Below are positions 1 to 49,007 of a stretch of 49,007 bases of DNA, piece by piece. The stretch covers positions 806,757-855,763 of the forward strand of contig NZ_CYTO01000024.1 in NCBI RefSeq assembly GCF_001458335.1. Reading direction: 5' to 3'. The notes beneath the pieces were generated by a model. The model did no database searches. It was not told where the DNA came from and saw only the letters and a program-made list of their open reading frames with translations. Numbering within the stretch: position 1 is the stretch's first letter; each line of letters opens with the position of its first letter. The translations under genes and the position numbers were made by a program. The DNA comes from Cognatishimia activa. GTDB lineage: Bacteria > Pseudomonadota > Alphaproteobacteria > Rhodobacterales > Rhodobacteraceae.

Positions 1-479
<479 letters not shown>

Positions 480-500
480 GCGCTTCAGAAGAATTACCGA

Positions 501-527
501 AAGCCCCGCTTCTCGCGGGGCTTTTTT
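501..527 (+). terminator. intrinsic terminator of eno
   Basis: Arms AAGCCCCGC and GCGGGGCTT flank a short loop and are followed by a run of T. It lies 21 nt after the eno stop codon and before the MEKHLA gene, so that gene probably needs its own promoter. Confidence 0.9.
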
Positions 528-544
528 CGTTTTATGGAAGGTCT

Positions 545-997
545 ATGCAAGAACCTTCCGTAGACAACCATTTCCAAGCGCAGCATGCTGAATTACTGCT
601 GTCTTCTTTTCTCGGGTTTACCGGAATGCCACTGGTGCAAGAAGAGACTGCCGAAGCGGTCTACCAAGCGCCCTTTCCCATCCTATCGCACACGACCGAC
701 AACGATCCGATCTTGAATTACGGGAACCTTACGGCACAAAACCTGTTTGAAATGCCTTGGGCCAAATTCACGCAAATGCCGTCGCGCCTGACGGCAGAGC
801 CCGGCCTGCGCGAGGAAAGGGCGTCGATGTTTGATTGCATGCGCAAAATCGGCTGGATTAACGACTACGAAGGCATTCGGATCAGCGCGTCTGGCAAACG
901 GTTCCGCATGCGGGCTGGCATCATCTGGACAATCACGGACGCGAATGGCAATCGGGTTGGTGAAGCGGCAACATTCAAAGACATCACGCCACTCTGA
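545..997 (+). CDS. MEKHLA domain-containing protein
   Basis: A 150-residue soluble protein without signal peptide. The sequence has the pattern of the MEKHLA domain, a PAS-like fold known from plant HD-ZIP III factors and from free-standing bacterial proteins: a DPILNYGN segment near residue 57, a LFEM/W helix, the MPSRLTAEP stretch near residue 79, and a closing segment of the type ITDANGNRVGEAATF. The PAS resemblance suggests a small-molecule or redox sensing role, but no ligand is known and no output domain is attached. It is separated from eno by a terminator and followed after about 30 nt by a GNAT gene on the same strand. Function is otherwise unknown. Confidence 0.75.
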   Translation: MQEPSVDNHFQAQHAELLLSSFLGFTGMPLVQEETAEAVYQAPFPILSHTTDNDPILNYGNLTAQNLFEMPWAKFTQMPSRLTAEPGLREERASMFDCMRKIGWINDYEGIRISASGKRFRMRAGIIWTITDANGNRVGEAATFKDITPL

Positions 998-1028
998 AAC
1001 GCTCTAAAACCATGGGTCGAGGTCACAC

Positions 1029-1622
1029 ATGCTAGAATCCGGATTTCACGCCATTCCCAAGGGCCATTTGGCGACCGTGGTCACGCATCTGCAAATGACC
1101 GCGCACCCTGCCCTTTCTGAAGTTGCCGCGCCAGCAGACCTGACTTTGGTTGAACACCAACGCTTTGCGTTAGAACCCTACCGCAAGCTCTTTCGGGCCG
1201 TTGGTGAAGACTATCTCTGGTTCTCCCGGTTGAACATGCCCGATGACGCATTGACGGCCATTCTGACAGATCCCAATTACAAGGTGTTCTCTCTCCAAAA
1301 AGACGGGGTCGACCTGGCGCTGCTGGAACTGGACTTCCGCCAACCAGACGAATGTGAACTTGCCTTCTTTGGACTGCACGCGGACCTCATCGGACAAGGT
1401 GCCGGGCGGTATCTGATGACGCGGGCCTGCGAAATAGCATGGTCACGCCCAATCAATCGTTTTCACGTGCACACCTGCACGCTGGATAGCGCACAAGCCT
1501 TGAACTTTTATATTCGCAGCGGGTTTGCGCCTCACAAGCAAGAGGTCGAGATCGCCCCCGACCCGCGCCTGACCGGCCAAATCCGTCCAGACGCAGCCCC
1601 TCAAATCCCTCTTATCGATTAG
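1029..1622 (+). CDS. GNAT family N-acetyltransferase
   Basis: A 197-residue protein with a GCN5-related acetyltransferase fold. The acetyl-CoA pyrophosphate loop is visible as IGQGAGRYLM near residue 121 (Q/R-x-x-G-x-G/A pattern), preceded by a strand carrying LLELDF and followed by the C-terminal LNFYIRSGF element typical of motif B. About 50 residues precede the core domain. Substrate cannot be read from sequence. The start ATG at 1029 is 31 nt after the MEKHLA stop, and the stop is 4 nt before the cupin gene, so the three genes may form one transcript. Confidence 0.8.
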   Translation: MLESGFHAIPKGHLATVVTHLQMTAHPALSEVAAPADLTLVEHQRFALEPYRKLFRAVGEDYLWFSRLNMPDDALTAILTDPNYKVFSLQKDGVDLALLELDFRQPDECELAFFGLHADLIGQGAGRYLMTRACEIAWSRPINRFHVHTCTLDSAQALNFYIRSGFAPHKQEVEIAPDPRLTGQIRPDAAPQIPLID

Positions 1623-1626
1623 CCCC

Positions 1627-2061
1627 ATGACCCAACTCACCGCAGAAGATATCATCGCAAAGTTTGACCTCACCCCGCACCCCGAGGGCGGCCATTACAA
1701 ACAAACATGGATTGCCAAAGAAAACGGATCACGGCCCGCAGGCACTGCTATCTATTTTCTGCTACAAGAAGGCGAGACATCTCACTGGCACAAAGTCGAT
1801 GCCACAGAGATCTGGCATTTTTATGCAGGTGCACCGCTCAAGCTCCACCTCAGTGAAACCGATACGGGGCCCGCAGAAACCCGCCTCCTCAGTCCTGACC
1901 TTTCCAAAGGCCACCAGCCACAAATCATTGTGCCCGAAGATCATTGGCAGGCGGCGGAGACCACCGGAGCATTTACACTTGTGGGCTGTACCGTTTCACC
2001 CGCTTTTCAGTTCAGTGGTTTCACACTCGCTGAACCGGGATTTGACATCCCAAAAGCCTAG
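1627..2061 (+). CDS. cupin domain-containing protein (DUF985)
   Basis: A 144-residue cupin of the DUF985 type. Typical features are HPEGGHYKQTW near residue 17, the SHWHKVDATEIWHFY segment (cupin motif 1 with its histidines) near residue 52, and a C-terminal VGCTVSPAFQFSGF segment. DUF985 proteins are small beta-barrels of uncertain enzymatic role; metal or sugar binding is the usual guess. It begins 4 nt after the GNAT gene. Its 3' end converges on anmK, with a hairpin element between them. Confidence 0.8.
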   Translation: MTQLTAEDIIAKFDLTPHPEGGHYKQTWIAKENGSRPAGTAIYFLLQEGETSHWHKVDATEIWHFYAGAPLKLHLSETDTGPAETRLLSPDLSKGHQPQIIVPEDHWQAAETTGAFTLVGCTVSPAFQFSGFTLAEPGFDIPKA

Positions 2062-2073
2062 TTTTCTTTTTGG

Positions 2074-2122
2074 TTTAAATATCCTGGGGTGAAAGCGCAC
2101 AGCGCTGAGGGGCAAGGCCCCT
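2074..2122. repeat. double-hairpin intergenic element, REP-like
   Basis: Between the convergent cupin and anmK genes lies TTAAATATCCTGGGGTGAA followed by two short hairpins: AGCGC/GCGCT (2094-2106, loop ACA) and AGGGGC/GCCCCT (2108-2122, loop AAG). From memory, an AAATATCC-type leader followed by two hairpins recurs between genes in Roseobacter-group genomes; a genome-wide search would settle this. The last arm overlaps the anmK stop codon. Confidence 0.5.
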
Positions 2123-3236
2123 AATCAGCGGACCCCGGATAACTCACCACCCCGCCGCCAACCAAAGCGCCCACGCCTGTTGTGCTTGGCCCGGAGGTCG
2201 GCAGGCCCAAGGCCACTCGCGCGGCAAGAAACGCAAAGGCTTGTGCTTCCAGCATATCACCGTCTAAGCCGACGGCTTCCACGGGTACCACAGGACAGGT
2301 CAGCGCAGCGCTCAGCATCTCCATCAACACCGGGTTTTTGCGCCCTCCACCCGTCACCAAAACCTGTACTGGCAGGCTTGGACAATGCTCAATGCCCTGC
2401 ACCACCGCCGCCGCCGCCATGCCGGTCAGTGTTGCGGCCGCATCTGCGTCTGACAGCTCGTTGACCAAAGTTATCATCTCGGAAAAATCATTCCGATCCA
2501 GAGACTTCGGCGGCATACGCGCAAAGTAGCTCTCAGCCAAGAACAACTCCAGTGCCCCCGTCTCGACCGTGCCTTGTCGTGCCAATGCGCCGTCTTTGTC
2601 GTAAGACACGCCACAGCGCGCCCGCAAAAGATCATCAATCGGAGCGTTTGCAGGCCCCGTGTCAAAGGCCAATAAAGCCCCCTCTTCTTCCGGCGCGGAT
2701 TTGCCTGGGTCGACCCAAGTCAAATTGCCCACACCACCTAGGTTCAAAAAGACGACCGGCGCCTCCGCCGCAATCCATTTGGCGCAGGCAAAATGAAAGA
2801 ACGGCGCCAAGGGCGCACCCTCACCGCCCATCTGCACATCTGCGGACCGGAAATCCCAAGCCACTGGCACGTTAAGCGCCTCTGCGAGTTTCTGGCCATT
2901 GCCAACCTGCAAAGTGCCCCGCCCGCGAGGCTCATGAGCCAGGGTCTGACCGTGAAAGCCAACCAAGTCGCAATCCGTAAAATCTCGCAAAGCCTGTGTA
3001 TGCGCTACCTGAACGGAAACCGATGCGCGGTCCACATCGGGACCATCCCACTGCCCCAGCGCTTGCAAAAGAACCCGCCGTTCGGCTACGCCATAAGGGC
3101 GATAGTCGCTCTCACCAAACCCAAAAATCTGCCGCCCATCAGTCTCAAGAACCGCCACATCAACCCCGTCTAAAGACGTGCCAGACATGGTGCCCGCCAC
3201 GCGGATTGGGCCTTTGCTCAATTTGGCCTTCAACAT
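2121..3236 (-). CDS. anmK: anhydro-N-acetylmuramic acid kinase
   Basis: Converts 1,6-anhydro-MurNAc plus ATP and water to MurNAc-6-phosphate in peptidoglycan recycling. The N-terminal [17 protein letters not shown] is the family's phosphate-binding signature; [33 protein letters not shown] and [10 protein letters not shown] follow in the order expected of the ASKHA fold. I place the start at 3236 (371 residues, usual family length) rather than at an upstream in-frame ATG at 3299: AAGGA sits correctly before 3236, and the longer version would overlap the tyrS start. The gene diverges from tyrS with 61 nt between. NagZ, another recycling enzyme, is encoded at 17710-18702. Confidence 0.93.
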
Positions 3237-3297
3237 GGCCTTTTCCTTTGCCGTTTGCCTGCTTATACAGCTTTCAACATCATATGAGACGGATACC

Positions 3298-4548
3298 ATG
3301 ACCTACCACCCCAAATCTGAGTTTATGCAGGTGATGATCGAACGCGGCTTCCTGGCGGACTGCACCGATTATCAAGGCCTTGATGACGCTTTGATCGCAG
3401 GTGTGGTGCCGACATATATCGGTTACGACGCAACTGCTAAGTCATTGCATGTTGGCCATTTGTTAAACATCATGATGCTGCGTTGGCTTCAAAAGACAGG
3501 CCACAAGCCGATTACTTTGATGGGCGGCGGCACAACCAAAGTGGGCGACCCTTCGTTTAAAGCGGACGAACGCCCCTTGTTGTCACAAGATGTGATTGAT
3601 CAAAACATTTCAGGGATGCAGCAAGTATTTGCAAAATATCTGAAATATGGCGATGGGCCAACAGACGCGATCATGTTGAACAACGCCGAATGGCTGGACG
3701 GATTGAACTACCTTGAGTTTCTGCGCGACATCGGTCGCCACTTCTCGGTCAACCGGATGCTGTCTTTTGAAAGCGTGAAATCCCGTCTGGATCGTGAACA
3801 ATCTCTGAGCTTCCTAGAGTTCAACTACATGATTTTGCAGGCTTACGATTTCCTTGAACTCAATCGGCGTTATGGCTGTTTGTTGCAAATGGGCGGCAGC
3901 GATCAGTGGGGCAATATCGTCAACGGAATCGACCTTACGCGTCGGGTAATTGACAATCAGATTTTCGGGCTCACGTCTCCTTTGTTGGCGACATCTGACG
4001 GCAAAAAGATGGGCAAATCTGAAGGCGGCGCTGTTTGGCTGAATGCGGAAATGCTGTCACCTTATGAATTCTGGCAATTCTGGCGCAACACGACCGATGC
4101 CGACGTTGGCCGTTTCCTCAAACTCTACACCGAGCTACCGGTTGAGGAATGTGATCGTCTGGGTGCCCTCGCGGGTTCTGAAATCAACGACGCCAAGATT
4201 GTTTTGGCAAATGAAGTGACCACTCTTTGTCACGGCGCCGAAGCCGCAGCAGCAGCCGAGGCGACTGCACGTGAAGTCTTTGAAAAAGGCGGTGTTGGAG
4301 CTGACCTACCAACACTTTCTTTGAGTAAAGAAGAGATTGGTGACGGAATTTCCGTGGTGCAGTTGATTGTGAAATCTGGCCTTGCGAAATCCGGCAAAGA
4401 AGCCAAGCGCTTGATTGCTGAAAACGGCGCGAAACTGGATGATCAGCCATTGACCGAAGTGAAGATCTTTGACGCCGCCGCTCTGGCTTCACCCATCAAA
4501 CTAAGCGCTGGCAAAAAACGCCACGCTTTGGTTCAGTTGGCTGATTAA
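3298..4548 (+). CDS. tyrS: tyrosyl-tRNA synthetase
   Basis: Class I aminoacyl-tRNA synthetase that charges tRNA-Tyr. The HIGH signature appears as HVGH at residues 51-54 and the KMSKS signature as KMGKS at 237-241. The tyrosine-binding region reads YMILQAYDF and [11 protein letters not shown]. The last roughly 65 residues (from about [20 protein letters not shown]) form the S4 RNA-binding domain. The start at 3298 gives 416 residues, the usual bacterial length; GAGACGG lies just upstream. An in-frame extension to 3178 exists but would run through the divergent anmK promoter. A strong terminator follows. Confidence 0.97.
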
Positions 4549-4570
4549 ACACATCTAATAAGTTCGTTTG

Positions 4571-4595
4571 AGAGCGCCCATTGGGCGCTCTTTTC
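4571..4595 (+). terminator. intrinsic terminator of tyrS
   Basis: Perfect 9-bp stem AGAGCGCCC/GGGCGCTCT with loop ATT, followed by TTTT, 22 nt after the tyrS stop codon. Confidence 0.9.
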
Positions 4596-4653
4596 GTTTT
4601 GGGCAGTTAGGACGTGCCGTCATTATAGACACATGCGGTTCATTTCTCATATT

Positions 4654-4667
4654 TGAACATGTGTTCA
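4654..4667. promoter_or_regulatory. perfect palindrome upstream of the SDR gene
   Basis: TGAACATGTGTTCA is an inverted repeat of TGAACA with a 2-nt centre, 31 nt before the SDR start codon. It has the size of a dimeric repressor operator. It matches GAAC-N4-GTTC, the form of the Gram-positive LexA box, but alphaproteobacterial LexA sites are direct repeats (GTTC-N7-GTTC). The protein that would bind here is unknown. Confidence 0.4.
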
Positions 4668-4698
4668 TAAAATCCGCCTAAACTAGGAATGCCAAACC

Positions 4699-5454
4699 AT
4701 GCAGATCTCTGACACCAAAGCCGTCATCACCGGAGCCGCCTCTGGCCTCGGCGAAGCCACCGCACGCCACTTTGCGTCTCTTGGTGCACAGGTCACGCTC
4801 TTGGACCGCGATACCGAGCGCGGCAAGGTGGTTGCAGAGGGTATCAACGGCACCTTTGTTGAAACAGACGTCACGGATGAAGCGTCGGTGAAAGCAGCAA
4901 TCGAAGCGGCGAAGAATGCTATGGGCGGTATCAACGCGGCGGTGAATTGCGCGGGGATCGCGCCTGCCTCAAAAACTGTCGGCCGTGATGGTGCGCATCC
5001 TCTGGGCCTTTTCCAAAAAACCATTGATATCAATCTTGTAGGTTCATTTAACGTGGCGCGATTGGCGGCTGAAGCCATGACGGAAAACGCGCCAGAAGCC
5101 GACGGTGCGCGCGGCGTGATCATCAACACCGCCTCAATCGCTGCCATGGACGGCCAAAAGGGCCAGGCAGCCTATGCAGCATCAAAAGGCGGCATTGTTG
5201 GACTGTCCCTGCCCATGGCACGGGATCTCGCGCGCTCTGGCATCCGAGTCATGGCGATTGCGCCGGGCATCTTTAAGACCCCGATGTTGATCGGCTTAGG
5301 CCAAGAGATCATGGATGGGCTTGCCAAAGACGTGACCTGCCCGCCGCGTTTGGGTGAGCCAACCGAATACGCGCGCCTCGCAGCGTTCATCGTTGAATGC
5401 GGTTATCTGAACGGTGAAGTGATCCGTTTAGATGGTGCGCTTAGAATGCAGTAA
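4699..5454 (+). CDS. short-chain dehydrogenase (3-hydroxyacyl-CoA dehydrogenase type-2-like)
   Basis: A 251-residue classical SDR. It has the NAD(H)-binding TGAASGLG motif near residue 11, an acidic residue after strand 2 (LLDRD) suggesting NAD+, NCAGIAP (NNAG equivalent) near residue 91, a catalytic Ser in NTASIAA and the catalytic YxxxK in YAASK. Overall it resembles the HSD17B10 / 3-hydroxy-2-methylbutyryl-CoA dehydrogenase group, which would place it in isoleucine or branched fatty-acid breakdown; that assignment is by resemblance only. It stands alone on this strand, with a palindromic operator candidate upstream and a terminator placed inside the 3' end of the converging uup gene. Confidence 0.85.
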   Translation: MQISDTKAVITGAASGLGEATARHFASLGAQVTLLDRDTERGKVVAEGINGTFVETDVTDEASVKAAIEAAKNAMGGINAAVNCAGIAPASKTVGRDGAHPLGLFQKTIDINLVGSFNVARLAAEAMTENAPEADGARGVIINTASIAAMDGQKGQAAYAASKGGIVGLSLPMARDLARSGIRVMAIAPGIFKTPMLIGLGQEIMDGLAKDVTCPPRLGEPTEYARLAAFIVECGYLNGEVIRLDGALRMQ

Positions 5455-5469
5455 TGGATGCAGAAGGGA

Positions 5470-7281
5470 TTAGGCGGTTTCCGCCTTTTCCTCCAGCATT
5501 AACCATTCTTCTTCCGCATCCTGCAGCGCGGTTTGGCGTTCAACCAGCGCCTCGGTTGCCTTTTGGAACTTCACCGGCTCTTTGGTGAAGAGCTCTGGGT
5601 CCGACATAAACTCTTCCAGCTTCTCAATCTCTGCCTGAAGACGTTCCATCACGGCTGGCAAGGCGTCCAAACGCTTTTGTTCGGCAAAAGTTAGACCAAC
5701 GGTTTCAACCTTTTCGGCCTTTGGCTTTTCTTTTTTCGCTTTCGGCTTGGACGCGATTTCAGTGTCTTCATCTGGCTGTCGTTGTGCGCGATAGTCGCTC
5801 CAACCACCCGCATAGACGACCGCCTCCCCATTGCCTTCCATCGCAATGGTTGTTGTGGCCACTCGGTCCAAGAAGTCTCGGTCGTGGCTCACCAGCAGAA
5901 CCGTGCCGTCATAGTCATCCAGCAGCTCTTGCAGCAGGTCGAGCGTTTCTACGTCCAAGTCGTTGGTCGGCTCGTCGAGCACCAACAGGTTGCTTTCTTT
6001 TGCCATCAACTTGGCCAGCAGCAGGCGTGCCTTTTCACCACCCGACACGCTGCGCACCGGCGCGCGGGCTTGGCGTTCATCAAAAAGGAATTCTTTAAGG
6101 TATCCGACCACATGCTTGGGATTGCCGCGCACCATCACCTGATCCGCTTTGCCTGAAACACGCATGTCAGGATCACCCGTGAGGCTGTCCCAGAGAGACA
6201 TTTCGGGATCGAGTTGTGACCGCGTCTGGTCAAAAATCGCTGGGATCAGGTTGGTGCCAAGCGACACGGTTCCTTCATCCGGCGTTTCTTGCCCCATCAG
6301 CATTTTGATCAATGTGGTTTTGCCAACACCGTTGGGGCCAACAAAGGCGATCCGGTCGCCCCGCTGAACCAATAGATCAAGCTTTCGAACGATGGTTTTG
6401 TCACCAAAAGCCTTGGCGAGTCCTTTGGCATCAATCACTTTACGCCCAGACTTCGGCCCCGCTTGGAAATCCATAGCCGCTGACCCCTGACGCTTGATCT
6501 GGCTTGCGCGTTCTTTGCGCAGTTCACCAAGTGCACGGACACGGCCCTGATTGCGTTTCCGGCGCGCAGAAATCCCTTCCACAGCCCATCGCGCCTCAGC
6601 TTTGATCTTACGATCAAGCTTGTGGCGAGCAGTATCTTCCTCGTCCCAAACCTTGTCACGCCAGGCCTCAAAGGCTTCAAAGCCTTTCTCTTGCCGACGC
6701 ACCATTCCCCTGTCAATCCAGAGGGTTACGCGGGTAAGCTCACGCAAAAAGGCGCGGTCGTGGCTGATCAGAACATATCCCGCCCGGGTTTGTTTCAACT
6801 CGTTTTCAAGCCAGGCAATGGCTTCAATATCAAGGTGGTTGGTGGGTTCGTCCAAAAGCATCAATTCCGGCGCTTCCGCCATGAGTTTGGCCAAGGCAGC
6901 ACGTCGTCGCTCACCACCGGACGCGGTTTCAACAGTGCGGGCTGGGTCAAATTTCAGCCCCTCACCGGCACGTTCAACTTTATAGAGCTCACCTGCGTCC
7001 AAACCAGAGGACGCAAAGTCGCCAAGTGTTGCATGGCCCGCCATATCCGGGTCCTGCTCCATATACCCCACGGAAATGCCCGGCGGCACAACGATGTCGC
7101 CTTTATCCGCTTCAACCAACCCGGCCATCACTTTCATCAAAGTGGATTTGCCAGAGCCGTTGCGCCCAACCAAGGCCACCCGGTCACCGGGCTGCACCAC
7201 AAGGTCAAGCTGGTCAAAAACCGGATCCCCGCCGAACGTCAGCGAGATATCGTTCATTTGCAAAAGAGGTATACGTGCCAT
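5470..7281 (-). CDS. uup: ABC-F family ATPase, Uup type
   Basis: A 603-residue protein with two ABC ATPase domains and no membrane domain, so a soluble ABC-F protein acting on ribosomes or nucleic acid rather than a transporter. Domain 1 has GRNGSGKST near residue 41, signature SGGERRR and DEPTNHLD; domain 2 has GPNGVGKTT near 317, signature SGGEKARL and DEPTNDLD. A charged linker separates the domains. The C-terminus, roughly residues 530-600, is rich in Lys and Glu and heptad-like, fitting the Uup C-terminal coiled coil that binds branched DNA. Uup is the best match among ABC-F classes because of this tail. Its 3' end converges with the SDR gene. Confidence 0.88.
   Translation of the reverse strand: MARIPLLQMNDISLTFGGDPVFDQLDLVVQPGDRVALVGRNGSGKSTLMKVMAGLVEADKGDIVVPPGISVGYMEQDPDMAGHATLGDFASSGLDAGELYKVERAGEGLKFDPARTVETASGGERRRAALAKLMAEAPELMLLDEPTNHLDIEAIAWLENELKQTRAGYVLISHDRAFLRELTRVTLWIDRGMVRRQEKGFEAFEAWRDKVWDEEDTARHKLDRKIKAEARWAVEGISARRKRNQGRVRALGELRKERASQIKRQGSAAMDFQAGPKSGRKVIDAKGLAKAFGDKTIVRKLDLLVQRGDRIAFVGPNGVGKTTLIKMLMGQETPDEGTVSLGTNLIPAIFDQTRSQLDPEMSLWDSLTGDPDMRVSGKADQVMVRGNPKHVVGYLKEFLFDERQARAPVRSVSGGEKARLLLAKLMAKESNLLVLDEPTNDLDVETLDLLQELLDDYDGTVLLVSHDRDFLDRVATTTIAMEGNGEAVVYAGGWSDYRAQRQPDEDTEIASKPKAKKEKPKAEKVETVGLTFAEQKRLDALPAVMERLQAEIEKLEEFMSDPELFTKEPVKFQKATEALVERQTALQDAEEEWLMLEEKAETA
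5472..5490 (+). terminator. terminator for the SDR gene nested in the uup 3' end
   Basis: AGGCGG/CCGCCT with loop TTT followed by TTTT on the plus strand, 17 nt after the SDR stop. The same bases encode the last residues and TAA stop of uup on the minus strand. Confidence 0.65.
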
Positions 7282-7328
7282 GGGGTTGGGCTACTGCGCC
7301 CTCCCCACAGGGTCAAGCAGGGAATGCG

Positions 7329-8060
7329 TCAGGACGACATCGCCCGCAGCAAACGTTTCCGCGCTGGCGGGATCGCGTTGATCTCTAGCCCCGTAAACAC
7401 ATGCATGGTGTTCATGTCATGATCAACCACAGCATGGTCAGACACCCAGCCACCCATCATCAAATAGGTACGTAGCAATGGAGGCATCTTCAGCTGCGCC
7501 CGCTTCAGATCCGGTTTGCGGCGCAGGCGCGCGGCGTATTGAAAGACCTTTGGTGCTTTGATGCGCGGCACCCAGCGTTTGGGGGCAAGGTGTTTGTCGC
7601 GCAGAACCGCAAAGCTATCGAGATATGGGTCAGCGTCAGTCCCCTTAAAGGAAGAACATCCAAAGAGCATTTCCACATTATTATCATCGACATAGCCGGT
7701 CATGGCCGCCCATGCGACACGCAAGATATCGGGATCGGTCCACTCTGGATGGATACAAAAGCGCCCCATCTCGACCATGGAGCCCTCAAAGTCCGCCAAT
7801 GCGCTTAACTCATAAAACTGCGCCGAGTAGCTGCGCGAGATCTCATTGCCGGCCGCCAAGGGCAGCATTCGGAAGCAACTGACCAATGCTCCCGTTTTGC
7901 GTTCTTCTACAAAAATGTGACTACAGATGACGTCATATTCATCGGCGTCCAAACCCTCGGTGCCGTGAAACGCCAAATGGCGCAGCGCTTGTGCTGCTTG
8001 AATGTCTGCGTCAGTCTGGGCCAGTCGAGCGACGTATCGCCCCTTTTTCAAGCCGACCAT
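7329..8060 (-). CDS. olsB: ornithine-acyl-ACP N-acyltransferase-like protein (OlsB family)
   Basis: A 243-residue GNAT-fold protein. It shows the pattern of OlsB: ALRHLAFHG near residue 27, FVEERKTGALVSCFRM, an SYSAQFYEL segment, then MVEMGRFCIHPEW and MLFGCSSFKGTD. OlsB attaches a 3-hydroxy fatty acid from ACP to the alpha-amino group of ornithine, the first step in ornithine lipid synthesis, a phosphorus-free membrane lipid common in this family. The second enzyme, OlsA, is not in this window. The gene lies 47 nt upstream of uup on the same strand; whether they are cotranscribed is unclear. Substrate is inferred from family resemblance. Confidence 0.8.
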   Translation of the reverse strand: MVGLKKGRYVARLAQTDADIQAAQALRHLAFHGTEGLDADEYDVICSHIFVEERKTGALVSCFRMLPLAAGNEISRSYSAQFYELSALADFEGSMVEMGRFCIHPEWTDPDILRVAWAAMTGYVDDNNVEMLFGCSSFKGTDADPYLDSFAVLRDKHLAPKRWVPRIKAPKVFQYAARLRRKPDLKRAQLKMPPLLRTYLMMGGWVSDHAVVDHDMNTMHVFTGLEINAIPPARKRLLRAMSS

Positions 8061-8127
8061 TGTTCACCTCGTCTTGCTTGTGCTGACCTCGATATAGTGC
8101 AGCAAGCATGACATCTAAGTGACAGTT

Positions 8128-8580
8128 TTATTGCAAGATGCTCGATGGGTCAAAATTACCCAAGTTTCCAAGCAGTTGACGCAGGAATGAAATGTCGTTC
8201 AGACCATTGTCGGTGACACGGCGGGAAAGTCGAACCACCTGGCCATCCTCCAGACCAAACCGCTCTATATTTGCGACTGTCCCGTTTGATGTGAACGTCA
8301 CGGCCAGCAACTCACGAGAGACCTCGTCAGGACGGAACGGACCGACAGTTTTGAATTGGCTTCGCACATAATAGAAACCACCGTCGTTCAAAACGCCGCC
8401 GGCGGTCGGACTTCCGAGCGTCTCCGCAACAGTCTCGCGCGTATCCACTCCGACAATGATGTTGGCGACATCCTCTTCTGAAGGCATATATCCGTGATTG
8501 CGATATTGGGCAGTACAAGCAGCCGCAAAAACACACAATGCCAGCACACTTGTTTTAAGTGGTTTTAGTTTAAGTTCCAT
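8128..8580 (-). CDS. bamE: outer membrane protein assembly factor BamE
   Basis: Lipoprotein subunit of the Bam complex, which inserts beta-barrel proteins into the outer membrane. The chosen start gives a lipoprotein signal: basic MELKLKPLK, a hydrophobic stretch, then AAAC with the lipidated Cys at residue 22. The SmpA/OmlA domain follows, with GYMPSEEDV, an IIVGVDTRETVAETLGSP helix region and YYVRSQFKT strand. The in-frame extension to 8697 is rejected because it destroys the signal peptide. The protein is about 150 residues. It diverges from the DUF177 gene, a conserved arrangement in alphaproteobacteria. Confidence 0.9.
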   Translation of the reverse strand: MELKLKPLKTSVLALCVFAAACTAQYRNHGYMPSEEDVANIIVGVDTRETVAETLGSPTAGGVLNDGGFYYVRSQFKTVGPFRPDEVSRELLAVTFTSNGTVANIERFGLEDGQVVRLSRRVTDNGLNDISFLRQLLGNLGNFDPSSILQ

Positions 8581-8639
8581 CCCTGCCCTCTTGCCTTCGC
8601 ACCGTTTGGCTTTTAACGGCTTACAGAATGATTGGACTT

Positions 8640-8665
8640 GGTTCAAGAAAGATGGGTTCAAGAAA
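8640..8665. repeat. direct repeat in the bamE / DUF177 divergent promoter region
   Basis: The 11-mer GGTTCAAGAAA occurs at 8640-8650 and again at 8655-8665, a 15-bp period, in the 138-nt gap between two divergent genes. It may be a tandem regulator site or chance. Confidence 0.3.
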
Positions 8666-8718
8666 AGCGGATCCAATAATGGGTTACACCGACGCACTAT
8701 TAATCAATGGGCTGTTTC

Positions 8719-9273
8719 ATGGCTGACAAGAATTCGACAAAACGCATCTTCCGCGTCGCGGACCTTGCCCAGAATCAGAAAACACCCTTTTTGATCGTGC
8801 CTGATGCTGATGAGCTTACGGAATTGACCAAAGAGATTGGCGTCAGTTCCCTTAAGAAGCTTCGTTTTGAGGGCTATATTGCTGCGCTAGGAAAACGTGA
8901 CTGGCAGGTTCAAGCCGATCTTGGATTTACCGTGGTGCAACCCTGTGTCGTTTCTCTTGAACCAGTGACAAGCCGTGTCGACGTCCCTGTCGAGCGTCAA
9001 TTCATTGCCGGTTACGAATCCCCGGATGAGGAAGAATTCGAGCTAACCGATGATGAGAATACGGAAAGCTTGGGAGCAGAAATCAATGTCGAAGATATCT
9101 TAAAAGAATCCCTCGCGCTTGCCTTGCCGCTCTATCCGCGAAAAGACAGCGCGTCGTTGTCCGAAAGCAACTTTACAGAACCGGGCAAAAAGCCCATGTC
9201 TGACGAAGATGCACGGCCTTTTGCTGGCCTTGAAAGCCTGCGCGACAAGCTTGCGCAAAAAGAGCAAAAATAG
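8719..9273 (+). CDS. DUF177 (YceD) family protein
   Basis: A 184-residue acidic protein of the YceD/DUF177 family, whose gene almost always precedes rpmF; in plants and bacteria the family is linked to 23S rRNA accumulation. The sequence begins MADKNSTKRIFRV, and a conserved core runs through RFEGYIAALGKRDWQV, LGFTVVQPCVVSLEPV and a C-terminal acidic stretch ending in FAGLESLRDKL. The family's Cys in the CVVSLEPV block is present. I prefer the ATG at 8719 over one four codons earlier; neither has a strong ribosome site. It heads the fatty-acid/phospholipid cluster rpmF-plsX-fabH. Confidence 0.85.
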   Translation: MADKNSTKRIFRVADLAQNQKTPFLIVPDADELTELTKEIGVSSLKKLRFEGYIAALGKRDWQVQADLGFTVVQPCVVSLEPVTSRVDVPVERQFIAGYESPDEEEFELTDDENTESLGAEINVEDILKESLALALPLYPRKDSASLSESNFTEPGKKPMSDEDARPFAGLESLRDKLAQKEQK

Positions 9274-9412
9274 GGCTTGCGGAATTAAATTTTCTCACTA
9301 TTTTCGCGCGCTCATCGGAATTTAGCGTTGGACTTGGCCGCGTAGACCGCGTAAAGCCTCGGAACGCTCTGTAAAACGGGCATATGGCCCCACAAATATT
9401 GAAGGTTGCGAC

Positions 9413-9619
9413 ATGGCTGTCCAGCAGAACAAAGTATCCAAATCGCGCCGCAACAACCGCCGCGCACATGACGCACTGGTTGCGGGCAACCCTAACGAAT
9501 GCCCAAACTGCGGTGAGCTGAAGCGTCCACACCACGTTTGCGCGTCCTGCGGCCACTATGACGACCGTGAAGTCGTTGCGATGGCTGACGAGATCGACCT
9601 GGACGAAGACGCAGCATAA
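9413..9619 (+). CDS. rpmF: 50S ribosomal protein L32
   Basis: A 68-residue ribosomal protein. It starts [19 protein letters not shown], the usual basic N-terminus, and carries both pairs of zinc-ribbon cysteines, CPNCG and CASCG, so it is the zinc-binding (C+) form. The C-terminus is longer and more acidic than in E. coli L32, as usual for alphaproteobacteria. It lies between the DUF177 gene and plsX, its conserved place. The 139-nt gap before it suggests an additional promoter. Confidence 0.97.
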
Positions 9620-9640
9620 GACGGTTCGGATTGCGCGCGC

Positions 9641-10789
9641 ATGTCCGCTTTAAGCGATAACGCCTCTGGTACAGAAACCACTAGCGATACCGCCAAAGCG
9701 GGTGCCGGGCGCACCATTATTTCCGTTGACGCCATGGGTGGCGATCGTGGGCCGGCAGCCGTAGTTGCCGGCATTTCGCGTTCTGCCAAGAAGAACCCTG
9801 ACATCGGTTTTATTCTCCACGGCCCTCGTGAAGAACTAAAACGCCTTGTTGCACGCAAACGCCCGCTTGCCGGTCGCGTTGAGATTCGCAATGCCGAAGG
9901 CGTTGTCTCCATGGATGACAAACCGAGCCAGGTGATGCGCTCGGGCAAGTCGACCTCTATGTGGTCGGCGGTTGAATGCGTCCGCAACAAAGAAGCGGAC
10001 GTGTGCGTCTCTTGCGGCAACACTGGCGCGTTGATGATGCTGTCCGTTGTGCGCCTGCGCAAACTTCCCGGTGTGAACCGCCCAGCTATTGCGATCCTCT
10101 GGCCCAGTCGGAACCCACAAGGTTTCAACATCATGCTGGACGTGGGCGCCGACATTCGTGCGGATGAACATGACCTTTTGCAATATGCCTTGATGGGTGC
10201 GTCCTACGCTCGCAACGGTATGGGGCTGGATCGCCCGCGCATTGGCCTGCTGAACGTGGGCACAGAAGAACATAAGGGTCGCGCCGAACTTAAAGCAGCG
10301 CATGACCTGATGGCCAAGAACGCAGAAAATTCGAACTTTGAATTTGTCGGCTTTGTCGAAGGCGGCGATATTCCAGGTGAGAAAGCGGACGTCATCGTGA
10401 CTGATGGTTTTACAGGCAACGTTGCGCTGAAAACCGGTGAAGGCACTGCCAGCCTAATTGGTGAATTGCTGCGCGAAGCCTTTAAATTCACGCCACTTTC
10501 ACGTTTAGCTGCTTTGCTTGCCTACACGTCACTGCGTCGTCTTAGCAAACGCATCGACCCCCGCCGCGTGAACGGCGGTGTATTCTTAGGCCTGAACGGC
10601 ACCGTGGTGAAATCCCACGGCAGCTCTGACGCAACTGGCGTCTCTGCCGCGGTAAAACTGGCCTATACTTTATCTCAATCTGGCTTCTCAGAAAAACTGG
10701 CGGCTCGGGTTGCATCCGCTGTGCAAGTGCAGCAGGATGCCGAGACTTCCGGGGATGTTTCCGGCGAGAGGGACGGACCAAACACATGA
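9641..10789 (+). CDS. plsX: phosphate acyltransferase PlsX
   Basis: Makes acyl-phosphate from acyl-ACP for PlsY, the first step of phospholipid synthesis. The glycine-rich SVDAMGGDRGP motif appears near residue 29 after a roughly 25-residue low-complexity leader that many family members lack. Further conserved blocks are VSMDDKPSQVMR, VSCGNTGALMML, NVGTEEHKG, VEGGDIP and VTDGFTGNVALK. The last 25 residues are polar and variable. The start lies 21 nt after rpmF. The stop overlaps the fabH start by 4 nt (ATGA), implying translational coupling. Confidence 0.96.
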   Translation: MSALSDNASGTETTSDTAKAGAGRTIISVDAMGGDRGPAAVVAGISRSAKKNPDIGFILHGPREELKRLVARKRPLAGRVEIRNAEGVVSMDDKPSQVMRSGKSTSMWSAVECVRNKEADVCVSCGNTGALMMLSVVRLRKLPGVNRPAIAILWPSRNPQGFNIMLDVGADIRADEHDLLQYALMGASYARNGMGLDRPRIGLLNVGTEEHKGRAELKAAHDLMAKNAENSNFEFVGFVEGGDIPGEKADVIVTDGFTGNVALKTGEGTASLIGELLREAFKFTPLSRLAALLAYTSLRRLSKRIDPRRVNGGVFLGLNGTVVKSHGSSDATGVSAAVKLAYTLSQSGFSEKLAARVASAVQVQQDAETSGDVSGERDGPNT

Positions 10790-11760
10790 CAGTACGCGCT
10801 GTTGTCAAAGGCGTAGGCCATTACCTACCGGAACGTATTGTTCCAAATGCTGAATTCGAAAAGACGCTAGATACATCTGACGAATGGATTCGCACGCGCT
10901 CTGGTATCGAGCGCCGCCATTTTGCGGCGGATGGTGAGACCACGTCTGATTTGGCCGCAGCGGCGGCGAAAAATGCTCTGAAAAGCGCAGATCTCGAAGC
11001 AAACGACATCGACGCGGTCATTGTTGCAACTTCGACCCCTGACCTTACCTTCCCCTCTGTCGCCACGATGGTGCAAAACAAGTTGGGCATGACCCGTGGC
11101 TTTGGATTTGACGTGCAAGCGGTTTGCGCGGGCTTTGTCTTTGCCTTGGCAAACGCCAACTCTCAGATCCTGGGCGGTATGGCCAAACGGGTTCTGGTAA
11201 TAGGCGCTGAGACCTTCAGCCGGATCATGGACTGGGACGACCGCGCAACCTGTGTTCTGTTTGGTGATGGTGCCGGTGCGCTGATCCTTGAAGCCGAAGA
11301 AGGCACCGGTGAGAACAGCGATCGCGGTGTTCTTTCTGCAGACCTGAACAGCGACGGCTCTTACAAAGAAATGCTCTTTGTGGACGGCGGCGTTTCCACC
11401 ACTGGCACAAGCGGCAAGTTGCGGATGCAAGGTAATGCGCTGTTCCGTCAGGCGGTTGAGAAGCTGACCTCCACTGCCGATGCAGCTTTGCAGAAGGCTG
11501 GTCTTGCCCATGAGGACGTTAACTGGATCGTCCCGCATCAGGCAAATATCCGCATCATTCAAGGCACTGCTAAGAAACTTGGCGTGTCGATGGACCGTGT
11601 GATTGTGACCGTACAGGATCACGGCAATACCTCTGCCGCCTCAATTCCTTTGGCCCTGTCTGTAGGCGTGGAAAAAGGTCAAATTAAGCAAGGTGACGTG
11701 CTGGTCACTGAGGCGATCGGCGGTGGTTTGGCGTGGGGATCGGTGGTTCTGCGCTGGTAA
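10786..11760 (+). CDS. fabH: beta-ketoacyl-ACP synthase III
   Basis: Condenses acetyl-CoA with malonyl-ACP to start type II fatty acid synthesis. The protein has 324 residues, standard length. The catalytic triad is complete: Cys114 in AVCAGF, His251 in PHQANIRI and Asn281 in DHGNTSAAS. The N-terminal DEWIRTRSGIERR and the ETFSRIMDW block are also typical. It overlaps plsX by 4 nt and is followed after a 113-nt gap with its own promoter candidate by ihfA. Confidence 0.97.
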   Translation: MTVRAVVKGVGHYLPERIVPNAEFEKTLDTSDEWIRTRSGIERRHFAADGETTSDLAAAAAKNALKSADLEANDIDAVIVATSTPDLTFPSVATMVQNKLGMTRGFGFDVQAVCAGFVFALANANSQILGGMAKRVLVIGAETFSRIMDWDDRATCVLFGDGAGALILEAEEGTGENSDRGVLSADLNSDGSYKEMLFVDGGVSTTGTSGKLRMQGNALFRQAVEKLTSTADAALQKAGLAHEDVNWIVPHQANIRIIQGTAKKLGVSMDRVIVTVQDHGNTSAASIPLALSVGVEKGQIKQGDVLVTEAIGGGLAWGSVVLRW

Positions 11761-11816
11761 TTGGCGGATTTCACCCTCCAAACCACGCCTAAACCCTTGA
11801 TTTCACATCATTGATG

Positions 11817-11846
11817 TTGACAGACAAATTTCGAACCCCCTATGTT
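11817..11846 (+). promoter_or_regulatory. candidate sigma-70 promoter for ihfA
   Basis: TTGACA (11817-11822), 18-nt spacer, TATGTT (11841-11846). The predicted start of transcription is about 20 nt before the ihfA ATG. The consensus -35 and the position after fabH support it. Confidence 0.5.
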
Positions 11847-11873
11847 TGACAAAACATTTCAATGGGGGACGTT

Positions 11874-12176
11874 ATGGCTGGAAAAACTTTGACTCGGATG
11901 GATCTAAGCGAAGCGGTGTTTCGCGAGGTAGGACTGTCCCGCAATGACTCAGCCCAATTGGTCGAAAGCGTTCTTGATTATATGTCTGACTCCCTCGTGC
12001 AAGGTGAGCAGGTAAAGATCTCTTCCTTCGGTACGTTTAGCGTTCGTGACAAAGCAGCGCGCGTTGGCCGCAACCCGAAAACCGGCCAAGAAGTCCCAAT
12101 CAACCCGCGCCGGGTTCTGACCTTCCGCCCATCACATTTGATGAAAGACCGCGTCGCGGCTGGCAACAAAAAGTAA
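11874..12176 (+). CDS. ihfA: integration host factor subunit alpha
   Basis: DNA-bending nucleoid protein that pairs with IHF-beta. It has 100 residues, the family length. [16 protein letters not shown] at the N-terminus, the [10 protein letters not shown] block and the beta-arm sequence [12 protein letters not shown] with the intercalating Pro are all present. I choose ATG 11874 over an in-frame ATG at 11862, because GGGGGA at 11864-11869 is correctly placed for the later start and overlaps the earlier one. The merR gene starts 9 nt after its stop, so the two are likely cotranscribed. Confidence 0.95.
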
Positions 12177-12185
12177 GGCGCACCA

Positions 12186-12878
12186 ATGCCCAAATCCAAA
12201 GACGCATTTCGCACGATCAGCGAAGTCGCCGATTGGCTTGAGGTCCAACCTCATGTGCTGCGGTTTTGGGAAAGCAAATTCTCTCAAGTACGCCCGGTAA
12301 AGCGCGCCGGTGGGCGACGGTATTACCGTCCGCAAGACATGTTGTTGATCGGTGGCATCAAGCAGCTTCTGCATGACGATGGCATGACCATCAAAGGCGT
12401 CCAGAAACTGTTGCGCGAAAAGGGTGTGAAAGAAATCAGCGCCCTCTCCCGTCCGATTGATGAAGAAGACGTCGTTCAAATGGAAGACCTGAAAGATCCG
12501 GCACCCGTGACGGAAGCGGATTTGATTGGCGACGTTAAAGAGGACGTGAAAGAGGACGTGGCTGAATCTGCGCCGACAGAGACACCGTCCGCAGCAGCAC
12601 CCGCCGTTTCGGAAGAACCCGCACCGGTCGAGGCAGCTGTTGAAGAAACGCAGGAGGTTGACGCGCCTCCTGAACCGGCTTCCACTGAAGAGCCGGCCTC
12701 CAAGAAGCCCGTTAATCCGTTCAGCGACGATGCTCCTGGCTGGGAAGTGCGCCGCAAAGTCATCGCGCGGCTTACTGAAATGTCTGAAATTGACCCGTCT
12801 AAACGCGCGGCCATTGCTGCTGCGGTTTCTGATCTGGCGAAGGTGCAAGCCCGTCATCAATCCACCCCAAATGCTTGA
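12186..12878 (+). CDS. MerR family transcriptional regulator
   Basis: A 230-residue regulator. The N-terminal 75 residues form a MerR winged helix: [22 protein letters not shown] is the helix-turn-helix, followed by [10 protein letters not shown] (wing) and an [16 protein letters not shown] helix. No cysteines are placed as in metal-sensing MerR proteins. The middle (about 85-180) is a long acidic, Ala/Pro/Glu-rich low-complexity linker, and a short ordered segment, [24 protein letters not shown], ends the protein. This MerR directly after ihfA is a conserved alphaproteobacterial pairing of unknown target. It is followed by tRNA-Pro. Confidence 0.88.
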
Positions 12879-12900
12879 GGCATAAAGTGGATTTAAGGAC

Positions 12901-12928
12901 TTGCCCTTACCCACCAAACCGTTATGAA
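12901..12928 (+). promoter_or_regulatory. candidate promoter for tRNA-Pro
   Basis: TTGCCC (12901-12906), 16-nt spacer, TATGAA (12923-12928), 12 nt before the first base of the mature tRNA. Confidence 0.4.
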
Positions 12929-12940
12929 GATTTTTACCGT

Positions 12941-13017
12941 CGGGCTATAGCGCAGCCTGGTAGCGCGTCCGTCTGGGGGACGGAAGGTCGCAGGTTCAAG
13001 TCCTGCTAGCCCGACCA
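12941..13017 (+). tRNA. tRNA-Pro (anticodon GGG)
   Basis: A 77-nt cloverleaf. Acceptor arms CGGGCTA (12941-12947) and TAGCCCG (13007-13013) pair fully, with discriminator A and an encoded CCA at 13015-13017. The D arm contains AGCCTGGTAG, and the anticodon stem TCCGT/ACGGA encloses the 7-nt loop CTGGGGG, giving anticodon GGG for CCC/CCU codons. The T arm has GGTTCAAGTCC. C at position 1 and G at position 37 are usual for tRNA-Pro. Confidence 0.97.
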
Positions 13018-13020
13018 ACA

Positions 13021-13052
13021 AAAACGCCCGGGGTTCGACCCTCGGGCGTTTT
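13021..13052 (+). terminator. intrinsic terminator of tRNA-Pro
   Basis: Arms AAAACGCCCG (13021-13030) and CGGGCGTTTT (13043-13052) are perfectly complementary and end in a T run, 3 nt after the tRNA. Confidence 0.9.
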
Positions 13053-13107
13053 GTGTATCTGACGCACCGACCGGTTTTGAACACCGGGATATGAATTGGG
13101 GGATCAT

Positions 13108-14184
13108 ATGACAGGCGTTCTGCCAAGCCAAATCCTTGAAACCATGTTGAAAAATGGTGCTATCCGCGTGTCCGATCCCATTGTGGATGGTCAGGTGCAA
13201 CCGGCAAGTCTTGATTTGCGTCTTGGCAAAGTTGCCTACCGCGTGCGCGCGTCATTCTTAGCTGGTGAAGGCAATTCCGTTGCCGATCGCCTGAACGAAT
13301 TCGAAATGCATCAGGTTGATTTGAGCGATGGAGCAGTCCTTGAAAAAGGCTGCGTCTATGTCGTTCCTTTGATGGAGTCTCTTGATCTACCAAGCGACGT
13401 GAACGCGGTGGCAAATGCCAAAAGCTCGACCGGTCGTTTGGACCTTTTGACCCGCACGATCACGGATGGTGGCGTTGAATTTGACCGCATTCCAGCAGGT
13501 TATTCCGGCCCGCTTTACGCAGAAATCTGCCCGCGCTCCTTCTCGGTTCTCGTGCGTCCCGGCATGCGCCTGAACCAGATCCGTTTCCGCCAAGGTCAAA
13601 GCGTTCTGACGGATTCTGAATTGATCGCGGTCCACGCGGAAACCCCATTGGTCGATGGCGATGCGGTGATCGATGATGGTCTTGGGTTCTCAGTTGATCT
13701 AAAGCCTGAAGATGGAACATTGGTTGGCTACCGGGCCAAACCCCATACAGGCGTGATCGATCTGGAACGGATCGGCGAATACGACCCAGAAGAGTATTGG
13801 GAAGAAGTGCGCAGTGACAACGGCCAGATTATTCTCGATCCCGGCGCGTTTTACATTCTCGTCAGCCGCGAAGCGGTGACAATCCCACCACAATACGCCG
13901 CAGAAATGGCCCCTTACCTTGCCGTGGTCGGTGAATTCCGGGTTCACTACGCGGGGTTCTTTGACCCGGGCTTTGGCTTTGCTGATGCAGGCGGTGCGGG
14001 ATCACGTGGTGTCCTCGAGGTACGCTGCCACGAGGCGCCATTTGTTCTAGAGCACGGCCAAGTGGTTGGCCGTTTGGTCTACGAGAAGATGGCTGCCCTG
14101 CCCGAGCAGCTTTATGGCGCGGGCATTGCGTCCAACTACCAAGGCCAGGGCCTTAAGCTCTCCAAACACTTCAAAATGAGCTGA
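13108..14184 (+). CDS. dcd: 2'-deoxycytidine 5'-triphosphate deaminase, double-length form
   Basis: Deaminates dCTP to dUTP, the route to thymidylate nucleotides. The protein has 358 residues, about twice the E. coli Dcd (193). The N-terminal half carries the recognisable core: VQPASLDLRLG near residue 33, NAKSSTGRLDLL near 100, and SGPLYAEI and FRQGQ. The C-terminal half repeats the fold in weaker form (MAPYLAVVGEFRVHYAGFFDPGFGF, then GRLVYEKM), so it reads as an internal duplication in which one half may serve as the trimer partner. Start at 13108, with GGGGGA at 13098-13103; a TTG four codons earlier is less likely. The stop touches the stop of the converging Lrp gene with no gap. Confidence 0.88.
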   Translation: MTGVLPSQILETMLKNGAIRVSDPIVDGQVQPASLDLRLGKVAYRVRASFLAGEGNSVADRLNEFEMHQVDLSDGAVLEKGCVYVVPLMESLDLPSDVNAVANAKSSTGRLDLLTRTITDGGVEFDRIPAGYSGPLYAEICPRSFSVLVRPGMRLNQIRFRQGQSVLTDSELIAVHAETPLVDGDAVIDDGLGFSVDLKPEDGTLVGYRAKPHTGVIDLERIGEYDPEEYWEEVRSDNGQIILDPGAFYILVSREAVTIPPQYAAEMAPYLAVVGEFRVHYAGFFDPGFGFADAGGAGSRGVLEVRCHEAPFVLEHGQVVGRLVYEKMAALPEQLYGAGIASNYQGQGLKLSKHFKMS

Positions 14185-14712
14185 TCACTTCACGTGCTCA
14201 CCTTCAGTGAGCTCATGGGTGATCTCTGCCTGCACGCCCCTCTCCATATGGGTGTTGAGCACCACATAGGTGTGCGTCCCACGCACCCCAGTCTTGTGAT
14301 AGAGCCGCCAAAGAAAGCCCTCCATCGCTTGGGCGTTCTCGACACGCACTTTGAGAATCAGTGAGCTGTCTCCGGTGATCGAGTGAATCTCTTCAACCTC
14401 GGGCAATTCACCCAATTCAAACACCTCTTTGGTCTTTCCCCAGCCAGATGATTCCACGTGCACAAAGGCCAAGAAGTGCTTGCCGACGGCCGCGCCATTG
14501 AGCTGCGCCATGGTTTTCTCAATCGCGCCCGCTCTGCGCAAACGCTTCACACGTTCATGCACTGCAGGCGCCGAAAGACCCACGTCTTTGCCAAGCTCTG
14601 CGTAGCTCACGCTCGCATCCCGCGCCAAAGCGCCTAATATTTTTCGATCCAAAGCGTCCAAGGGCCGCTCACGCGGTGGGTTTTGCCGAAGATTATCTGT
14701 TTCTTTTACCAT
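14185..14712 (-). CDS. Lrp/AsnC family transcriptional regulator
   Basis: A 175-residue one-component regulator. The N-terminal helix-turn-helix reads LDRKILGALARDASVSYAELGKDVGLSAPAVHERVKRL (residues about 20-57), and the C-terminal RAM ligand domain covers about 75-155 (FVHVESSGWGK, then IHSITGDSSLILKVRV). A 15-residue polar leader precedes the HTH. It lies back to back with an MFS transporter gene, and such divergent Lrp-type genes usually control their neighbour in response to an amino acid or related ligand. That link is inference. The 3' end abuts dcd. Confidence 0.9.
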   Translation of the reverse strand: MVKETDNLRQNPPRERPLDALDRKILGALARDASVSYAELGKDVGLSAPAVHERVKRLRRAGAIEKTMAQLNGAAVGKHFLAFVHVESSGWGKTKEVFELGELPEVEEIHSITGDSSLILKVRVENAQAMEGFLWRLYHKTGVRGTHTYVVLNTHMERGVQAEITHELTEGEHVK

Positions 14713-14726
14713 GTGTTTCTTTTCAT

Positions 14727-14756
14727 TTGCCGAATGTTGTTCTGCATTTTTAATAT
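14727..14756 (+). promoter_or_regulatory. candidate promoter for the MFS gene
   Basis: TTGCCG (14727-14732), 18-nt spacer, TAATAT (14751-14756) in the 79-nt gap between the divergent regulator and transporter. It leaves a leader of about 30 nt. An Lrp-type regulator bound in this gap could affect both genes. Confidence 0.45.
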
Positions 14757-14791
14757 CACGCTTAACAAACTTCTGAACATGTGAAAATTCG

Positions 14792-15937
14792 ATGGTTTAT
14801 CTTCTGATGATCGCGGTCGGCTTGATCGGCGCGAACTCTCTGATCCTTTCTCCAATAGCTGCTGAAGTGGCAGCTGGACTTGATGTGGCCAATCCTGCAG
14901 ACGTCATGAGCGCCGCTGGCACGTATGGCGTCGGCGTCGCGGTCGCGGCTTTAGGACTAGCCCCGCTCGCCGATCGTTACGGGGCAGATAACACGCTGAA
15001 AGTTGCCCTCCTTCTCATAGCAGGCGCATTAGGTCTCAGCGCCCTTGCCCCAACACTGACCATCCTGATCCTTGGCCAGACGCTTACCGGCGTTGGCGTA
15101 GGGATTGCATTGCCCGCGGCTTACAGCATGGCCGCGCTGATCGCCGCGCCCGGAAAAGAAGCGCAGACCGTCGGTAAGGTCCTGACAGGTTGGATGCTCG
15201 CCATGGTCGGCGGCGTGACGCTGAGCGCTTATGGCGCGGAAATCTTCGGGTGGCGCACTGTCTTCGGGGTATTGGCGGTCGCCGTGTTCTTTGTTGTGCT
15301 GGTCATGCAGGTGATCAGCCTGCCCAAAGCACCGCGCACAGAGAAAGTCACGTCACCGATCAGTGCATTGCGCGTGCCCGGTATCCTTGGCGCTTTATTT
15401 TCCGTCGCAGCCTTCAGCTTTGCGTTCTATGGAATCTACAACTATCTCGGCACCCATATCACGGAACATCTTGGCCACCCGGTCTCTGATGCTGGCATCT
15501 ACACGCTCATCTACGGTCTAGGTTTTGGATTCGGTATGTTCTTTGACCGCTTTTTCGAAGGCGTCGGCCCGCGCCGTGCCTTGGCAGCGATCTACGGAGC
15601 ATTGGTGGTGTTTATGAGCGCAGCCTATCTAACCGTTGATTGGTTTCATGGTCTCGCCGCGTTGATGTTCGTATGGGGTGTGATCAACCATTTCGGCTTG
15701 AATATGACCGTAAACCGTTTGACGGCGCTCGATCCCGCTCAAAGAGGCGCGATCATGGGGCTGAATTCAGCAGTCATGTATCTAGGTGTTTTCGGCGCGA
15801 CATTGGGGTTTGGTCCGCTGTTTGACACATGGGGCCTTCGCGCCTGTATCGTAACAGCCGCAATCATTGCGACCATCGGATGTCTGGAATCACTTTATGC
15901 TCGGCATCTCGACAATAGATTGAGACTAGCGTCGTAA
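14792..15937 (+). CDS. MFS transporter
   Basis: A 381-residue integral membrane protein with about 12 hydrophobic segments. The loop 2-3 signature of the major facilitator family appears as LAPLADRYGADNTLK near residue 55, and TM4-TM5 contain GQTLTGVGVGIALPAAYSM. The N-terminus begins directly with a membrane helix. The fold resembles drug- or metabolite-exporting MFS proteins, but the substrate cannot be read from sequence. It is transcribed away from an Lrp/AsnC gene, which hints at an amino-acid-like effector. It converges with a small hypothetical gene, the stops being 1 nt apart. Confidence 0.88.
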   Translation: MVYLLMIAVGLIGANSLILSPIAAEVAAGLDVANPADVMSAAGTYGVGVAVAALGLAPLADRYGADNTLKVALLLIAGALGLSALAPTLTILILGQTLTGVGVGIALPAAYSMAALIAAPGKEAQTVGKVLTGWMLAMVGGVTLSAYGAEIFGWRTVFGVLAVAVFFVVLVMQVISLPKAPRTEKVTSPISALRVPGILGALFSVAAFSFAFYGIYNYLGTHITEHLGHPVSDAGIYTLIYGLGFGFGMFFDRFFEGVGPRRALAAIYGALVVFMSAAYLTVDWFHGLAALMFVWGVINHFGLNMTVNRLTALDPAQRGAIMGLNSAVMYLGVFGATLGFGPLFDTWGLRACIVTAAIIATIGCLESLYARHLDNRLRLAS

Positions 15938-15938
15938 A

Positions 15939-16136
15939 TTAGAACCTAGAGGTCCGACGGATCATACGCATCGCTTGCTTAGCTTGTTTTGCGTTATGCT
16001 TTGGAGCTCCATTGCCTGCGCTGCGGCTTTCATCAGCATCACCGCGTTTGGACACCGCATCAAAGCCTGCATTGACGCCTTTGTTCACCAATTGGCGCAT
16101 CACACGGCGCATGATCATATTGATAATTTGGTTCAT
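15939..16136 (-). CDS. small basic hypothetical protein
   Basis: A 65-residue protein I do not recognise. The N-terminal half is MNQIINMIMRRVMRQLVNKG, an amphipathic, methionine-rich helix; the rest is polar, with KRGDADESRS, and ends in a basic AKQAMRMIRRTSRF tail. There is no membrane segment. The start at 16136 is chosen because AGGAAAAGAG precedes it; an in-frame extension to 16199 is possible. It follows scpB by about 90 nt on the same strand, in the region where tatA often lies in relatives, but it has no TatA-like membrane helix. The charge suggests nucleic acid or membrane-surface binding; this is a guess. Confidence 0.6.
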   Translation of the reverse strand: MNQIINMIMRRVMRQLVNKGVNAGFDAVSKRGDADESRSAGNGAPKHNAKQAKQAMRMIRRTSRF

Positions 16137-16223
16137 TTTACTGCTCTTTTCCTGCGTTTCAGGGTCTTTTAGCTGCAAAATGGGGCGATTTAAGGGCAAA
16201 TTAATGGACGGTTAATTGCTGAT

Positions 16224-16916
16224 TTAATCCTCAAAAAGTTCGGACTGCCCTTCATTTGTTTCTTCAGCCAAATCCTCATCTTCCGGCGATGTGGGCAAAG
16301 TTCCCGGTGGCAGACGGTTGTCGAGCAGTCCTGCAGCCCGAAGTTCTTTCAGCCCCGGTAAGTCACGCGCGCTTTCAAGACCAAACTGATCCAGGAACTG
16401 TTGTGTCACAACAAAAGTCACCGGCCGCCCCGGAGTCATTTTGCGACGACCGAACCGAATCCATTCCATGTCTAAGAGCTGATCCACGGTGCCACGGCTC
16501 ACGGAAACCCCACGAATTTCTTCGATCTCGGCACGGGTGACCGGCTGGTGGTAGGCGATGATTGCAAGTGTTTCGATCGCCGCGCGCGAGAGTTTGCGTG
16601 TCTCAACCTGTTCCTTTTGCATCAAAAACCCAAGGTCTGGCGCCGTGCGAATGGCATAGGCATCGCCAACTTTCACGACACGCACACCCCGTCCCTCGTA
16701 GCGTTTGCGCAGATGAACCAAAGCCTCCGCCGCATCCGCACCATGGGGCATACGCGCGTTCAGCTCTTTCACCGTGACCGGCTCGGCAGAGGCAAACAGG
16801 ATCGCTTCGACCATACGTTCTTGTTCACCCATGGGTGGCGCTTCAAAGAGACTTTCTTCTTGTACGTCAGGCGTGTTGGTCTCTTCAGCCATATCGTCAG
16901 CCACTTCATCAACCAT
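16224..16916 (-). CDS. scpB: segregation and condensation protein B
   Basis: Winged-helix kleisin partner of the SMC-ScpAB condensin complex, which compacts and separates chromosomes. The protein has about 230 residues: an acidic leader, then MVEAILFASAEPVTVKELNAR (first winged helix) and LAIIAYHQPVTRAEIEEIRGVSV, the signature of ScpB, then a second winged helix ending near LKELRAAGLLD. The C-terminal tail is acidic and low complexity. The start at 16916 overlaps the scpA end by 8 nt; the longer frame to 17012 would lie entirely within scpA and is rejected. Confidence 0.93.
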   Translation of the reverse strand: MVDEVADDMAEETNTPDVQEESLFEAPPMGEQERMVEAILFASAEPVTVKELNARMPHGADAAEALVHLRKRYEGRGVRVVKVGDAYAIRTAPDLGFLMQKEQVETRKLSRAAIETLAIIAYHQPVTRAEIEEIRGVSVSRGTVDQLLDMEWIRFGRRKMTPGRPVTFVVTQQFLDQFGLESARDLPGLKELRAAGLLDNRLPPGTLPTSPEDEDLAEETNEGQSELFED

Positions 16917-17706
16917 GGTCGTTTTCTTTCTGTCGTAACTCGATCCGCCCGAACGTGCCGTCTTGGCGCAGATGCACTTTGCCTTCCTTGGCAAGTTGCA
17001 AGGAGGCCGCAAAAGTGGCTGCCGTGGCAGAGCGGCGGCGTTTGGGGTCGGCTTCCCATCCTTCAGGCAAATAGCTTAAGATATCCGTCCAAGTCCCTGC
17101 AAAACCAATCAAATTCCGCATTCTGTCTAGGGCTTCTTCCAACGTGTAGACGCTGTCACGATCCATCACGAAGGGGCGGAATTCGTCTTTGGTTTTCAGC
17201 CGCGCATAGCCCTGCATCAGATCAAGCAAGGTCGCCGTATAGGTCACGATCTTGGTTTTGGTGACATCTTCAGGGATACCGCGGGCAAAGAAATCTCGGC
17301 CCAACCGGTCGCGCGCCATTAATTGGGCGGCAGCATTTCGCATGGCCTGCAAACGCTCCAACTGGAACGCGAGGTGAGCGGCGAGCTCCTCGCCACTCGG
17401 ACCTTCTTCCTCTGGATCGGGTGGCAGCAAAAGCCGCGATTTTAAGAAGGCAAGCCAAGCGGCCATCACCAGATAGTCGGCGGCCAGTTCAATGCGCAGC
17501 TCTTTAGCTTTTTCAACGAAAGCAAGGTATTGGCGCGCCAGTTGCAGGATCGAAATCTTGCGCAGGTCGACCTTTTGCGTTCGCGACAAGGTGAGCAGCA
17601 AATCAAGCGGGCCTTCAAAGCCATCGACGTCAATAATCAGCGCTTCAGCCGCGAGTCGATCGGCTACCGCCTCTCGCTTTGCCTGTTCGATGAAATCGTC
17701 CGTCAT
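16909..17706 (-). CDS. scpA: segregation and condensation protein A
   Basis: Kleisin subunit of the bacterial condensin. The N-terminal FEGPLDLLLTLSRTQKVDLRKISI (residues about 30-53) is the SMC-head-binding helix of the family; a LAADYLVMAAWLAFLKSRLLLP block follows near residue 75, and the C-terminal winged helix ends the protein. It has 265 residues, normal length. The reading order is nagZ, scpA, scpB on the minus strand with gaps of 3 nt and an 8-nt overlap, so translation is probably coupled. Confidence 0.94.
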   Translation of the reverse strand: MTDDFIEQAKREAVADRLAAEALIIDVDGFEGPLDLLLTLSRTQKVDLRKISILQLARQYLAFVEKAKELRIELAADYLVMAAWLAFLKSRLLLPPDPEEEGPSGEELAAHLAFQLERLQAMRNAAAQLMARDRLGRDFFARGIPEDVTKTKIVTYTATLLDLMQGYARLKTKDEFRPFVMDRDSVYTLEEALDRMRNLIGFAGTWTDILSYLPEGWEADPKRRRSATAATFAASLQLAKEGKVHLRQDGTFGRIELRQKENDHG

Positions 17707-17709
17707 GCC

Positions 17710-18702
17710 CTACTCACTTAAGTAAGTTTCAAGCTCCGCTGTCAGGGCGTCAATGTCAACAGATTTGGGGGCTTTGCGCGCGCTCAACGCCGCATTCGCG
17801 CGGCTTTGGGTCAGTTCAGTCATGGTGCCACTTGCAGTGGCCACAGCGACCATCTCGTCCATGTCGCCATTGCAGTGCAAAACCACGTCACAGCCTGCTT
17901 TGATAGACGCTGCGCTTCGGTCTGCGACAGAACCGCTGAGCGCTTCCATGGAAATATCATCGGTCATGATCAGCCCATCAAAGCCAATCTCATTGCGGAT
18001 CAAACCCATCATGGTTGGGGAAATGGTGGCAGGTTGATCGTCAATCGCCTCGTAAACCAAATGGGCCGTCATCCCCATTGGCAGATCATTCAACGCTTTG
18101 AACGGCGCAAAATCTGTGGCGAGTTCTTCACGGCTAGCTGCGACAGTCGGCAGATCCAAATGGCTATCAACTTGGGACCGTCCATGGCCCGGAATATGCT
18201 TCAAAACCGGCAACACGCCACCATCCAAGTGACCATCACTGACGGCACGCCCGATCTCAGAAACACTATCCTTATCAAACCCATAGCAGCGGTTCTTCAG
18301 GAACGGATGCGTTGCCTCAACAGCCACATCGACCAGAGGCGCACAGTTGCTATCAATCCCGAGGTCTCGCAACTCATGAGCCTGAATGCGTGAGCGGATG
18401 TACATGGAGCGGGCGGCGTTCTCGCCTGCTTTCATGATCTGATCAAGCGGCGGCAACCAATCCCGCGCGATAGGTGATCGCAGGCGTTGAACCCGGCCAC
18501 CTTCCTGGTCAATCAGGATGGGGGCATCGTAGCCAACGGAAGCGCGCAACTCAGCACACAACGCACGGATCTGGTCAGCAGTGTCGATGTTGCGGCTAAA
18601 CAGGATGAAGGCGAATGGCTTTGCGTCGGCAAAAAACGCTTTTTCATTGGCTGTAAGTGAAAGCCCCTCACAGCCCAAGATGGTTGCGCCAAATTGGGTC
18701 AT
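17710..18702 (-). CDS. nagZ: beta-N-acetylhexosaminidase, GH3
   Basis: Removes GlcNAc from peptidoglycan turnover products in the cytoplasm. The protein has 330 residues. The GH3 NagZ signature KHIPGHG lies at 168-174, the catalytic Asp-His pair in VDSH at 178-181, and the nucleophile Asp in MTDDISMEAL around 248. There is no signal peptide, as expected for a cytoplasmic enzyme. The place between the SPOR gene and scpA is conserved in alphaproteobacteria. Together with anmK (2121-3236) the window holds two steps of cell-wall recycling. Confidence 0.95.
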   Translation of the reverse strand: MTQFGATILGCEGLSLTANEKAFFADAKPFAFILFSRNIDTADQIRALCAELRASVGYDAPILIDQEGGRVQRLRSPIARDWLPPLDQIMKAGENAARSMYIRSRIQAHELRDLGIDSNCAPLVDVAVEATHPFLKNRCYGFDKDSVSEIGRAVSDGHLDGGVLPVLKHIPGHGRSQVDSHLDLPTVAASREELATDFAPFKALNDLPMGMTAHLVYEAIDDQPATISPTMMGLIRNEIGFDGLIMTDDISMEALSGSVADRSAASIKAGCDVVLHCNGDMDEMVAVATASGTMTELTQSRANAALSARKAPKSVDIDALTAELETYLSE

Positions 18703-18709
18703 CGTGCCA

Positions 18710-19618
18710 TCAGCGCGTTACGACTGGGATACAATCGGCGTTCTCTGCCTTCAAAGAAGAACACAAACGGCGCGCATCGCTTAGGTCTGCAAAGCCCATG
18801 GCGCGCAGGCGATAGAAGGTTCGCCCGCCGCTGGTGGCCTTTTGGACGACGCGTTGCTTGTCACCAAGGTAGTCACCGAATTTCGTCTGCAGTTTATCCC
18901 ACTCTGCGCGGGCAATTTCTGGGCTCGCATATGCACCCAATTGAACAAGGCGCGTGCCTGCTGGCAGGCTTTCAGCGGCCACTTCAAGAGGTTTCGCTTC
19001 TGGCGTTGCGGCTGCAATCGGCTGAGACCGCTGTGCTGGGCGCAGTTTTGGACGCAAAGAGGTGCCAAGACCCTCTTTGGCAACAACTGGAGTAACTTCA
19101 GGCGCAGGCTCCGTAACGGGCGCAACTTCGCCCAAAGGTTCTGCATCGCCGACCAGCTGACCAATCACAGCATCCACATTGCTTGTATCGAGCGCAGCCG
19201 GCGCAGCAATTGGCGCGGGCGCTTCGATCGTTGGTTCTTCGGTTACGACGGGTGCCGCCGCGATTTGCGTCGCACCGGATGGCGCATCGTTTTCGTTTAA
19301 TTCAATCGGCGCTGGCGCGAGCACCAGACGATCTGCAGGTGCAGCTGCGGTGCCCTCAGCGGCAACGCCATTCACAGAAAGACCTTGGTGGGCGGCTTGG
19401 GTTCCTCCGGGATCAATAGGCTGTTCACGCATGGGCCCTTCAATGGCACGTACGACTGGGACACCCGTCACATCGCGTACCAAAAGCTTGTATCCCCAAA
19501 CGCCCGCGCCAATCAGAAGGCCAAGCGACACAATTGCGCCGGCCCAATTGGCTATGTTTCCTGCAATTTGCGGGGAGTCCACCTGAGGACCTGTTCCGTC
19601 CATCGGAATTTGTGCCAT
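18710..19618 (-). CDS. SPOR domain-containing protein
   Basis: A 302-residue bitopic membrane protein. A short cytoplasmic N-terminus is followed by one membrane helix at about residues 24-47 (WAGAIVSLGLLIGAGVWGYKLL), a long Ala/Pro/Glu-rich periplasmic linker (about 75-220) and a C-terminal SPOR domain of about 75 residues starting near GTRLVQLGAYASPE and containing the GRTFYRLRAMGF core. SPOR domains bind glycan strands stripped of side peptides and bring proteins to the division septum. It sits between argS and nagZ, matching its cell-wall role. Confidence 0.9.
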   Translation of the reverse strand: MAQIPMDGTGPQVDSPQIAGNIANWAGAIVSLGLLIGAGVWGYKLLVRDVTGVPVVRAIEGPMREQPIDPGGTQAAHQGLSVNGVAAEGTAAAPADRLVLAPAPIELNENDAPSGATQIAAAPVVTEEPTIEAPAPIAAPAALDTSNVDAVIGQLVGDAEPLGEVAPVTEPAPEVTPVVAKEGLGTSLRPKLRPAQRSQPIAAATPEAKPLEVAAESLPAGTRLVQLGAYASPEIARAEWDKLQTKFGDYLGDKQRVVQKATSGGRTFYRLRAMGFADLSDARRLCSSLKAENADCIPVVTR

Positions 19619-19751
19619 GCTCGCCTCTTGCTCTTATTCTGCCCCCCTTTTGCCGCCATTTATTGGCGATCTTTGTGGTGCAAAATGATTGTCCAGCGAG
19701 TGGAATCGCCGGGGTTTCTTGCCATTGCCTCAACCCCGACGATCTGGTGCT

Positions 19752-21497
19752 TTATCGCATCTCTTGTGCCGGAGTTACCCCCAAGATACCAAGTCCTGAG
19801 GAAATAACAATGGCGACGGCACGTGCGAGGGCGATTTTTGCCTGCGTGGCTTGAGCGTTGTCTTCTTGCACAAAACGCAGTTCCGGCTTGTCTTTGCCGG
19901 TGTGATACAGGCTGTGCAGATCGCTGGCCAATTCATAGAGATAGAACGCCACCCGGTGCGGTTCATTTGTGCGTCCCGCGATTTCCACAAGACGCGGCCA
20001 TTCGGCGACCTTTTTCGCGACAGTGACTTCCGCTGGGTCTAGCAAACCAGACAGGTCAGCACCTGAAATCGTTGCGTCAGACACATCAACGCCTGCCTCC
20101 GCTGCTTTCTTCACCGCAGAGCACACACGCGCATGGGCGTATTGCACGTAAAAGACCGGGTTGTCTTTGGACTGCTCGAGCACTTTGTCAAAGTCAAAGT
20201 CCAACGGCGCGTCGTTTTTCCGGGTCAGCATCACAAACCGGGTCACATCAGAGCCAACTTGGTCCACCACATCGCGCAGAGTCACAAAGGTCCCTGCCCG
20301 TTTGGACATTTTGAATGGCTCGCCGTTCTTAAAGAGCTTCACCAGCTGGGTCAGCTTGATGTCGATGGGTGTTTGACCATCAGACAGCGCAGACACAGCC
20401 GCCTTCATCCGTTTGACATAGCCACCATGGTCAGCCCCAAAGATATCGATCAACAGATCAAAACCTCGGGTGACCTTATCGTAGTGATACGCGATGTCTG
20501 GCGCGAAATAGGTCCATGATCCATCAGACTTCTTCACCGGGCGGTCAACATCATCCCCATGATCCGTGGACCGGAACAGGGTTTGCTCCCGTGGTTCCCA
20601 ATCTTCTGGCTTTTTGCCTTTAGGCGGCTCGAGCACGCCTTCATAGATCAGACCTTTGTCTTCCAAAGACTTCAACGCGTCTTCAATGCGGCCGGTGCCA
20701 TAGAGCGCTTTTTCCGAGAAAAAGACATCCATTTCGATATTGAGCTGTTTCAGATCCGCGCGGATCAGATCCATCATCTGTTCCGTCGCGTATTCGCGCA
20801 CCTCTGCAAGCCAGACACTTTCGTCTTGGCCCACGTAAGCATCACCGACCTTGTCTTTCAGCGCTTCCCCGACTGGGATCAGATAGTCACCCGGATAGGT
20901 GCCATCCTCAAACGCGACCTCTTGGCCGTGCGCTTCCAGGTACCGCAGGTAAACCGACCGCGCCAGCACATCGACCTGCGCGCCGCCGTCATTGATGTAA
21001 TATTCACGGGTCACATTGTAGCCCGCGTAATCTAGCAGAGATGCCAAAGCATCGCCGAACACCGCGCCACGGGTGTGACCCACATGCAAAGGACCGGTTG
21101 GGTTCGCAGACACGTATTCCACGTTGACCTTTTTGCCCTGGCCCATGGCAGAGCGACCAAACCCATTGCCATTCTCCAATACGGCTTTGACCAGATCTTG
21201 CCACAGCACCGGCGCAAGACGCAGGTTCAAGAACCCCGGACCAGCCACTTCGGCTGTCTCAACCCGCGCATCCGCACCCAATTTAGCGGCCAATGCTTCC
21301 GCAATGTCTCGCGGTTTCATTTTCGCAGGTTTCGCCAGCACCATCGCGGCGTTGGCGGCCATATCTCCATGGGCCGCATCCCGTGGCGGCTCAACGGCGA
21401 CATTGGTGAAATCCAGACCTTCTGGCAAAGCGCCTTCGCTTTGCATTGCGGTCAGTTGCTCGATCACCAGATCGCGGATTTCCGAAAACAGGTTCAT
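19752..21497 (-). CDS. argS: arginyl-tRNA synthetase
   Basis: Class I synthetase charging tRNA-Arg. The start at 21497 (MNLFSEIRDLVIEQL) gives 581 residues, the family norm, with AGGACA upstream; the in-frame extension to 21623 is rejected. The N-terminal domain binds the tRNA D-loop. VSANPTGPLHVGHTRG carries the HIGH motif (HVGH), GADHGGYVKRMKAA is the insertion typical of ArgRS, and FKMSKRAGTFV is a KMSKR variant of KMSKS. The DALR anticodon-binding domain ends the protein. It lies 133 nt upstream of the SPOR gene and downstream of a degenerate SDR. Confidence 0.97.
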   Translation of the reverse strand: MNLFSEIRDLVIEQLTAMQSEGALPEGLDFTNVAVEPPRDAAHGDMAANAAMVLAKPAKMKPRDIAEALAAKLGADARVETAEVAGPGFLNLRLAPVLWQDLVKAVLENGNGFGRSAMGQGKKVNVEYVSANPTGPLHVGHTRGAVFGDALASLLDYAGYNVTREYYINDGGAQVDVLARSVYLRYLEAHGQEVAFEDGTYPGDYLIPVGEALKDKVGDAYVGQDESVWLAEVREYATEQMMDLIRADLKQLNIEMDVFFSEKALYGTGRIEDALKSLEDKGLIYEGVLEPPKGKKPEDWEPREQTLFRSTDHGDDVDRPVKKSDGSWTYFAPDIAYHYDKVTRGFDLLIDIFGADHGGYVKRMKAAVSALSDGQTPIDIKLTQLVKLFKNGEPFKMSKRAGTFVTLRDVVDQVGSDVTRFVMLTRKNDAPLDFDFDKVLEQSKDNPVFYVQYAHARVCSAVKKAAEAGVDVSDATISGADLSGLLDPAEVTVAKKVAEWPRLVEIAGRTNEPHRVAFYLYELASDLHSLYHTGKDKPELRFVQEDNAQATQAKIALARAVAIVISSGLGILGVTPAQEMR

Positions 21498-21571
21498 GAC
21501 AGATGTCCTTTTGCTTTGGACGGGGTTTATCACTGACAGCGGTGCCGTCAATTGCTGGATTGCGGCAAGCT

Positions 21572-22186
21572 TTATCGAGAAGCGGCGCGAACAGGAATAT
21601 GGACGCCGGTGAAATTGTTCCAACCCGCGCGCGCGGCGATGTCCACCGCCTTCGCCAAGGCATTGGCTGAGGCACCGGGTGCAGGCCGAACCACATTAAA
21701 GGTGACTCGTTGCGGTCCCCATTTCTCAGCCAAAGTCGCGGCCATCTGCAGACACGCCGCTTCTACCATTTTTGCCGTGGCATCCATGGAGTGGAAAGGT
21801 TTCGGAACAATTGAAACAACACAGCCATCTGCCGTGCTCAAGGCGGGCTCAAAAGCAGACATCAGCGCTTTGGATGTAAACGGCACATCTGCTCCTTCGC
21901 AACACTCGGACAACGCCAGTGCATCGATCAGAACGTCGATCGGCTCATCGCCCCAAATCTTTCCGACAACTTTTACTGTCTCTGCTTCCATTTTCTCGAC
22001 CGGCAAAGGCTCAAGCAACGTAGGCGCGCGACGTGCCATGGACATCAATTCGTCTTCATCTTCATCCAGCAGAATGACCCGTGCACGGGCGCTCTCTAGC
22101 TGTGGCAGCAACCGCCACACCAGATCCGTCGCTGCACCGGCGATTAAGACCGTTTTATCCGCAAAGATATCCATAAGCCGGGCCAT
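21572..22186 (-). CDS. degenerate short-chain dehydrogenase-like protein
   Basis: A 204-residue protein with the outline of an SDR: a first strand VLIAGAATDLVWRLL, an acidic LLDEDEDEL after strand 2, and a late PGASANALAKAV block. The cofactor glycines (TGxxxGIG) are replaced by AGAATDLV, and the catalytic YxxxK is reduced to MDATAK, with no Tyr. It is therefore probably not an active oxidoreductase; it may be a structural or regulatory pseudoenzyme. Codon use and GC look like the neighbours and the frame is intact, so it is not a pseudogene. It lies between dgt and argS. The start could also be the Met at residue 5. Confidence 0.6.
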   Translation of the reverse strand: MARLMDIFADKTVLIAGAATDLVWRLLPQLESARARVILLDEDEDELMSMARRAPTLLEPLPVEKMEAETVKVVGKIWGDEPIDVLIDALALSECCEGADVPFTSKALMSAFEPALSTADGCVVSIVPKPFHSMDATAKMVEAACLQMAATLAEKWGPQRVTFNVVRPAPGASANALAKAVDIAARAGWNNFTGVHIPVRAASR

Positions 22187-22243
22187 ATCTGATCAGGCCC
22201 AACAGGAACAGTGATAATTATGTAATCGCCCTTATAATATGGC

Positions 22244-23395
22244 TTAGAGGGGCAACTTCTCGCCCATCAGACGCTCATATTCCGTCAATGCGTATCGATC
22301 CGTCATTCCCGCGATGTAGTCGGAGACTTTGCGCGCCAACGTCGTCTCATCGGGGATTTGCTTGATGTCTTCTTGCCATGTGAGAGGCAGGAGATCCGTA
22401 CGTTCCATAAAGAGCGGGAAAAGCTGCTCGACCACCTTGGTGACCTGAGCGCGTTTTTCCATGACCGATGGAGCGCGGTACATTTGGGAAAACAGAAACT
22501 TACGGATGACATTCAGATCGGCTTGGAACCCATCGGAAAACGCAATAACCGGAGCACCATAGGCACGGATATCTTCGACGCTTTTCGCACCACACTCAGC
22601 CAAGAGATCGCTTGATGTTTTGATAACATCCGCCACCATCACCCCGAACACCCGGCGCAAACCCTCATGTTTGCGACGGTTCTGGCTGAGCCCCGGATAA
22701 GCTTTATCGACCTCGGCGAACGCTTCACCAATGACCGGAAGTTCTTCGATATCTTTTTCCGAGAACAAGCCAGCGCGCAGACCATCCTGTAAATCATGGT
22801 TATTATAAGCCACGTCATCCGCCAAAGCCGCCACTTGGGCTTCGGCGCTGGCATGGGTGTGCAGTTCTAGGTCATGCAATGTGTTGTAGTCAGCCAGCGC
22901 GTAAGGAATGTCTCCAAGAACCGGACCATTGTGTTTGGCAATGCCCTCAAGGCATTCCCATGTCAGGTTCAGCCCATCAAATTCTGCATAGTGACGTTCC
23001 AGCGACGTGACGATCTTTACCGCCTGTGCGTTATGATCAAAGCCACCATAGGGGGCCATCAAGTCATGCAACGCGTCTTCGCCGGTATGTCCAAATGGCG
23101 TGTGGCCGAGGTCATGCGCCAATGCGACCGCCTCGGTGAGTTCTTGGTTAAGTCCCAAAGCGCCGGCAATGGTCCGTGCCACCTGTGCGACTTCAATAGA
23201 GTGCGTCAGACGGGTCCGAAAGTAATCCCCTTCATGTTCCACAAACACCTGGGTCTTATGTTTTAAACGTCGAAACGCGCTGGAATGAATGATGCGGTCC
23301 CGATCCCGTTGGAAACATGACCGAAACGCGCTTTCTTCTTCTGAAACACGTCGCCCCCGAACTCTGCCCGGATCGGATGCAAATGCTGCGATCAT
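22244..23395 (-). CDS. dgt: deoxyguanosinetriphosphate triphosphohydrolase-like protein
   Basis: HD-domain enzyme that removes triphosphate from dNTPs. The start at 23395 (MIAAFASDPG, with GAGAGGGA upstream) gives 383 residues and avoids an unlikely 105-residue hydrophobic extension. The sequence has RDRDRIIHSSAFRRLKHKTQVF near residue 32, RLTHSIEVAQVAR with the first metal His, AHDLGHTPFGHTGE with the HD pair, and LADDVAYNNHDLQDG with the last Asp. This matches the alphaproteobacterial Dgt-like subgroup. It is divergent from erpA across 141 nt, a conserved arrangement. Confidence 0.92.
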   Translation of the reverse strand: MIAAFASDPGRVRGRRVSEEESAFRSCFQRDRDRIIHSSAFRRLKHKTQVFVEHEGDYFRTRLTHSIEVAQVARTIAGALGLNQELTEAVALAHDLGHTPFGHTGEDALHDLMAPYGGFDHNAQAVKIVTSLERHYAEFDGLNLTWECLEGIAKHNGPVLGDIPYALADYNTLHDLELHTHASAEAQVAALADDVAYNNHDLQDGLRAGLFSEKDIEELPVIGEAFAEVDKAYPGLSQNRRKHEGLRRVFGVMVADVIKTSSDLLAECGAKSVEDIRAYGAPVIAFSDGFQADLNVIRKFLFSQMYRAPSVMEKRAQVTKVVEQLFPLFMERTDLLPLTWQEDIKQIPDETTLARKVSDYIAGMTDRYALTEYERLMGEKLPL

Positions 23396-23432
23396 CACGA
23401 TTGTCCCTCTCGCTGATACATGCCGCTTGTAC

Positions 23433-23461
23433 TTGTCGCCTGTCCTATGGCACCTTATATA
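23433..23461 (+). promoter_or_regulatory. candidate promoter for erpA
   Basis: TTGTCG (23433-23438), exactly 17-nt spacer, TATATA (23456-23461), about 75 nt before the erpA start in the divergent dgt/erpA gap. Confidence 0.4.
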
Positions 23462-23536
23462 CTCCACTCTACCCGGAACGCCATGCTTCATGATCCGCTC
23501 CAGTAAACTGTCTAACCATTTGTCAGGAGTGACAAA

Positions 23537-23860
23537 ATGCAACTGCCACCAAAGGTAACAGATCGTGCTTTTGAACGTCTCGCTGAAATCGGCGCGGGCG
23601 ATCAGGGCCAGGCATTGCGTGTTGCAGTAGAAGGCGGTGGCTGTTCTGGTTTTCAATATGAAATCAAACTGGACGAACCGGCAGAGGACGATCTTGTGCT
23701 GGAAGGCCAAGGGGAAAAGGTTGTGGTCGATAGTATCTCCCTCCCTTTCTTGGCCGATGCAGTGATTGATTTCACAGAAGAATTGATTGGCGCACGGTTT
23801 GTGATTGAAAACCCGAACGCGTCCAGTTCTTGCGGCTGCGGTACCAGCTTCTCCATGTAA
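23537..23860 (+). CDS. erpA: iron-sulfur cluster insertion protein, A-type carrier (ErpA/IscA family)
   Basis: A 107-residue HesB/IscA-family carrier that hands Fe-S clusters to apo-proteins. The three cluster-ligand cysteines are present: one in GGGCSGFQY near residue 35 and two in SSCGCG near the C-terminus. CAGGAG lies 9 nt before the ATG. ErpA is preferred over IscA because of the dgt/erpA pairing known in alphaproteobacteria. A second A-type protein is encoded at 47914-48264. Confidence 0.9.
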   Translation: MQLPPKVTDRAFERLAEIGAGDQGQALRVAVEGGGCSGFQYEIKLDEPAEDDLVLEGQGEKVVVDSISLPFLADAVIDFTEELIGARFVIENPNASSSCGCGTSFSM

Positions 23861-24044
23861 TCAGCCGGCACACTGAGCCTGCCGAAAACGACAATTTTTC
23901 CCGATAAATCGCCAAAAGGTCGTTTCTCTACCGGAATGGGCGCTTATGGACTTTTCTTGCCTTTAAGACTTGCAAAAGTCCTGCGTGACGCTGACGCGAT
24001 CAGCTAGACTAAAGCCCAATAAAACTCAGTACCGGAGGCCCGCC

Positions 24045-26606
24045 ATGTCCCAATTCCCAGAACGCGCAAGAGTCGTGATCGTTGGTTTGGGAGGGATCGT
24101 TGGCGCATCAGTCGCCCATCATTTGGTGGAACGGGGCTGGGATGACATTGTCGGGATCGACAAGTCTGGTGTGCCAACCGACGTGGGCTCCACCGCACAC
24201 GCATCAGACTTCTGCTACTGCACCAGCCATGATCCATTGACCACGTGGTCCACCATGTACTCGGTCGATTTCTACGAGAACCTCGGTCACTACTCTCGGA
24301 TCGGCGGTTTGGAAGTGGCGCGTGTTGGTGACGATGAGCGCATGCAAGAGCTGAAGCGCCGCTGTGATTCCGGCCGCGCTTTTGGCACCAATGTGAAGAT
24401 GATCTCCGCCAAGGAAGCGAAGGAAAAATTCCCGCTTTTGGAAGAGGATCAAATCCAAGGCGCCATGTGGGATCCAGACGCAGGTCTTGTGGTACCGCGC
24501 TCTCAGACCGTAGCGGGCAAGCTTGTTGATATGGCGGAAAAGTCCGGCAAACTCAAAGTCTTCGCAAATACGGCTGCCCTTGAATTGATCCACGAAAATG
24601 GCCGTGTCACCGGGGTGAAGACCCATCGGGGCACTATCATGGCGGATCACGTTGTGGTCTGCGCCGGCATTTGGGGGCGCTTGGTGGCCGAGATGGCCGG
24701 AGAAGACCTACCGGTCATGCCCGTCGATCACCCGCTGACTTTCTTTGGTCCTTATAACGCATACGAAGGCACCGGGCTCGAAATCGGCCGGCCTCTTCTG
24801 CGTGACCAAGGCAATTCCGCATATATGCGTGACACCGGCGATCCCAACACCACCGAAGGTGGCCAGATCGAATGGGGTTACTACTACGAAAAAGACGTGC
24901 GGATGGTGCACCCATCGGGCATCCTTTCCAAAGAAGAAAGCCGCTTGTCCCCGTCCCAGCGCGATCTTGAACTAGAAGACGTCATCGAGCCGCTTGAGCG
25001 CGCCATGGAGCTGACGCCCATCCTTGCGGAGCTTGGTTATAACGAAAGCCACTCTTTCAATGGTCTGTTGCAAACAACTTCTGATGGCGGCCCCTCCATG
25101 GGCGAAAGCCGCAAACTGCGCGGGCTATGGTATGCGGTGGCGATCTGGGTGAAAGACGGACCGGGCATGGGCAAACTGATTGCTGATTGGATGACTGACG
25201 GGCGGACGCATATCGACCATCACGCCATCGATTACGCCCGTTTTGACGACTATGCGCTGGAGAAAGACTTCATCGCCGGTCGCTGTAGCGAAACGGCAGC
25301 CAAAATCTACAACCCACCAGTCCACCCACGCGAACCCTTTGCAACGGGTCGCGACGTGCGTCGTTCACCCTTCTATGAGCGCGAAGTGGAACTGGGCGGT
25401 CATTTCATGGAACTCGGTGGCTGGGAACGGGCCCACGGCTACGCCGCAAACGAACATCTGCTCGAGAAATACGCAGATCAAGTTCCGGTGCGCGAGGCAG
25501 AGTGGGACAACCGCCACTTCTGGCGTGTTTCTAACGCCGAACAGCTGGAAATGTCCGCGGATTGCGGCATGATCAATCTATCCCACTTCCATATGACAGA
25601 GATTTCAGGCCCAGATCATGTGGCGCTTCTGGAATGGTTGTCTGCGGCCAAAATCGGTGGTGAGCGCAATATCAATCGCGGCATCTATACCCATTTCTTG
25701 GACGAAGAAGGCATGGTCCGCGCGGATTTCACGATCCTGCGCTACGAGGACAAATGCCACCTGATCAACGGTGCCGATGCAGGCCCGCGGGACTTCCAAT
25801 ACATGAAGCGCGTGGCGCAGGACAAAGGCTTTGATGTCACCATCACCGATGTCACCACTGCCAACACGACGATTGGCGTTTGGGGTCCAAATGCACGCGA
25901 GAACCTCAGCAAACTTGTTGATAATCCGGAAGAATTGACCGCCGAGAACCACGCCTTTGCGACCCTAAAACCCATCACCATCGCGGGTAAATCCGTAACG
26001 GCTTTCCGCATTTCATATGTTGGCGAACAGGGCTGGGAATTGCATATGGCCTATGAAGACGGCCTCGCAGTCTGGGACGCACTCCGCGAGCTTGGGATCA
26101 CCGCCGTGGGCGTGGAAACCTACGCCAACTCCCGTCGGATGGAGAAATCCCTGCGCCTGCAAAACGCGGATCTTTTGACCGAATACAACCTGTTTGAAGC
26201 CGATCTGGCGCGACCAAAGATCAAAAAAGCGGATTTTGTCGGCAAAGCCAAACACGTGGAATTCCACGCGCGTGAGGCGCAACCCGCGATGCTGTGCACC
26301 TTGGTGATGAAAGACAATCACGATGCCAATGGCGTGGCGCGCTACCCGGTTGGCACTCTACCCGTTCTGAACCCGGAAGACGGCAAACCGCTGATCGACA
26401 GCGAAGGCCGCCGATCTTATATCTCATCCATGGCTTTTGGGCCCACCGTGGGCAAAAACATTGGTCTGGCCTACTTGCCGCAAGAGGATTGCACGCTCGG
26501 CAAAGTCCTCCACACCACTTACATGGATGAGGTCTACGAGGTTGAAGTGGCGGGCGTCGGCTATGCGCCGCTGTATGATCCAGAGAACCTTAAGCCGCGC
26601 AGTTAA
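24045..26606 (+). CDS. FAD-dependent oxidoreductase fused to a GcvT-type aminomethyltransferase domain
   Basis: An 853-residue two-part enzyme of the dimethylglycine/sarcosine dehydrogenase family. The N-terminal half is a DAO-type FAD domain: VVIVGLGGIVGAS near residue 10, then GSTAHASDF with His52 at the position that carries covalent flavin in dimethylglycine dehydrogenase, and DPDAGLVVPRSQTVAG. The C-terminal half (from about residue 455) is a GcvT fold, with FRISYVGEQGWELH and the last GCV_T_C barrel. Such enzymes demethylate N-methylated glycines and pass the one-carbon unit to tetrahydrofolate. The exact substrate is unknown. The start at 24045 has CGGAGG upstream; a longer frame to 23970 is rejected. 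It sits between erpA and xthA and overlaps the stop of the next gene. Confidence 0.85.
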   Translation: MSQFPERARVVIVGLGGIVGASVAHHLVERGWDDIVGIDKSGVPTDVGSTAHASDFCYCTSHDPLTTWSTMYSVDFYENLGHYSRIGGLEVARVGDDERMQELKRRCDSGRAFGTNVKMISAKEAKEKFPLLEEDQIQGAMWDPDAGLVVPRSQTVAGKLVDMAEKSGKLKVFANTAALELIHENGRVTGVKTHRGTIMADHVVVCAGIWGRLVAEMAGEDLPVMPVDHPLTFFGPYNAYEGTGLEIGRPLLRDQGNSAYMRDTGDPNTTEGGQIEWGYYYEKDVRMVHPSGILSKEESRLSPSQRDLELEDVIEPLERAMELTPILAELGYNESHSFNGLLQTTSDGGPSMGESRKLRGLWYAVAIWVKDGPGMGKLIADWMTDGRTHIDHHAIDYARFDDYALEKDFIAGRCSETAAKIYNPPVHPREPFATGRDVRRSPFYEREVELGGHFMELGGWERAHGYAANEHLLEKYADQVPVREAEWDNRHFWRVSNAEQLEMSADCGMINLSHFHMTEISGPDHVALLEWLSAAKIGGERNINRGIYTHFLDEEGMVRADFTILRYEDKCHLINGADAGPRDFQYMKRVAQDKGFDVTITDVTTANTTIGVWGPNARENLSKLVDNPEELTAENHAFATLKPITIAGKSVTAFRISYVGEQGWELHMAYEDGLAVWDALRELGITAVGVETYANSRRMEKSLRLQNADLLTEYNLFEADLARPKIKKADFVGKAKHVEFHAREAQPAMLCTLVMKDNHDANGVARYPVGTLPVLNPEDGKPLIDSEGRRSYISSMAFGPTVGKNIGLAYLPQEDCTLGKVLHTTYMDEVYEVEVAGVGYAPLYDPENLKPRS

Positions 26607-27034
26607 CGCGCCGCGTAATCTGCAAATGCTTTCATCAACCCTTGGGTCTGCGCTTGAAAGGCCTGAGGGCGAAGCATTGCAATCAAGTTATTGAAACCTT
26701 TTAGTTTCATCTCCAGATCAACGCGCCACAAAGTGCCGCCCTCTGGGGTTTCATAGAAGGTATTGCGCGAAATGCTGGCGGATTGATCAGAGACATAGGA
26801 CACGGCGTAGCTGTCCGGCAGATCCTTGGCCAAAATGGTTTCGATCATCTCAAACGGGCGGTCTCCGAATTTAAAATTCAGCAAGCTTGTCGCGCCTATG
26901 GTGCCCGGTTCTCCGTCGAGCGGCTCCATGCTTTGAAACCCCGGCTGCCAGTGACGACGCTGGCGATGATCGGTCAAAGTTTGCACAACCTGGTCCCGGT
27001 GCAGGTCAATGGTCTGTTCGGCAAAGTATTTCAT
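26603..27034 (-). CDS. SRPBCC family protein (polyketide cyclase/START-like)
   Basis: A 143-residue protein with the helix-grip pattern of SRPBCC proteins: an N-terminal KYFAEQTIDLHRDQVVQTL, a middle FEMIETIL strand, SISRNTFYETPEGGTLWRVDLEM strands, and a long C-terminal helix ending FQAQTQGLMKAFADYAAR. These proteins hold hydrophobic ligands in a cavity; no enzymatic role can be read here. The start at 27034 is preferred to 27196 because the extension has no homologous look and overlaps the start of xthA. Its stop overlaps the stop of the GcvT fusion gene (TTAA), tail to tail. Confidence 0.75.
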   Translation of the reverse strand: MKYFAEQTIDLHRDQVVQTLTDHRQRRHWQPGFQSMEPLDGEPGTIGATSLLNFKFGDRPFEMIETILAKDLPDSYAVSYVSDQSASISRNTFYETPEGGTLWRVDLEMKLKGFNNLIAMLRPQAFQAQTQGLMKAFADYAAR

Positions 27035-27089
27035 ATCTGACACCTGAATTCGGGTTGAGCGCGCCCCTTGATAGCGCCATAGTCGCCAC

Positions 27090-27869
27090 ATGAAAATCGC
27101 GACTTTCAATATCAACGGCATCAAAGCCCGGATCAACGCCCTACCCGATTGGCTCGACGAAGCGCAGCCAGATGTGGTTTTATTGCAAGAAATCAAATCC
27201 GTAGACGAAGCGTTCCCGCGCGAGATCTTTGAAGATCGCGGCTACCGGGTCGAAACCCATGGTCAAAAAAGTTTTAACGGTGTGGCGATCCTGTCGAAAT
27301 TGCCATTGGAAGACGTGACCCGCGGTCTGCCCGGCGATGATGAAGACGAACAGGCCCGTTGGATCGAGGCGACAGTCATGGGCGAGGTTCCTGTGCGCGT
27401 CTGTGGTCTGTACCTGCCCAACGGCAACCCAACCCCAGGGCCGAAATACGACTATAAGCTTGCGTGGATGGAGCGCATGCAAGCCCATGCCGAGGCGTTG
27501 CTTGAGGCGGAAGAACCATTCTTGATGGCAGGCGATTACAACATCATCCCGCAAGATGAAGACGCCCGCCGCCCGGAAGCCTGGCAAGAAGATGCCCTCG
27601 CCCGCCCGGAAAGCCGCGCGGCCTACCGACGCCTGCTGAATTTGGGTTTCACCGAAGCCTTTCGCGCCCGCACGTTTGGGCCAGAGCATTATTCCTTCTG
27701 GGACTATCAGGCTGGCGCTTGGAACCGCGACGACGGCATTCGCATCGACCACTTCCTGCTGTCCCCACAATGCGCGGATATGTTGGTGGATTGTCAAATC
27801 GACAAAGAAGTGCGTGGCCGCGAGAAACCATCCGACCACGTGCCGGTTTGGGTGGAGTTGGCGGCGTAA
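27090..27869 (+). CDS. xthA: exodeoxyribonuclease III / AP endonuclease
   Basis: Repairs abasic sites and 3' blocks in DNA. The protein has 259 residues. It has ATFNINGIKAR at the N-terminus, LLQEIKS with the metal Glu, LYLPNG, MAGDYNIIP with the Asp/Asn pair, DDGIRIDHFLLS and the terminal SDHVPVW. All endonuclease/exonuclease/phosphatase family active-site positions are present. It diverges from the SRPBCC gene with 55 nt between. In related genomes it often lies directly after erpA; here two other genes are in between. Confidence 0.93.
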   Translation: MKIATFNINGIKARINALPDWLDEAQPDVVLLQEIKSVDEAFPREIFEDRGYRVETHGQKSFNGVAILSKLPLEDVTRGLPGDDEDEQARWIEATVMGEVPVRVCGLYLPNGNPTPGPKYDYKLAWMERMQAHAEALLEAEEPFLMAGDYNIIPQDEDARRPEAWQEDALARPESRAAYRRLLNLGFTEAFRARTFGPEHYSFWDYQAGAWNRDDGIRIDHFLLSPQCADMLVDCQIDKEVRGREKPSDHVPVWVELAA

Positions 27870-27878
27870 CAGAGGTCA

Positions 27879-27923
27879 GCGCCCTCCTGGAGGAGGTCGG
27901 GCGCAGCCCGGCGCGGCCGGGCT
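27879..27923. repeat. hairpin cluster at the xthA / monooxygenase junction, REP-like
   Basis: Three inverted repeats in 45 nt: GCGCCC (27879) with GGGCGC (27899), CCTCC/GGAGG within it (27883-27893), and AGCCCGG/CCGGGCT (27905-27923, loop CGCGG). The last arm overlaps the TAG stop of the minus-strand gene. No T run follows, so it looks more like a palindromic repeat or 3'-end RNA stabiliser than a standard terminator. Confidence 0.5.
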
Positions 27924-29097
27924 ATGGGTTTTCGGTCACGTCAAACCGATATATCCAATCAAACTGCCCCAGCAATTTCTTAGGCGCAGACGCACCCAAC
28001 GCGCTCAGACCGGTATGCGCTACCCAGCGCATCGGTGGGAATGACAGGTGATATTTGCGAGCACTACCAGTGGCTTGCGCGACAACTTTAACGCAACGAT
28101 CATATCGCTTCGCCTGATACGCGGCCAATCCAACCTCGGTGCTTTCCGACATCGCCAAACAATCTGCCAAGACCCAAGCGTCTTCCATCGCCATCACCGC
28201 CCCTTGCGCCATGAATGGCAAAGTTGGATGCGCCGCGTCACCCAAAATCGCAACGTTTTCACCAAACCATTTCGGTGCAACCGGATGACGGAACAGACCC
28301 CATAACCCGGTCTCGGTCACCTGATCCAGAAGCGCAGGAATAGGCCCGCCGAAATCCGAAAAAGCCGCGCGTAGGTTGTTGGGATCGTCCTTGTGGCTCC
28401 AGCCTTCCTCCACCCAATCCATGCGCTCTTGCACGGCGACAATATTCACCAAATCACCACCCCGGATCGGATAGGTCACCATATGCCGCTTTGGGCCCAT
28501 GGTGAGCCGCGTGAGTGGTGGGTGATCCATTGTGTTTGGAACCGTGGCACGCCATGCGGTTTGACGGGTGAAAAACGGCGCAGTGGTACCATTCAGAGCT
28601 TTGCGAACGACGGAATGCAGGCCGTCCGCGCCGATGATCAGATCGGCGGTGAATTGTGAACCATTGGCAAGGGTGACCTTTGGCACAGCGCCCGGCACCA
28701 CGTTTTCTGCTTTCTGCAAGAGCCGGATTTGCACACCCGATTCGCGGCAAGCGGATACTAAAATATCAATTAAATCAGCGCGATGGGCGAAGAAGTATTC
28801 TTGATCGGCGTCCAAAAGGCCCAGATCAAGCCGCGTGACCACGCGACCCGCCTTATAATCCCGCAGCTCGACTGCTTCGCCTTTGACCGCCTTGGCGCGC
28901 AAAGCGTCCCCCAGCCCCAAAGCACGCAACACACAAAAGCCATTGGGGCTGACCTGAATGCCCGCCCCGACTTCTTTGATGGCCTCCGCCTGCTCCAGCA
29001 CCGTGACCTGCGCCCCACGCTGGGCAAGTGCCAATGCTGCGGTCAATCCGCCAATCCCGCCACCGAGGACGCCAATTTTCAAACCGAGTAATGTCAT
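27922..29097 (-). CDS. FAD-dependent monooxygenase (salicylate hydroxylase / UbiH-like group)
   Basis: A 391-residue group A flavin monooxygenase. It has the dinucleotide-binding GGGIGG at residues 12-17, the EQ/E at the end of strand 2, the DG motif in GADGLHSVVR near residue 157 and the GD motif GDAAHPTLPF about residue 280. It resembles the salicylate and 3-hydroxybenzoate hydroxylases more than UbiH, but the ring substrate cannot be read. It stands between xthA (converging) and dksA (same strand, downstream of it), with a dksA terminator upstream, so it probably has its own promoter. Confidence 0.82.
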   Translation of the reverse strand: MTLLGLKIGVLGGGIGGLTAALALAQRGAQVTVLEQAEAIKEVGAGIQVSPNGFCVLRALGLGDALRAKAVKGEAVELRDYKAGRVVTRLDLGLLDADQEYFFAHRADLIDILVSACRESGVQIRLLQKAENVVPGAVPKVTLANGSQFTADLIIGADGLHSVVRKALNGTTAPFFTRQTAWRATVPNTMDHPPLTRLTMGPKRHMVTYPIRGGDLVNIVAVQERMDWVEEGWSHKDDPNNLRAAFSDFGGPIPALLDQVTETGLWGLFRHPVAPKWFGENVAILGDAAHPTLPFMAQGAVMAMEDAWVLADCLAMSESTEVGLAAYQAKRYDRCVKVVAQATGSARKYHLSFPPMRWVAHTGLSALGASAPKKLLGQFDWIYRFDVTENP

Positions 29098-29107
29098 GTC
29101 ACGCCTT

Positions 29108-29144
29108 ACAAAACAAAACCGCCGGTGTGTTTCAACACCGGCGG
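29108..29144 (-). terminator. intrinsic terminator of dksA
   Basis: A perfect 10-bp stem, CCGCCGGTGT/ACACCGGCGG, with a 6-nt loop lies at 29119-29144. Read on the minus strand it is followed by TTTTGTTTT. It sits 41 nt after the dksA stop. Confidence 0.85.
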
Positions 29145-29184
29145 CCGTAAATTTCCGTGATCTTACTCAGATCAATCGTCGCAT

Positions 29185-29607
29185 TTAGTCGTCACGATGA
29201 ACCTTCTCGCGGCGCTCGTGGCGTTCCTGTGCTTCCAAAGACATGGTCGCAATCGGACGCGCATCCAGGCGCTTCAATGAAATTGGGTCCCCGGTCACTT
29301 CGCAATACCCGTATTCACCTTCGTCAATTCGGCGCAGGGCAGAATCGATTTTGGCAACCAGCTTGCGCTGACGATCCCGTGTACGCAGCTCTAGCGCACG
29401 GTCAGTCTCTTCGCTTGCGCGGTCCGCAATATCTGGAATGTTGCGTGTGTTGTCTTGCAGGCCTTCAATTGTATCCCGGCTACCCGCCAGAAGTTCTTCT
29501 TTCCAATCAATTAGCTTGCGACGAAAATATTCAATTTGACGATCGTTCATGAACGGTTCGTCATCTGCTGGAACATAATCCTCCGGCAGGAAAACTTCAG
29601 CTTTCAT
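29185..29607 (-). CDS. dksA: RNA polymerase-binding transcription factor DksA, single-cysteine form
   Basis: Binds the secondary channel of RNA polymerase and, with ppGpp, adjusts rRNA and amino-acid promoters. The start at 29607 (MKAEVFLPEDY) gives 140 residues, with GGGAG upstream. A long coiled coil covers about residues 20-95, and its tip carries Asp59, Asp62 and Ala64 in the DxxDxA motif needed for activity. Of the four zinc-finger cysteines of E. coli DksA only Cys102 remains (YCEVTGDP); the others are Thr, Ser and Ala or Glu. This matches the zinc-independent type known in Rhodobacter sphaeroides. A strong terminator follows. Confidence 0.93.
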   Translation of the reverse strand: MKAEVFLPEDYVPADDEPFMNDRQIEYFRRKLIDWKEELLAGSRDTIEGLQDNTRNIPDIADRASEETDRALELRTRDRQRKLVAKIDSALRRIDEGEYGYCEVTGDPISLKRLDARPIATMSLEAQERHERREKVHRDD

Positions 29608-29702
29608 ATCCGCTCCCTCATCGTGGCGCATGCCTGATGCCCTAGCCGTTCAGACATGAACCCGGATTTACTTGCCGTGATGTATCGCAGTGATAAAGGA
29701 AT

Positions 29703-29720
29703 GTCACTACCAGAAGTGAC
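29703..29720. promoter_or_regulatory. inverted repeat in the dksA / MoxR divergent region
   Basis: GTCACT and AGTGAC separated by ACCAGA lie roughly in the middle of the 213-nt gap between dksA and the MoxR gene. It could be an operator for either; the rest of the gap shows nothing I can name. Confidence 0.3.
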
Positions 29721-29820
29721 GTGTCGGCGAGATGAACGCCATCGCATTGAAGTGAACGCTTAAGAAAGCTAGGTTGTGCAAAAGGGATAAGCCACTAAAA
29801 CCATGAAGAGGCGCGAAAAA

Positions 29821-30660
29821 ATGAAATTTGAAGGCACAAAGGATTACGTTGCGACAGCGGACCTGACGATGGCCGTGAACGCCTCTGTAACCTTAGAGCG
29901 CCCGCTTCTGGTGAAAGGCGAACCCGGCACAGGTAAAACCGAGCTTGCCAAGCAGGTTGCAGCTTCTTTGGGGCTGAAAATGATTGAGTGGAACGTGAAA
30001 TCCACCACCAAAGCGCAGCAAGGTCTTTACGAATATGATGCGGTCAGCCGCTTGCGTGACAGCCAGCTTGGCGATGAGCGTGTGCATGATGTGGCCAACT
30101 ACATCCGTAAAGGCAAACTCTGGGAAGCCTTTGAGGCGGGTGAAAAAGTTGTTTTGCTTATTGATGAAATCGACAAAGCCGATATCGAATTCCCGAACGA
30201 TTTGCTGCAAGAGCTCGATAAGATGGAATTCCATGTCTACGAGACAGGTGAGACCGTCCGTGCAAAACAGCGCCCGATCATCATCATCACGTCAAATAAC
30301 GAAAAAGAACTGCCAGATGCGTTTCTGCGCCGCTGTTTCTTCCATTACATCAATTTCCCAGATGGCGAGACGATGAAAGCCATCGTCAAAGTGCATCATC
30401 CGGGCATCAAGGATCAGCTTTTGACCGAAGCGCTGACCCAGTTCTATGAAATCCGCGAAACCCGTGGGCTTAAGAAGAAGCCTTCTACCTCTGAAGTGAT
30501 TGATTGGCTAAAACTTTTGCTTGCTGAAGACCTATCACCAGAAGACCTGAAACGAGACGGCGCGAATGCCCTGCCAAAGCTGCACGGCGCGTTGCTCAAA
30601 AATGAACAGGACGTTCATCTGTTTGAACGTCTCGCGTTCATGGCGCGGTCTGAACGGTGA
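29821..30660 (+). CDS. MoxR family AAA+ ATPase
   Basis: A 279-residue AAA+ protein of the MoxR class, which acts with VWA-domain proteins to mature or load metal centres and protein complexes. Walker A is GEPGTGKTE at about residues 38-46, Walker B is LLIDEIDKAD near 112, sensor 1 is ITSNNEKELPDAFLRRC, with the arginine finger region there, and a lid domain follows. I choose ATG 29821 (MKFEGTKDYV, with GAGG upstream) over 29803. It is the first gene of a same-strand block with a DUF2927 lipoprotein (4-nt GTGA overlap), a small membrane protein, a VWA protein and an M48 protease. Confidence 0.9.
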   Translation: MKFEGTKDYVATADLTMAVNASVTLERPLLVKGEPGTGKTELAKQVAASLGLKMIEWNVKSTTKAQQGLYEYDAVSRLRDSQLGDERVHDVANYIRKGKLWEAFEAGEKVVLLIDEIDKADIEFPNDLLQELDKMEFHVYETGETVRAKQRPIIIITSNNEKELPDAFLRRCFFHYINFPDGETMKAIVKVHHPGIKDQLLTEALTQFYEIRETRGLKKKPSTSEVIDWLKLLLAEDLSPEDLKRDGANALPKLHGALLKNEQDVHLFERLAFMARSER

Positions 30661-32036
30661 GTTTTTCCGCCCTCAAATGGCTTTCTTTAGGTGCTTTCGT
30701 TGCGCTGACCGCTTGTGCGACCACAGGGACACAAAGCGCGCACCCGACGCGCGCAAAATTGGCTGAGACCAGCTTGCCACCGCTTAAGAGCTTCCGAGCA
30801 AGGCAAGAAGCGTTGCCCAACCGCTCTAACGCCGATATCGCTCGCGACTTCTTGGACCTGACCTTTTCCTTGGAAAGCGGGCGATCTTTGCCGGTTATGA
30901 CCCGGTTTGAAGGGCCCATCACGGTGAAACTGGAGGGGCGCACCACCGCAACGTTACGCTCTGATCTCTCGCAACTGATTGGTCGCCTGCGCAAGGAAGC
31001 GGATATCGACATTCGTCAAATTAGTGAAGGTCGCGCGAATGTGACGATCCAGGCGGTTTCGAAAAGTGACATCAAACGTGCCCTGCCCCATGCGGCCTGT
31101 TTTGTGGTGCCCAATGTCACAAGCATCAGCGAGTATCGTCGTGCCCGTGGCGCGGCACGTACCGATTGGGCGGGCCTGACCCGGCGCGATCAGCTGGCCA
31201 TCTTCCTGCCTTATGACACCAGCCCACAAGACATGCGGGATTGCCTGCATGAAGAGCTGGCGCAAGCGATCGGGCCGCTGAACGATCTTTATCGGCTGGA
31301 TGACAGTGTCTTTAACGATGACAATTTCCACGTAACCCTGACCGGGTTCGACATGTTGGTCCTGCGCGCCTACTACGATCCAAGCCTGCGCAATGGCATG
31401 ACACAATTACAGGTCGCTGAAAGGCTACCCGGCATCCTCAACAGATTGAATCCAAAAGGAAACCACGGCCGGATAGCACCGCTGACCCGCACCCCTCGTG
31501 CTTGGATCGACGCGGTTCAGGACGCTTTGGGGCCGACTGGATCAGCTGGCAAACGCATCGCCGCAGCGAACGCTGCCTTGAATATCGCCAAGTCCCAAGG
31601 CTGGACGGACCACCGGCGCGCGTTCAGTCACTACATGAATGGACGGGTGCAACAATTCCGCGACCCGAGACTGGCGGATCAGCATTATCGACTGGCCGAT
31701 CAGTACTTCCAAGCGGCAACGCCAAATGGCCCGCACCGTGCGGCTGTTGCTGGACCCCGTGCTGCTTTCGCATTGGCGTCTGGAGATCCAAAGACCGCGT
31801 TGAAGATCGTCGATCGCCATATCTCTTCGGCAGAACGCTTTCAGAATGCGATCCATCTTTCGAGCCTTTTGATGATCAAGGCAGAAGCCCATGACGCCTT
31901 GGGTGAAAACGCCGCGGCCCAAGCTGCGCGACTGGACAGCCTTGGGTGGGCGCGATACGGCTTTGGGCCGGAATGGATCGTGCGCGCAAAATTGCGTGAA
32001 GTTGCACTCCTTAATCCGACAAACAGAACGAACTAG
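30657..32036 (+). CDS. DUF2927 domain-containing lipoprotein
   Basis: A 459-residue exported protein. It starts with GTG overlapping the MoxR stop (GTGA). The N-terminus is a lipoprotein signal: SALKWLSLGAFVALTAC with the Cys at residue 20. The DUF2927 domain (about residues 55-255) includes the conserved LPHAACFVVPN, AIFLPYDTSPQDMRDCLHEELAQAIGPLNDLY and FDMLVLRAYYDPSLRNGM; the HEELAQAIG segment resembles a metallopeptidase helix (HE-x-x-x) but I cannot show catalysis. The remaining 200 residues look alpha-helical and TPR-like. Coupling to the MoxR ATPase suggests a joint role at the envelope. Confidence 0.8.
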   Translation: MSFSALKWLSLGAFVALTACATTGTQSAHPTRAKLAETSLPPLKSFRARQEALPNRSNADIARDFLDLTFSLESGRSLPVMTRFEGPITVKLEGRTTATLRSDLSQLIGRLRKEADIDIRQISEGRANVTIQAVSKSDIKRALPHAACFVVPNVTSISEYRRARGAARTDWAGLTRRDQLAIFLPYDTSPQDMRDCLHEELAQAIGPLNDLYRLDDSVFNDDNFHVTLTGFDMLVLRAYYDPSLRNGMTQLQVAERLPGILNRLNPKGNHGRIAPLTRTPRAWIDAVQDALGPTGSAGKRIAAANAALNIAKSQGWTDHRRAFSHYMNGRVQQFRDPRLADQHYRLADQYFQAATPNGPHRAAVAGPRAAFALASGDPKTALKIVDRHISSAERFQNAIHLSSLLMIKAEAHDALGENAAAQAARLDSLGWARYGFGPEWIVRAKLREVALLNPTNRTN

Positions 32037-32056
32037 ACCTCCAAAAGGCTCAGAAT

Positions 32057-32221
32057 ATGTATCTCATCACAGGCATCATCGGTATCCTGATCGGCGCATT
32101 CACCGCAAAACGCCGCAATGGCAAAACGCTCGACATCCTGCATTACGCGGCAGGCTATGGCATCGCCTTCGCCGTCGCCGGCTTCATCATTACCTTGATC
32201 ATTGAAAAGAACTTTCTCTAA
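32057..32221 (+). CDS. small two-helix membrane protein (54 residues)
   Basis: A short frame running from ATG 32057 to TAA 32219-32221. The protein has two hydrophobic segments, MYLITGIIGILIGAF and YGIAFAVAGFIITLII, joined by a basic loop AKRRNGKTLDI, so it is probably a hairpin in the inner membrane with the loop in the cytoplasm. It lies 20 nt after the DUF2927 gene and 5 nt before the VWA gene, spacing that fits one operon. No family is recognised. The tight placement and membrane character argue that it is real. Confidence 0.75.
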   Translation: MYLITGIIGILIGAFTAKRRNGKTLDILHYAAGYGIAFAVAGFIITLIIEKNFL

Positions 32222-32226
32222 CCGCG

Positions 32227-33411
32227 ATGTTTCAGCCGCTTTTTGATAACCTTCGCTCTGTCGGTGTCCCCGTTTCATTGCGGGAATATCTGAGCTTTCT
32301 GGCGGCGTTAAAAACCGGTCTGGCTACTTACGATCCCGAGGCATTCTATTACCTGGCGCGCACAGCCATGGTGAAGGACGAACGCAACCTAGATAAGTTT
32401 GATCGCGCCTTTGCGGCGACCTTTGAGGGGCTTGATCATATCAGTGAGCAAGACGTGCTCAACGCCGTCGATATCCCTGAGGATTGGCTTCGGAAAATAG
32501 CAGAGAAACACCTTAGCCCCGAAGAAATGGCCGAAATCGAAGCGCTTGGTGGTTTTGACAAGTTGATGGAGACCTTGAAAGAGCGTCTGAAAGAACAGGA
32601 AGGTCGCCACCAAGGGGGCAATAAATGGATTGGAACCGCGGGCACCAGCCCTTTTGGCGCTTACGGCTATAACCCCGAGGGCGTGCGTATTGGCCAAAAA
32701 GAAAGCCGTCATCAACGCGCCGTAAAGGTCTGGGACAAAAGAGAATTTCGTAATCTCGATGACAGCGTGGAACTCGGAACCCGCAACATCAAAGTCGCCT
32801 TAAAACGCCTGCGCCGTTGGGCGCGCGATGGGGCGGCGGATGAGTTGGATCTCAACGAAACCATCCGCGCAACCGCGGAACACGGCTATCTCGATGTAAA
32901 AACCCGGCCAGAGCGGCGCAACGCCGTGAAGGTTTTGTTGTTTCTTGATGTGGGCGGCTCGATGGATCCCCATATCAAGGTCGTGGAAGAGCTCTTCTCC
33001 GCCGCCCGCGCCGAATTCAAACATTTGGAATATTTCTACTTCCACAACTGCCTTTATGAAGGCGTGTGGCGCGATAATGTGCGCCGTTGGAACGACCAGA
33101 CCCCGACATGGGAGGTGCTGCGCACCTATGGCCCTGACTACAAATGTATTTTTGTTGGGGATGCCTCTATGTCGCCCTACGAAATCGCCTATCCGGGTGG
33201 CGCGAACGAGCATTGGAACCAAGAGGCCGGGCAAACCTGGCTAGAACGCGCGCGCGAGCAATGGCCCGATCACCTTTGGATCAACCCCGTGGCCGAGCAG
33301 CGATGGGATTACACCCATTCGATCCAAATGATCCGCGAAATATTCGAAGACCGTATGGTGCCCATGACCTTGCGCGGGCTTGAAGACGGAATGCGCGAGC
33401 TGACGCGTTGA
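32227..33411 (+). CDS. VWA domain-containing protein, CoxE-like
   Basis: A 394-residue cytoplasmic protein. The N-terminal half has the helical FQPLFDNLRSVGVPVSLREYLSFL pattern of CoxE/YehP-type partners of MoxR ATPases. The von Willebrand A domain begins near residue 235 with VLLFLDVGGSMD, a DxGxS MIDAS metal site with the adjacent Asp/Met, and continues through FYFHNCLYE and CIFVGDASMSPYEI. MoxR plus VWA is a well-known pair: the ATPase remodels a client bound through the VWA domain. The client here may be the DUF2927 lipoprotein, the M48 protease or something outside the window. Confidence 0.88.
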   Translation: MFQPLFDNLRSVGVPVSLREYLSFLAALKTGLATYDPEAFYYLARTAMVKDERNLDKFDRAFAATFEGLDHISEQDVLNAVDIPEDWLRKIAEKHLSPEEMAEIEALGGFDKLMETLKERLKEQEGRHQGGNKWIGTAGTSPFGAYGYNPEGVRIGQKESRHQRAVKVWDKREFRNLDDSVELGTRNIKVALKRLRRWARDGAADELDLNETIRATAEHGYLDVKTRPERRNAVKVLLFLDVGGSMDPHIKVVEELFSAARAEFKHLEYFYFHNCLYEGVWRDNVRRWNDQTPTWEVLRTYGPDYKCIFVGDASMSPYEIAYPGGANEHWNQEAGQTWLERAREQWPDHLWINPVAEQRWDYTHSIQMIREIFEDRMVPMTLRGLEDGMRELTR

Positions 33412-33443
33412 CGGACACCCTTCGCCATCCCATATCGTAAGCT

Positions 33444-34130
33444 ATGTTAAAGTTTACACCGATCCTTCTGGCCATCATCTACGCCGTCGTCATGTACCGT
33501 GTGTCCGCTTGGCGCACGAAACGCATGTTGGATGAGCAATCCACTGAATTGGCTGATCCGGGGCTGAAAAAGCTCATTGATCGTATGGCTGCGAGTTTGG
33601 AATTGCCACGCATTCGGGTTCATATCTATGAGATTGATCCAGTGAACGGCTTGGCAGCACCCGATGGGCGGATTTTCATCACGCGCGGCTTTTATCGCAA
33701 ATACACCAATGGCGAAGTGACCGGCGAAGAAATCGCGAGCGTCATTGCGCACGAATTGGGTCACGTGGCCCTTGGGCATTCTCGCCGCCGCATGATTGAT
33801 TTCTCGGGCCAAAATGCGCTGCGGACCGCTTTGGCGATGGTTCTCACGCGGTTTATCCCAGTTGTTGGCCCTTGGATTGCCAACATGCTGACAACCATGT
33901 TGGCAGCGCGCTTGTCTCGTGGGGATGAGTATGAAGCCGATGAATATGCCGCCGCGCTGTTGACAAAATCCGGGATTGGTACAGGACCGCAAAAGTCATT
34001 GTTTGAAAAGCTCGAAGCGCTGACGCAAAGCCGTTCTGGTGCGGTGCCAGCGTGGTTGATGAGCCATCCTAAGACCGGTGAACGGATCAAAGCGATTGAA
34101 GGCCTCGAGGCAAAATGGGGTACGGCGTAG
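33444..34130 (+). CDS. M48 family metalloprotease
   Basis: A 228-residue zinc protease. An N-terminal membrane helix (about 4-19) anchors it. HELGH at 103-107 gives the two His ligands and catalytic Glu, and Glu164 in DEYEADEYA supplies the third ligand, as in HtpX/Ste24 proteases. It is shorter than HtpX (about 290), lacking the N-terminal membrane pair. A roughly hydrophobic stretch at 124-155 (LAMVLTRFIPVVGPWIANML) may be a second membrane segment. The gene is 32 nt after the VWA gene and last in this block; hairpin repeats follow. Confidence 0.88.
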   Translation: MLKFTPILLAIIYAVVMYRVSAWRTKRMLDEQSTELADPGLKKLIDRMAASLELPRIRVHIYEIDPVNGLAAPDGRIFITRGFYRKYTNGEVTGEEIASVIAHELGHVALGHSRRRMIDFSGQNALRTALAMVLTRFIPVVGPWIANMLTTMLAARLSRGDEYEADEYAAALLTKSGIGTGPQKSLFEKLEALTQSRSGAVPAWLMSHPKTGERIKAIEGLEAKWGTA

Positions 34131-34184
34131 GGTGGGGTTTTACCCCACCGATTGGGCACCGTCTTTGCCGGGCTGAAGCCCGGC
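34131..34184. repeat. double-hairpin intergenic element, REP-like
   Basis: Between the M48 gene and the converging PIN gene lie two perfect inverted repeats: GGTGGGG/CCCCACC (34131-34149, loop TTTTA) and GCCGGGCT/AGCCCGGC (34167-34184, loop GA). They fill the whole 54-nt gap from the TAG stop on one strand to the TAG stop on the other. From memory, near-identical units occur in many Roseobacter-group genomes; only one copy is in this window. Confidence 0.6.
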
Positions 34185-34724
34185 CTACCCCAGAGCCTTT
34201 GCCAATCTCGGCAACCGCGCTTTCTTTAACAATCCGCGCATATCCCAGTCTTGCCCAGACAAACGACAGGCTTCTTGTCTGACAGTCTCTGCAACCCCTT
34301 CTACCAGATCTGGCTGACCTTCCCAAAGGCCGCGAAGGAAACCATCTGGTTCAAACCGCTGAAGCCCCTCTTCCGCGAGAATATGCTTTGGGAAATCTTT
34401 GGCATTCACGGTAACAATGGCATCCGCATGCCCATCAATCGCGGCAGCTAAAACATGCACATCCGCCGCGTCTGGCAAATAAAGCCGCGCTTCCGTGCCT
34501 TCACGATATTTCACAGATGCTTTTGGCCAAGCAGCTTGTGCCAAGGCGATCTCGCCCCGCGCCTGCGCTTCGCCTGTGGGGCCGATTTTACGCGCCGCGC
34601 GCGCCCATTCTTCTAAGATGCGCTCTGACCAAAGCGGCTCAAACGCACCCTCTTTGGCGACACCCAGCAGCACTTCCCGCATCACGGTTGGGTAGATCAC
34701 GCAGGTGTCGAGCAACAGTTTCAT
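34185..34724 (-). CDS. PIN domain protein, RSP_2648 family
   Basis: A 179-residue PIN-fold nuclease candidate. The acidic residues are in place: Asp6 in LLLDTCVIY, Glu near 38-39 in ILEEWARA, Asp in LPDAADVHVLAAA and Asp in GHADAIVTVNAKDF. It belongs to a PIN subgroup typical of Rhodobacteraceae, named after R. sphaeroides RSP_2648. No antitoxin gene is visible beside it: its start overlaps the rlmI stop by 4 nt (ATGA), so it is the last gene of a glnE-hypothetical-rlmI-PIN unit. A house-keeping RNase role seems more likely than a classic toxin, but this is inference. Confidence 0.82.
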   Translation of the reverse strand: MKLLLDTCVIYPTVMREVLLGVAKEGAFEPLWSERILEEWARAARKIGPTGEAQARGEIALAQAAWPKASVKYREGTEARLYLPDAADVHVLAAAIDGHADAIVTVNAKDFPKHILAEEGLQRFEPDGFLRGLWEGQPDLVEGVAETVRQEACRLSGQDWDMRGLLKKARLPRLAKALG

Positions 34725-35911
34725 AGGCGGAAGAACAGCGCTTTCAGGTATCCGCTTTCAGCCAACTGCGGCATCAACGGATGGTCCGGGCCTGCAAAGC
34801 CCGTATGGATCAACTGTGGCCGCCGCCCTGCCCGGCCAATGCCGCGTGCTGACGCGTTGCGGAACAGGGACAGCTCTGCTGCGTGGGAACAAGAGCACAG
34901 CCCCAGATAGCCACCGTCAGCCACCAGAGGAGCCGCCATACGCGCGACCCGTTCATAGGCCCGAAGGCCTTTTTCCAAAGCAGGCTTGTTTGGAGCGAAA
35001 GCGGGTGGATCGCAGATGACCACATCAAAGGTTTCGCCTTCTTGCGCCAGCGCTTCGAGCACGTCAAACGCGTCGCCTTTACGCGTTGTGAACCGATCTT
35101 CAAATCCCGCAGCCGCAGCACCTTTTTCCGCCAATCCAAGCGCCGCAGCAGACCCGTCAACTGCCATAGCCGAGGTCGCACCACCTGCCAAAGCGGCGAG
35201 AGAGAACCCTCCCACGTGAGAGAATACATCAAGCACCCGCGCGCCATTGCTGAGCTTGGCTGCAAAGCCATGGTTGGCGCGCTGGTCAAAGAACAGACCG
35301 GTCTTCTGACCACCCGTCAGATCCGCCATATAGGTGGCAGCGTTCATTACGACTGGAACCGGCTCACTGGGTGCAGCACCTAGCAGAACGGTGTTTTCTT
35401 CGTCCAAACCTTCCAAAACCCGCGCGCGTCCAGATGCGTTTTTCAGGATGTTTTGAACACCAATAACCGAGGCCAAAGCGGCGGTCATTGGTTCAATCAA
35501 ACGATCCGCCCAAGCCGCATTTGGTTGCACCACGCACGTGTCGCCAAAGCGATCAATCACCACCCCCGGCAGGCCATCCGCTTCTGCATGCACAAGGCGG
35601 TAAAACGGGGTGTCGTACAACCGTGCGCGCATGTCTAAGGCTTTTGCAAACCGCGCTTCAAACCACGCTTGATCGATTGATGCATCCATATTGCGATCAA
35701 GCATGCGGCAGAAGATTTTGCTGTTCGGATTGACCGCAACCAATCCCATTGGGCGACGCTCTGCATCTTCCAAAACAGCCAAAGACCCCGCTTCGATCTT
35801 TTTCGTGCGGCGATCGGTCACCAATTCATTTTCATAAACCCACGGAAACCCGTGACGAATGGCACGAGCGTTGGCTTTGGGTTTGAGGCGGACAGTAGGA
35901 AGATCAGTCAT
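34721..35911 (-). CDS. rlmI: class I SAM-dependent 23S rRNA methyltransferase, RlmI-like
   Basis: A 396-residue enzyme of the RlmI family, which methylates C1962 of 23S rRNA in E. coli. The N-terminal PUA domain (about 1-75) has RLKPKANARAIRHGFPWVYENEL. The Rossmann methyltransferase part shows MADLTGGQKTGLFFDQRANHG, the SAM motif VLDVFSHVGGFSLAAL near 230, and the cytosine-5 signatures DPPAF and CSCSHA. Active-site Cys is present in CSCS. The protein has normal length. It lies downstream of the small hypothetical gene and overlaps the PIN gene. Confidence 0.88.
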   Translation of the reverse strand: MTDLPTVRLKPKANARAIRHGFPWVYENELVTDRRTKKIEAGSLAVLEDAERRPMGLVAVNPNSKIFCRMLDRNMDASIDQAWFEARFAKALDMRARLYDTPFYRLVHAEADGLPGVVIDRFGDTCVVQPNAAWADRLIEPMTAALASVIGVQNILKNASGRARVLEGLDEENTVLLGAAPSEPVPVVMNAATYMADLTGGQKTGLFFDQRANHGFAAKLSNGARVLDVFSHVGGFSLAALAGGATSAMAVDGSAAALGLAEKGAAAAGFEDRFTTRKGDAFDVLEALAQEGETFDVVICDPPAFAPNKPALEKGLRAYERVARMAAPLVADGGYLGLCSCSHAAELSLFRNASARGIGRAGRRPQLIHTGFAGPDHPLMPQLAESGYLKALFFRL

Positions 35912-35963
35912 AAGGCCCTCCTACGCTCTCTGGCAGGCGGTGAAAAGACCTTTAGGGATCGCC

Positions 35964-36251
35964 CTACTCGCTTTCCGCATCCCAGCGCGGACGGCGGCCG
36001 GTGCGACGACGGCCATCGGCTTTGCCTTTGGTGCCATCAACCCCTTCGCGCAAGACTGCAGTCATCGGGTGATCTGGATTGTTAGGACCGTAATGGTCAA
36101 GCAGGATCTGAATATGATCACGCGCAGTCTCAAGATTGCCACCCAATGCCCAATCCATAAAGATCGAGCGGCATTGCCCCATATCAATACCTTCGATCAG
36201 ATAGGCATCTTTGAATAAATTCCGAGGGTCTACGGCTTTCAGATCAGTCAT
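35964..36251 (-). CDS. hypothetical protein, glnE-associated
   Basis: A 95-residue soluble protein I do not recognise beyond it being of the kind found in Rhodobacteraceae next to glnE. The N-terminal 70 residues look folded (MTDLKAVDPRNLFKDAYLIEG, then CRSIFMDWALGGNLETARD and ILLDHYGPNNPDHPM), and the last 25 are basic and disordered (RRRTGRRPRWDAESE). It starts 10 nt after the glnE stop and precedes rlmI by 52 nt on the same strand, so cotranscription is likely. The spacing and codon use support a real gene. Confidence 0.75.
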   Translation of the reverse strand: MTDLKAVDPRNLFKDAYLIEGIDMGQCRSIFMDWALGGNLETARDHIQILLDHYGPNNPDHPMTAVLREGVDGTKGKADGRRRTGRRPRWDAESE

Positions 36252-36261
36252 TGATCGGTCC

Positions 36262-39048
36262 TTACTGTGTCGCGGGCCGCTCTAGCACCGCTTGAATTAT
36301 TGCGCCAGCGTCAGCCGCGGCCTGCACCAGAGCCTCTTGCAGCGCGTCAAAAGAACTCGTCTGTGTTTCACGTAAGATGAAACCCACGCCTCCAGCGCCA
36401 ATTGCATCCGGGTCCAGTGCTTTTTCACCCAAGAGACGTGTTGCCACCTGTAGCGTCCGATGCAGATCATAGCTTTGTTGCAAAGCTAACCGCTCCTGCT
36501 CTGTGATCCACCCCATGGAAACGCCGGATTTCAAACTGTCACCGACATCACGGTGCGCCGAGCCAGCAAGAAGGACCGCCGCTTGTGAGACCAGCTCGAT
36601 GTCCTGCATGCGACCGGAGCCAATTTTGGCGTCCCAAAGCCCTTCGGGCGACTTTGCATCTGCGATCCGGACACGCATGTCGGCCACGTCTTGGCGCACT
36701 TTTACACTATCTGAGGGTTGCGCGAGCACTGATTGCCGGAATCGTTCGACCTCTTCCATCAATCCGGCCTCACCGGCCACCGGACGCGCACGTGTCAAAG
36801 CGAGATGCTCCCAGGTCCAAGCTTGGGTCTGCTGATAGTCTTTGAACGATGCCAAAGCCGTTGCCACAGGGCCTTGGTTTCCAGATGGGCGAAGGCGCAT
36901 GTCTACTTCATAAAGCCGCCCTTCTGCCATGGGCGCTGTTAGTGCGGTTACCAGCGCTTGGGTCAGCTTGGCATAGTAAGCCCGCGCCGCAAGCGGTCGC
37001 CTTCCTTCTGAGAACTCCACCCCGTCCGCATCATAGATGACAATGAGGTCAAGGTCCGAACTGCCGTTCAGGCGTTGCGCGCCAAGGGAGCCCATCCCGA
37101 GAACCATGGCCCCACGTCCCGGCATCGGACCATGTTTGGTGGCAAATTGTTCGGTGACGACTGGCCATAGTCCTGACAACACCGCCTCAGCCAAGTCCGA
37201 ATATTGTGCACCAGCTTGACCAGCGTCAATCAACCCCCGCAGATGATGCACACCAATGCGGAAATGGTATTCCTTCATCCAACGCCGCGCGGTGTCGAGC
37301 CTCGTTTCGTAATCGCTCTCTTTCATCAGCGCCGCCGAGAGCTCTGATTTTAAGTCCTCAACACCTGGCCAATCTGCAAAGAAAGAACCCGCGATCACTG
37401 CGTCCAAAACCGAAGAATTACGCGACAGGTAACGCGCAAGCGCTGGCGAGGTTCCGAAAATATCGACAATTAAATCAACAAGTTGTGGATTTGCTTCAAA
37501 GAGAGAGAAAACCTGAACGCCCGCAGGAAGTCCTGCAAGAAACCCATCCATTGCCGCCAGTGCTTCGCTTGGTTTCGCGGCTTCGGACAAACGCCGAAGA
37601 AGCTCTGGGCGAAGGCGGTTGAATATCTCAACCGCACGAGAAGACCGAAGTGCTGGGTAGGTCTGCCAGCGTGCCAAAATCTCTTCATCAAAGGTGTGAT
37701 CCACAGGTGCAGGTGTCGCAGTAACCAGATCTGGCGCAAAGAAATCTTCGGTTAAGGCATGAACCTCTTCAATGCGCTCTGACCACTCTTGCTTCAATTC
37801 CGTCAGATCCTGCCCCATTAAACAAGCAATGCGTTCTAGTCCCTCGTCGGTTTTGGGGAGATCATGGGTTTGGGCATCGTTCAGCATCTGAATGCGATGC
37901 TCTAGTTCCCGATGAGCGCGGTAATGATCCGTCAGTTTCTCTGCGATTTCGGTTTCTATCCAACCTTTTTCAGCCAGTTTCGCCAGCGCGGGCACCGTTT
38001 CTCGCATCCGCAGTTCAGGGTCTCTACCTCCTGCAATGAGCTGGCGGGTTTGGGTGAAGAATTCGATTTCTCGAATGCCACCACGCCCCAGTTTCACGTT
38101 GTGCCCTTTTAGGTCAACTTTTCCACCCAAGCCTTTGTGTTCGCGTATCTTTAGACGCATCCCATGCGCTTCATGTATGGTTGCAAAGTCCAAATGCTTG
38201 CGCCACACGAACGGGCTCAAAGTTTCCAGAAATCGCGTGCCGGACTCCAAATCCCCGGCGGCCGGACGCGCCTTAATATAGGCTGCGCGCTCCCAAGTTC
38301 GCCCTAAGCTTTCGTAATATCGTTCTGCCGCTTCCATTGCCAGACAGACCGGCGTCACAGCAGGATCGGGCCGCAAACGCAGATCCGTTCGGAATACATA
38401 CCCTTCGCCAGTGATGTCACTGAGCAAGCCCATCGCACGGCGAGTCGCGCGCACCAGTGACGAACGCGCGTCGTAAAAATCACTGGGATCAAACCGCGTT
38501 TCATCAAAAAGACAGATCAGATCAATATCGCTGGAATAATTAAGCTCATGCGCACCCATTTTCCCCATCGCCAGCGCAACCAGCCCACCACAGCTTTCGG
38601 TGTCATCCTCAGTCGCTCCGGGGAGCTTCCCGCGAGAGATCTCTTTGCCAACCATCGCCTGTAGCGCCAGATGCGTACTTAGATCGGCAAAATCTGTAAG
38701 GGTCCCCGTCACCTTTTCAAGCGGCCAGACCCCTGCGATATCTGCCAACGCAGTCAGTAGAGCGACCCTTCGTTTGGCCTGCCTAAGGTCATGGGATAAT
38801 GCATCAGGCGACGCTGTTCGCAGATCCTTGAAAAGCTCAGTAATTGAATTGTCTGGCGCATCCAACGCAGCTTGAAGCCAATCCTGTTCCTTCTGAATCA
38901 GCCCACGCAAATATGGGCTCGTCGCCCCAACCCCAACCAAGAGCTGTGCCGACTCTGCTGAAAAACCTTGTAGTTGAGTTGATAAATCTGACCCAATTTC
39001 CCGGTCAAAAGCTCGGGGTAAACGCTTTATGTCATTGGCAAAATTCAT
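36262..39048 (-). CDS. glnE: glutamine synthetase adenylyltransferase / deadenylyltransferase
   Basis: Switches glutamine synthetase off and on by adding or removing AMP, under control of PII. The protein has 928 residues, standard length. Two nucleotidyltransferase domains are clear: the deadenylylating one with GKMGAHELNYSSDIDLICLFDE near residue 165, and the adenylylating one with GMGSLGAQRLNGSSDLDLIVIYD near 655. Each has the G-S/D-x-D-L-D metal motif. Helical regulatory regions lie between and after them (RPELLRRLSEAAKP, then MRVRIADAKSP and KIGSGRMQDIEL). It is first of a four-gene unit with the hypothetical, rlmI and PIN genes. Confidence 0.95.
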   Translation of the reverse strand: MNFANDIKRLPRAFDREIGSDLSTQLQGFSAESAQLLVGVGATSPYLRGLIQKEQDWLQAALDAPDNSITELFKDLRTASPDALSHDLRQAKRRVALLTALADIAGVWPLEKVTGTLTDFADLSTHLALQAMVGKEISRGKLPGATEDDTESCGGLVALAMGKMGAHELNYSSDIDLICLFDETRFDPSDFYDARSSLVRATRRAMGLLSDITGEGYVFRTDLRLRPDPAVTPVCLAMEAAERYYESLGRTWERAAYIKARPAAGDLESGTRFLETLSPFVWRKHLDFATIHEAHGMRLKIREHKGLGGKVDLKGHNVKLGRGGIREIEFFTQTRQLIAGGRDPELRMRETVPALAKLAEKGWIETEIAEKLTDHYRAHRELEHRIQMLNDAQTHDLPKTDEGLERIACLMGQDLTELKQEWSERIEEVHALTEDFFAPDLVTATPAPVDHTFDEEILARWQTYPALRSSRAVEIFNRLRPELLRRLSEAAKPSEALAAMDGFLAGLPAGVQVFSLFEANPQLVDLIVDIFGTSPALARYLSRNSSVLDAVIAGSFFADWPGVEDLKSELSAALMKESDYETRLDTARRWMKEYHFRIGVHHLRGLIDAGQAGAQYSDLAEAVLSGLWPVVTEQFATKHGPMPGRGAMVLGMGSLGAQRLNGSSDLDLIVIYDADGVEFSEGRRPLAARAYYAKLTQALVTALTAPMAEGRLYEVDMRLRPSGNQGPVATALASFKDYQQTQAWTWEHLALTRARPVAGEAGLMEEVERFRQSVLAQPSDSVKVRQDVADMRVRIADAKSPEGLWDAKIGSGRMQDIELVSQAAVLLAGSAHRDVGDSLKSGVSMGWITEQERLALQQSYDLHRTLQVATRLLGEKALDPDAIGAGGVGFILRETQTSSFDALQEALVQAAADAGAIIQAVLERPATQ

Positions 39049-39215
39049 AAGTCAAAGATGCGACGGCGTGAAACGAGGGTCAATCACAGATCGCCTAATT
39101 TGCGCTCATTTAGCAACATATTCATAGCGACACCCCACATCTTGTGGGTGCTGATTGACTTTAACCTGACAATAATCGGAGGCTCACCGGCAATTGACCA
39201 ACCGTGGGGGACATT

Positions 39216-39401
39216 ATGAAGAACACAATCGCAGCGCTAGCGCTGATCGCAACCTCTGTACCTGCCTTGGCCGGCGGCGTGGCAGATCCAGTTATCGAAG
39301 CACCCGTTATTGAAGCCGCAGCTGAATCAAGCACGCTGACTGCTTCTGCGGTTATGGCGATCCTAACGATCTCTATCCTTTGGGCAGCGCTCGACGACTA
39401 A
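39216..39401 (+). CDS. tiny secreted or membrane-tethered protein (61 residues)
   Basis: A 61-residue protein with an N-terminal signal peptide (MKNTIAALALIATSVPALA, likely cut after the ALA) and a mature part of about 42 residues: GGVADPVIEAPVIEAAAES, then a hydrophobic helix VMAILTISILWAAL and terminal DD. GGGGGA lies just before ATG 39216; an upstream TTG at 39204 is not needed. The VADPVIEAP segment resembles the first residues of several Roseobacter small envelope proteins, but no function is known. It has its own region between the divergent glnE and converging lon, followed by a strong two-way terminator, which points to a separately expressed unit. Confidence 0.7.
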   Translation: MKNTIAALALIATSVPALAGGVADPVIEAPVIEAAAESSTLTASAVMAILTISILWAALDD

Positions 39402-39422
39402 AGCGAAGCCTGCTTAAAACGA

Positions 39423-39450
39423 AAAAGGCGCTCTGTTGAGAGCGCCTTTT
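39423..39450. terminator. bidirectional terminator between the small secreted gene and lon
   Basis: AAAAGGCGCTCT (39423-39434) and AGAGCGCCTTTT (39439-39450) are perfectly complementary with loop GTTG. The A and T tracts give a T run on either strand, so it can end both converging transcripts. Confidence 0.9.
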
Positions 39451-39472
39451 CTATTTGTCGTGAACAATGCGC

Positions 39473-41875
39473 TTAGTGCGCGACTGCACCGGGATTATCA
39501 GCAGCTTTCAAAGCCGCAGCCGCCGCCTCTTCTGCTGCTTCATCCCATTCAATCGCTTCCGGCTCTGACACCAATGCGTGCTTCAGAACCTCAGAGGCGT
39601 GCGTGACAGAGATAATATCCAAGCCCTCTTTCACATTGTCCGGGATCTCAGCGAGATCTTTTTCATTTTCTTCCGGGATCAGGACGGTTTTGATGCCGCC
39701 CCGAAGCGCTGCCAGTAGTTTTTCTTTCAAACCACCGATCGGCATTGCATTGCCGCGCAAGGAAACCTCACCCGTCATCGCGATGTCTTTGCGGATCGGA
39801 ATACCGGTCAGCACAGACACAATCGATGTCACCATCGCAAGACCCGCAGATGGGCCATCCTTTGGTGTCGCGCCATCGGGCACGTGCACGTGGATGTCCA
39901 GCTTATCAAACACCGTTGGCTTCACGCCCACACTTGGTGCGATGGAACGCACGTAAGAGCTGGCCGCATCGATGGATTCTTTCATCACATCGCCAAGCTT
40001 ACCGGTTGTCTTCATGCGGCCCTTACCGGGCAGTTTCAGAGCTTCGATATGCAGCAGATCACCACCGACGCTGGTATAGGCCAGCCCGGTCACAACCCCG
40101 ATTTGGTCTTTGCTTTCAGCCAAACCATAGCGGAACTTCTTAACGCCCAGGAACTCATCCAAGTTCTCAGGTGTCACGGTCACGCTTTCCGCCTGATTGC
40201 GCACAATCTTGGTTACGGCCTTACGGGCCAGTTTGCCAATTTCGCGCTCAAGGTTCCGCACGCCCGCTTCACGGGTGTAGGTGCGCACAACTTCTTGCAG
40301 CGCTTCCGGCTCCAGAGTGAACTCATTCGCCTTCAGACCGTGGTTCTTTACCTGTTTCGGAATCAGATGGCGATGCGCGATCTCCGCCTTTTCTTCTTCG
40401 GTGTAGCCAGCCAATGGAATGATCTCCATCCGGTCAAGCAACGGCCCCGGCATGTTGTAGCTGTTTGATGTGGTCAGGAACATCACGTTGGACAGGTCGT
40501 ATTCCACCTCAAGATAGTGGTCCACGAAGGTCCCGTTCTGTTCAGGATCAAGCACTTCAAGCATCGCAGAGGCTGGGTCGCCACGGAAATCCTGACCCAT
40601 CTTGTCGATTTCATCGAGCAAGATCAGAGGGTTGGTGGTCTTCGCCTTTTTCAGCGCCTGAATGATCTTACCCGGCATAGAGCCGATGTAAGTCCGGCGG
40701 TGACCGCGGATCTCGGATTCATCACGCACGCCACCAAGCGAGATCCGAATGAACTCACGCCCTGTGGCTTTTGCTACGGATTTACCCAGAGAGGTTTTAC
40801 CCACACCCGGAGGGCCCACAAGGCACATGATTGGGCCTTTGAGCTTTTTAGAGCGCTGCTGAACCGCGAGATATTCGACGATACGTTCTTTGACTTTATC
40901 AAGCCCGTAGTGATCCTGATCCAGGATCTCTTGCGCCTTGTTTAGGTCTTTCTTAACGCGAGACTTGGTGCCCCAAGGAATGGACAACATCCAATCCAGA
41001 TAGTTGCGCACCACGGTCGCTTCCGCAGACATCGGCGACATGTTCTTGAGCTTCTTCAGCTCGGCATCCGCCTTCTCTTTCGCTTCTTTAGAAAGCTTGG
41101 TCGCGGCGATCTTTTCTTCCAGCTCCTGGATTTCACCAGAGCCGTCCTCGCCATCACCCAATTCCTTCTGAATGGCTTTCATTTGCTCATTCAGATAGTA
41201 CTCGCGCTGGGTTTTCTCCATCTGAGATTTGACGCGGGTTTTGATCTTTTTCTCAACCTGCAGCACAGACATTTCGCCCTGCATCAGGCCAAAAACCTTC
41301 TCCAGACGTTCAGACACAGACAGGGTTTCTAGCAGCTCTTGCTTCTGGTCGACTTCCACACCCAAATGGCCTGCAACCAAGTCCGCCAGACGCGCTGGTT
41401 CCTCGGTTTCAGATACAGCGCTCAGCGCTTCTTCCGGAATGTTTTTCTTGACCTTGGCGTAGCGCTCAAACTCGTCACCCACAGAGCGCAGCAGCGCCTC
41501 GATGGTGGTCGCGTCACCCGGCATTTCGGTCAAGTATTCTGCGGTCGCCTCGAAATAATTGTCGTTTTCGAGGAAATCATTGATCTGCACCCGTGCTTGG
41601 CCTTCAACCAGCACTTTCACGGTGCCATCTGGCAGCTTCAGCAGCTGCAGGACATTCGCCAGCACACCGGTGCGGTAAATGCCTTCTGCCTCTGGATCGT
41701 CCTCAGCTGGGTCGATCTGGCTCGCCAGAAGAATTTGTTTGTCATCCTGCATGACCTCCTCGAGGGCACGCACAGATTTTTCCCGGCCCACGAACAGCGG
41801 CACGATCATATGTGGGAACACCACAATGTCGCGCAGCGGCAGTACGGGGTAGGAAGCGTTGAGTGGCTCTTGCAT
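39473..41875 (-). CDS. lon: ATP-dependent protease Lon
   Basis: Degrades misfolded and regulatory proteins in the cytoplasm. The protein has 800 residues. The N-terminal substrate domain (about 1-210) starts YPVLPLRDIVVFPHM. The AAA+ domain has Walker A GPPGVGKTS at 354-362 and LLLDEIDKM as Walker B, with the GVRDESEIRGHRRTY pore region. The C-terminal protease domain has the catalytic Ser676 in GPSAGLAM and the catalytic Lys about residue 719 in GGLKEKLLAA. The tail is Ala/Glu-rich. A CTTGAAA element 100 nt upstream may be a heat-shock -35. Confidence 0.97.
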   Translation of the reverse strand: MQEPLNASYPVLPLRDIVVFPHMIVPLFVGREKSVRALEEVMQDDKQILLASQIDPAEDDPEAEGIYRTGVLANVLQLLKLPDGTVKVLVEGQARVQINDFLENDNYFEATAEYLTEMPGDATTIEALLRSVGDEFERYAKVKKNIPEEALSAVSETEEPARLADLVAGHLGVEVDQKQELLETLSVSERLEKVFGLMQGEMSVLQVEKKIKTRVKSQMEKTQREYYLNEQMKAIQKELGDGEDGSGEIQELEEKIAATKLSKEAKEKADAELKKLKNMSPMSAEATVVRNYLDWMLSIPWGTKSRVKKDLNKAQEILDQDHYGLDKVKERIVEYLAVQQRSKKLKGPIMCLVGPPGVGKTSLGKSVAKATGREFIRISLGGVRDESEIRGHRRTYIGSMPGKIIQALKKAKTTNPLILLDEIDKMGQDFRGDPASAMLEVLDPEQNGTFVDHYLEVEYDLSNVMFLTTSNSYNMPGPLLDRMEIIPLAGYTEEEKAEIAHRHLIPKQVKNHGLKANEFTLEPEALQEVVRTYTREAGVRNLEREIGKLARKAVTKIVRNQAESVTVTPENLDEFLGVKKFRYGLAESKDQIGVVTGLAYTSVGGDLLHIEALKLPGKGRMKTTGKLGDVMKESIDAASSYVRSIAPSVGVKPTVFDKLDIHVHVPDGATPKDGPSAGLAMVTSIVSVLTGIPIRKDIAMTGEVSLRGNAMPIGGLKEKLLAALRGGIKTVLIPEENEKDLAEIPDNVKEGLDIISVTHASEVLKHALVSEPEAIEWDEAAEEAAAAALKAADNPGAVAH

Positions 41876-41974
41876 ACTCGGTCCTTATCGTTGGCAAGAC
41901 AGTCTGGCCCCGCTTGGCGGCAACACTGGCTGTCTCCTCTTTCGAGTTGTCTATCTGGTACGGCTCGGCATGGG

Positions 41975-41981
41975 TTTCAAG
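41975..41981 (-). promoter_or_regulatory. possible RpoH-type -35 element upstream of lon
   Basis: CTTGAAA on the minus strand matches the heat-shock sigma factor -35 consensus, 100 nt before the lon start. No convincing -10 (CCCAT-type) is visible at the proper distance, so this is tentative. The rest of the 254-nt gap (41876-42129) shows no gene. Confidence 0.25.
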
Positions 41982-42110
41982 CATCCGCTCTACCCGCGCA
42001 CCTCTTTTGTTGCTATGCAGCATGCCTTTTGCGCAGAGGGGACACAAGGGTGGAAATGGCGGAATTCACCGCAATTTAAGGTTTGTTATAGAGCGTTAAC
42101 CAGAAAGCCA

Positions 42111-42135
42111 ATTTAGCGGCAGTTTTCCGCTAAAT
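42111..42135 (-). terminator. hairpin overlapping the tgt stop codon
   Basis: ATTTAGCGG and CCGCTAAAT are perfect 9-bp arms with loop CAGTTTT. The tgt TAG stop lies in one arm. No T run follows on the minus strand, so it may be a weak terminator or a 3'-end stabiliser. Confidence 0.45.
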
Positions 42136-43257
42136 CGGCTCAATATCACCAAGCGCCCGCATGGCATGGAACTCTTCTTCCCAAGCGTCAAAGGTCCCAG
42201 CCGCAATCGCGTGACGCATTTCATTCATGATATCCTGAAAATACCGCAAGTTATGCCACGTCAATAGCATGCCAGCGATCATCTCATTGCTGCGGAACAC
42301 ATGGTGCAGGTAGGCCCGCGAATAATTGCGTGCAGGCGAGTCCACGGATTCATCCAGAGGCCGAGGGTCATCCGCATGGCGGGCGTTTTTGATATTGACC
42401 ACACCACGCTTGGTAAACACCTGCCCGGTACGGCCGGATCGTGACGGCAAAACGCAGTCCATCATATCCACGCCACGCTTGACCGCGCCAACGATGTCAT
42501 CGGGCTTACCGACCCCCATCAGGTAACGCGGCTTGTTCACAGGTAGCTGATCAGGGGCGAAATCAAGCACTTTGAACATCGCCTCCTGCCCCTCACCCAC
42601 GGCAAGGCCACCAATCGCGTAGCCATCAAACTCAATATCCCGCAGCGCTTTGGCACTTTCCTCGCGGAAGTCCTGCTCTAGGCCACCCTGCTGAATGCCA
42701 AACAGCGCATGACCCGGGCGATCGCCAAACGCATCTTTTGACCGCTGTGCCCATCGCATGGACATGCGCATGGACTCGACGATCCGATCCCGATCCGCTG
42801 GCAGCGCTGGGCACTCGTCAAAACACATAACGATGTCAGACCCCAGAAGCTTCTGGATTTCCATGGACCGTTCTGGTGTCAGCTCGTGCTTAGATCCATC
42901 GATATGGCTCTGAAACGTCACGCCCTTCTCGGTCAGCTTGCGCAATCCGGCGAGTGACATGACTTGAAAGCCACCGGAATCCGTGAGAATGGGTCGCTCC
43001 CAATTCATGAACTTGTGCAGACCGCCCAGACGATCAATCCGTTCTGCCGTTGGGCGCAGCATCAGGTGATAGGTATTTCCCAGCAGAATATCCGCCCCCG
43101 TCGCGCGCACGCTTTCAGGCATCATCGCTTTTACCGTGGCAGCGGTCCCAACCGGCATGAAGGCAGGCGTGCGGATCTCTCCACGGGGTGTGGAAATCAC
43201 GCCCGTGCGGGCCTTGCCATCGGTGGCTTTCAATTCAAACGAAAAACGGCTGGTCAT
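42130..43257 (-). CDS. tgt: queuine (preQ1) tRNA-ribosyltransferase lacking the zinc cysteines
   Basis: Exchanges guanine for preQ1 at position 34 of tRNAs with GUN anticodons. The start at 43257 gives 375 residues. The general-base Asp93 in DSGGFQVM and nucleophile Asp267 in [12 protein letters not shown] are present, as is the FGIQQGG substrate loop. The zinc site is unusual: where E. coli has CxCxxC before [10 protein letters not shown], this protein reads LDESVDSPA (301-309), with no Cys and one residue fewer; the last ligand, His335 in TWHNLRYF, remains. The frame is open throughout. It may use another way to hold that loop, or have lost activity. Confidence 0.9.
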
Positions 43258-43364
43258 GGTCACCCTTTTTATCTTTGCGCTCTCCTTACGCTGACTTATC
43301 TTCATTGTAAAATAAGTCGTTCGCGCCCATTTAGAGGGCGTGTGATAATTAAAAAGGGACTTTT

Positions 43365-44243
43365 ATGATCGAAGATATTCTGTCGGAAAACATCGTGCTG
43401 CTGGTTGCTGCGCTGTTTGTGATTATCGTTATTTTCAAAGGCGTTCGGATTGTCTCGCAGTCTGAAAAACACGTTGTCGAACGGTTTGGCCGGCTCCATT
43501 CCGTGCTTGGACCGGGCATTAACTTTGTGGTGCCTTTTTTGGATGTGGTGCGTCACAAGATATCGATTCTTGAACGTCAATTGCCCACAGCAAGCCAAGA
43601 CGCCATCACCAAAGACAACGTTTTGGTGCAAGTGGACACGTCGGTGTTCTACCGCATTACCGAACCTGAGAAGACTGTTTACCGGATCCGCGATGTGGAT
43701 GGTGCGATCACGACAACGGTGGCCGGTATCGTCCGCGCCCAGATCGGCAAAATGGATCTTGATGAGGTTCAAGCCAATCGCGCGCATCTGATTGAAACCA
43801 TCAAAAACTCGGTCGAAGACGCCGTGGATGATTGGGGCATTGAAGTGACCCGCGCCGAAATCCTCGACGTAAACCTTGACCAGCAAACCCGCCAAGCCAT
43901 GTTGCAGCAGCTCAACGCCGAACGCGCGCGGCGCGCGCAGGTGACCGAAGCAGAAGGCCAAAAACGCGCCGTGGAATTGCATGCCGACGCAGAACTGTAT
44001 GAGGCGGAACAACAAGCCAAGGCACGCCGCATTTCGGCAGATGCCGAAGCCTACGCAACTCAAGTTGTGGCCCAAGCCATCAAAGAAAACGGCATTGAGG
44101 CCGCTCAATACCAAGTGGCGCTTAAACAAGTCGAAGCGCTGAACGCGCTGGGCAATGGCGATGGCAAGCAGACCATTGTGTTGCCTGCCTCCGCGCTGGA
44201 AGCCTTTGGTGATGCCTTTAAACTGCTGAAAGGTGGCTCATAA
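43365..44243 (+). CDS. SPFH/stomatin-like membrane protein (QmcA type)
   Basis: A 292-residue membrane-anchored scaffold. An N-terminal hydrophobic helix (about 10-27, VLLVAALFVIIVIFKGV) is followed by the SPFH domain: VSQSEKHVVERFGRLHSVLGPGINF, then ITKDNVLVQVDTSVFYRI, and a long charged coiled coil (RARRAQVTEAEGQKRAVEL, about 195-245). Such proteins oligomerise under the membrane and are linked to protease control and membrane order. The downstream NfeD gene overlaps by 1 nt (TAATG), a classic stomatin-NfeD pair. Confidence 0.92.
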   Translation: MIEDILSENIVLLVAALFVIIVIFKGVRIVSQSEKHVVERFGRLHSVLGPGINFVVPFLDVVRHKISILERQLPTASQDAITKDNVLVQVDTSVFYRITEPEKTVYRIRDVDGAITTTVAGIVRAQIGKMDLDEVQANRAHLIETIKNSVEDAVDDWGIEVTRAEILDVNLDQQTRQAMLQQLNAERARRAQVTEAEGQKRAVELHADAELYEAEQQAKARRISADAEAYATQVVAQAIKENGIEAAQYQVALKQVEALNALGNGDGKQTIVLPASALEAFGDAFKLLKGGS

Positions 44244-44518
44244 TGGAGGCGCTCCTGACAACTTGGTGGGTCTGGCTCGCCGCCGCACTGGTGCTGGGCA
44301 TTGTTGAGATGCTGATCCCGGGTTTCATTTTCTTAGGGTTCGCAATTGGCGCCGCCGTGGTGGGCATCGCCCTTCTCGGCCCGCTCGGCCTGCTATCGAT
44401 CCCCGCAATCCTTCTCATCTTCGCGGTGATCTCTTTGATTGCTTGGCTGGCCTTGCGCAGACATTTCGCGCTGCCTAAAGGCCAGGTCAAAACATTTGAC
44501 CACGATATCAACGACTAA
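44243..44518 (+). CDS. NfeD family membrane protein, short form
   Basis: A 91-residue membrane protein with three hydrophobic segments (WWVWLAAALVLGIVEML, then FIFLGFAIGAAVVGIALL and LLSIPAILLIFAVISLIAWLA) and a short charged tail ALRRHFALPKGQ. This is the truncated NfeD type: it lacks the ClpP-like protease domain and most of the OB-fold domain. It is translated with the SPFH protein before it, and the two are thought to form a complex in the membrane. Confidence 0.85.
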   Translation: MEALLTTWWVWLAAALVLGIVEMLIPGFIFLGFAIGAAVVGIALLGPLGLLSIPAILLIFAVISLIAWLALRRHFALPKGQVKTFDHDIND

Positions 44519-44553
44519 ACCAAAGACCCTTTCATTCACCTTTGCAAAAATAC

Positions 44554-44589
44554 TCCCGCCGGAGGCTTCCGAACTCTCCTCCGGCGGGA
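44554..44589. repeat. 12-bp perfect inverted repeat between nfeD and the SufT-like gene
   Basis: TCCCGCCGGAGG (44554-44565) and CCTCCGGCGGGA (44578-44589) are perfectly complementary with a 12-nt loop, preceded by AAAAATAC. No T run follows. The leader and stem again recall palindromic repeats that I remember from Roseobacter-group intergenic regions. Confidence 0.55.
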
Positions 44590-44665
44590 CGATCATTTTG
44601 ACGCGCCTCTGGACGCCCCCAACCTTATTCCCTATATCAACACTCAGGAATAAATAGGTAAGCAA

Positions 44666-45028
44666 ATGTCTCAGGAACAAACCCCGGCGGAAGGCACGCC
44701 TTTGATCCCTCCATCAAGCATTGAACATCCATTGTTTGATCAATCGATTGAGGCTCTGCGCAGCGTCTATGACCCGGAAATTCCGGTGAATATCTATGAC
44801 CTTGGGCTGATTTACCACGTCGGTATCAATGACGAAAATGAGGTTAATGTCCTGATGACTCTCACCGCTCCGGGCTGCCCGGTTGCTGGCGAAATGCCGG
44901 GATGGGTCCAGGAAGCCATTTCTGGTGTTCCAGGCATCAAGACCGTTGATGTCGAGCTTGTTTGGGAACCTCCATGGGGCATGGAAAACATGAGCGACGA
45001 GGCCCGCCTCGAACTGGGCTTCATGTAA
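44666..45028 (+). CDS. Fe-S cluster assembly protein, SufT/MIP18-like (DUF59)
   Basis: A 120-residue DUF59 protein. The conserved SVYDPEIPVNIYDLGLIY block begins near residue 34, and LTAPGCPVAGEMPGWV contains the family Cys; it ends in VWEPPWGMENMSDEARLELG, typical of the SufT/YitW subgroup. These help mature Fe-S proteins. The N-terminal 25 residues are polar and variable. In many relatives such a gene lies next to an A-type carrier; here the carrier (47914-48264) is nearly 3 kb away, with GDPD, SatD and DUF3307 genes in between. Confidence 0.85.
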   Translation: MSQEQTPAEGTPLIPPSSIEHPLFDQSIEALRSVYDPEIPVNIYDLGLIYHVGINDENEVNVLMTLTAPGCPVAGEMPGWVQEAISGVPGIKTVDVELVWEPPWGMENMSDEARLELGFM

Positions 45029-45062
45029 CCGTCATTTCATCGCAATCCATTTGCAACAAATT

Positions 45063-45091
45063 TGTCAAATCCCTGTCGCAGGGATTTGACA
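45063..45091. promoter_or_regulatory. 13-bp perfect palindrome upstream of the GDPD gene
   Basis: TGTCAAATCCCTG and CAGGGATTTGACA are exact inverse complements around TCG, ending 34 nt before the GDPD start codon. It lacks a T run, so an operator is as likely as a terminator. On the plus strand TTGTCAA-ATCC-CTGTCGC has the 7-4-7 layout of a Pho box, though with several mismatches. Confidence 0.5.
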
Positions 45092-45125
45092 GTCTCCGAC
45101 CATCTTAACTTGACGGAGACACATC

Positions 45126-46343
45126 ATGTTTCGCATGACCACCAAAGCAGCCATCAGCGCTGCTCTTTTTGTGCCTGCAATGGCCACCGCCGCAGAGGTA
45201 GAACTCGGCCCGCGCCCTTACTACCTGATTGACCAAATGGCTGATGGTGAGCTGAAAAGCAAACTGCAAGCCTGCGAGAATATGGCGTTCAAACAGCACC
45301 CATTCTCTATCGGTCACCGTGGCGCGCCAATGATGTTTCCTGAACACACCGTTGAATCCAACGTTGCTGCCGCGCGTATGGGCGCAGGCATTCTGGAATG
45401 CGACGTGACCTTCACCAAAGACAAACAACTGGTTTGCCGTCACGCCCAAAACGACCTGCACACCACAACAAACATTCTGGCCTCTGAGTTGGCAGGCACC
45501 TGCGTTAAAGGTTTCTCTCCTGCCAAAGACGGCGAAAAAGCCGTTGCGGAATGCCGTACGTCTGAAATCACGCTGTCTGAGTTCAAAACGCTGAACGCAA
45601 AAATGGACGCGGCGAATTCAAAAGCGACCACCGTCGAAGAATATCTGGACGGCACAGCAGGCTGGCGCACCGATCTGTATGCCACCAACGGCACTGTGAT
45701 GACCCACGCAGAGTCCATCGCTCTGTTCAAAGATCTGGGCGCGAAGTTCACTCCAGAACTTAAATCTCCTTCCGTGGAAATGCCATTTGATGGCTACACA
45801 CAGGAAGATTACGCTCAAGCGCTGATCGACGAATACAAAGCAGCGGGTATCCCAGCTTCTGACGTGTTCGCGCAGTCCTTCAATCTGGATGACGTTCTTT
45901 ACTGGATCAAAGCCGAGCCAGAATTCGGCAAACAAGCGGTCTTCTTGGACGACAGCTACAATGAGGAAGGTTTTGACCACAACGACCCATCCACCTTCCG
46001 TCGTCCAATGGCAGAGCTGAAAGCGCAAGGCGTGAACTACATCGCCCCGCCAATGTGGATGCTCGTCACCACTGAGAACGGCAAAATCGTTCCGTCTGCT
46101 TACACCAAAGAAGCGAAAGCGGCTGGCCTGAAACTGATCACATGGACACTGGAACGTTCCGGCCCATTGGCAAATGGCGGCGGCTGGTACTTCCAGTCTG
46201 TGAAAGACGTCACCAACAACGACGCAATGTATTTCGAGCTGTTGGACGTTCTGGCGCAAGACGTTGGTGTTGAAGGTGTCTTCTCTGACTGGCCAGCAAC
46301 CACTACTTACTATGCGAACTGCATGATGGGCCAAGGCTCTTAA
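45126..46343 (+). CDS. glycerophosphodiester phosphodiesterase, periplasmic
   Basis: A 405-residue secreted enzyme that hydrolyses glycerophosphodiesters to glycerol-3-phosphate and alcohol. The signal peptide is [20 protein letters not shown], cleaved near ATA-AE. The GDPD signature is clear: [17 protein letters not shown] with the two catalytic His around residues 63-75, [17 protein letters not shown] with the metal Glu/Asp, then FTPELKSP and a late [14 protein letters not shown] lies 7 nt before ATG 45126. It would let the cell use phospholipid head groups as a phosphate or glycerol source, which fits a phosphate-responsive element upstream if that element is real. Confidence 0.92.
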
Positions 46344-46371
46344 GTTAAGCGCATTTGGTTACGAATTTGGC

Positions 46372-46398
46372 ACGGCCCTGAAATTTCGGGGCCGTTTC
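46372..46398 (+). terminator. terminator of the GDPD gene
   Basis: ACGGCCC (46372-46378) and GGGCCGT (46389-46395) flank a loop that can extend the stem through GAAA/TTTC, followed by TTTC, about 28 nt after the stop. The short T run makes it moderate. Confidence 0.6.
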
Positions 46399-46410
46399 GC
46401 TGTTCAACAC

Positions 46411-46488
46411 GCAACCTAATTTGGTTGCACCTAACGTATAGCAACTAAAAAAGGTTGCAAAATAGGAATAGCAACCTAAATTGGTTGC
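46411..46488 (+). promoter_or_regulatory. three 18-bp inverted-repeat operators at 30-bp spacing before satD
   Basis: Three sites of the form GCAAC(C)-N6-(G)GTTGC occur at 46411-46428, 46441-46458 and 46471-46488; the outer two are perfect and the middle one has one changed base in its left arm. They start exactly 30 nt apart and the last ends 3 nt before the SatD start codon. A weak promoter, TTGCAA (46455-46460), 16-nt spacer, TAAATT (46477-46482), would start transcription at or next to the ATG and is covered by sites 2 and 3. No Shine-Dalgarno sequence is visible, so the mRNA may be leaderless. The HTH-bearing SatD protein is the natural candidate to bind. Confidence 0.75.
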
Positions 46489-46491
46489 GTT

Positions 46492-47139
46492 ATGAGCGAA
46501 GACACACAGCAAATAGCCGTTTTGACCGGCGACATCGTTGGATCAACCCAACAGAGCAGCGAAGATCTTGCCGATATCTTCCAAGATCTGCACGAATGCG
46601 CCCTTGTGATTGAAACACTGTGCGGTGGGCCAATACACCTAACGCGTCACCGGGGTGATGGCTGGCAAATCGCACTGCCTCAAAAACGCTTTGCAATTCG
46701 ATCCGCGCTTCTTATTCGAGCCAAACTCAAATCAAGAGAAGCCGGTCTTGATAGCTATATCGGTATCGCGTTTGGCGAGACCAATACCGAACTTCAGTCA
46801 GACCTTAATCTAGAAACGAGCGAAACATTTCAGCGTTCAGGCTGGGCGTTAGAAGACGTTAAATCAAGCAAGTGGGCAACGCGCATGATTACACAAGAGT
46901 CCCCTTCACACGATGCGATCTTAGCACTTCTGGATCATATGATACGCAGCTGGACACAGACCCAATCAGCCGAAATATATGAAAAGTTTACGCTTATCCC
47001 GACCAAATCTGACACGGACATTGCAAAGGCGCTGGGCAAATCACGTCAAGCGGTCTCAAAGTCATTGAAATCAACAGGTGCAGATCGGATCGAACTCGCA
47101 CTTGGGGCATTGGAATTCAACGAAAGTCAGCGCCGATGA
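46492..47139 (+). CDS. SatD family protein: cyclase-like domain plus helix-turn-helix
   Basis: A 215-residue SatD-type protein. Residues 8-96 follow the pattern of the class III nucleotide cyclase core: AVLTGDIVGST with Asp14, a GGP turn, RHRGDGWQI with Asp56 (the two metal positions), and YIGIAFGE. The region that reads the base in true cyclases is replaced by a FQRSGWALEDV block. Near the C-terminus (about 170-192) a clear HTH, DIAKALGKSRQAVSKSLKS, is present. So it may be a nucleotide-binding, DNA-binding regulator. Its stop overlaps the DUF3307 start by 4 nt (ATGA). Base composition seems more AT-rich than neighbours. No biochemical function of the family is known to me. Confidence 0.8.
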   Translation: MSEDTQQIAVLTGDIVGSTQQSSEDLADIFQDLHECALVIETLCGGPIHLTRHRGDGWQIALPQKRFAIRSALLIRAKLKSREAGLDSYIGIAFGETNTELQSDLNLETSETFQRSGWALEDVKSSKWATRMITQESPSHDAILALLDHMIRSWTQTQSAEIYEKFTLIPTKSDTDIAKALGKSRQAVSKSLKSTGADRIELALGALEFNESQRR

Positions 47140-47891
47140 TTGAAACCCTGATCGCCCTATTCGCGGCGCATGTCCTTGCAGATTACGTGTTTCAATCGAG
47201 CAAAGTTGCTGCCAACAAGCATCGCATTGGGTATCTCGCGATACACGGGTTTATTGTCTTTGGTGCAGCCGCTCTTCTGACCGGGTCGTTTACAACACCC
47301 ATCTACGTCCTCACCGCCCTGCACATCACAACTGACTTCTTCAAGGCAAGTTACGAACGCAACGCCCTTAATCGGAACAAACCAAAGATCAACGCCCATG
47401 TTGCGGACCAGTTGATCCACATTGGAACTCTGACAGCCGTAGCCTATTTCGCGCCGACCCTATGGGGCACCGGATTGTGGGCGCAATCCCCAGACTGGTT
47501 GCCCCACCTCCTATTGCTTCTCGCAGGCGCGATCTACGCCACACGCGCGGGCGGCTTCGCCGTCGGGATATTGATGCACAGCTATGGGTCAGAGTTTTCC
47601 AAAGATAGCCTTCCCGGTGGCGGTCAGATGATTGGATTTCTCGAGCGCGGGTTAATCTACATCCTTATCCTTGCTGGTCTGCCGATCGGTATTGGCTTTC
47701 TTGTGGCCGCCAAATCCGTGTTAAGGTTTGAGACCGCAAAAGAGGGCGACGCCCATGAAAACCGGCGCAGATCAGAATATGTTATCATCGGCACCCTTGC
47801 CTCATTCGGGTGGGCTATTTTGGTCAGCCTCGCCATTTTGTTTCTTTTTGCACAGCTGCCAGACCTTGGCATCCCTATGCCTTCGCCCTAA
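47136..47891 (+). CDS. DUF3307 domain-containing membrane protein
   Basis: A 251-residue integral membrane protein. The DUF3307 domain is the N-terminal 120 residues, starting LIALFAAHVLADYVFQSSKVAANKH, the signature of the family, and including LHITTDFFKASYERN with several acidic and His residues within membrane segments. About seven hydrophobic segments can be counted (near 3-18, 30-50, 56-70, 92-110, 122-140, 175-198, 224-245). A short cytoplasmic loop with RFETAKEGDAHENRRRS lies before the last helix. It is translationally coupled to SatD. The function is unknown. The SufA-like gene begins 22 nt after it without a visible terminator. Confidence 0.8.
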   Translation: MIETLIALFAAHVLADYVFQSSKVAANKHRIGYLAIHGFIVFGAAALLTGSFTTPIYVLTALHITTDFFKASYERNALNRNKPKINAHVADQLIHIGTLTAVAYFAPTLWGTGLWAQSPDWLPHLLLLLAGAIYATRAGGFAVGILMHSYGSEFSKDSLPGGGQMIGFLERGLIYILILAGLPIGIGFLVAAKSVLRFETAKEGDAHENRRRSEYVIIGTLASFGWAILVSLAILFLFAQLPDLGIPMPSP

Positions 47892-47913
47892 ATAGGATCC
47901 AAAGGAGCAACAC

Positions 47914-48264
47914 ATGTTCGGTATTCCCGGCAAACAAGCGGTCACTTTGACCCCCGCTGCGGTAAAGCAGATTGTACGACTGATGGAGCGTAAGGGCCAT
48001 CAGGGGCTACGCCTTGGGGTGAAGAAAGGCGGCTGCGCGGGTATGGAATACACCATGGAATATGTGGATAACGTGAACCCAATGGACGAAGTCATCGAAC
48101 AAGATGGCGCGCGGGTTATGATCGCTCCGATGGCGCAGATGTTTCTGTTTGGCACAGAGATCGATTACGAGACCTCGCTGCTGGAATCGAGCTTTAAGTT
48201 CAACAACCCAAATGTCACCGAGGCTTGTGGTTGCGGCGAAAGTATCAAATTCGCCGAAAGCTAA
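47914..48264 (+). CDS. HesB/IscA family Fe-S carrier, SufA-like
   Basis: A 116-residue A-type carrier. It has VTLTPAAVKQIVRLM at the N-terminus and the three ligand cysteines: one in KKGGCAGMEY near residue 41 and two in EACGCGES at the end. AAAGGAG precedes the ATG. It differs clearly from the ErpA-like protein at 23537-23860 and is closer to SufA. It lies downstream of DUF3307 with a 22-nt gap, so readthrough from the satD promoter could affect it. Confidence 0.88.
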   Translation: MFGIPGKQAVTLTPAAVKQIVRLMERKGHQGLRLGVKKGGCAGMEYTMEYVDNVNPMDEVIEQDGARVMIAPMAQMFLFGTEIDYETSLLESSFKFNNPNVTEACGCGESIKFAES

Positions 48265-48385
48265 GACATTCTTAAGCGCCAAACGCCCTTCTATTCTAAA
48301 ATCGTTATCGCTAACGGGTTGACCCCTGCCTGCTGATCGCTCACAAGATGCGCAACGTTTTTTCGTTTAATGCATAGGAGCTCGC

Positions 48386-49007
48386 ATGCGCCGCAAACTC
48401 GCCGCTGGAAACTGGAAAATGAATGGCACCAAGGCCAATTTGGCCGAACTGGACGCCATGAAATCCACCGCTGAAACGGATCAAACCGATGTGTTGATCT
48501 GTACCCCGGCAACCTTGCTAAGCCGCGCTGCAGACGCCGTTTCTGGCAGCCCTATTGCCGTAGGCGGCCAAGATTGCCATGCGAATGCGTCCGGCGCGCA
48601 TACCGGTGACATCTCTGCTGCGATGATCAAAGATGCTGGCGGCAGCCACGTGATTACCGGTCACTCAGAACGCCGTGTTGACCATGGCGAAACAGATGCT
48701 GTGGTTGCAGCGAAATCTGAAGCAGCTTACGCAAACGATCTTGTTGCCGTCATCTGCATTGGCGAAAGCTTGGAAGAGCGCGAAAGCGGGAAAACCTTGG
48801 ATGTGGTTGGCACCCAGCTCGCTGGATCGACCCCCGATGCGGCCACAGGCGCAAACACGGTGATTGCTTATGAACCGGTGTGGGCGATTGGGACAGGCAA
48901 AGTTCCGACGCTTGAACAGATTGGTGAAGTTCATGATTTCATTCGTGAAACGCTTGTTGAGCGGTTCGGTGACGCGGGCAATGATTTCCGTGTCCTTTAT
49001 GGCGGTT
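48386..49007 (+). CDS. tpiA: triosephosphate isomerase, N-terminal part (3' end outside window)
   Basis: Interconverts dihydroxyacetone phosphate and glyceraldehyde-3-phosphate. The frame from ATG 48386 (TAGGAG upstream) stays open to the end of the window, giving 207 residues of about 250. Catalytic residues are present: Asn/Lys in AGNWKMNG near residue 10, His in ITGHSERR near residue 94, and Glu in [11 protein letters not shown] near 162; the flexible loop 6 is in the last motif. The final bases read LYGG, the phosphate-binding loop. The missing end should hold the last helix. Confidence 0.97.

Follow-up and report, generated by a model that had tools for sequence, protein, structure and literature searches.

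The satD-like gene described here lies in a 49,007-nucleotide stretch of the Cognatishimia activa genome (the window) and is followed by a gene for a DUF3307 membrane-like protein, whose start overlaps the satD-like stop codon. In the region 44666-48264 of the window, DUF59-like and IscA-like genes flank this pair, and in this genome the pair is preceded by a GDPD gene. Upstream of the satD-like start codon is a tandem array of palindromes that are candidate operators. The features, in window coordinates, are as follows.

46411..46428, no strand: candidate operator site 1, GCAACCTAATTTGGTTGC, a perfect palindrome; the array is conserved among relatives
46441..46458, no strand: candidate operator site 2, GCAACTAAAAAAGGTTGC, with one arm mismatch
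46455..46460, + strand: candidate -35 TTGCAA, read by eye, overlapping the right arm of site 2
46471..46488, no strand: candidate operator site 3, GCAACCTAAATTGGTTGC, 3 nt short of the ATG
46477..46482, + strand: candidate -10 TAAATT, read by eye, the core of site 3
46492..47139, + strand: satD-like gene, 215 aa, with a cyclase-fold domain and an HTH (ORF, profile match, structure model)
46504..46890, + strand: nucleotidyl-cyclase-like domain, about residues 5-133, with invariant D14 and D56 (Ma1120 profile, Foldseek)
47044..47076, + strand: predicted recognition helix, residues 185-195 (structure model); residues 185, 186, 187 and 190 covary with bases 1, 2, 4 and 5
47136..47891, + strand: DUF3307 membrane-like protein, 251 aa (Pfam PF11750, 47.4 bits, cut-off 23)

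The array consists, as a preliminary description of this DNA had reported, of three 18-bp inverted repeats beginning at 46411, 46441 and 46471, with start-to-start spacings of 30 and 30 bp. The further claim that the last palindrome ends 3 nt ahead of the ATG also holds, the ATG being at 46492. Sites 1 and 3 are exact copies of GCAACC-N6-GGTTGC, and site 2, GCAACT-N6-GGTTGC, has one mismatch. When up to 3 mismatches are allowed, 39 single sites are counted in the window; shuffled sequence gives 33.3 on average (sd 5.0), so there is no enrichment. The tandem 48-base pattern, also with up to 3 mismatches allowed, has this array as its sole match in the 3.36 Mb genome, and the controls gave 0. 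This unique match and the shuffle counts in relatives (below) rule out a chance origin of the array. A second tandem match that would point to a wider regulon is absent from the 3.36 Mb genome; such a regulon could use weaker or differently spaced sites. Elsewhere in the genome one perfect single site was found, at C9:322860, within a 362-aa ORF.

A separate inverted repeat, ACGGCCCTGAAA/TTTCGGGGCCGT, is located at 46372-46395, directly 3' of the GDPD gene, and is possibly the terminator of that gene. If so, it would protect the satD promoter from transcription entering from upstream.

The satD-like protein and its DUF3307 partner

The structure model of the 215-aa protein (pLDDT 91.3, pTM 0.90) contains, by comparison with known proteins, a cyclase-like fold. 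The Ma1120 profile matches positions 5-98 (E 4.8e-4), and a Foldseek search of the PDB returned 54 matches at E ≤0.001; among the 50 listed, all are nucleotidyl cyclases or GGDEF proteins. The best E is 5.9e-5, with TM 0.45, and TM values by query length range from 0.34 to 0.47 because the HTH is outside the covered part. The model and the Foldseek matches together indicate the palm fold of a class III nucleotidyl cyclase. D14 and D56 are present in 145/145 loci and align to Asp residues of Ma1120, which we take to be the metal-binding pair of class III nucleotidyl cyclases. These enzymes also use a transition-state Asn and Arg. In the satD-like proteins a conserved Asn is not visible by eye, and Arg118 is present in 75/145 loci, with a Trp in the window protein; the Ma1120 alignment ends before this region. 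Since the catalytic Asn and Arg are not visibly conserved, a nucleotide sensor seems as likely as an enzyme. With the cyclase fold and both metal-site Asp residues kept, the protein resembles a compact transcription factor built on a cyclase fold.

Proteins sharing the fold and the metal-site Asp include class III cyclases (Ma1120, light-regulated adenylyl cyclases and a bacterial cyclic UMP synthase) and GGDEF proteins. The window protein differs from class III cyclases in its fused C-terminal HTH and in the Asn/Arg pair that is not visibly conserved. Mycobacterial cyclases with HTH domains exist and are larger. A short cyclase-fold regulator with an HTH and an array of this kind does not appear among the matches listed by the literature searches, and no HTH terms were found in PMC2447327.

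The name SatD, under which the protein first appeared, is not given by Pfam, and the protein is a distant relative only. The window protein has no match to SatD (PF16264) at E 1 and does not reach the cut-off of 29 bits, and 4/46 relatives match weakly, with a best E of 1.2e-4. A relative on a Vibrio plasmid (L179) scores 24.5 bits against PF16264, under the 29-bit cut-off; since the best E of the 46 relatives is worse than that of L179, they are presumably also below 29 bits. A search of the class with the SatD Pfam model gave 0/142 genomes, and 14 controls were also without signal, so this search says nothing on absence. The SatD family takes its name from the S. mutans sat operon, and the likeness to it is a weak sequence likeness of some relatives. 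The sat operon contains ffh, and DUF3307 is found here instead. In NCBIfam, the satD-like protein has a ParB-like match below the cut-off, and the DUF3307 protein has none. One report describes a satD gene of Streptococcus pyogenes as essential yet accessory (PMC11323703).

The partner protein belongs to DUF3307 at the Pfam score listed above. Its gene is downstream of the satD-like gene in 143/145 loci, and the pair stands between a DUF59 gene (before) and an IscA-like gene (after) in at least 104/145, with some loci ending early. The model of the DUF3307 protein is all-helical (pLDDT 84.5) and has no meaningful fold match in the PDB (best E 1.4). The polar residues H12, D16, Q20, H37, H63, D67, K70, D91, Q92 and H95 are invariant in 12/12 sequences, and H, D, Q and K residues placed in this way over the helices hint at a polar or metal site within the membrane. 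A tblastn search of phage records with this protein found nothing at E 0.001. A DUF3307 ORF is listed for a Ralstonia jumbo phage in a published account (PMC8504454), so the null result with phage records is no proof of absence. On a Sphingomonas insulae plasmid (L178, 1483-3612) the neighbours of the pair include a gene of the Pycsar effector family (PADLOC 2TM effector, E 8.2e-74) and one for an "E2 domain-associated cysteine-rich protein". This region is a possible defence island.

Palindrome arrays among relatives

The satD-like gene was found in 28/149 family genomes by a single-protein search and in 90/394 by a profile search, where 6 of the 90 are weak partial matches only. It is present in 8/9 genomes of the genus, in 61/244 of an order sample (all 61 within the family of the window) and in 21/398 of a phylum sample, where 13 of the 21 genomes do not belong to the family. 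The window's own genome is included in these counts. Among 92 family profile matches listed, 8 weak ones (E > 1e-6) and 3 strong ones (G281 and G351, both partial, and G337) were not taken. The order sample gave 21 new matches without a locus, of which 20 were fetched and G523 was left out; G406 came via the phylum sample. With identical genes fetched twice counted once, there are 145 distinct loci, 132 from the family and 13 from outside. Five plasmid records were found and four were read, none of which enters any locus count.

Arrays were sought with a finder that ignores protein sequence and requires a pair of 18-bp palindromes whose arms are alike and whose starts are 28-30 bp apart. The threshold was a score of at least 18 of 20, and the controls were ten dinucleotide shuffles and coding stretches. 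Comparison of the loci establishes the array as a family feature: it lies upstream of satD in 107/145 loci, compared with 0-1/145 in each of the ten shuffles and 1/145 in coding stretches. Upstream arrays occur both inside the family (99/132) and outside it (8/13). In 34/145 loci, against 0-1 in the controls, an array lies between satD and DUF3307, and in 18/145 loci this is the sole array. This location depends on the distance between the two genes: the array is found there in 33/48 loci with a gap of at least 35 nt and in 1/95 where the genes are closer. The preliminary description had named orthologs without palindromes as the case that would speak against its proposal. Such orthologs occur in part, since 20/145 loci have an array at threshold in neither place, some with weaker ones by eye, beside the 107/145 with an upstream array.

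A scan of steps from 19 to 45 bp has its peak at 28, 29 and 30 bp (23, 74 and 25 loci), with no more than 6 loci at other steps, and a 31-bp step is seen once among 202 upstream steps. The step is 30 bp in 43/58 cases with Lys190 proteins, 29 bp in 132/174 other cases in the family, and 28 bp in 8/12 outside it. The number of sites per upstream array is 2, 3, 4, 5 and 6 in 39, 47, 17, 2 and 2 loci, so that 21/107 arrays have 4-6 sites. The earlier statement that the repeats are nearly on one DNA face proved loose, as 30 bp, with 10.5 bp to a turn, amounts to 2.86 turns. Because the family step of 28-30 bp is less than the 31.5 bp of three turns, neighbouring sites are not strictly on one face. 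Arrays extend past the promoter, and the step therefore more likely mirrors a contact between adjacent dimers.

Plasmid loci of Segatella, Sphingomonas, Vibrio and Pseudoalteromonas carry similar arrays, scored without a shuffle control. On the Segatella copri plasmid (L177, Bacteroidota), tandem TCAA-type palindromes with a 28-bp step are located upstream of position 1432, before a satD-like/DUF3307 pair.

Predicted recognition helix and half-site code

The half-sites vary by lineage and include GCAAC, GCACC, GCAGC, GCAAG, GAAAG, GCAGG, TCAAG, ACAGC, ACAAC and GTAAT, among others. The covariation analysis covers the 125 loci whose arrays score at least 18 of 20. Across the 215 residues, excess mutual information over the shuffle mean is highest at residues 185, 186, 187 and 190 for bases 1, 2, 4 and 5, respectively, with all three weightings used. 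Base 3 is almost always A, and mutual information gives no clear partner for base 6. When ranked by z-score, W58 is slightly above residue 186 for base 2 at 2/3 weightings.

The comparison shows the following pairings. At residue 185, Arg goes with G at base 1 in 87/89 loci, Gln with A in 14/14, and Pro, Ala or Thr with T in 17/17; Lys goes with A in 4 loci and with T in 1. Gln at residue 186 accompanies C at base 2 (116/118), and Val accompanies T (3/3). For residue 187 and base 4 the pairs are Ala-A (80/84), Ser-G (13/16) and Val-C (3/3). At base 5, Lys190 is paired with C in 27/27 loci and Gly with C in 5/5, and most other residues go mostly with G. Arg-G and Gln-A are classical protein-DNA contacts. 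The exceptions at base 1 are L144 and L084, the latter probably a register error of the array finder, and the plasmid loci L177 and L178, which have Arg but T. Judged by eye, the Vibrio and Pseudoalteromonas plasmid loci fit the code, and those of Sphingomonas and Segatella depart from it at base 1. The Gln-A rule was set down from three loci beforehand and was true in 13/13 loci fetched afterwards. The expectation that Lys185 goes with T failed, with A in 4/4 later loci.

On a tree of the N-terminal domain, the residue class at 185 and base 1 change 13 times each. When traits were simulated along the tree, an association as high as the observed one arose in 0/1000 draws for every one of the four pairs; for 190 and base 5 the association is barely above the simulations (0.873 vs a maximum of 0.851). 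An independent-pairs test on supported branches, underpowered at 1 to 5 pairs per trait, gave no significant sign test. In these few pairs, base 5 is the same in 3.1/5 pairs on average for K190, and for A187 and base 4 some pairs run in the opposite direction.

Since the bases of the half-sites follow the residues of the helix, the satD-like protein very probably binds its own candidate operators. The covariation of palindromes with the HTH that the preliminary description had suggested looking for is present, in the arrays at 107/145 loci and in four helix-base pairs, and its view that the sites are read by the protein's own HTH appears well supported by covariation. The case for self-binding is made from sequence, and a regulator of the whole region is conceivable given the DUF59 and IscA-like flanks in at least 104/145 loci. 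That another, unlinked regulator of satD-DUF3307 binds the sites is nonetheless very improbable. Individual bases of the half-site covary with individual residues in the recognition helix of the satD-like protein, and four plasmid records from other bacteria, including one from Bacteroidota, have similar arrays (scored without a shuffle control) beside their satD-like genes.

Promoter position and proposed regulation

The preliminary description had placed a weak -35/-10 pair over sites 2 and 3. Such a pair, TTGCAA and TAAATT at a spacing of 16 bp, can be read by eye, but it is below the threshold of a promoter scan of 46340-46540, which gave 0 promoter-like sites. Among relatives, the last site ends -1 to 5 nt before the start codon in 74/107 upstream arrays. 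In those 74 loci, T, A and T are found at -12, -11 and -10 in 49, 48 and 44, respectively, and the core of the last site is more -10-like than the earlier cores (p 8e-8). Shine-Dalgarno-like motifs are present in 12/74 abutting arrays vs 21/31 with the array at least 12 nt off. The family pattern is consistent with a transcript that has little or no leader and whose -10 box lies within the last operator. The leaderless transcript proposed earlier for the window is thus suggested by the family TAT at -12 to -10, though not by the window's own promoter scan.

These positions also bear on whether the palindromes act in RNA, as hairpins in a satD leader that would be a translational operator or attenuator, rather than as DNA sites. 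The RNA fold of 46405-46500 is strong (z -5.8), and a last palindrome abutting the start codon would suit a leader hairpin. The -10-like TAT in many loci leaves little or no leader, however, and arm mismatches are of the A-C type more often than G-T (109 and 60, with 160 others), the opposite of what selection for a sense-strand hairpin would give. Base identity tracks the recognition helix, which also argues against an RNA hairpin, and Rfam has no match up to E 1 in 46300-46600. With no Rfam match, no excess of G-U over A-C and the helix covariation, a structured RNA leader was set aside and is very improbable.

The best explanation as a whole, to which we assign a probability of roughly 87% from sequence comparison, is that the satD-like protein uses the palindromes as its own operators, in negative autoregulation of satD-DUF3307. 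Each 18-bp site would be read by one dimer through the C-terminal HTH, with residue 185 contacting base 1, residue 186 base 2, residue 187 base 4 and residue 190 base 5 of each half-site. Neighbouring dimers would be aligned along the DNA every 28-30 bp. The last site covers the likely -10 and reaches the start codon. RNA polymerase should therefore be blocked by bound protein, which would keep expression of satD, and of the DUF3307 membrane gene transcribed with it, low. A nucleotide at the cyclase-like domain may alter DNA binding. The last site at the start codon (74/107) and the arrays of 4-6 sites (21/107) fit repression and cooperativity, which are plausible on this basis.

The protein might instead bind the array and activate, for example with a nucleotide in the cyclase-like domain. 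Upstream sites could serve as activator sites, and a window in which no promoter is recognised would suit an activated promoter. Activation is unlikely, given that the last site abuts the start codon over the likely -10 in 74/107 arrays. A site in this position is typical of repressors.

Tandem-operator autoregulation and factor-site covariation are already known kinds of phenomena. By its tandem palindromes and helix covariation, the satD-like protein would belong with autoregulatory tandem-operator factors. NanR binds a repeat operator as three dimers (PMC8012715). It resembles the present case in having several dimers (predicted here) on adjacent repeats at a promoter; it differs in that here 2-6 palindromes at a 28-30 bp step abut the start codon, and it belongs to another protein family. 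Factor-site covariation has been published for MerR (PMC5045206), GntR (PMC4494728), LacI (PMC4052901) and IclR (PMC8222616). The evidence there is of the same kind as here, a correlation between operator bases and residues in the DNA-binding domain. Unlike those families, the present one has a cyclase-like domain. In a literature search that lay outside most subscription journals and all bioRxiv preprints, no description was found of a SatD operator, a SatD cyclase-like domain or a DUF3307 function.

Pycsar defence consists of a cyclase and a membrane effector. The satD-DUF3307 pair resembles it in placing a cyclase-fold protein beside a membrane-like protein, and one of the fold matches is a bacterial cyclic UMP synthase. 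It differs in that a DNA-binding domain is present here, and neither the satD-like nor the DUF3307 protein matches a PADLOC model at E 0.1, so that the pair is not recognised as a Pycsar system. A tentative and rather doubtful reading is that SatD-like proteins are undescribed one-component regulators whose cyclase fold senses a nucleotide (binds it, or makes and holds it) and so sets the grip of the dimer array on their own promoter. The DUF3307 membrane protein would thereby be released as the effector of a stress or anti-phage module gated by a nucleotide.

A family of which little beyond a name was known gains a concrete predicted role, that of a self-regulating DNA-binding protein. Its recognition code is readable at four positions, and the cyclase-like domain, with both metal-site Asp residues, is the candidate sensor. 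The uncharacterised DUF3307 protein is tied to this regulator, being its partner in 143/145 loci and having an array of its own in 33/48 where the two genes are apart. With this code, it should be possible to predict operators from the sequence of the protein and to switch binding specificity with single substitutions.
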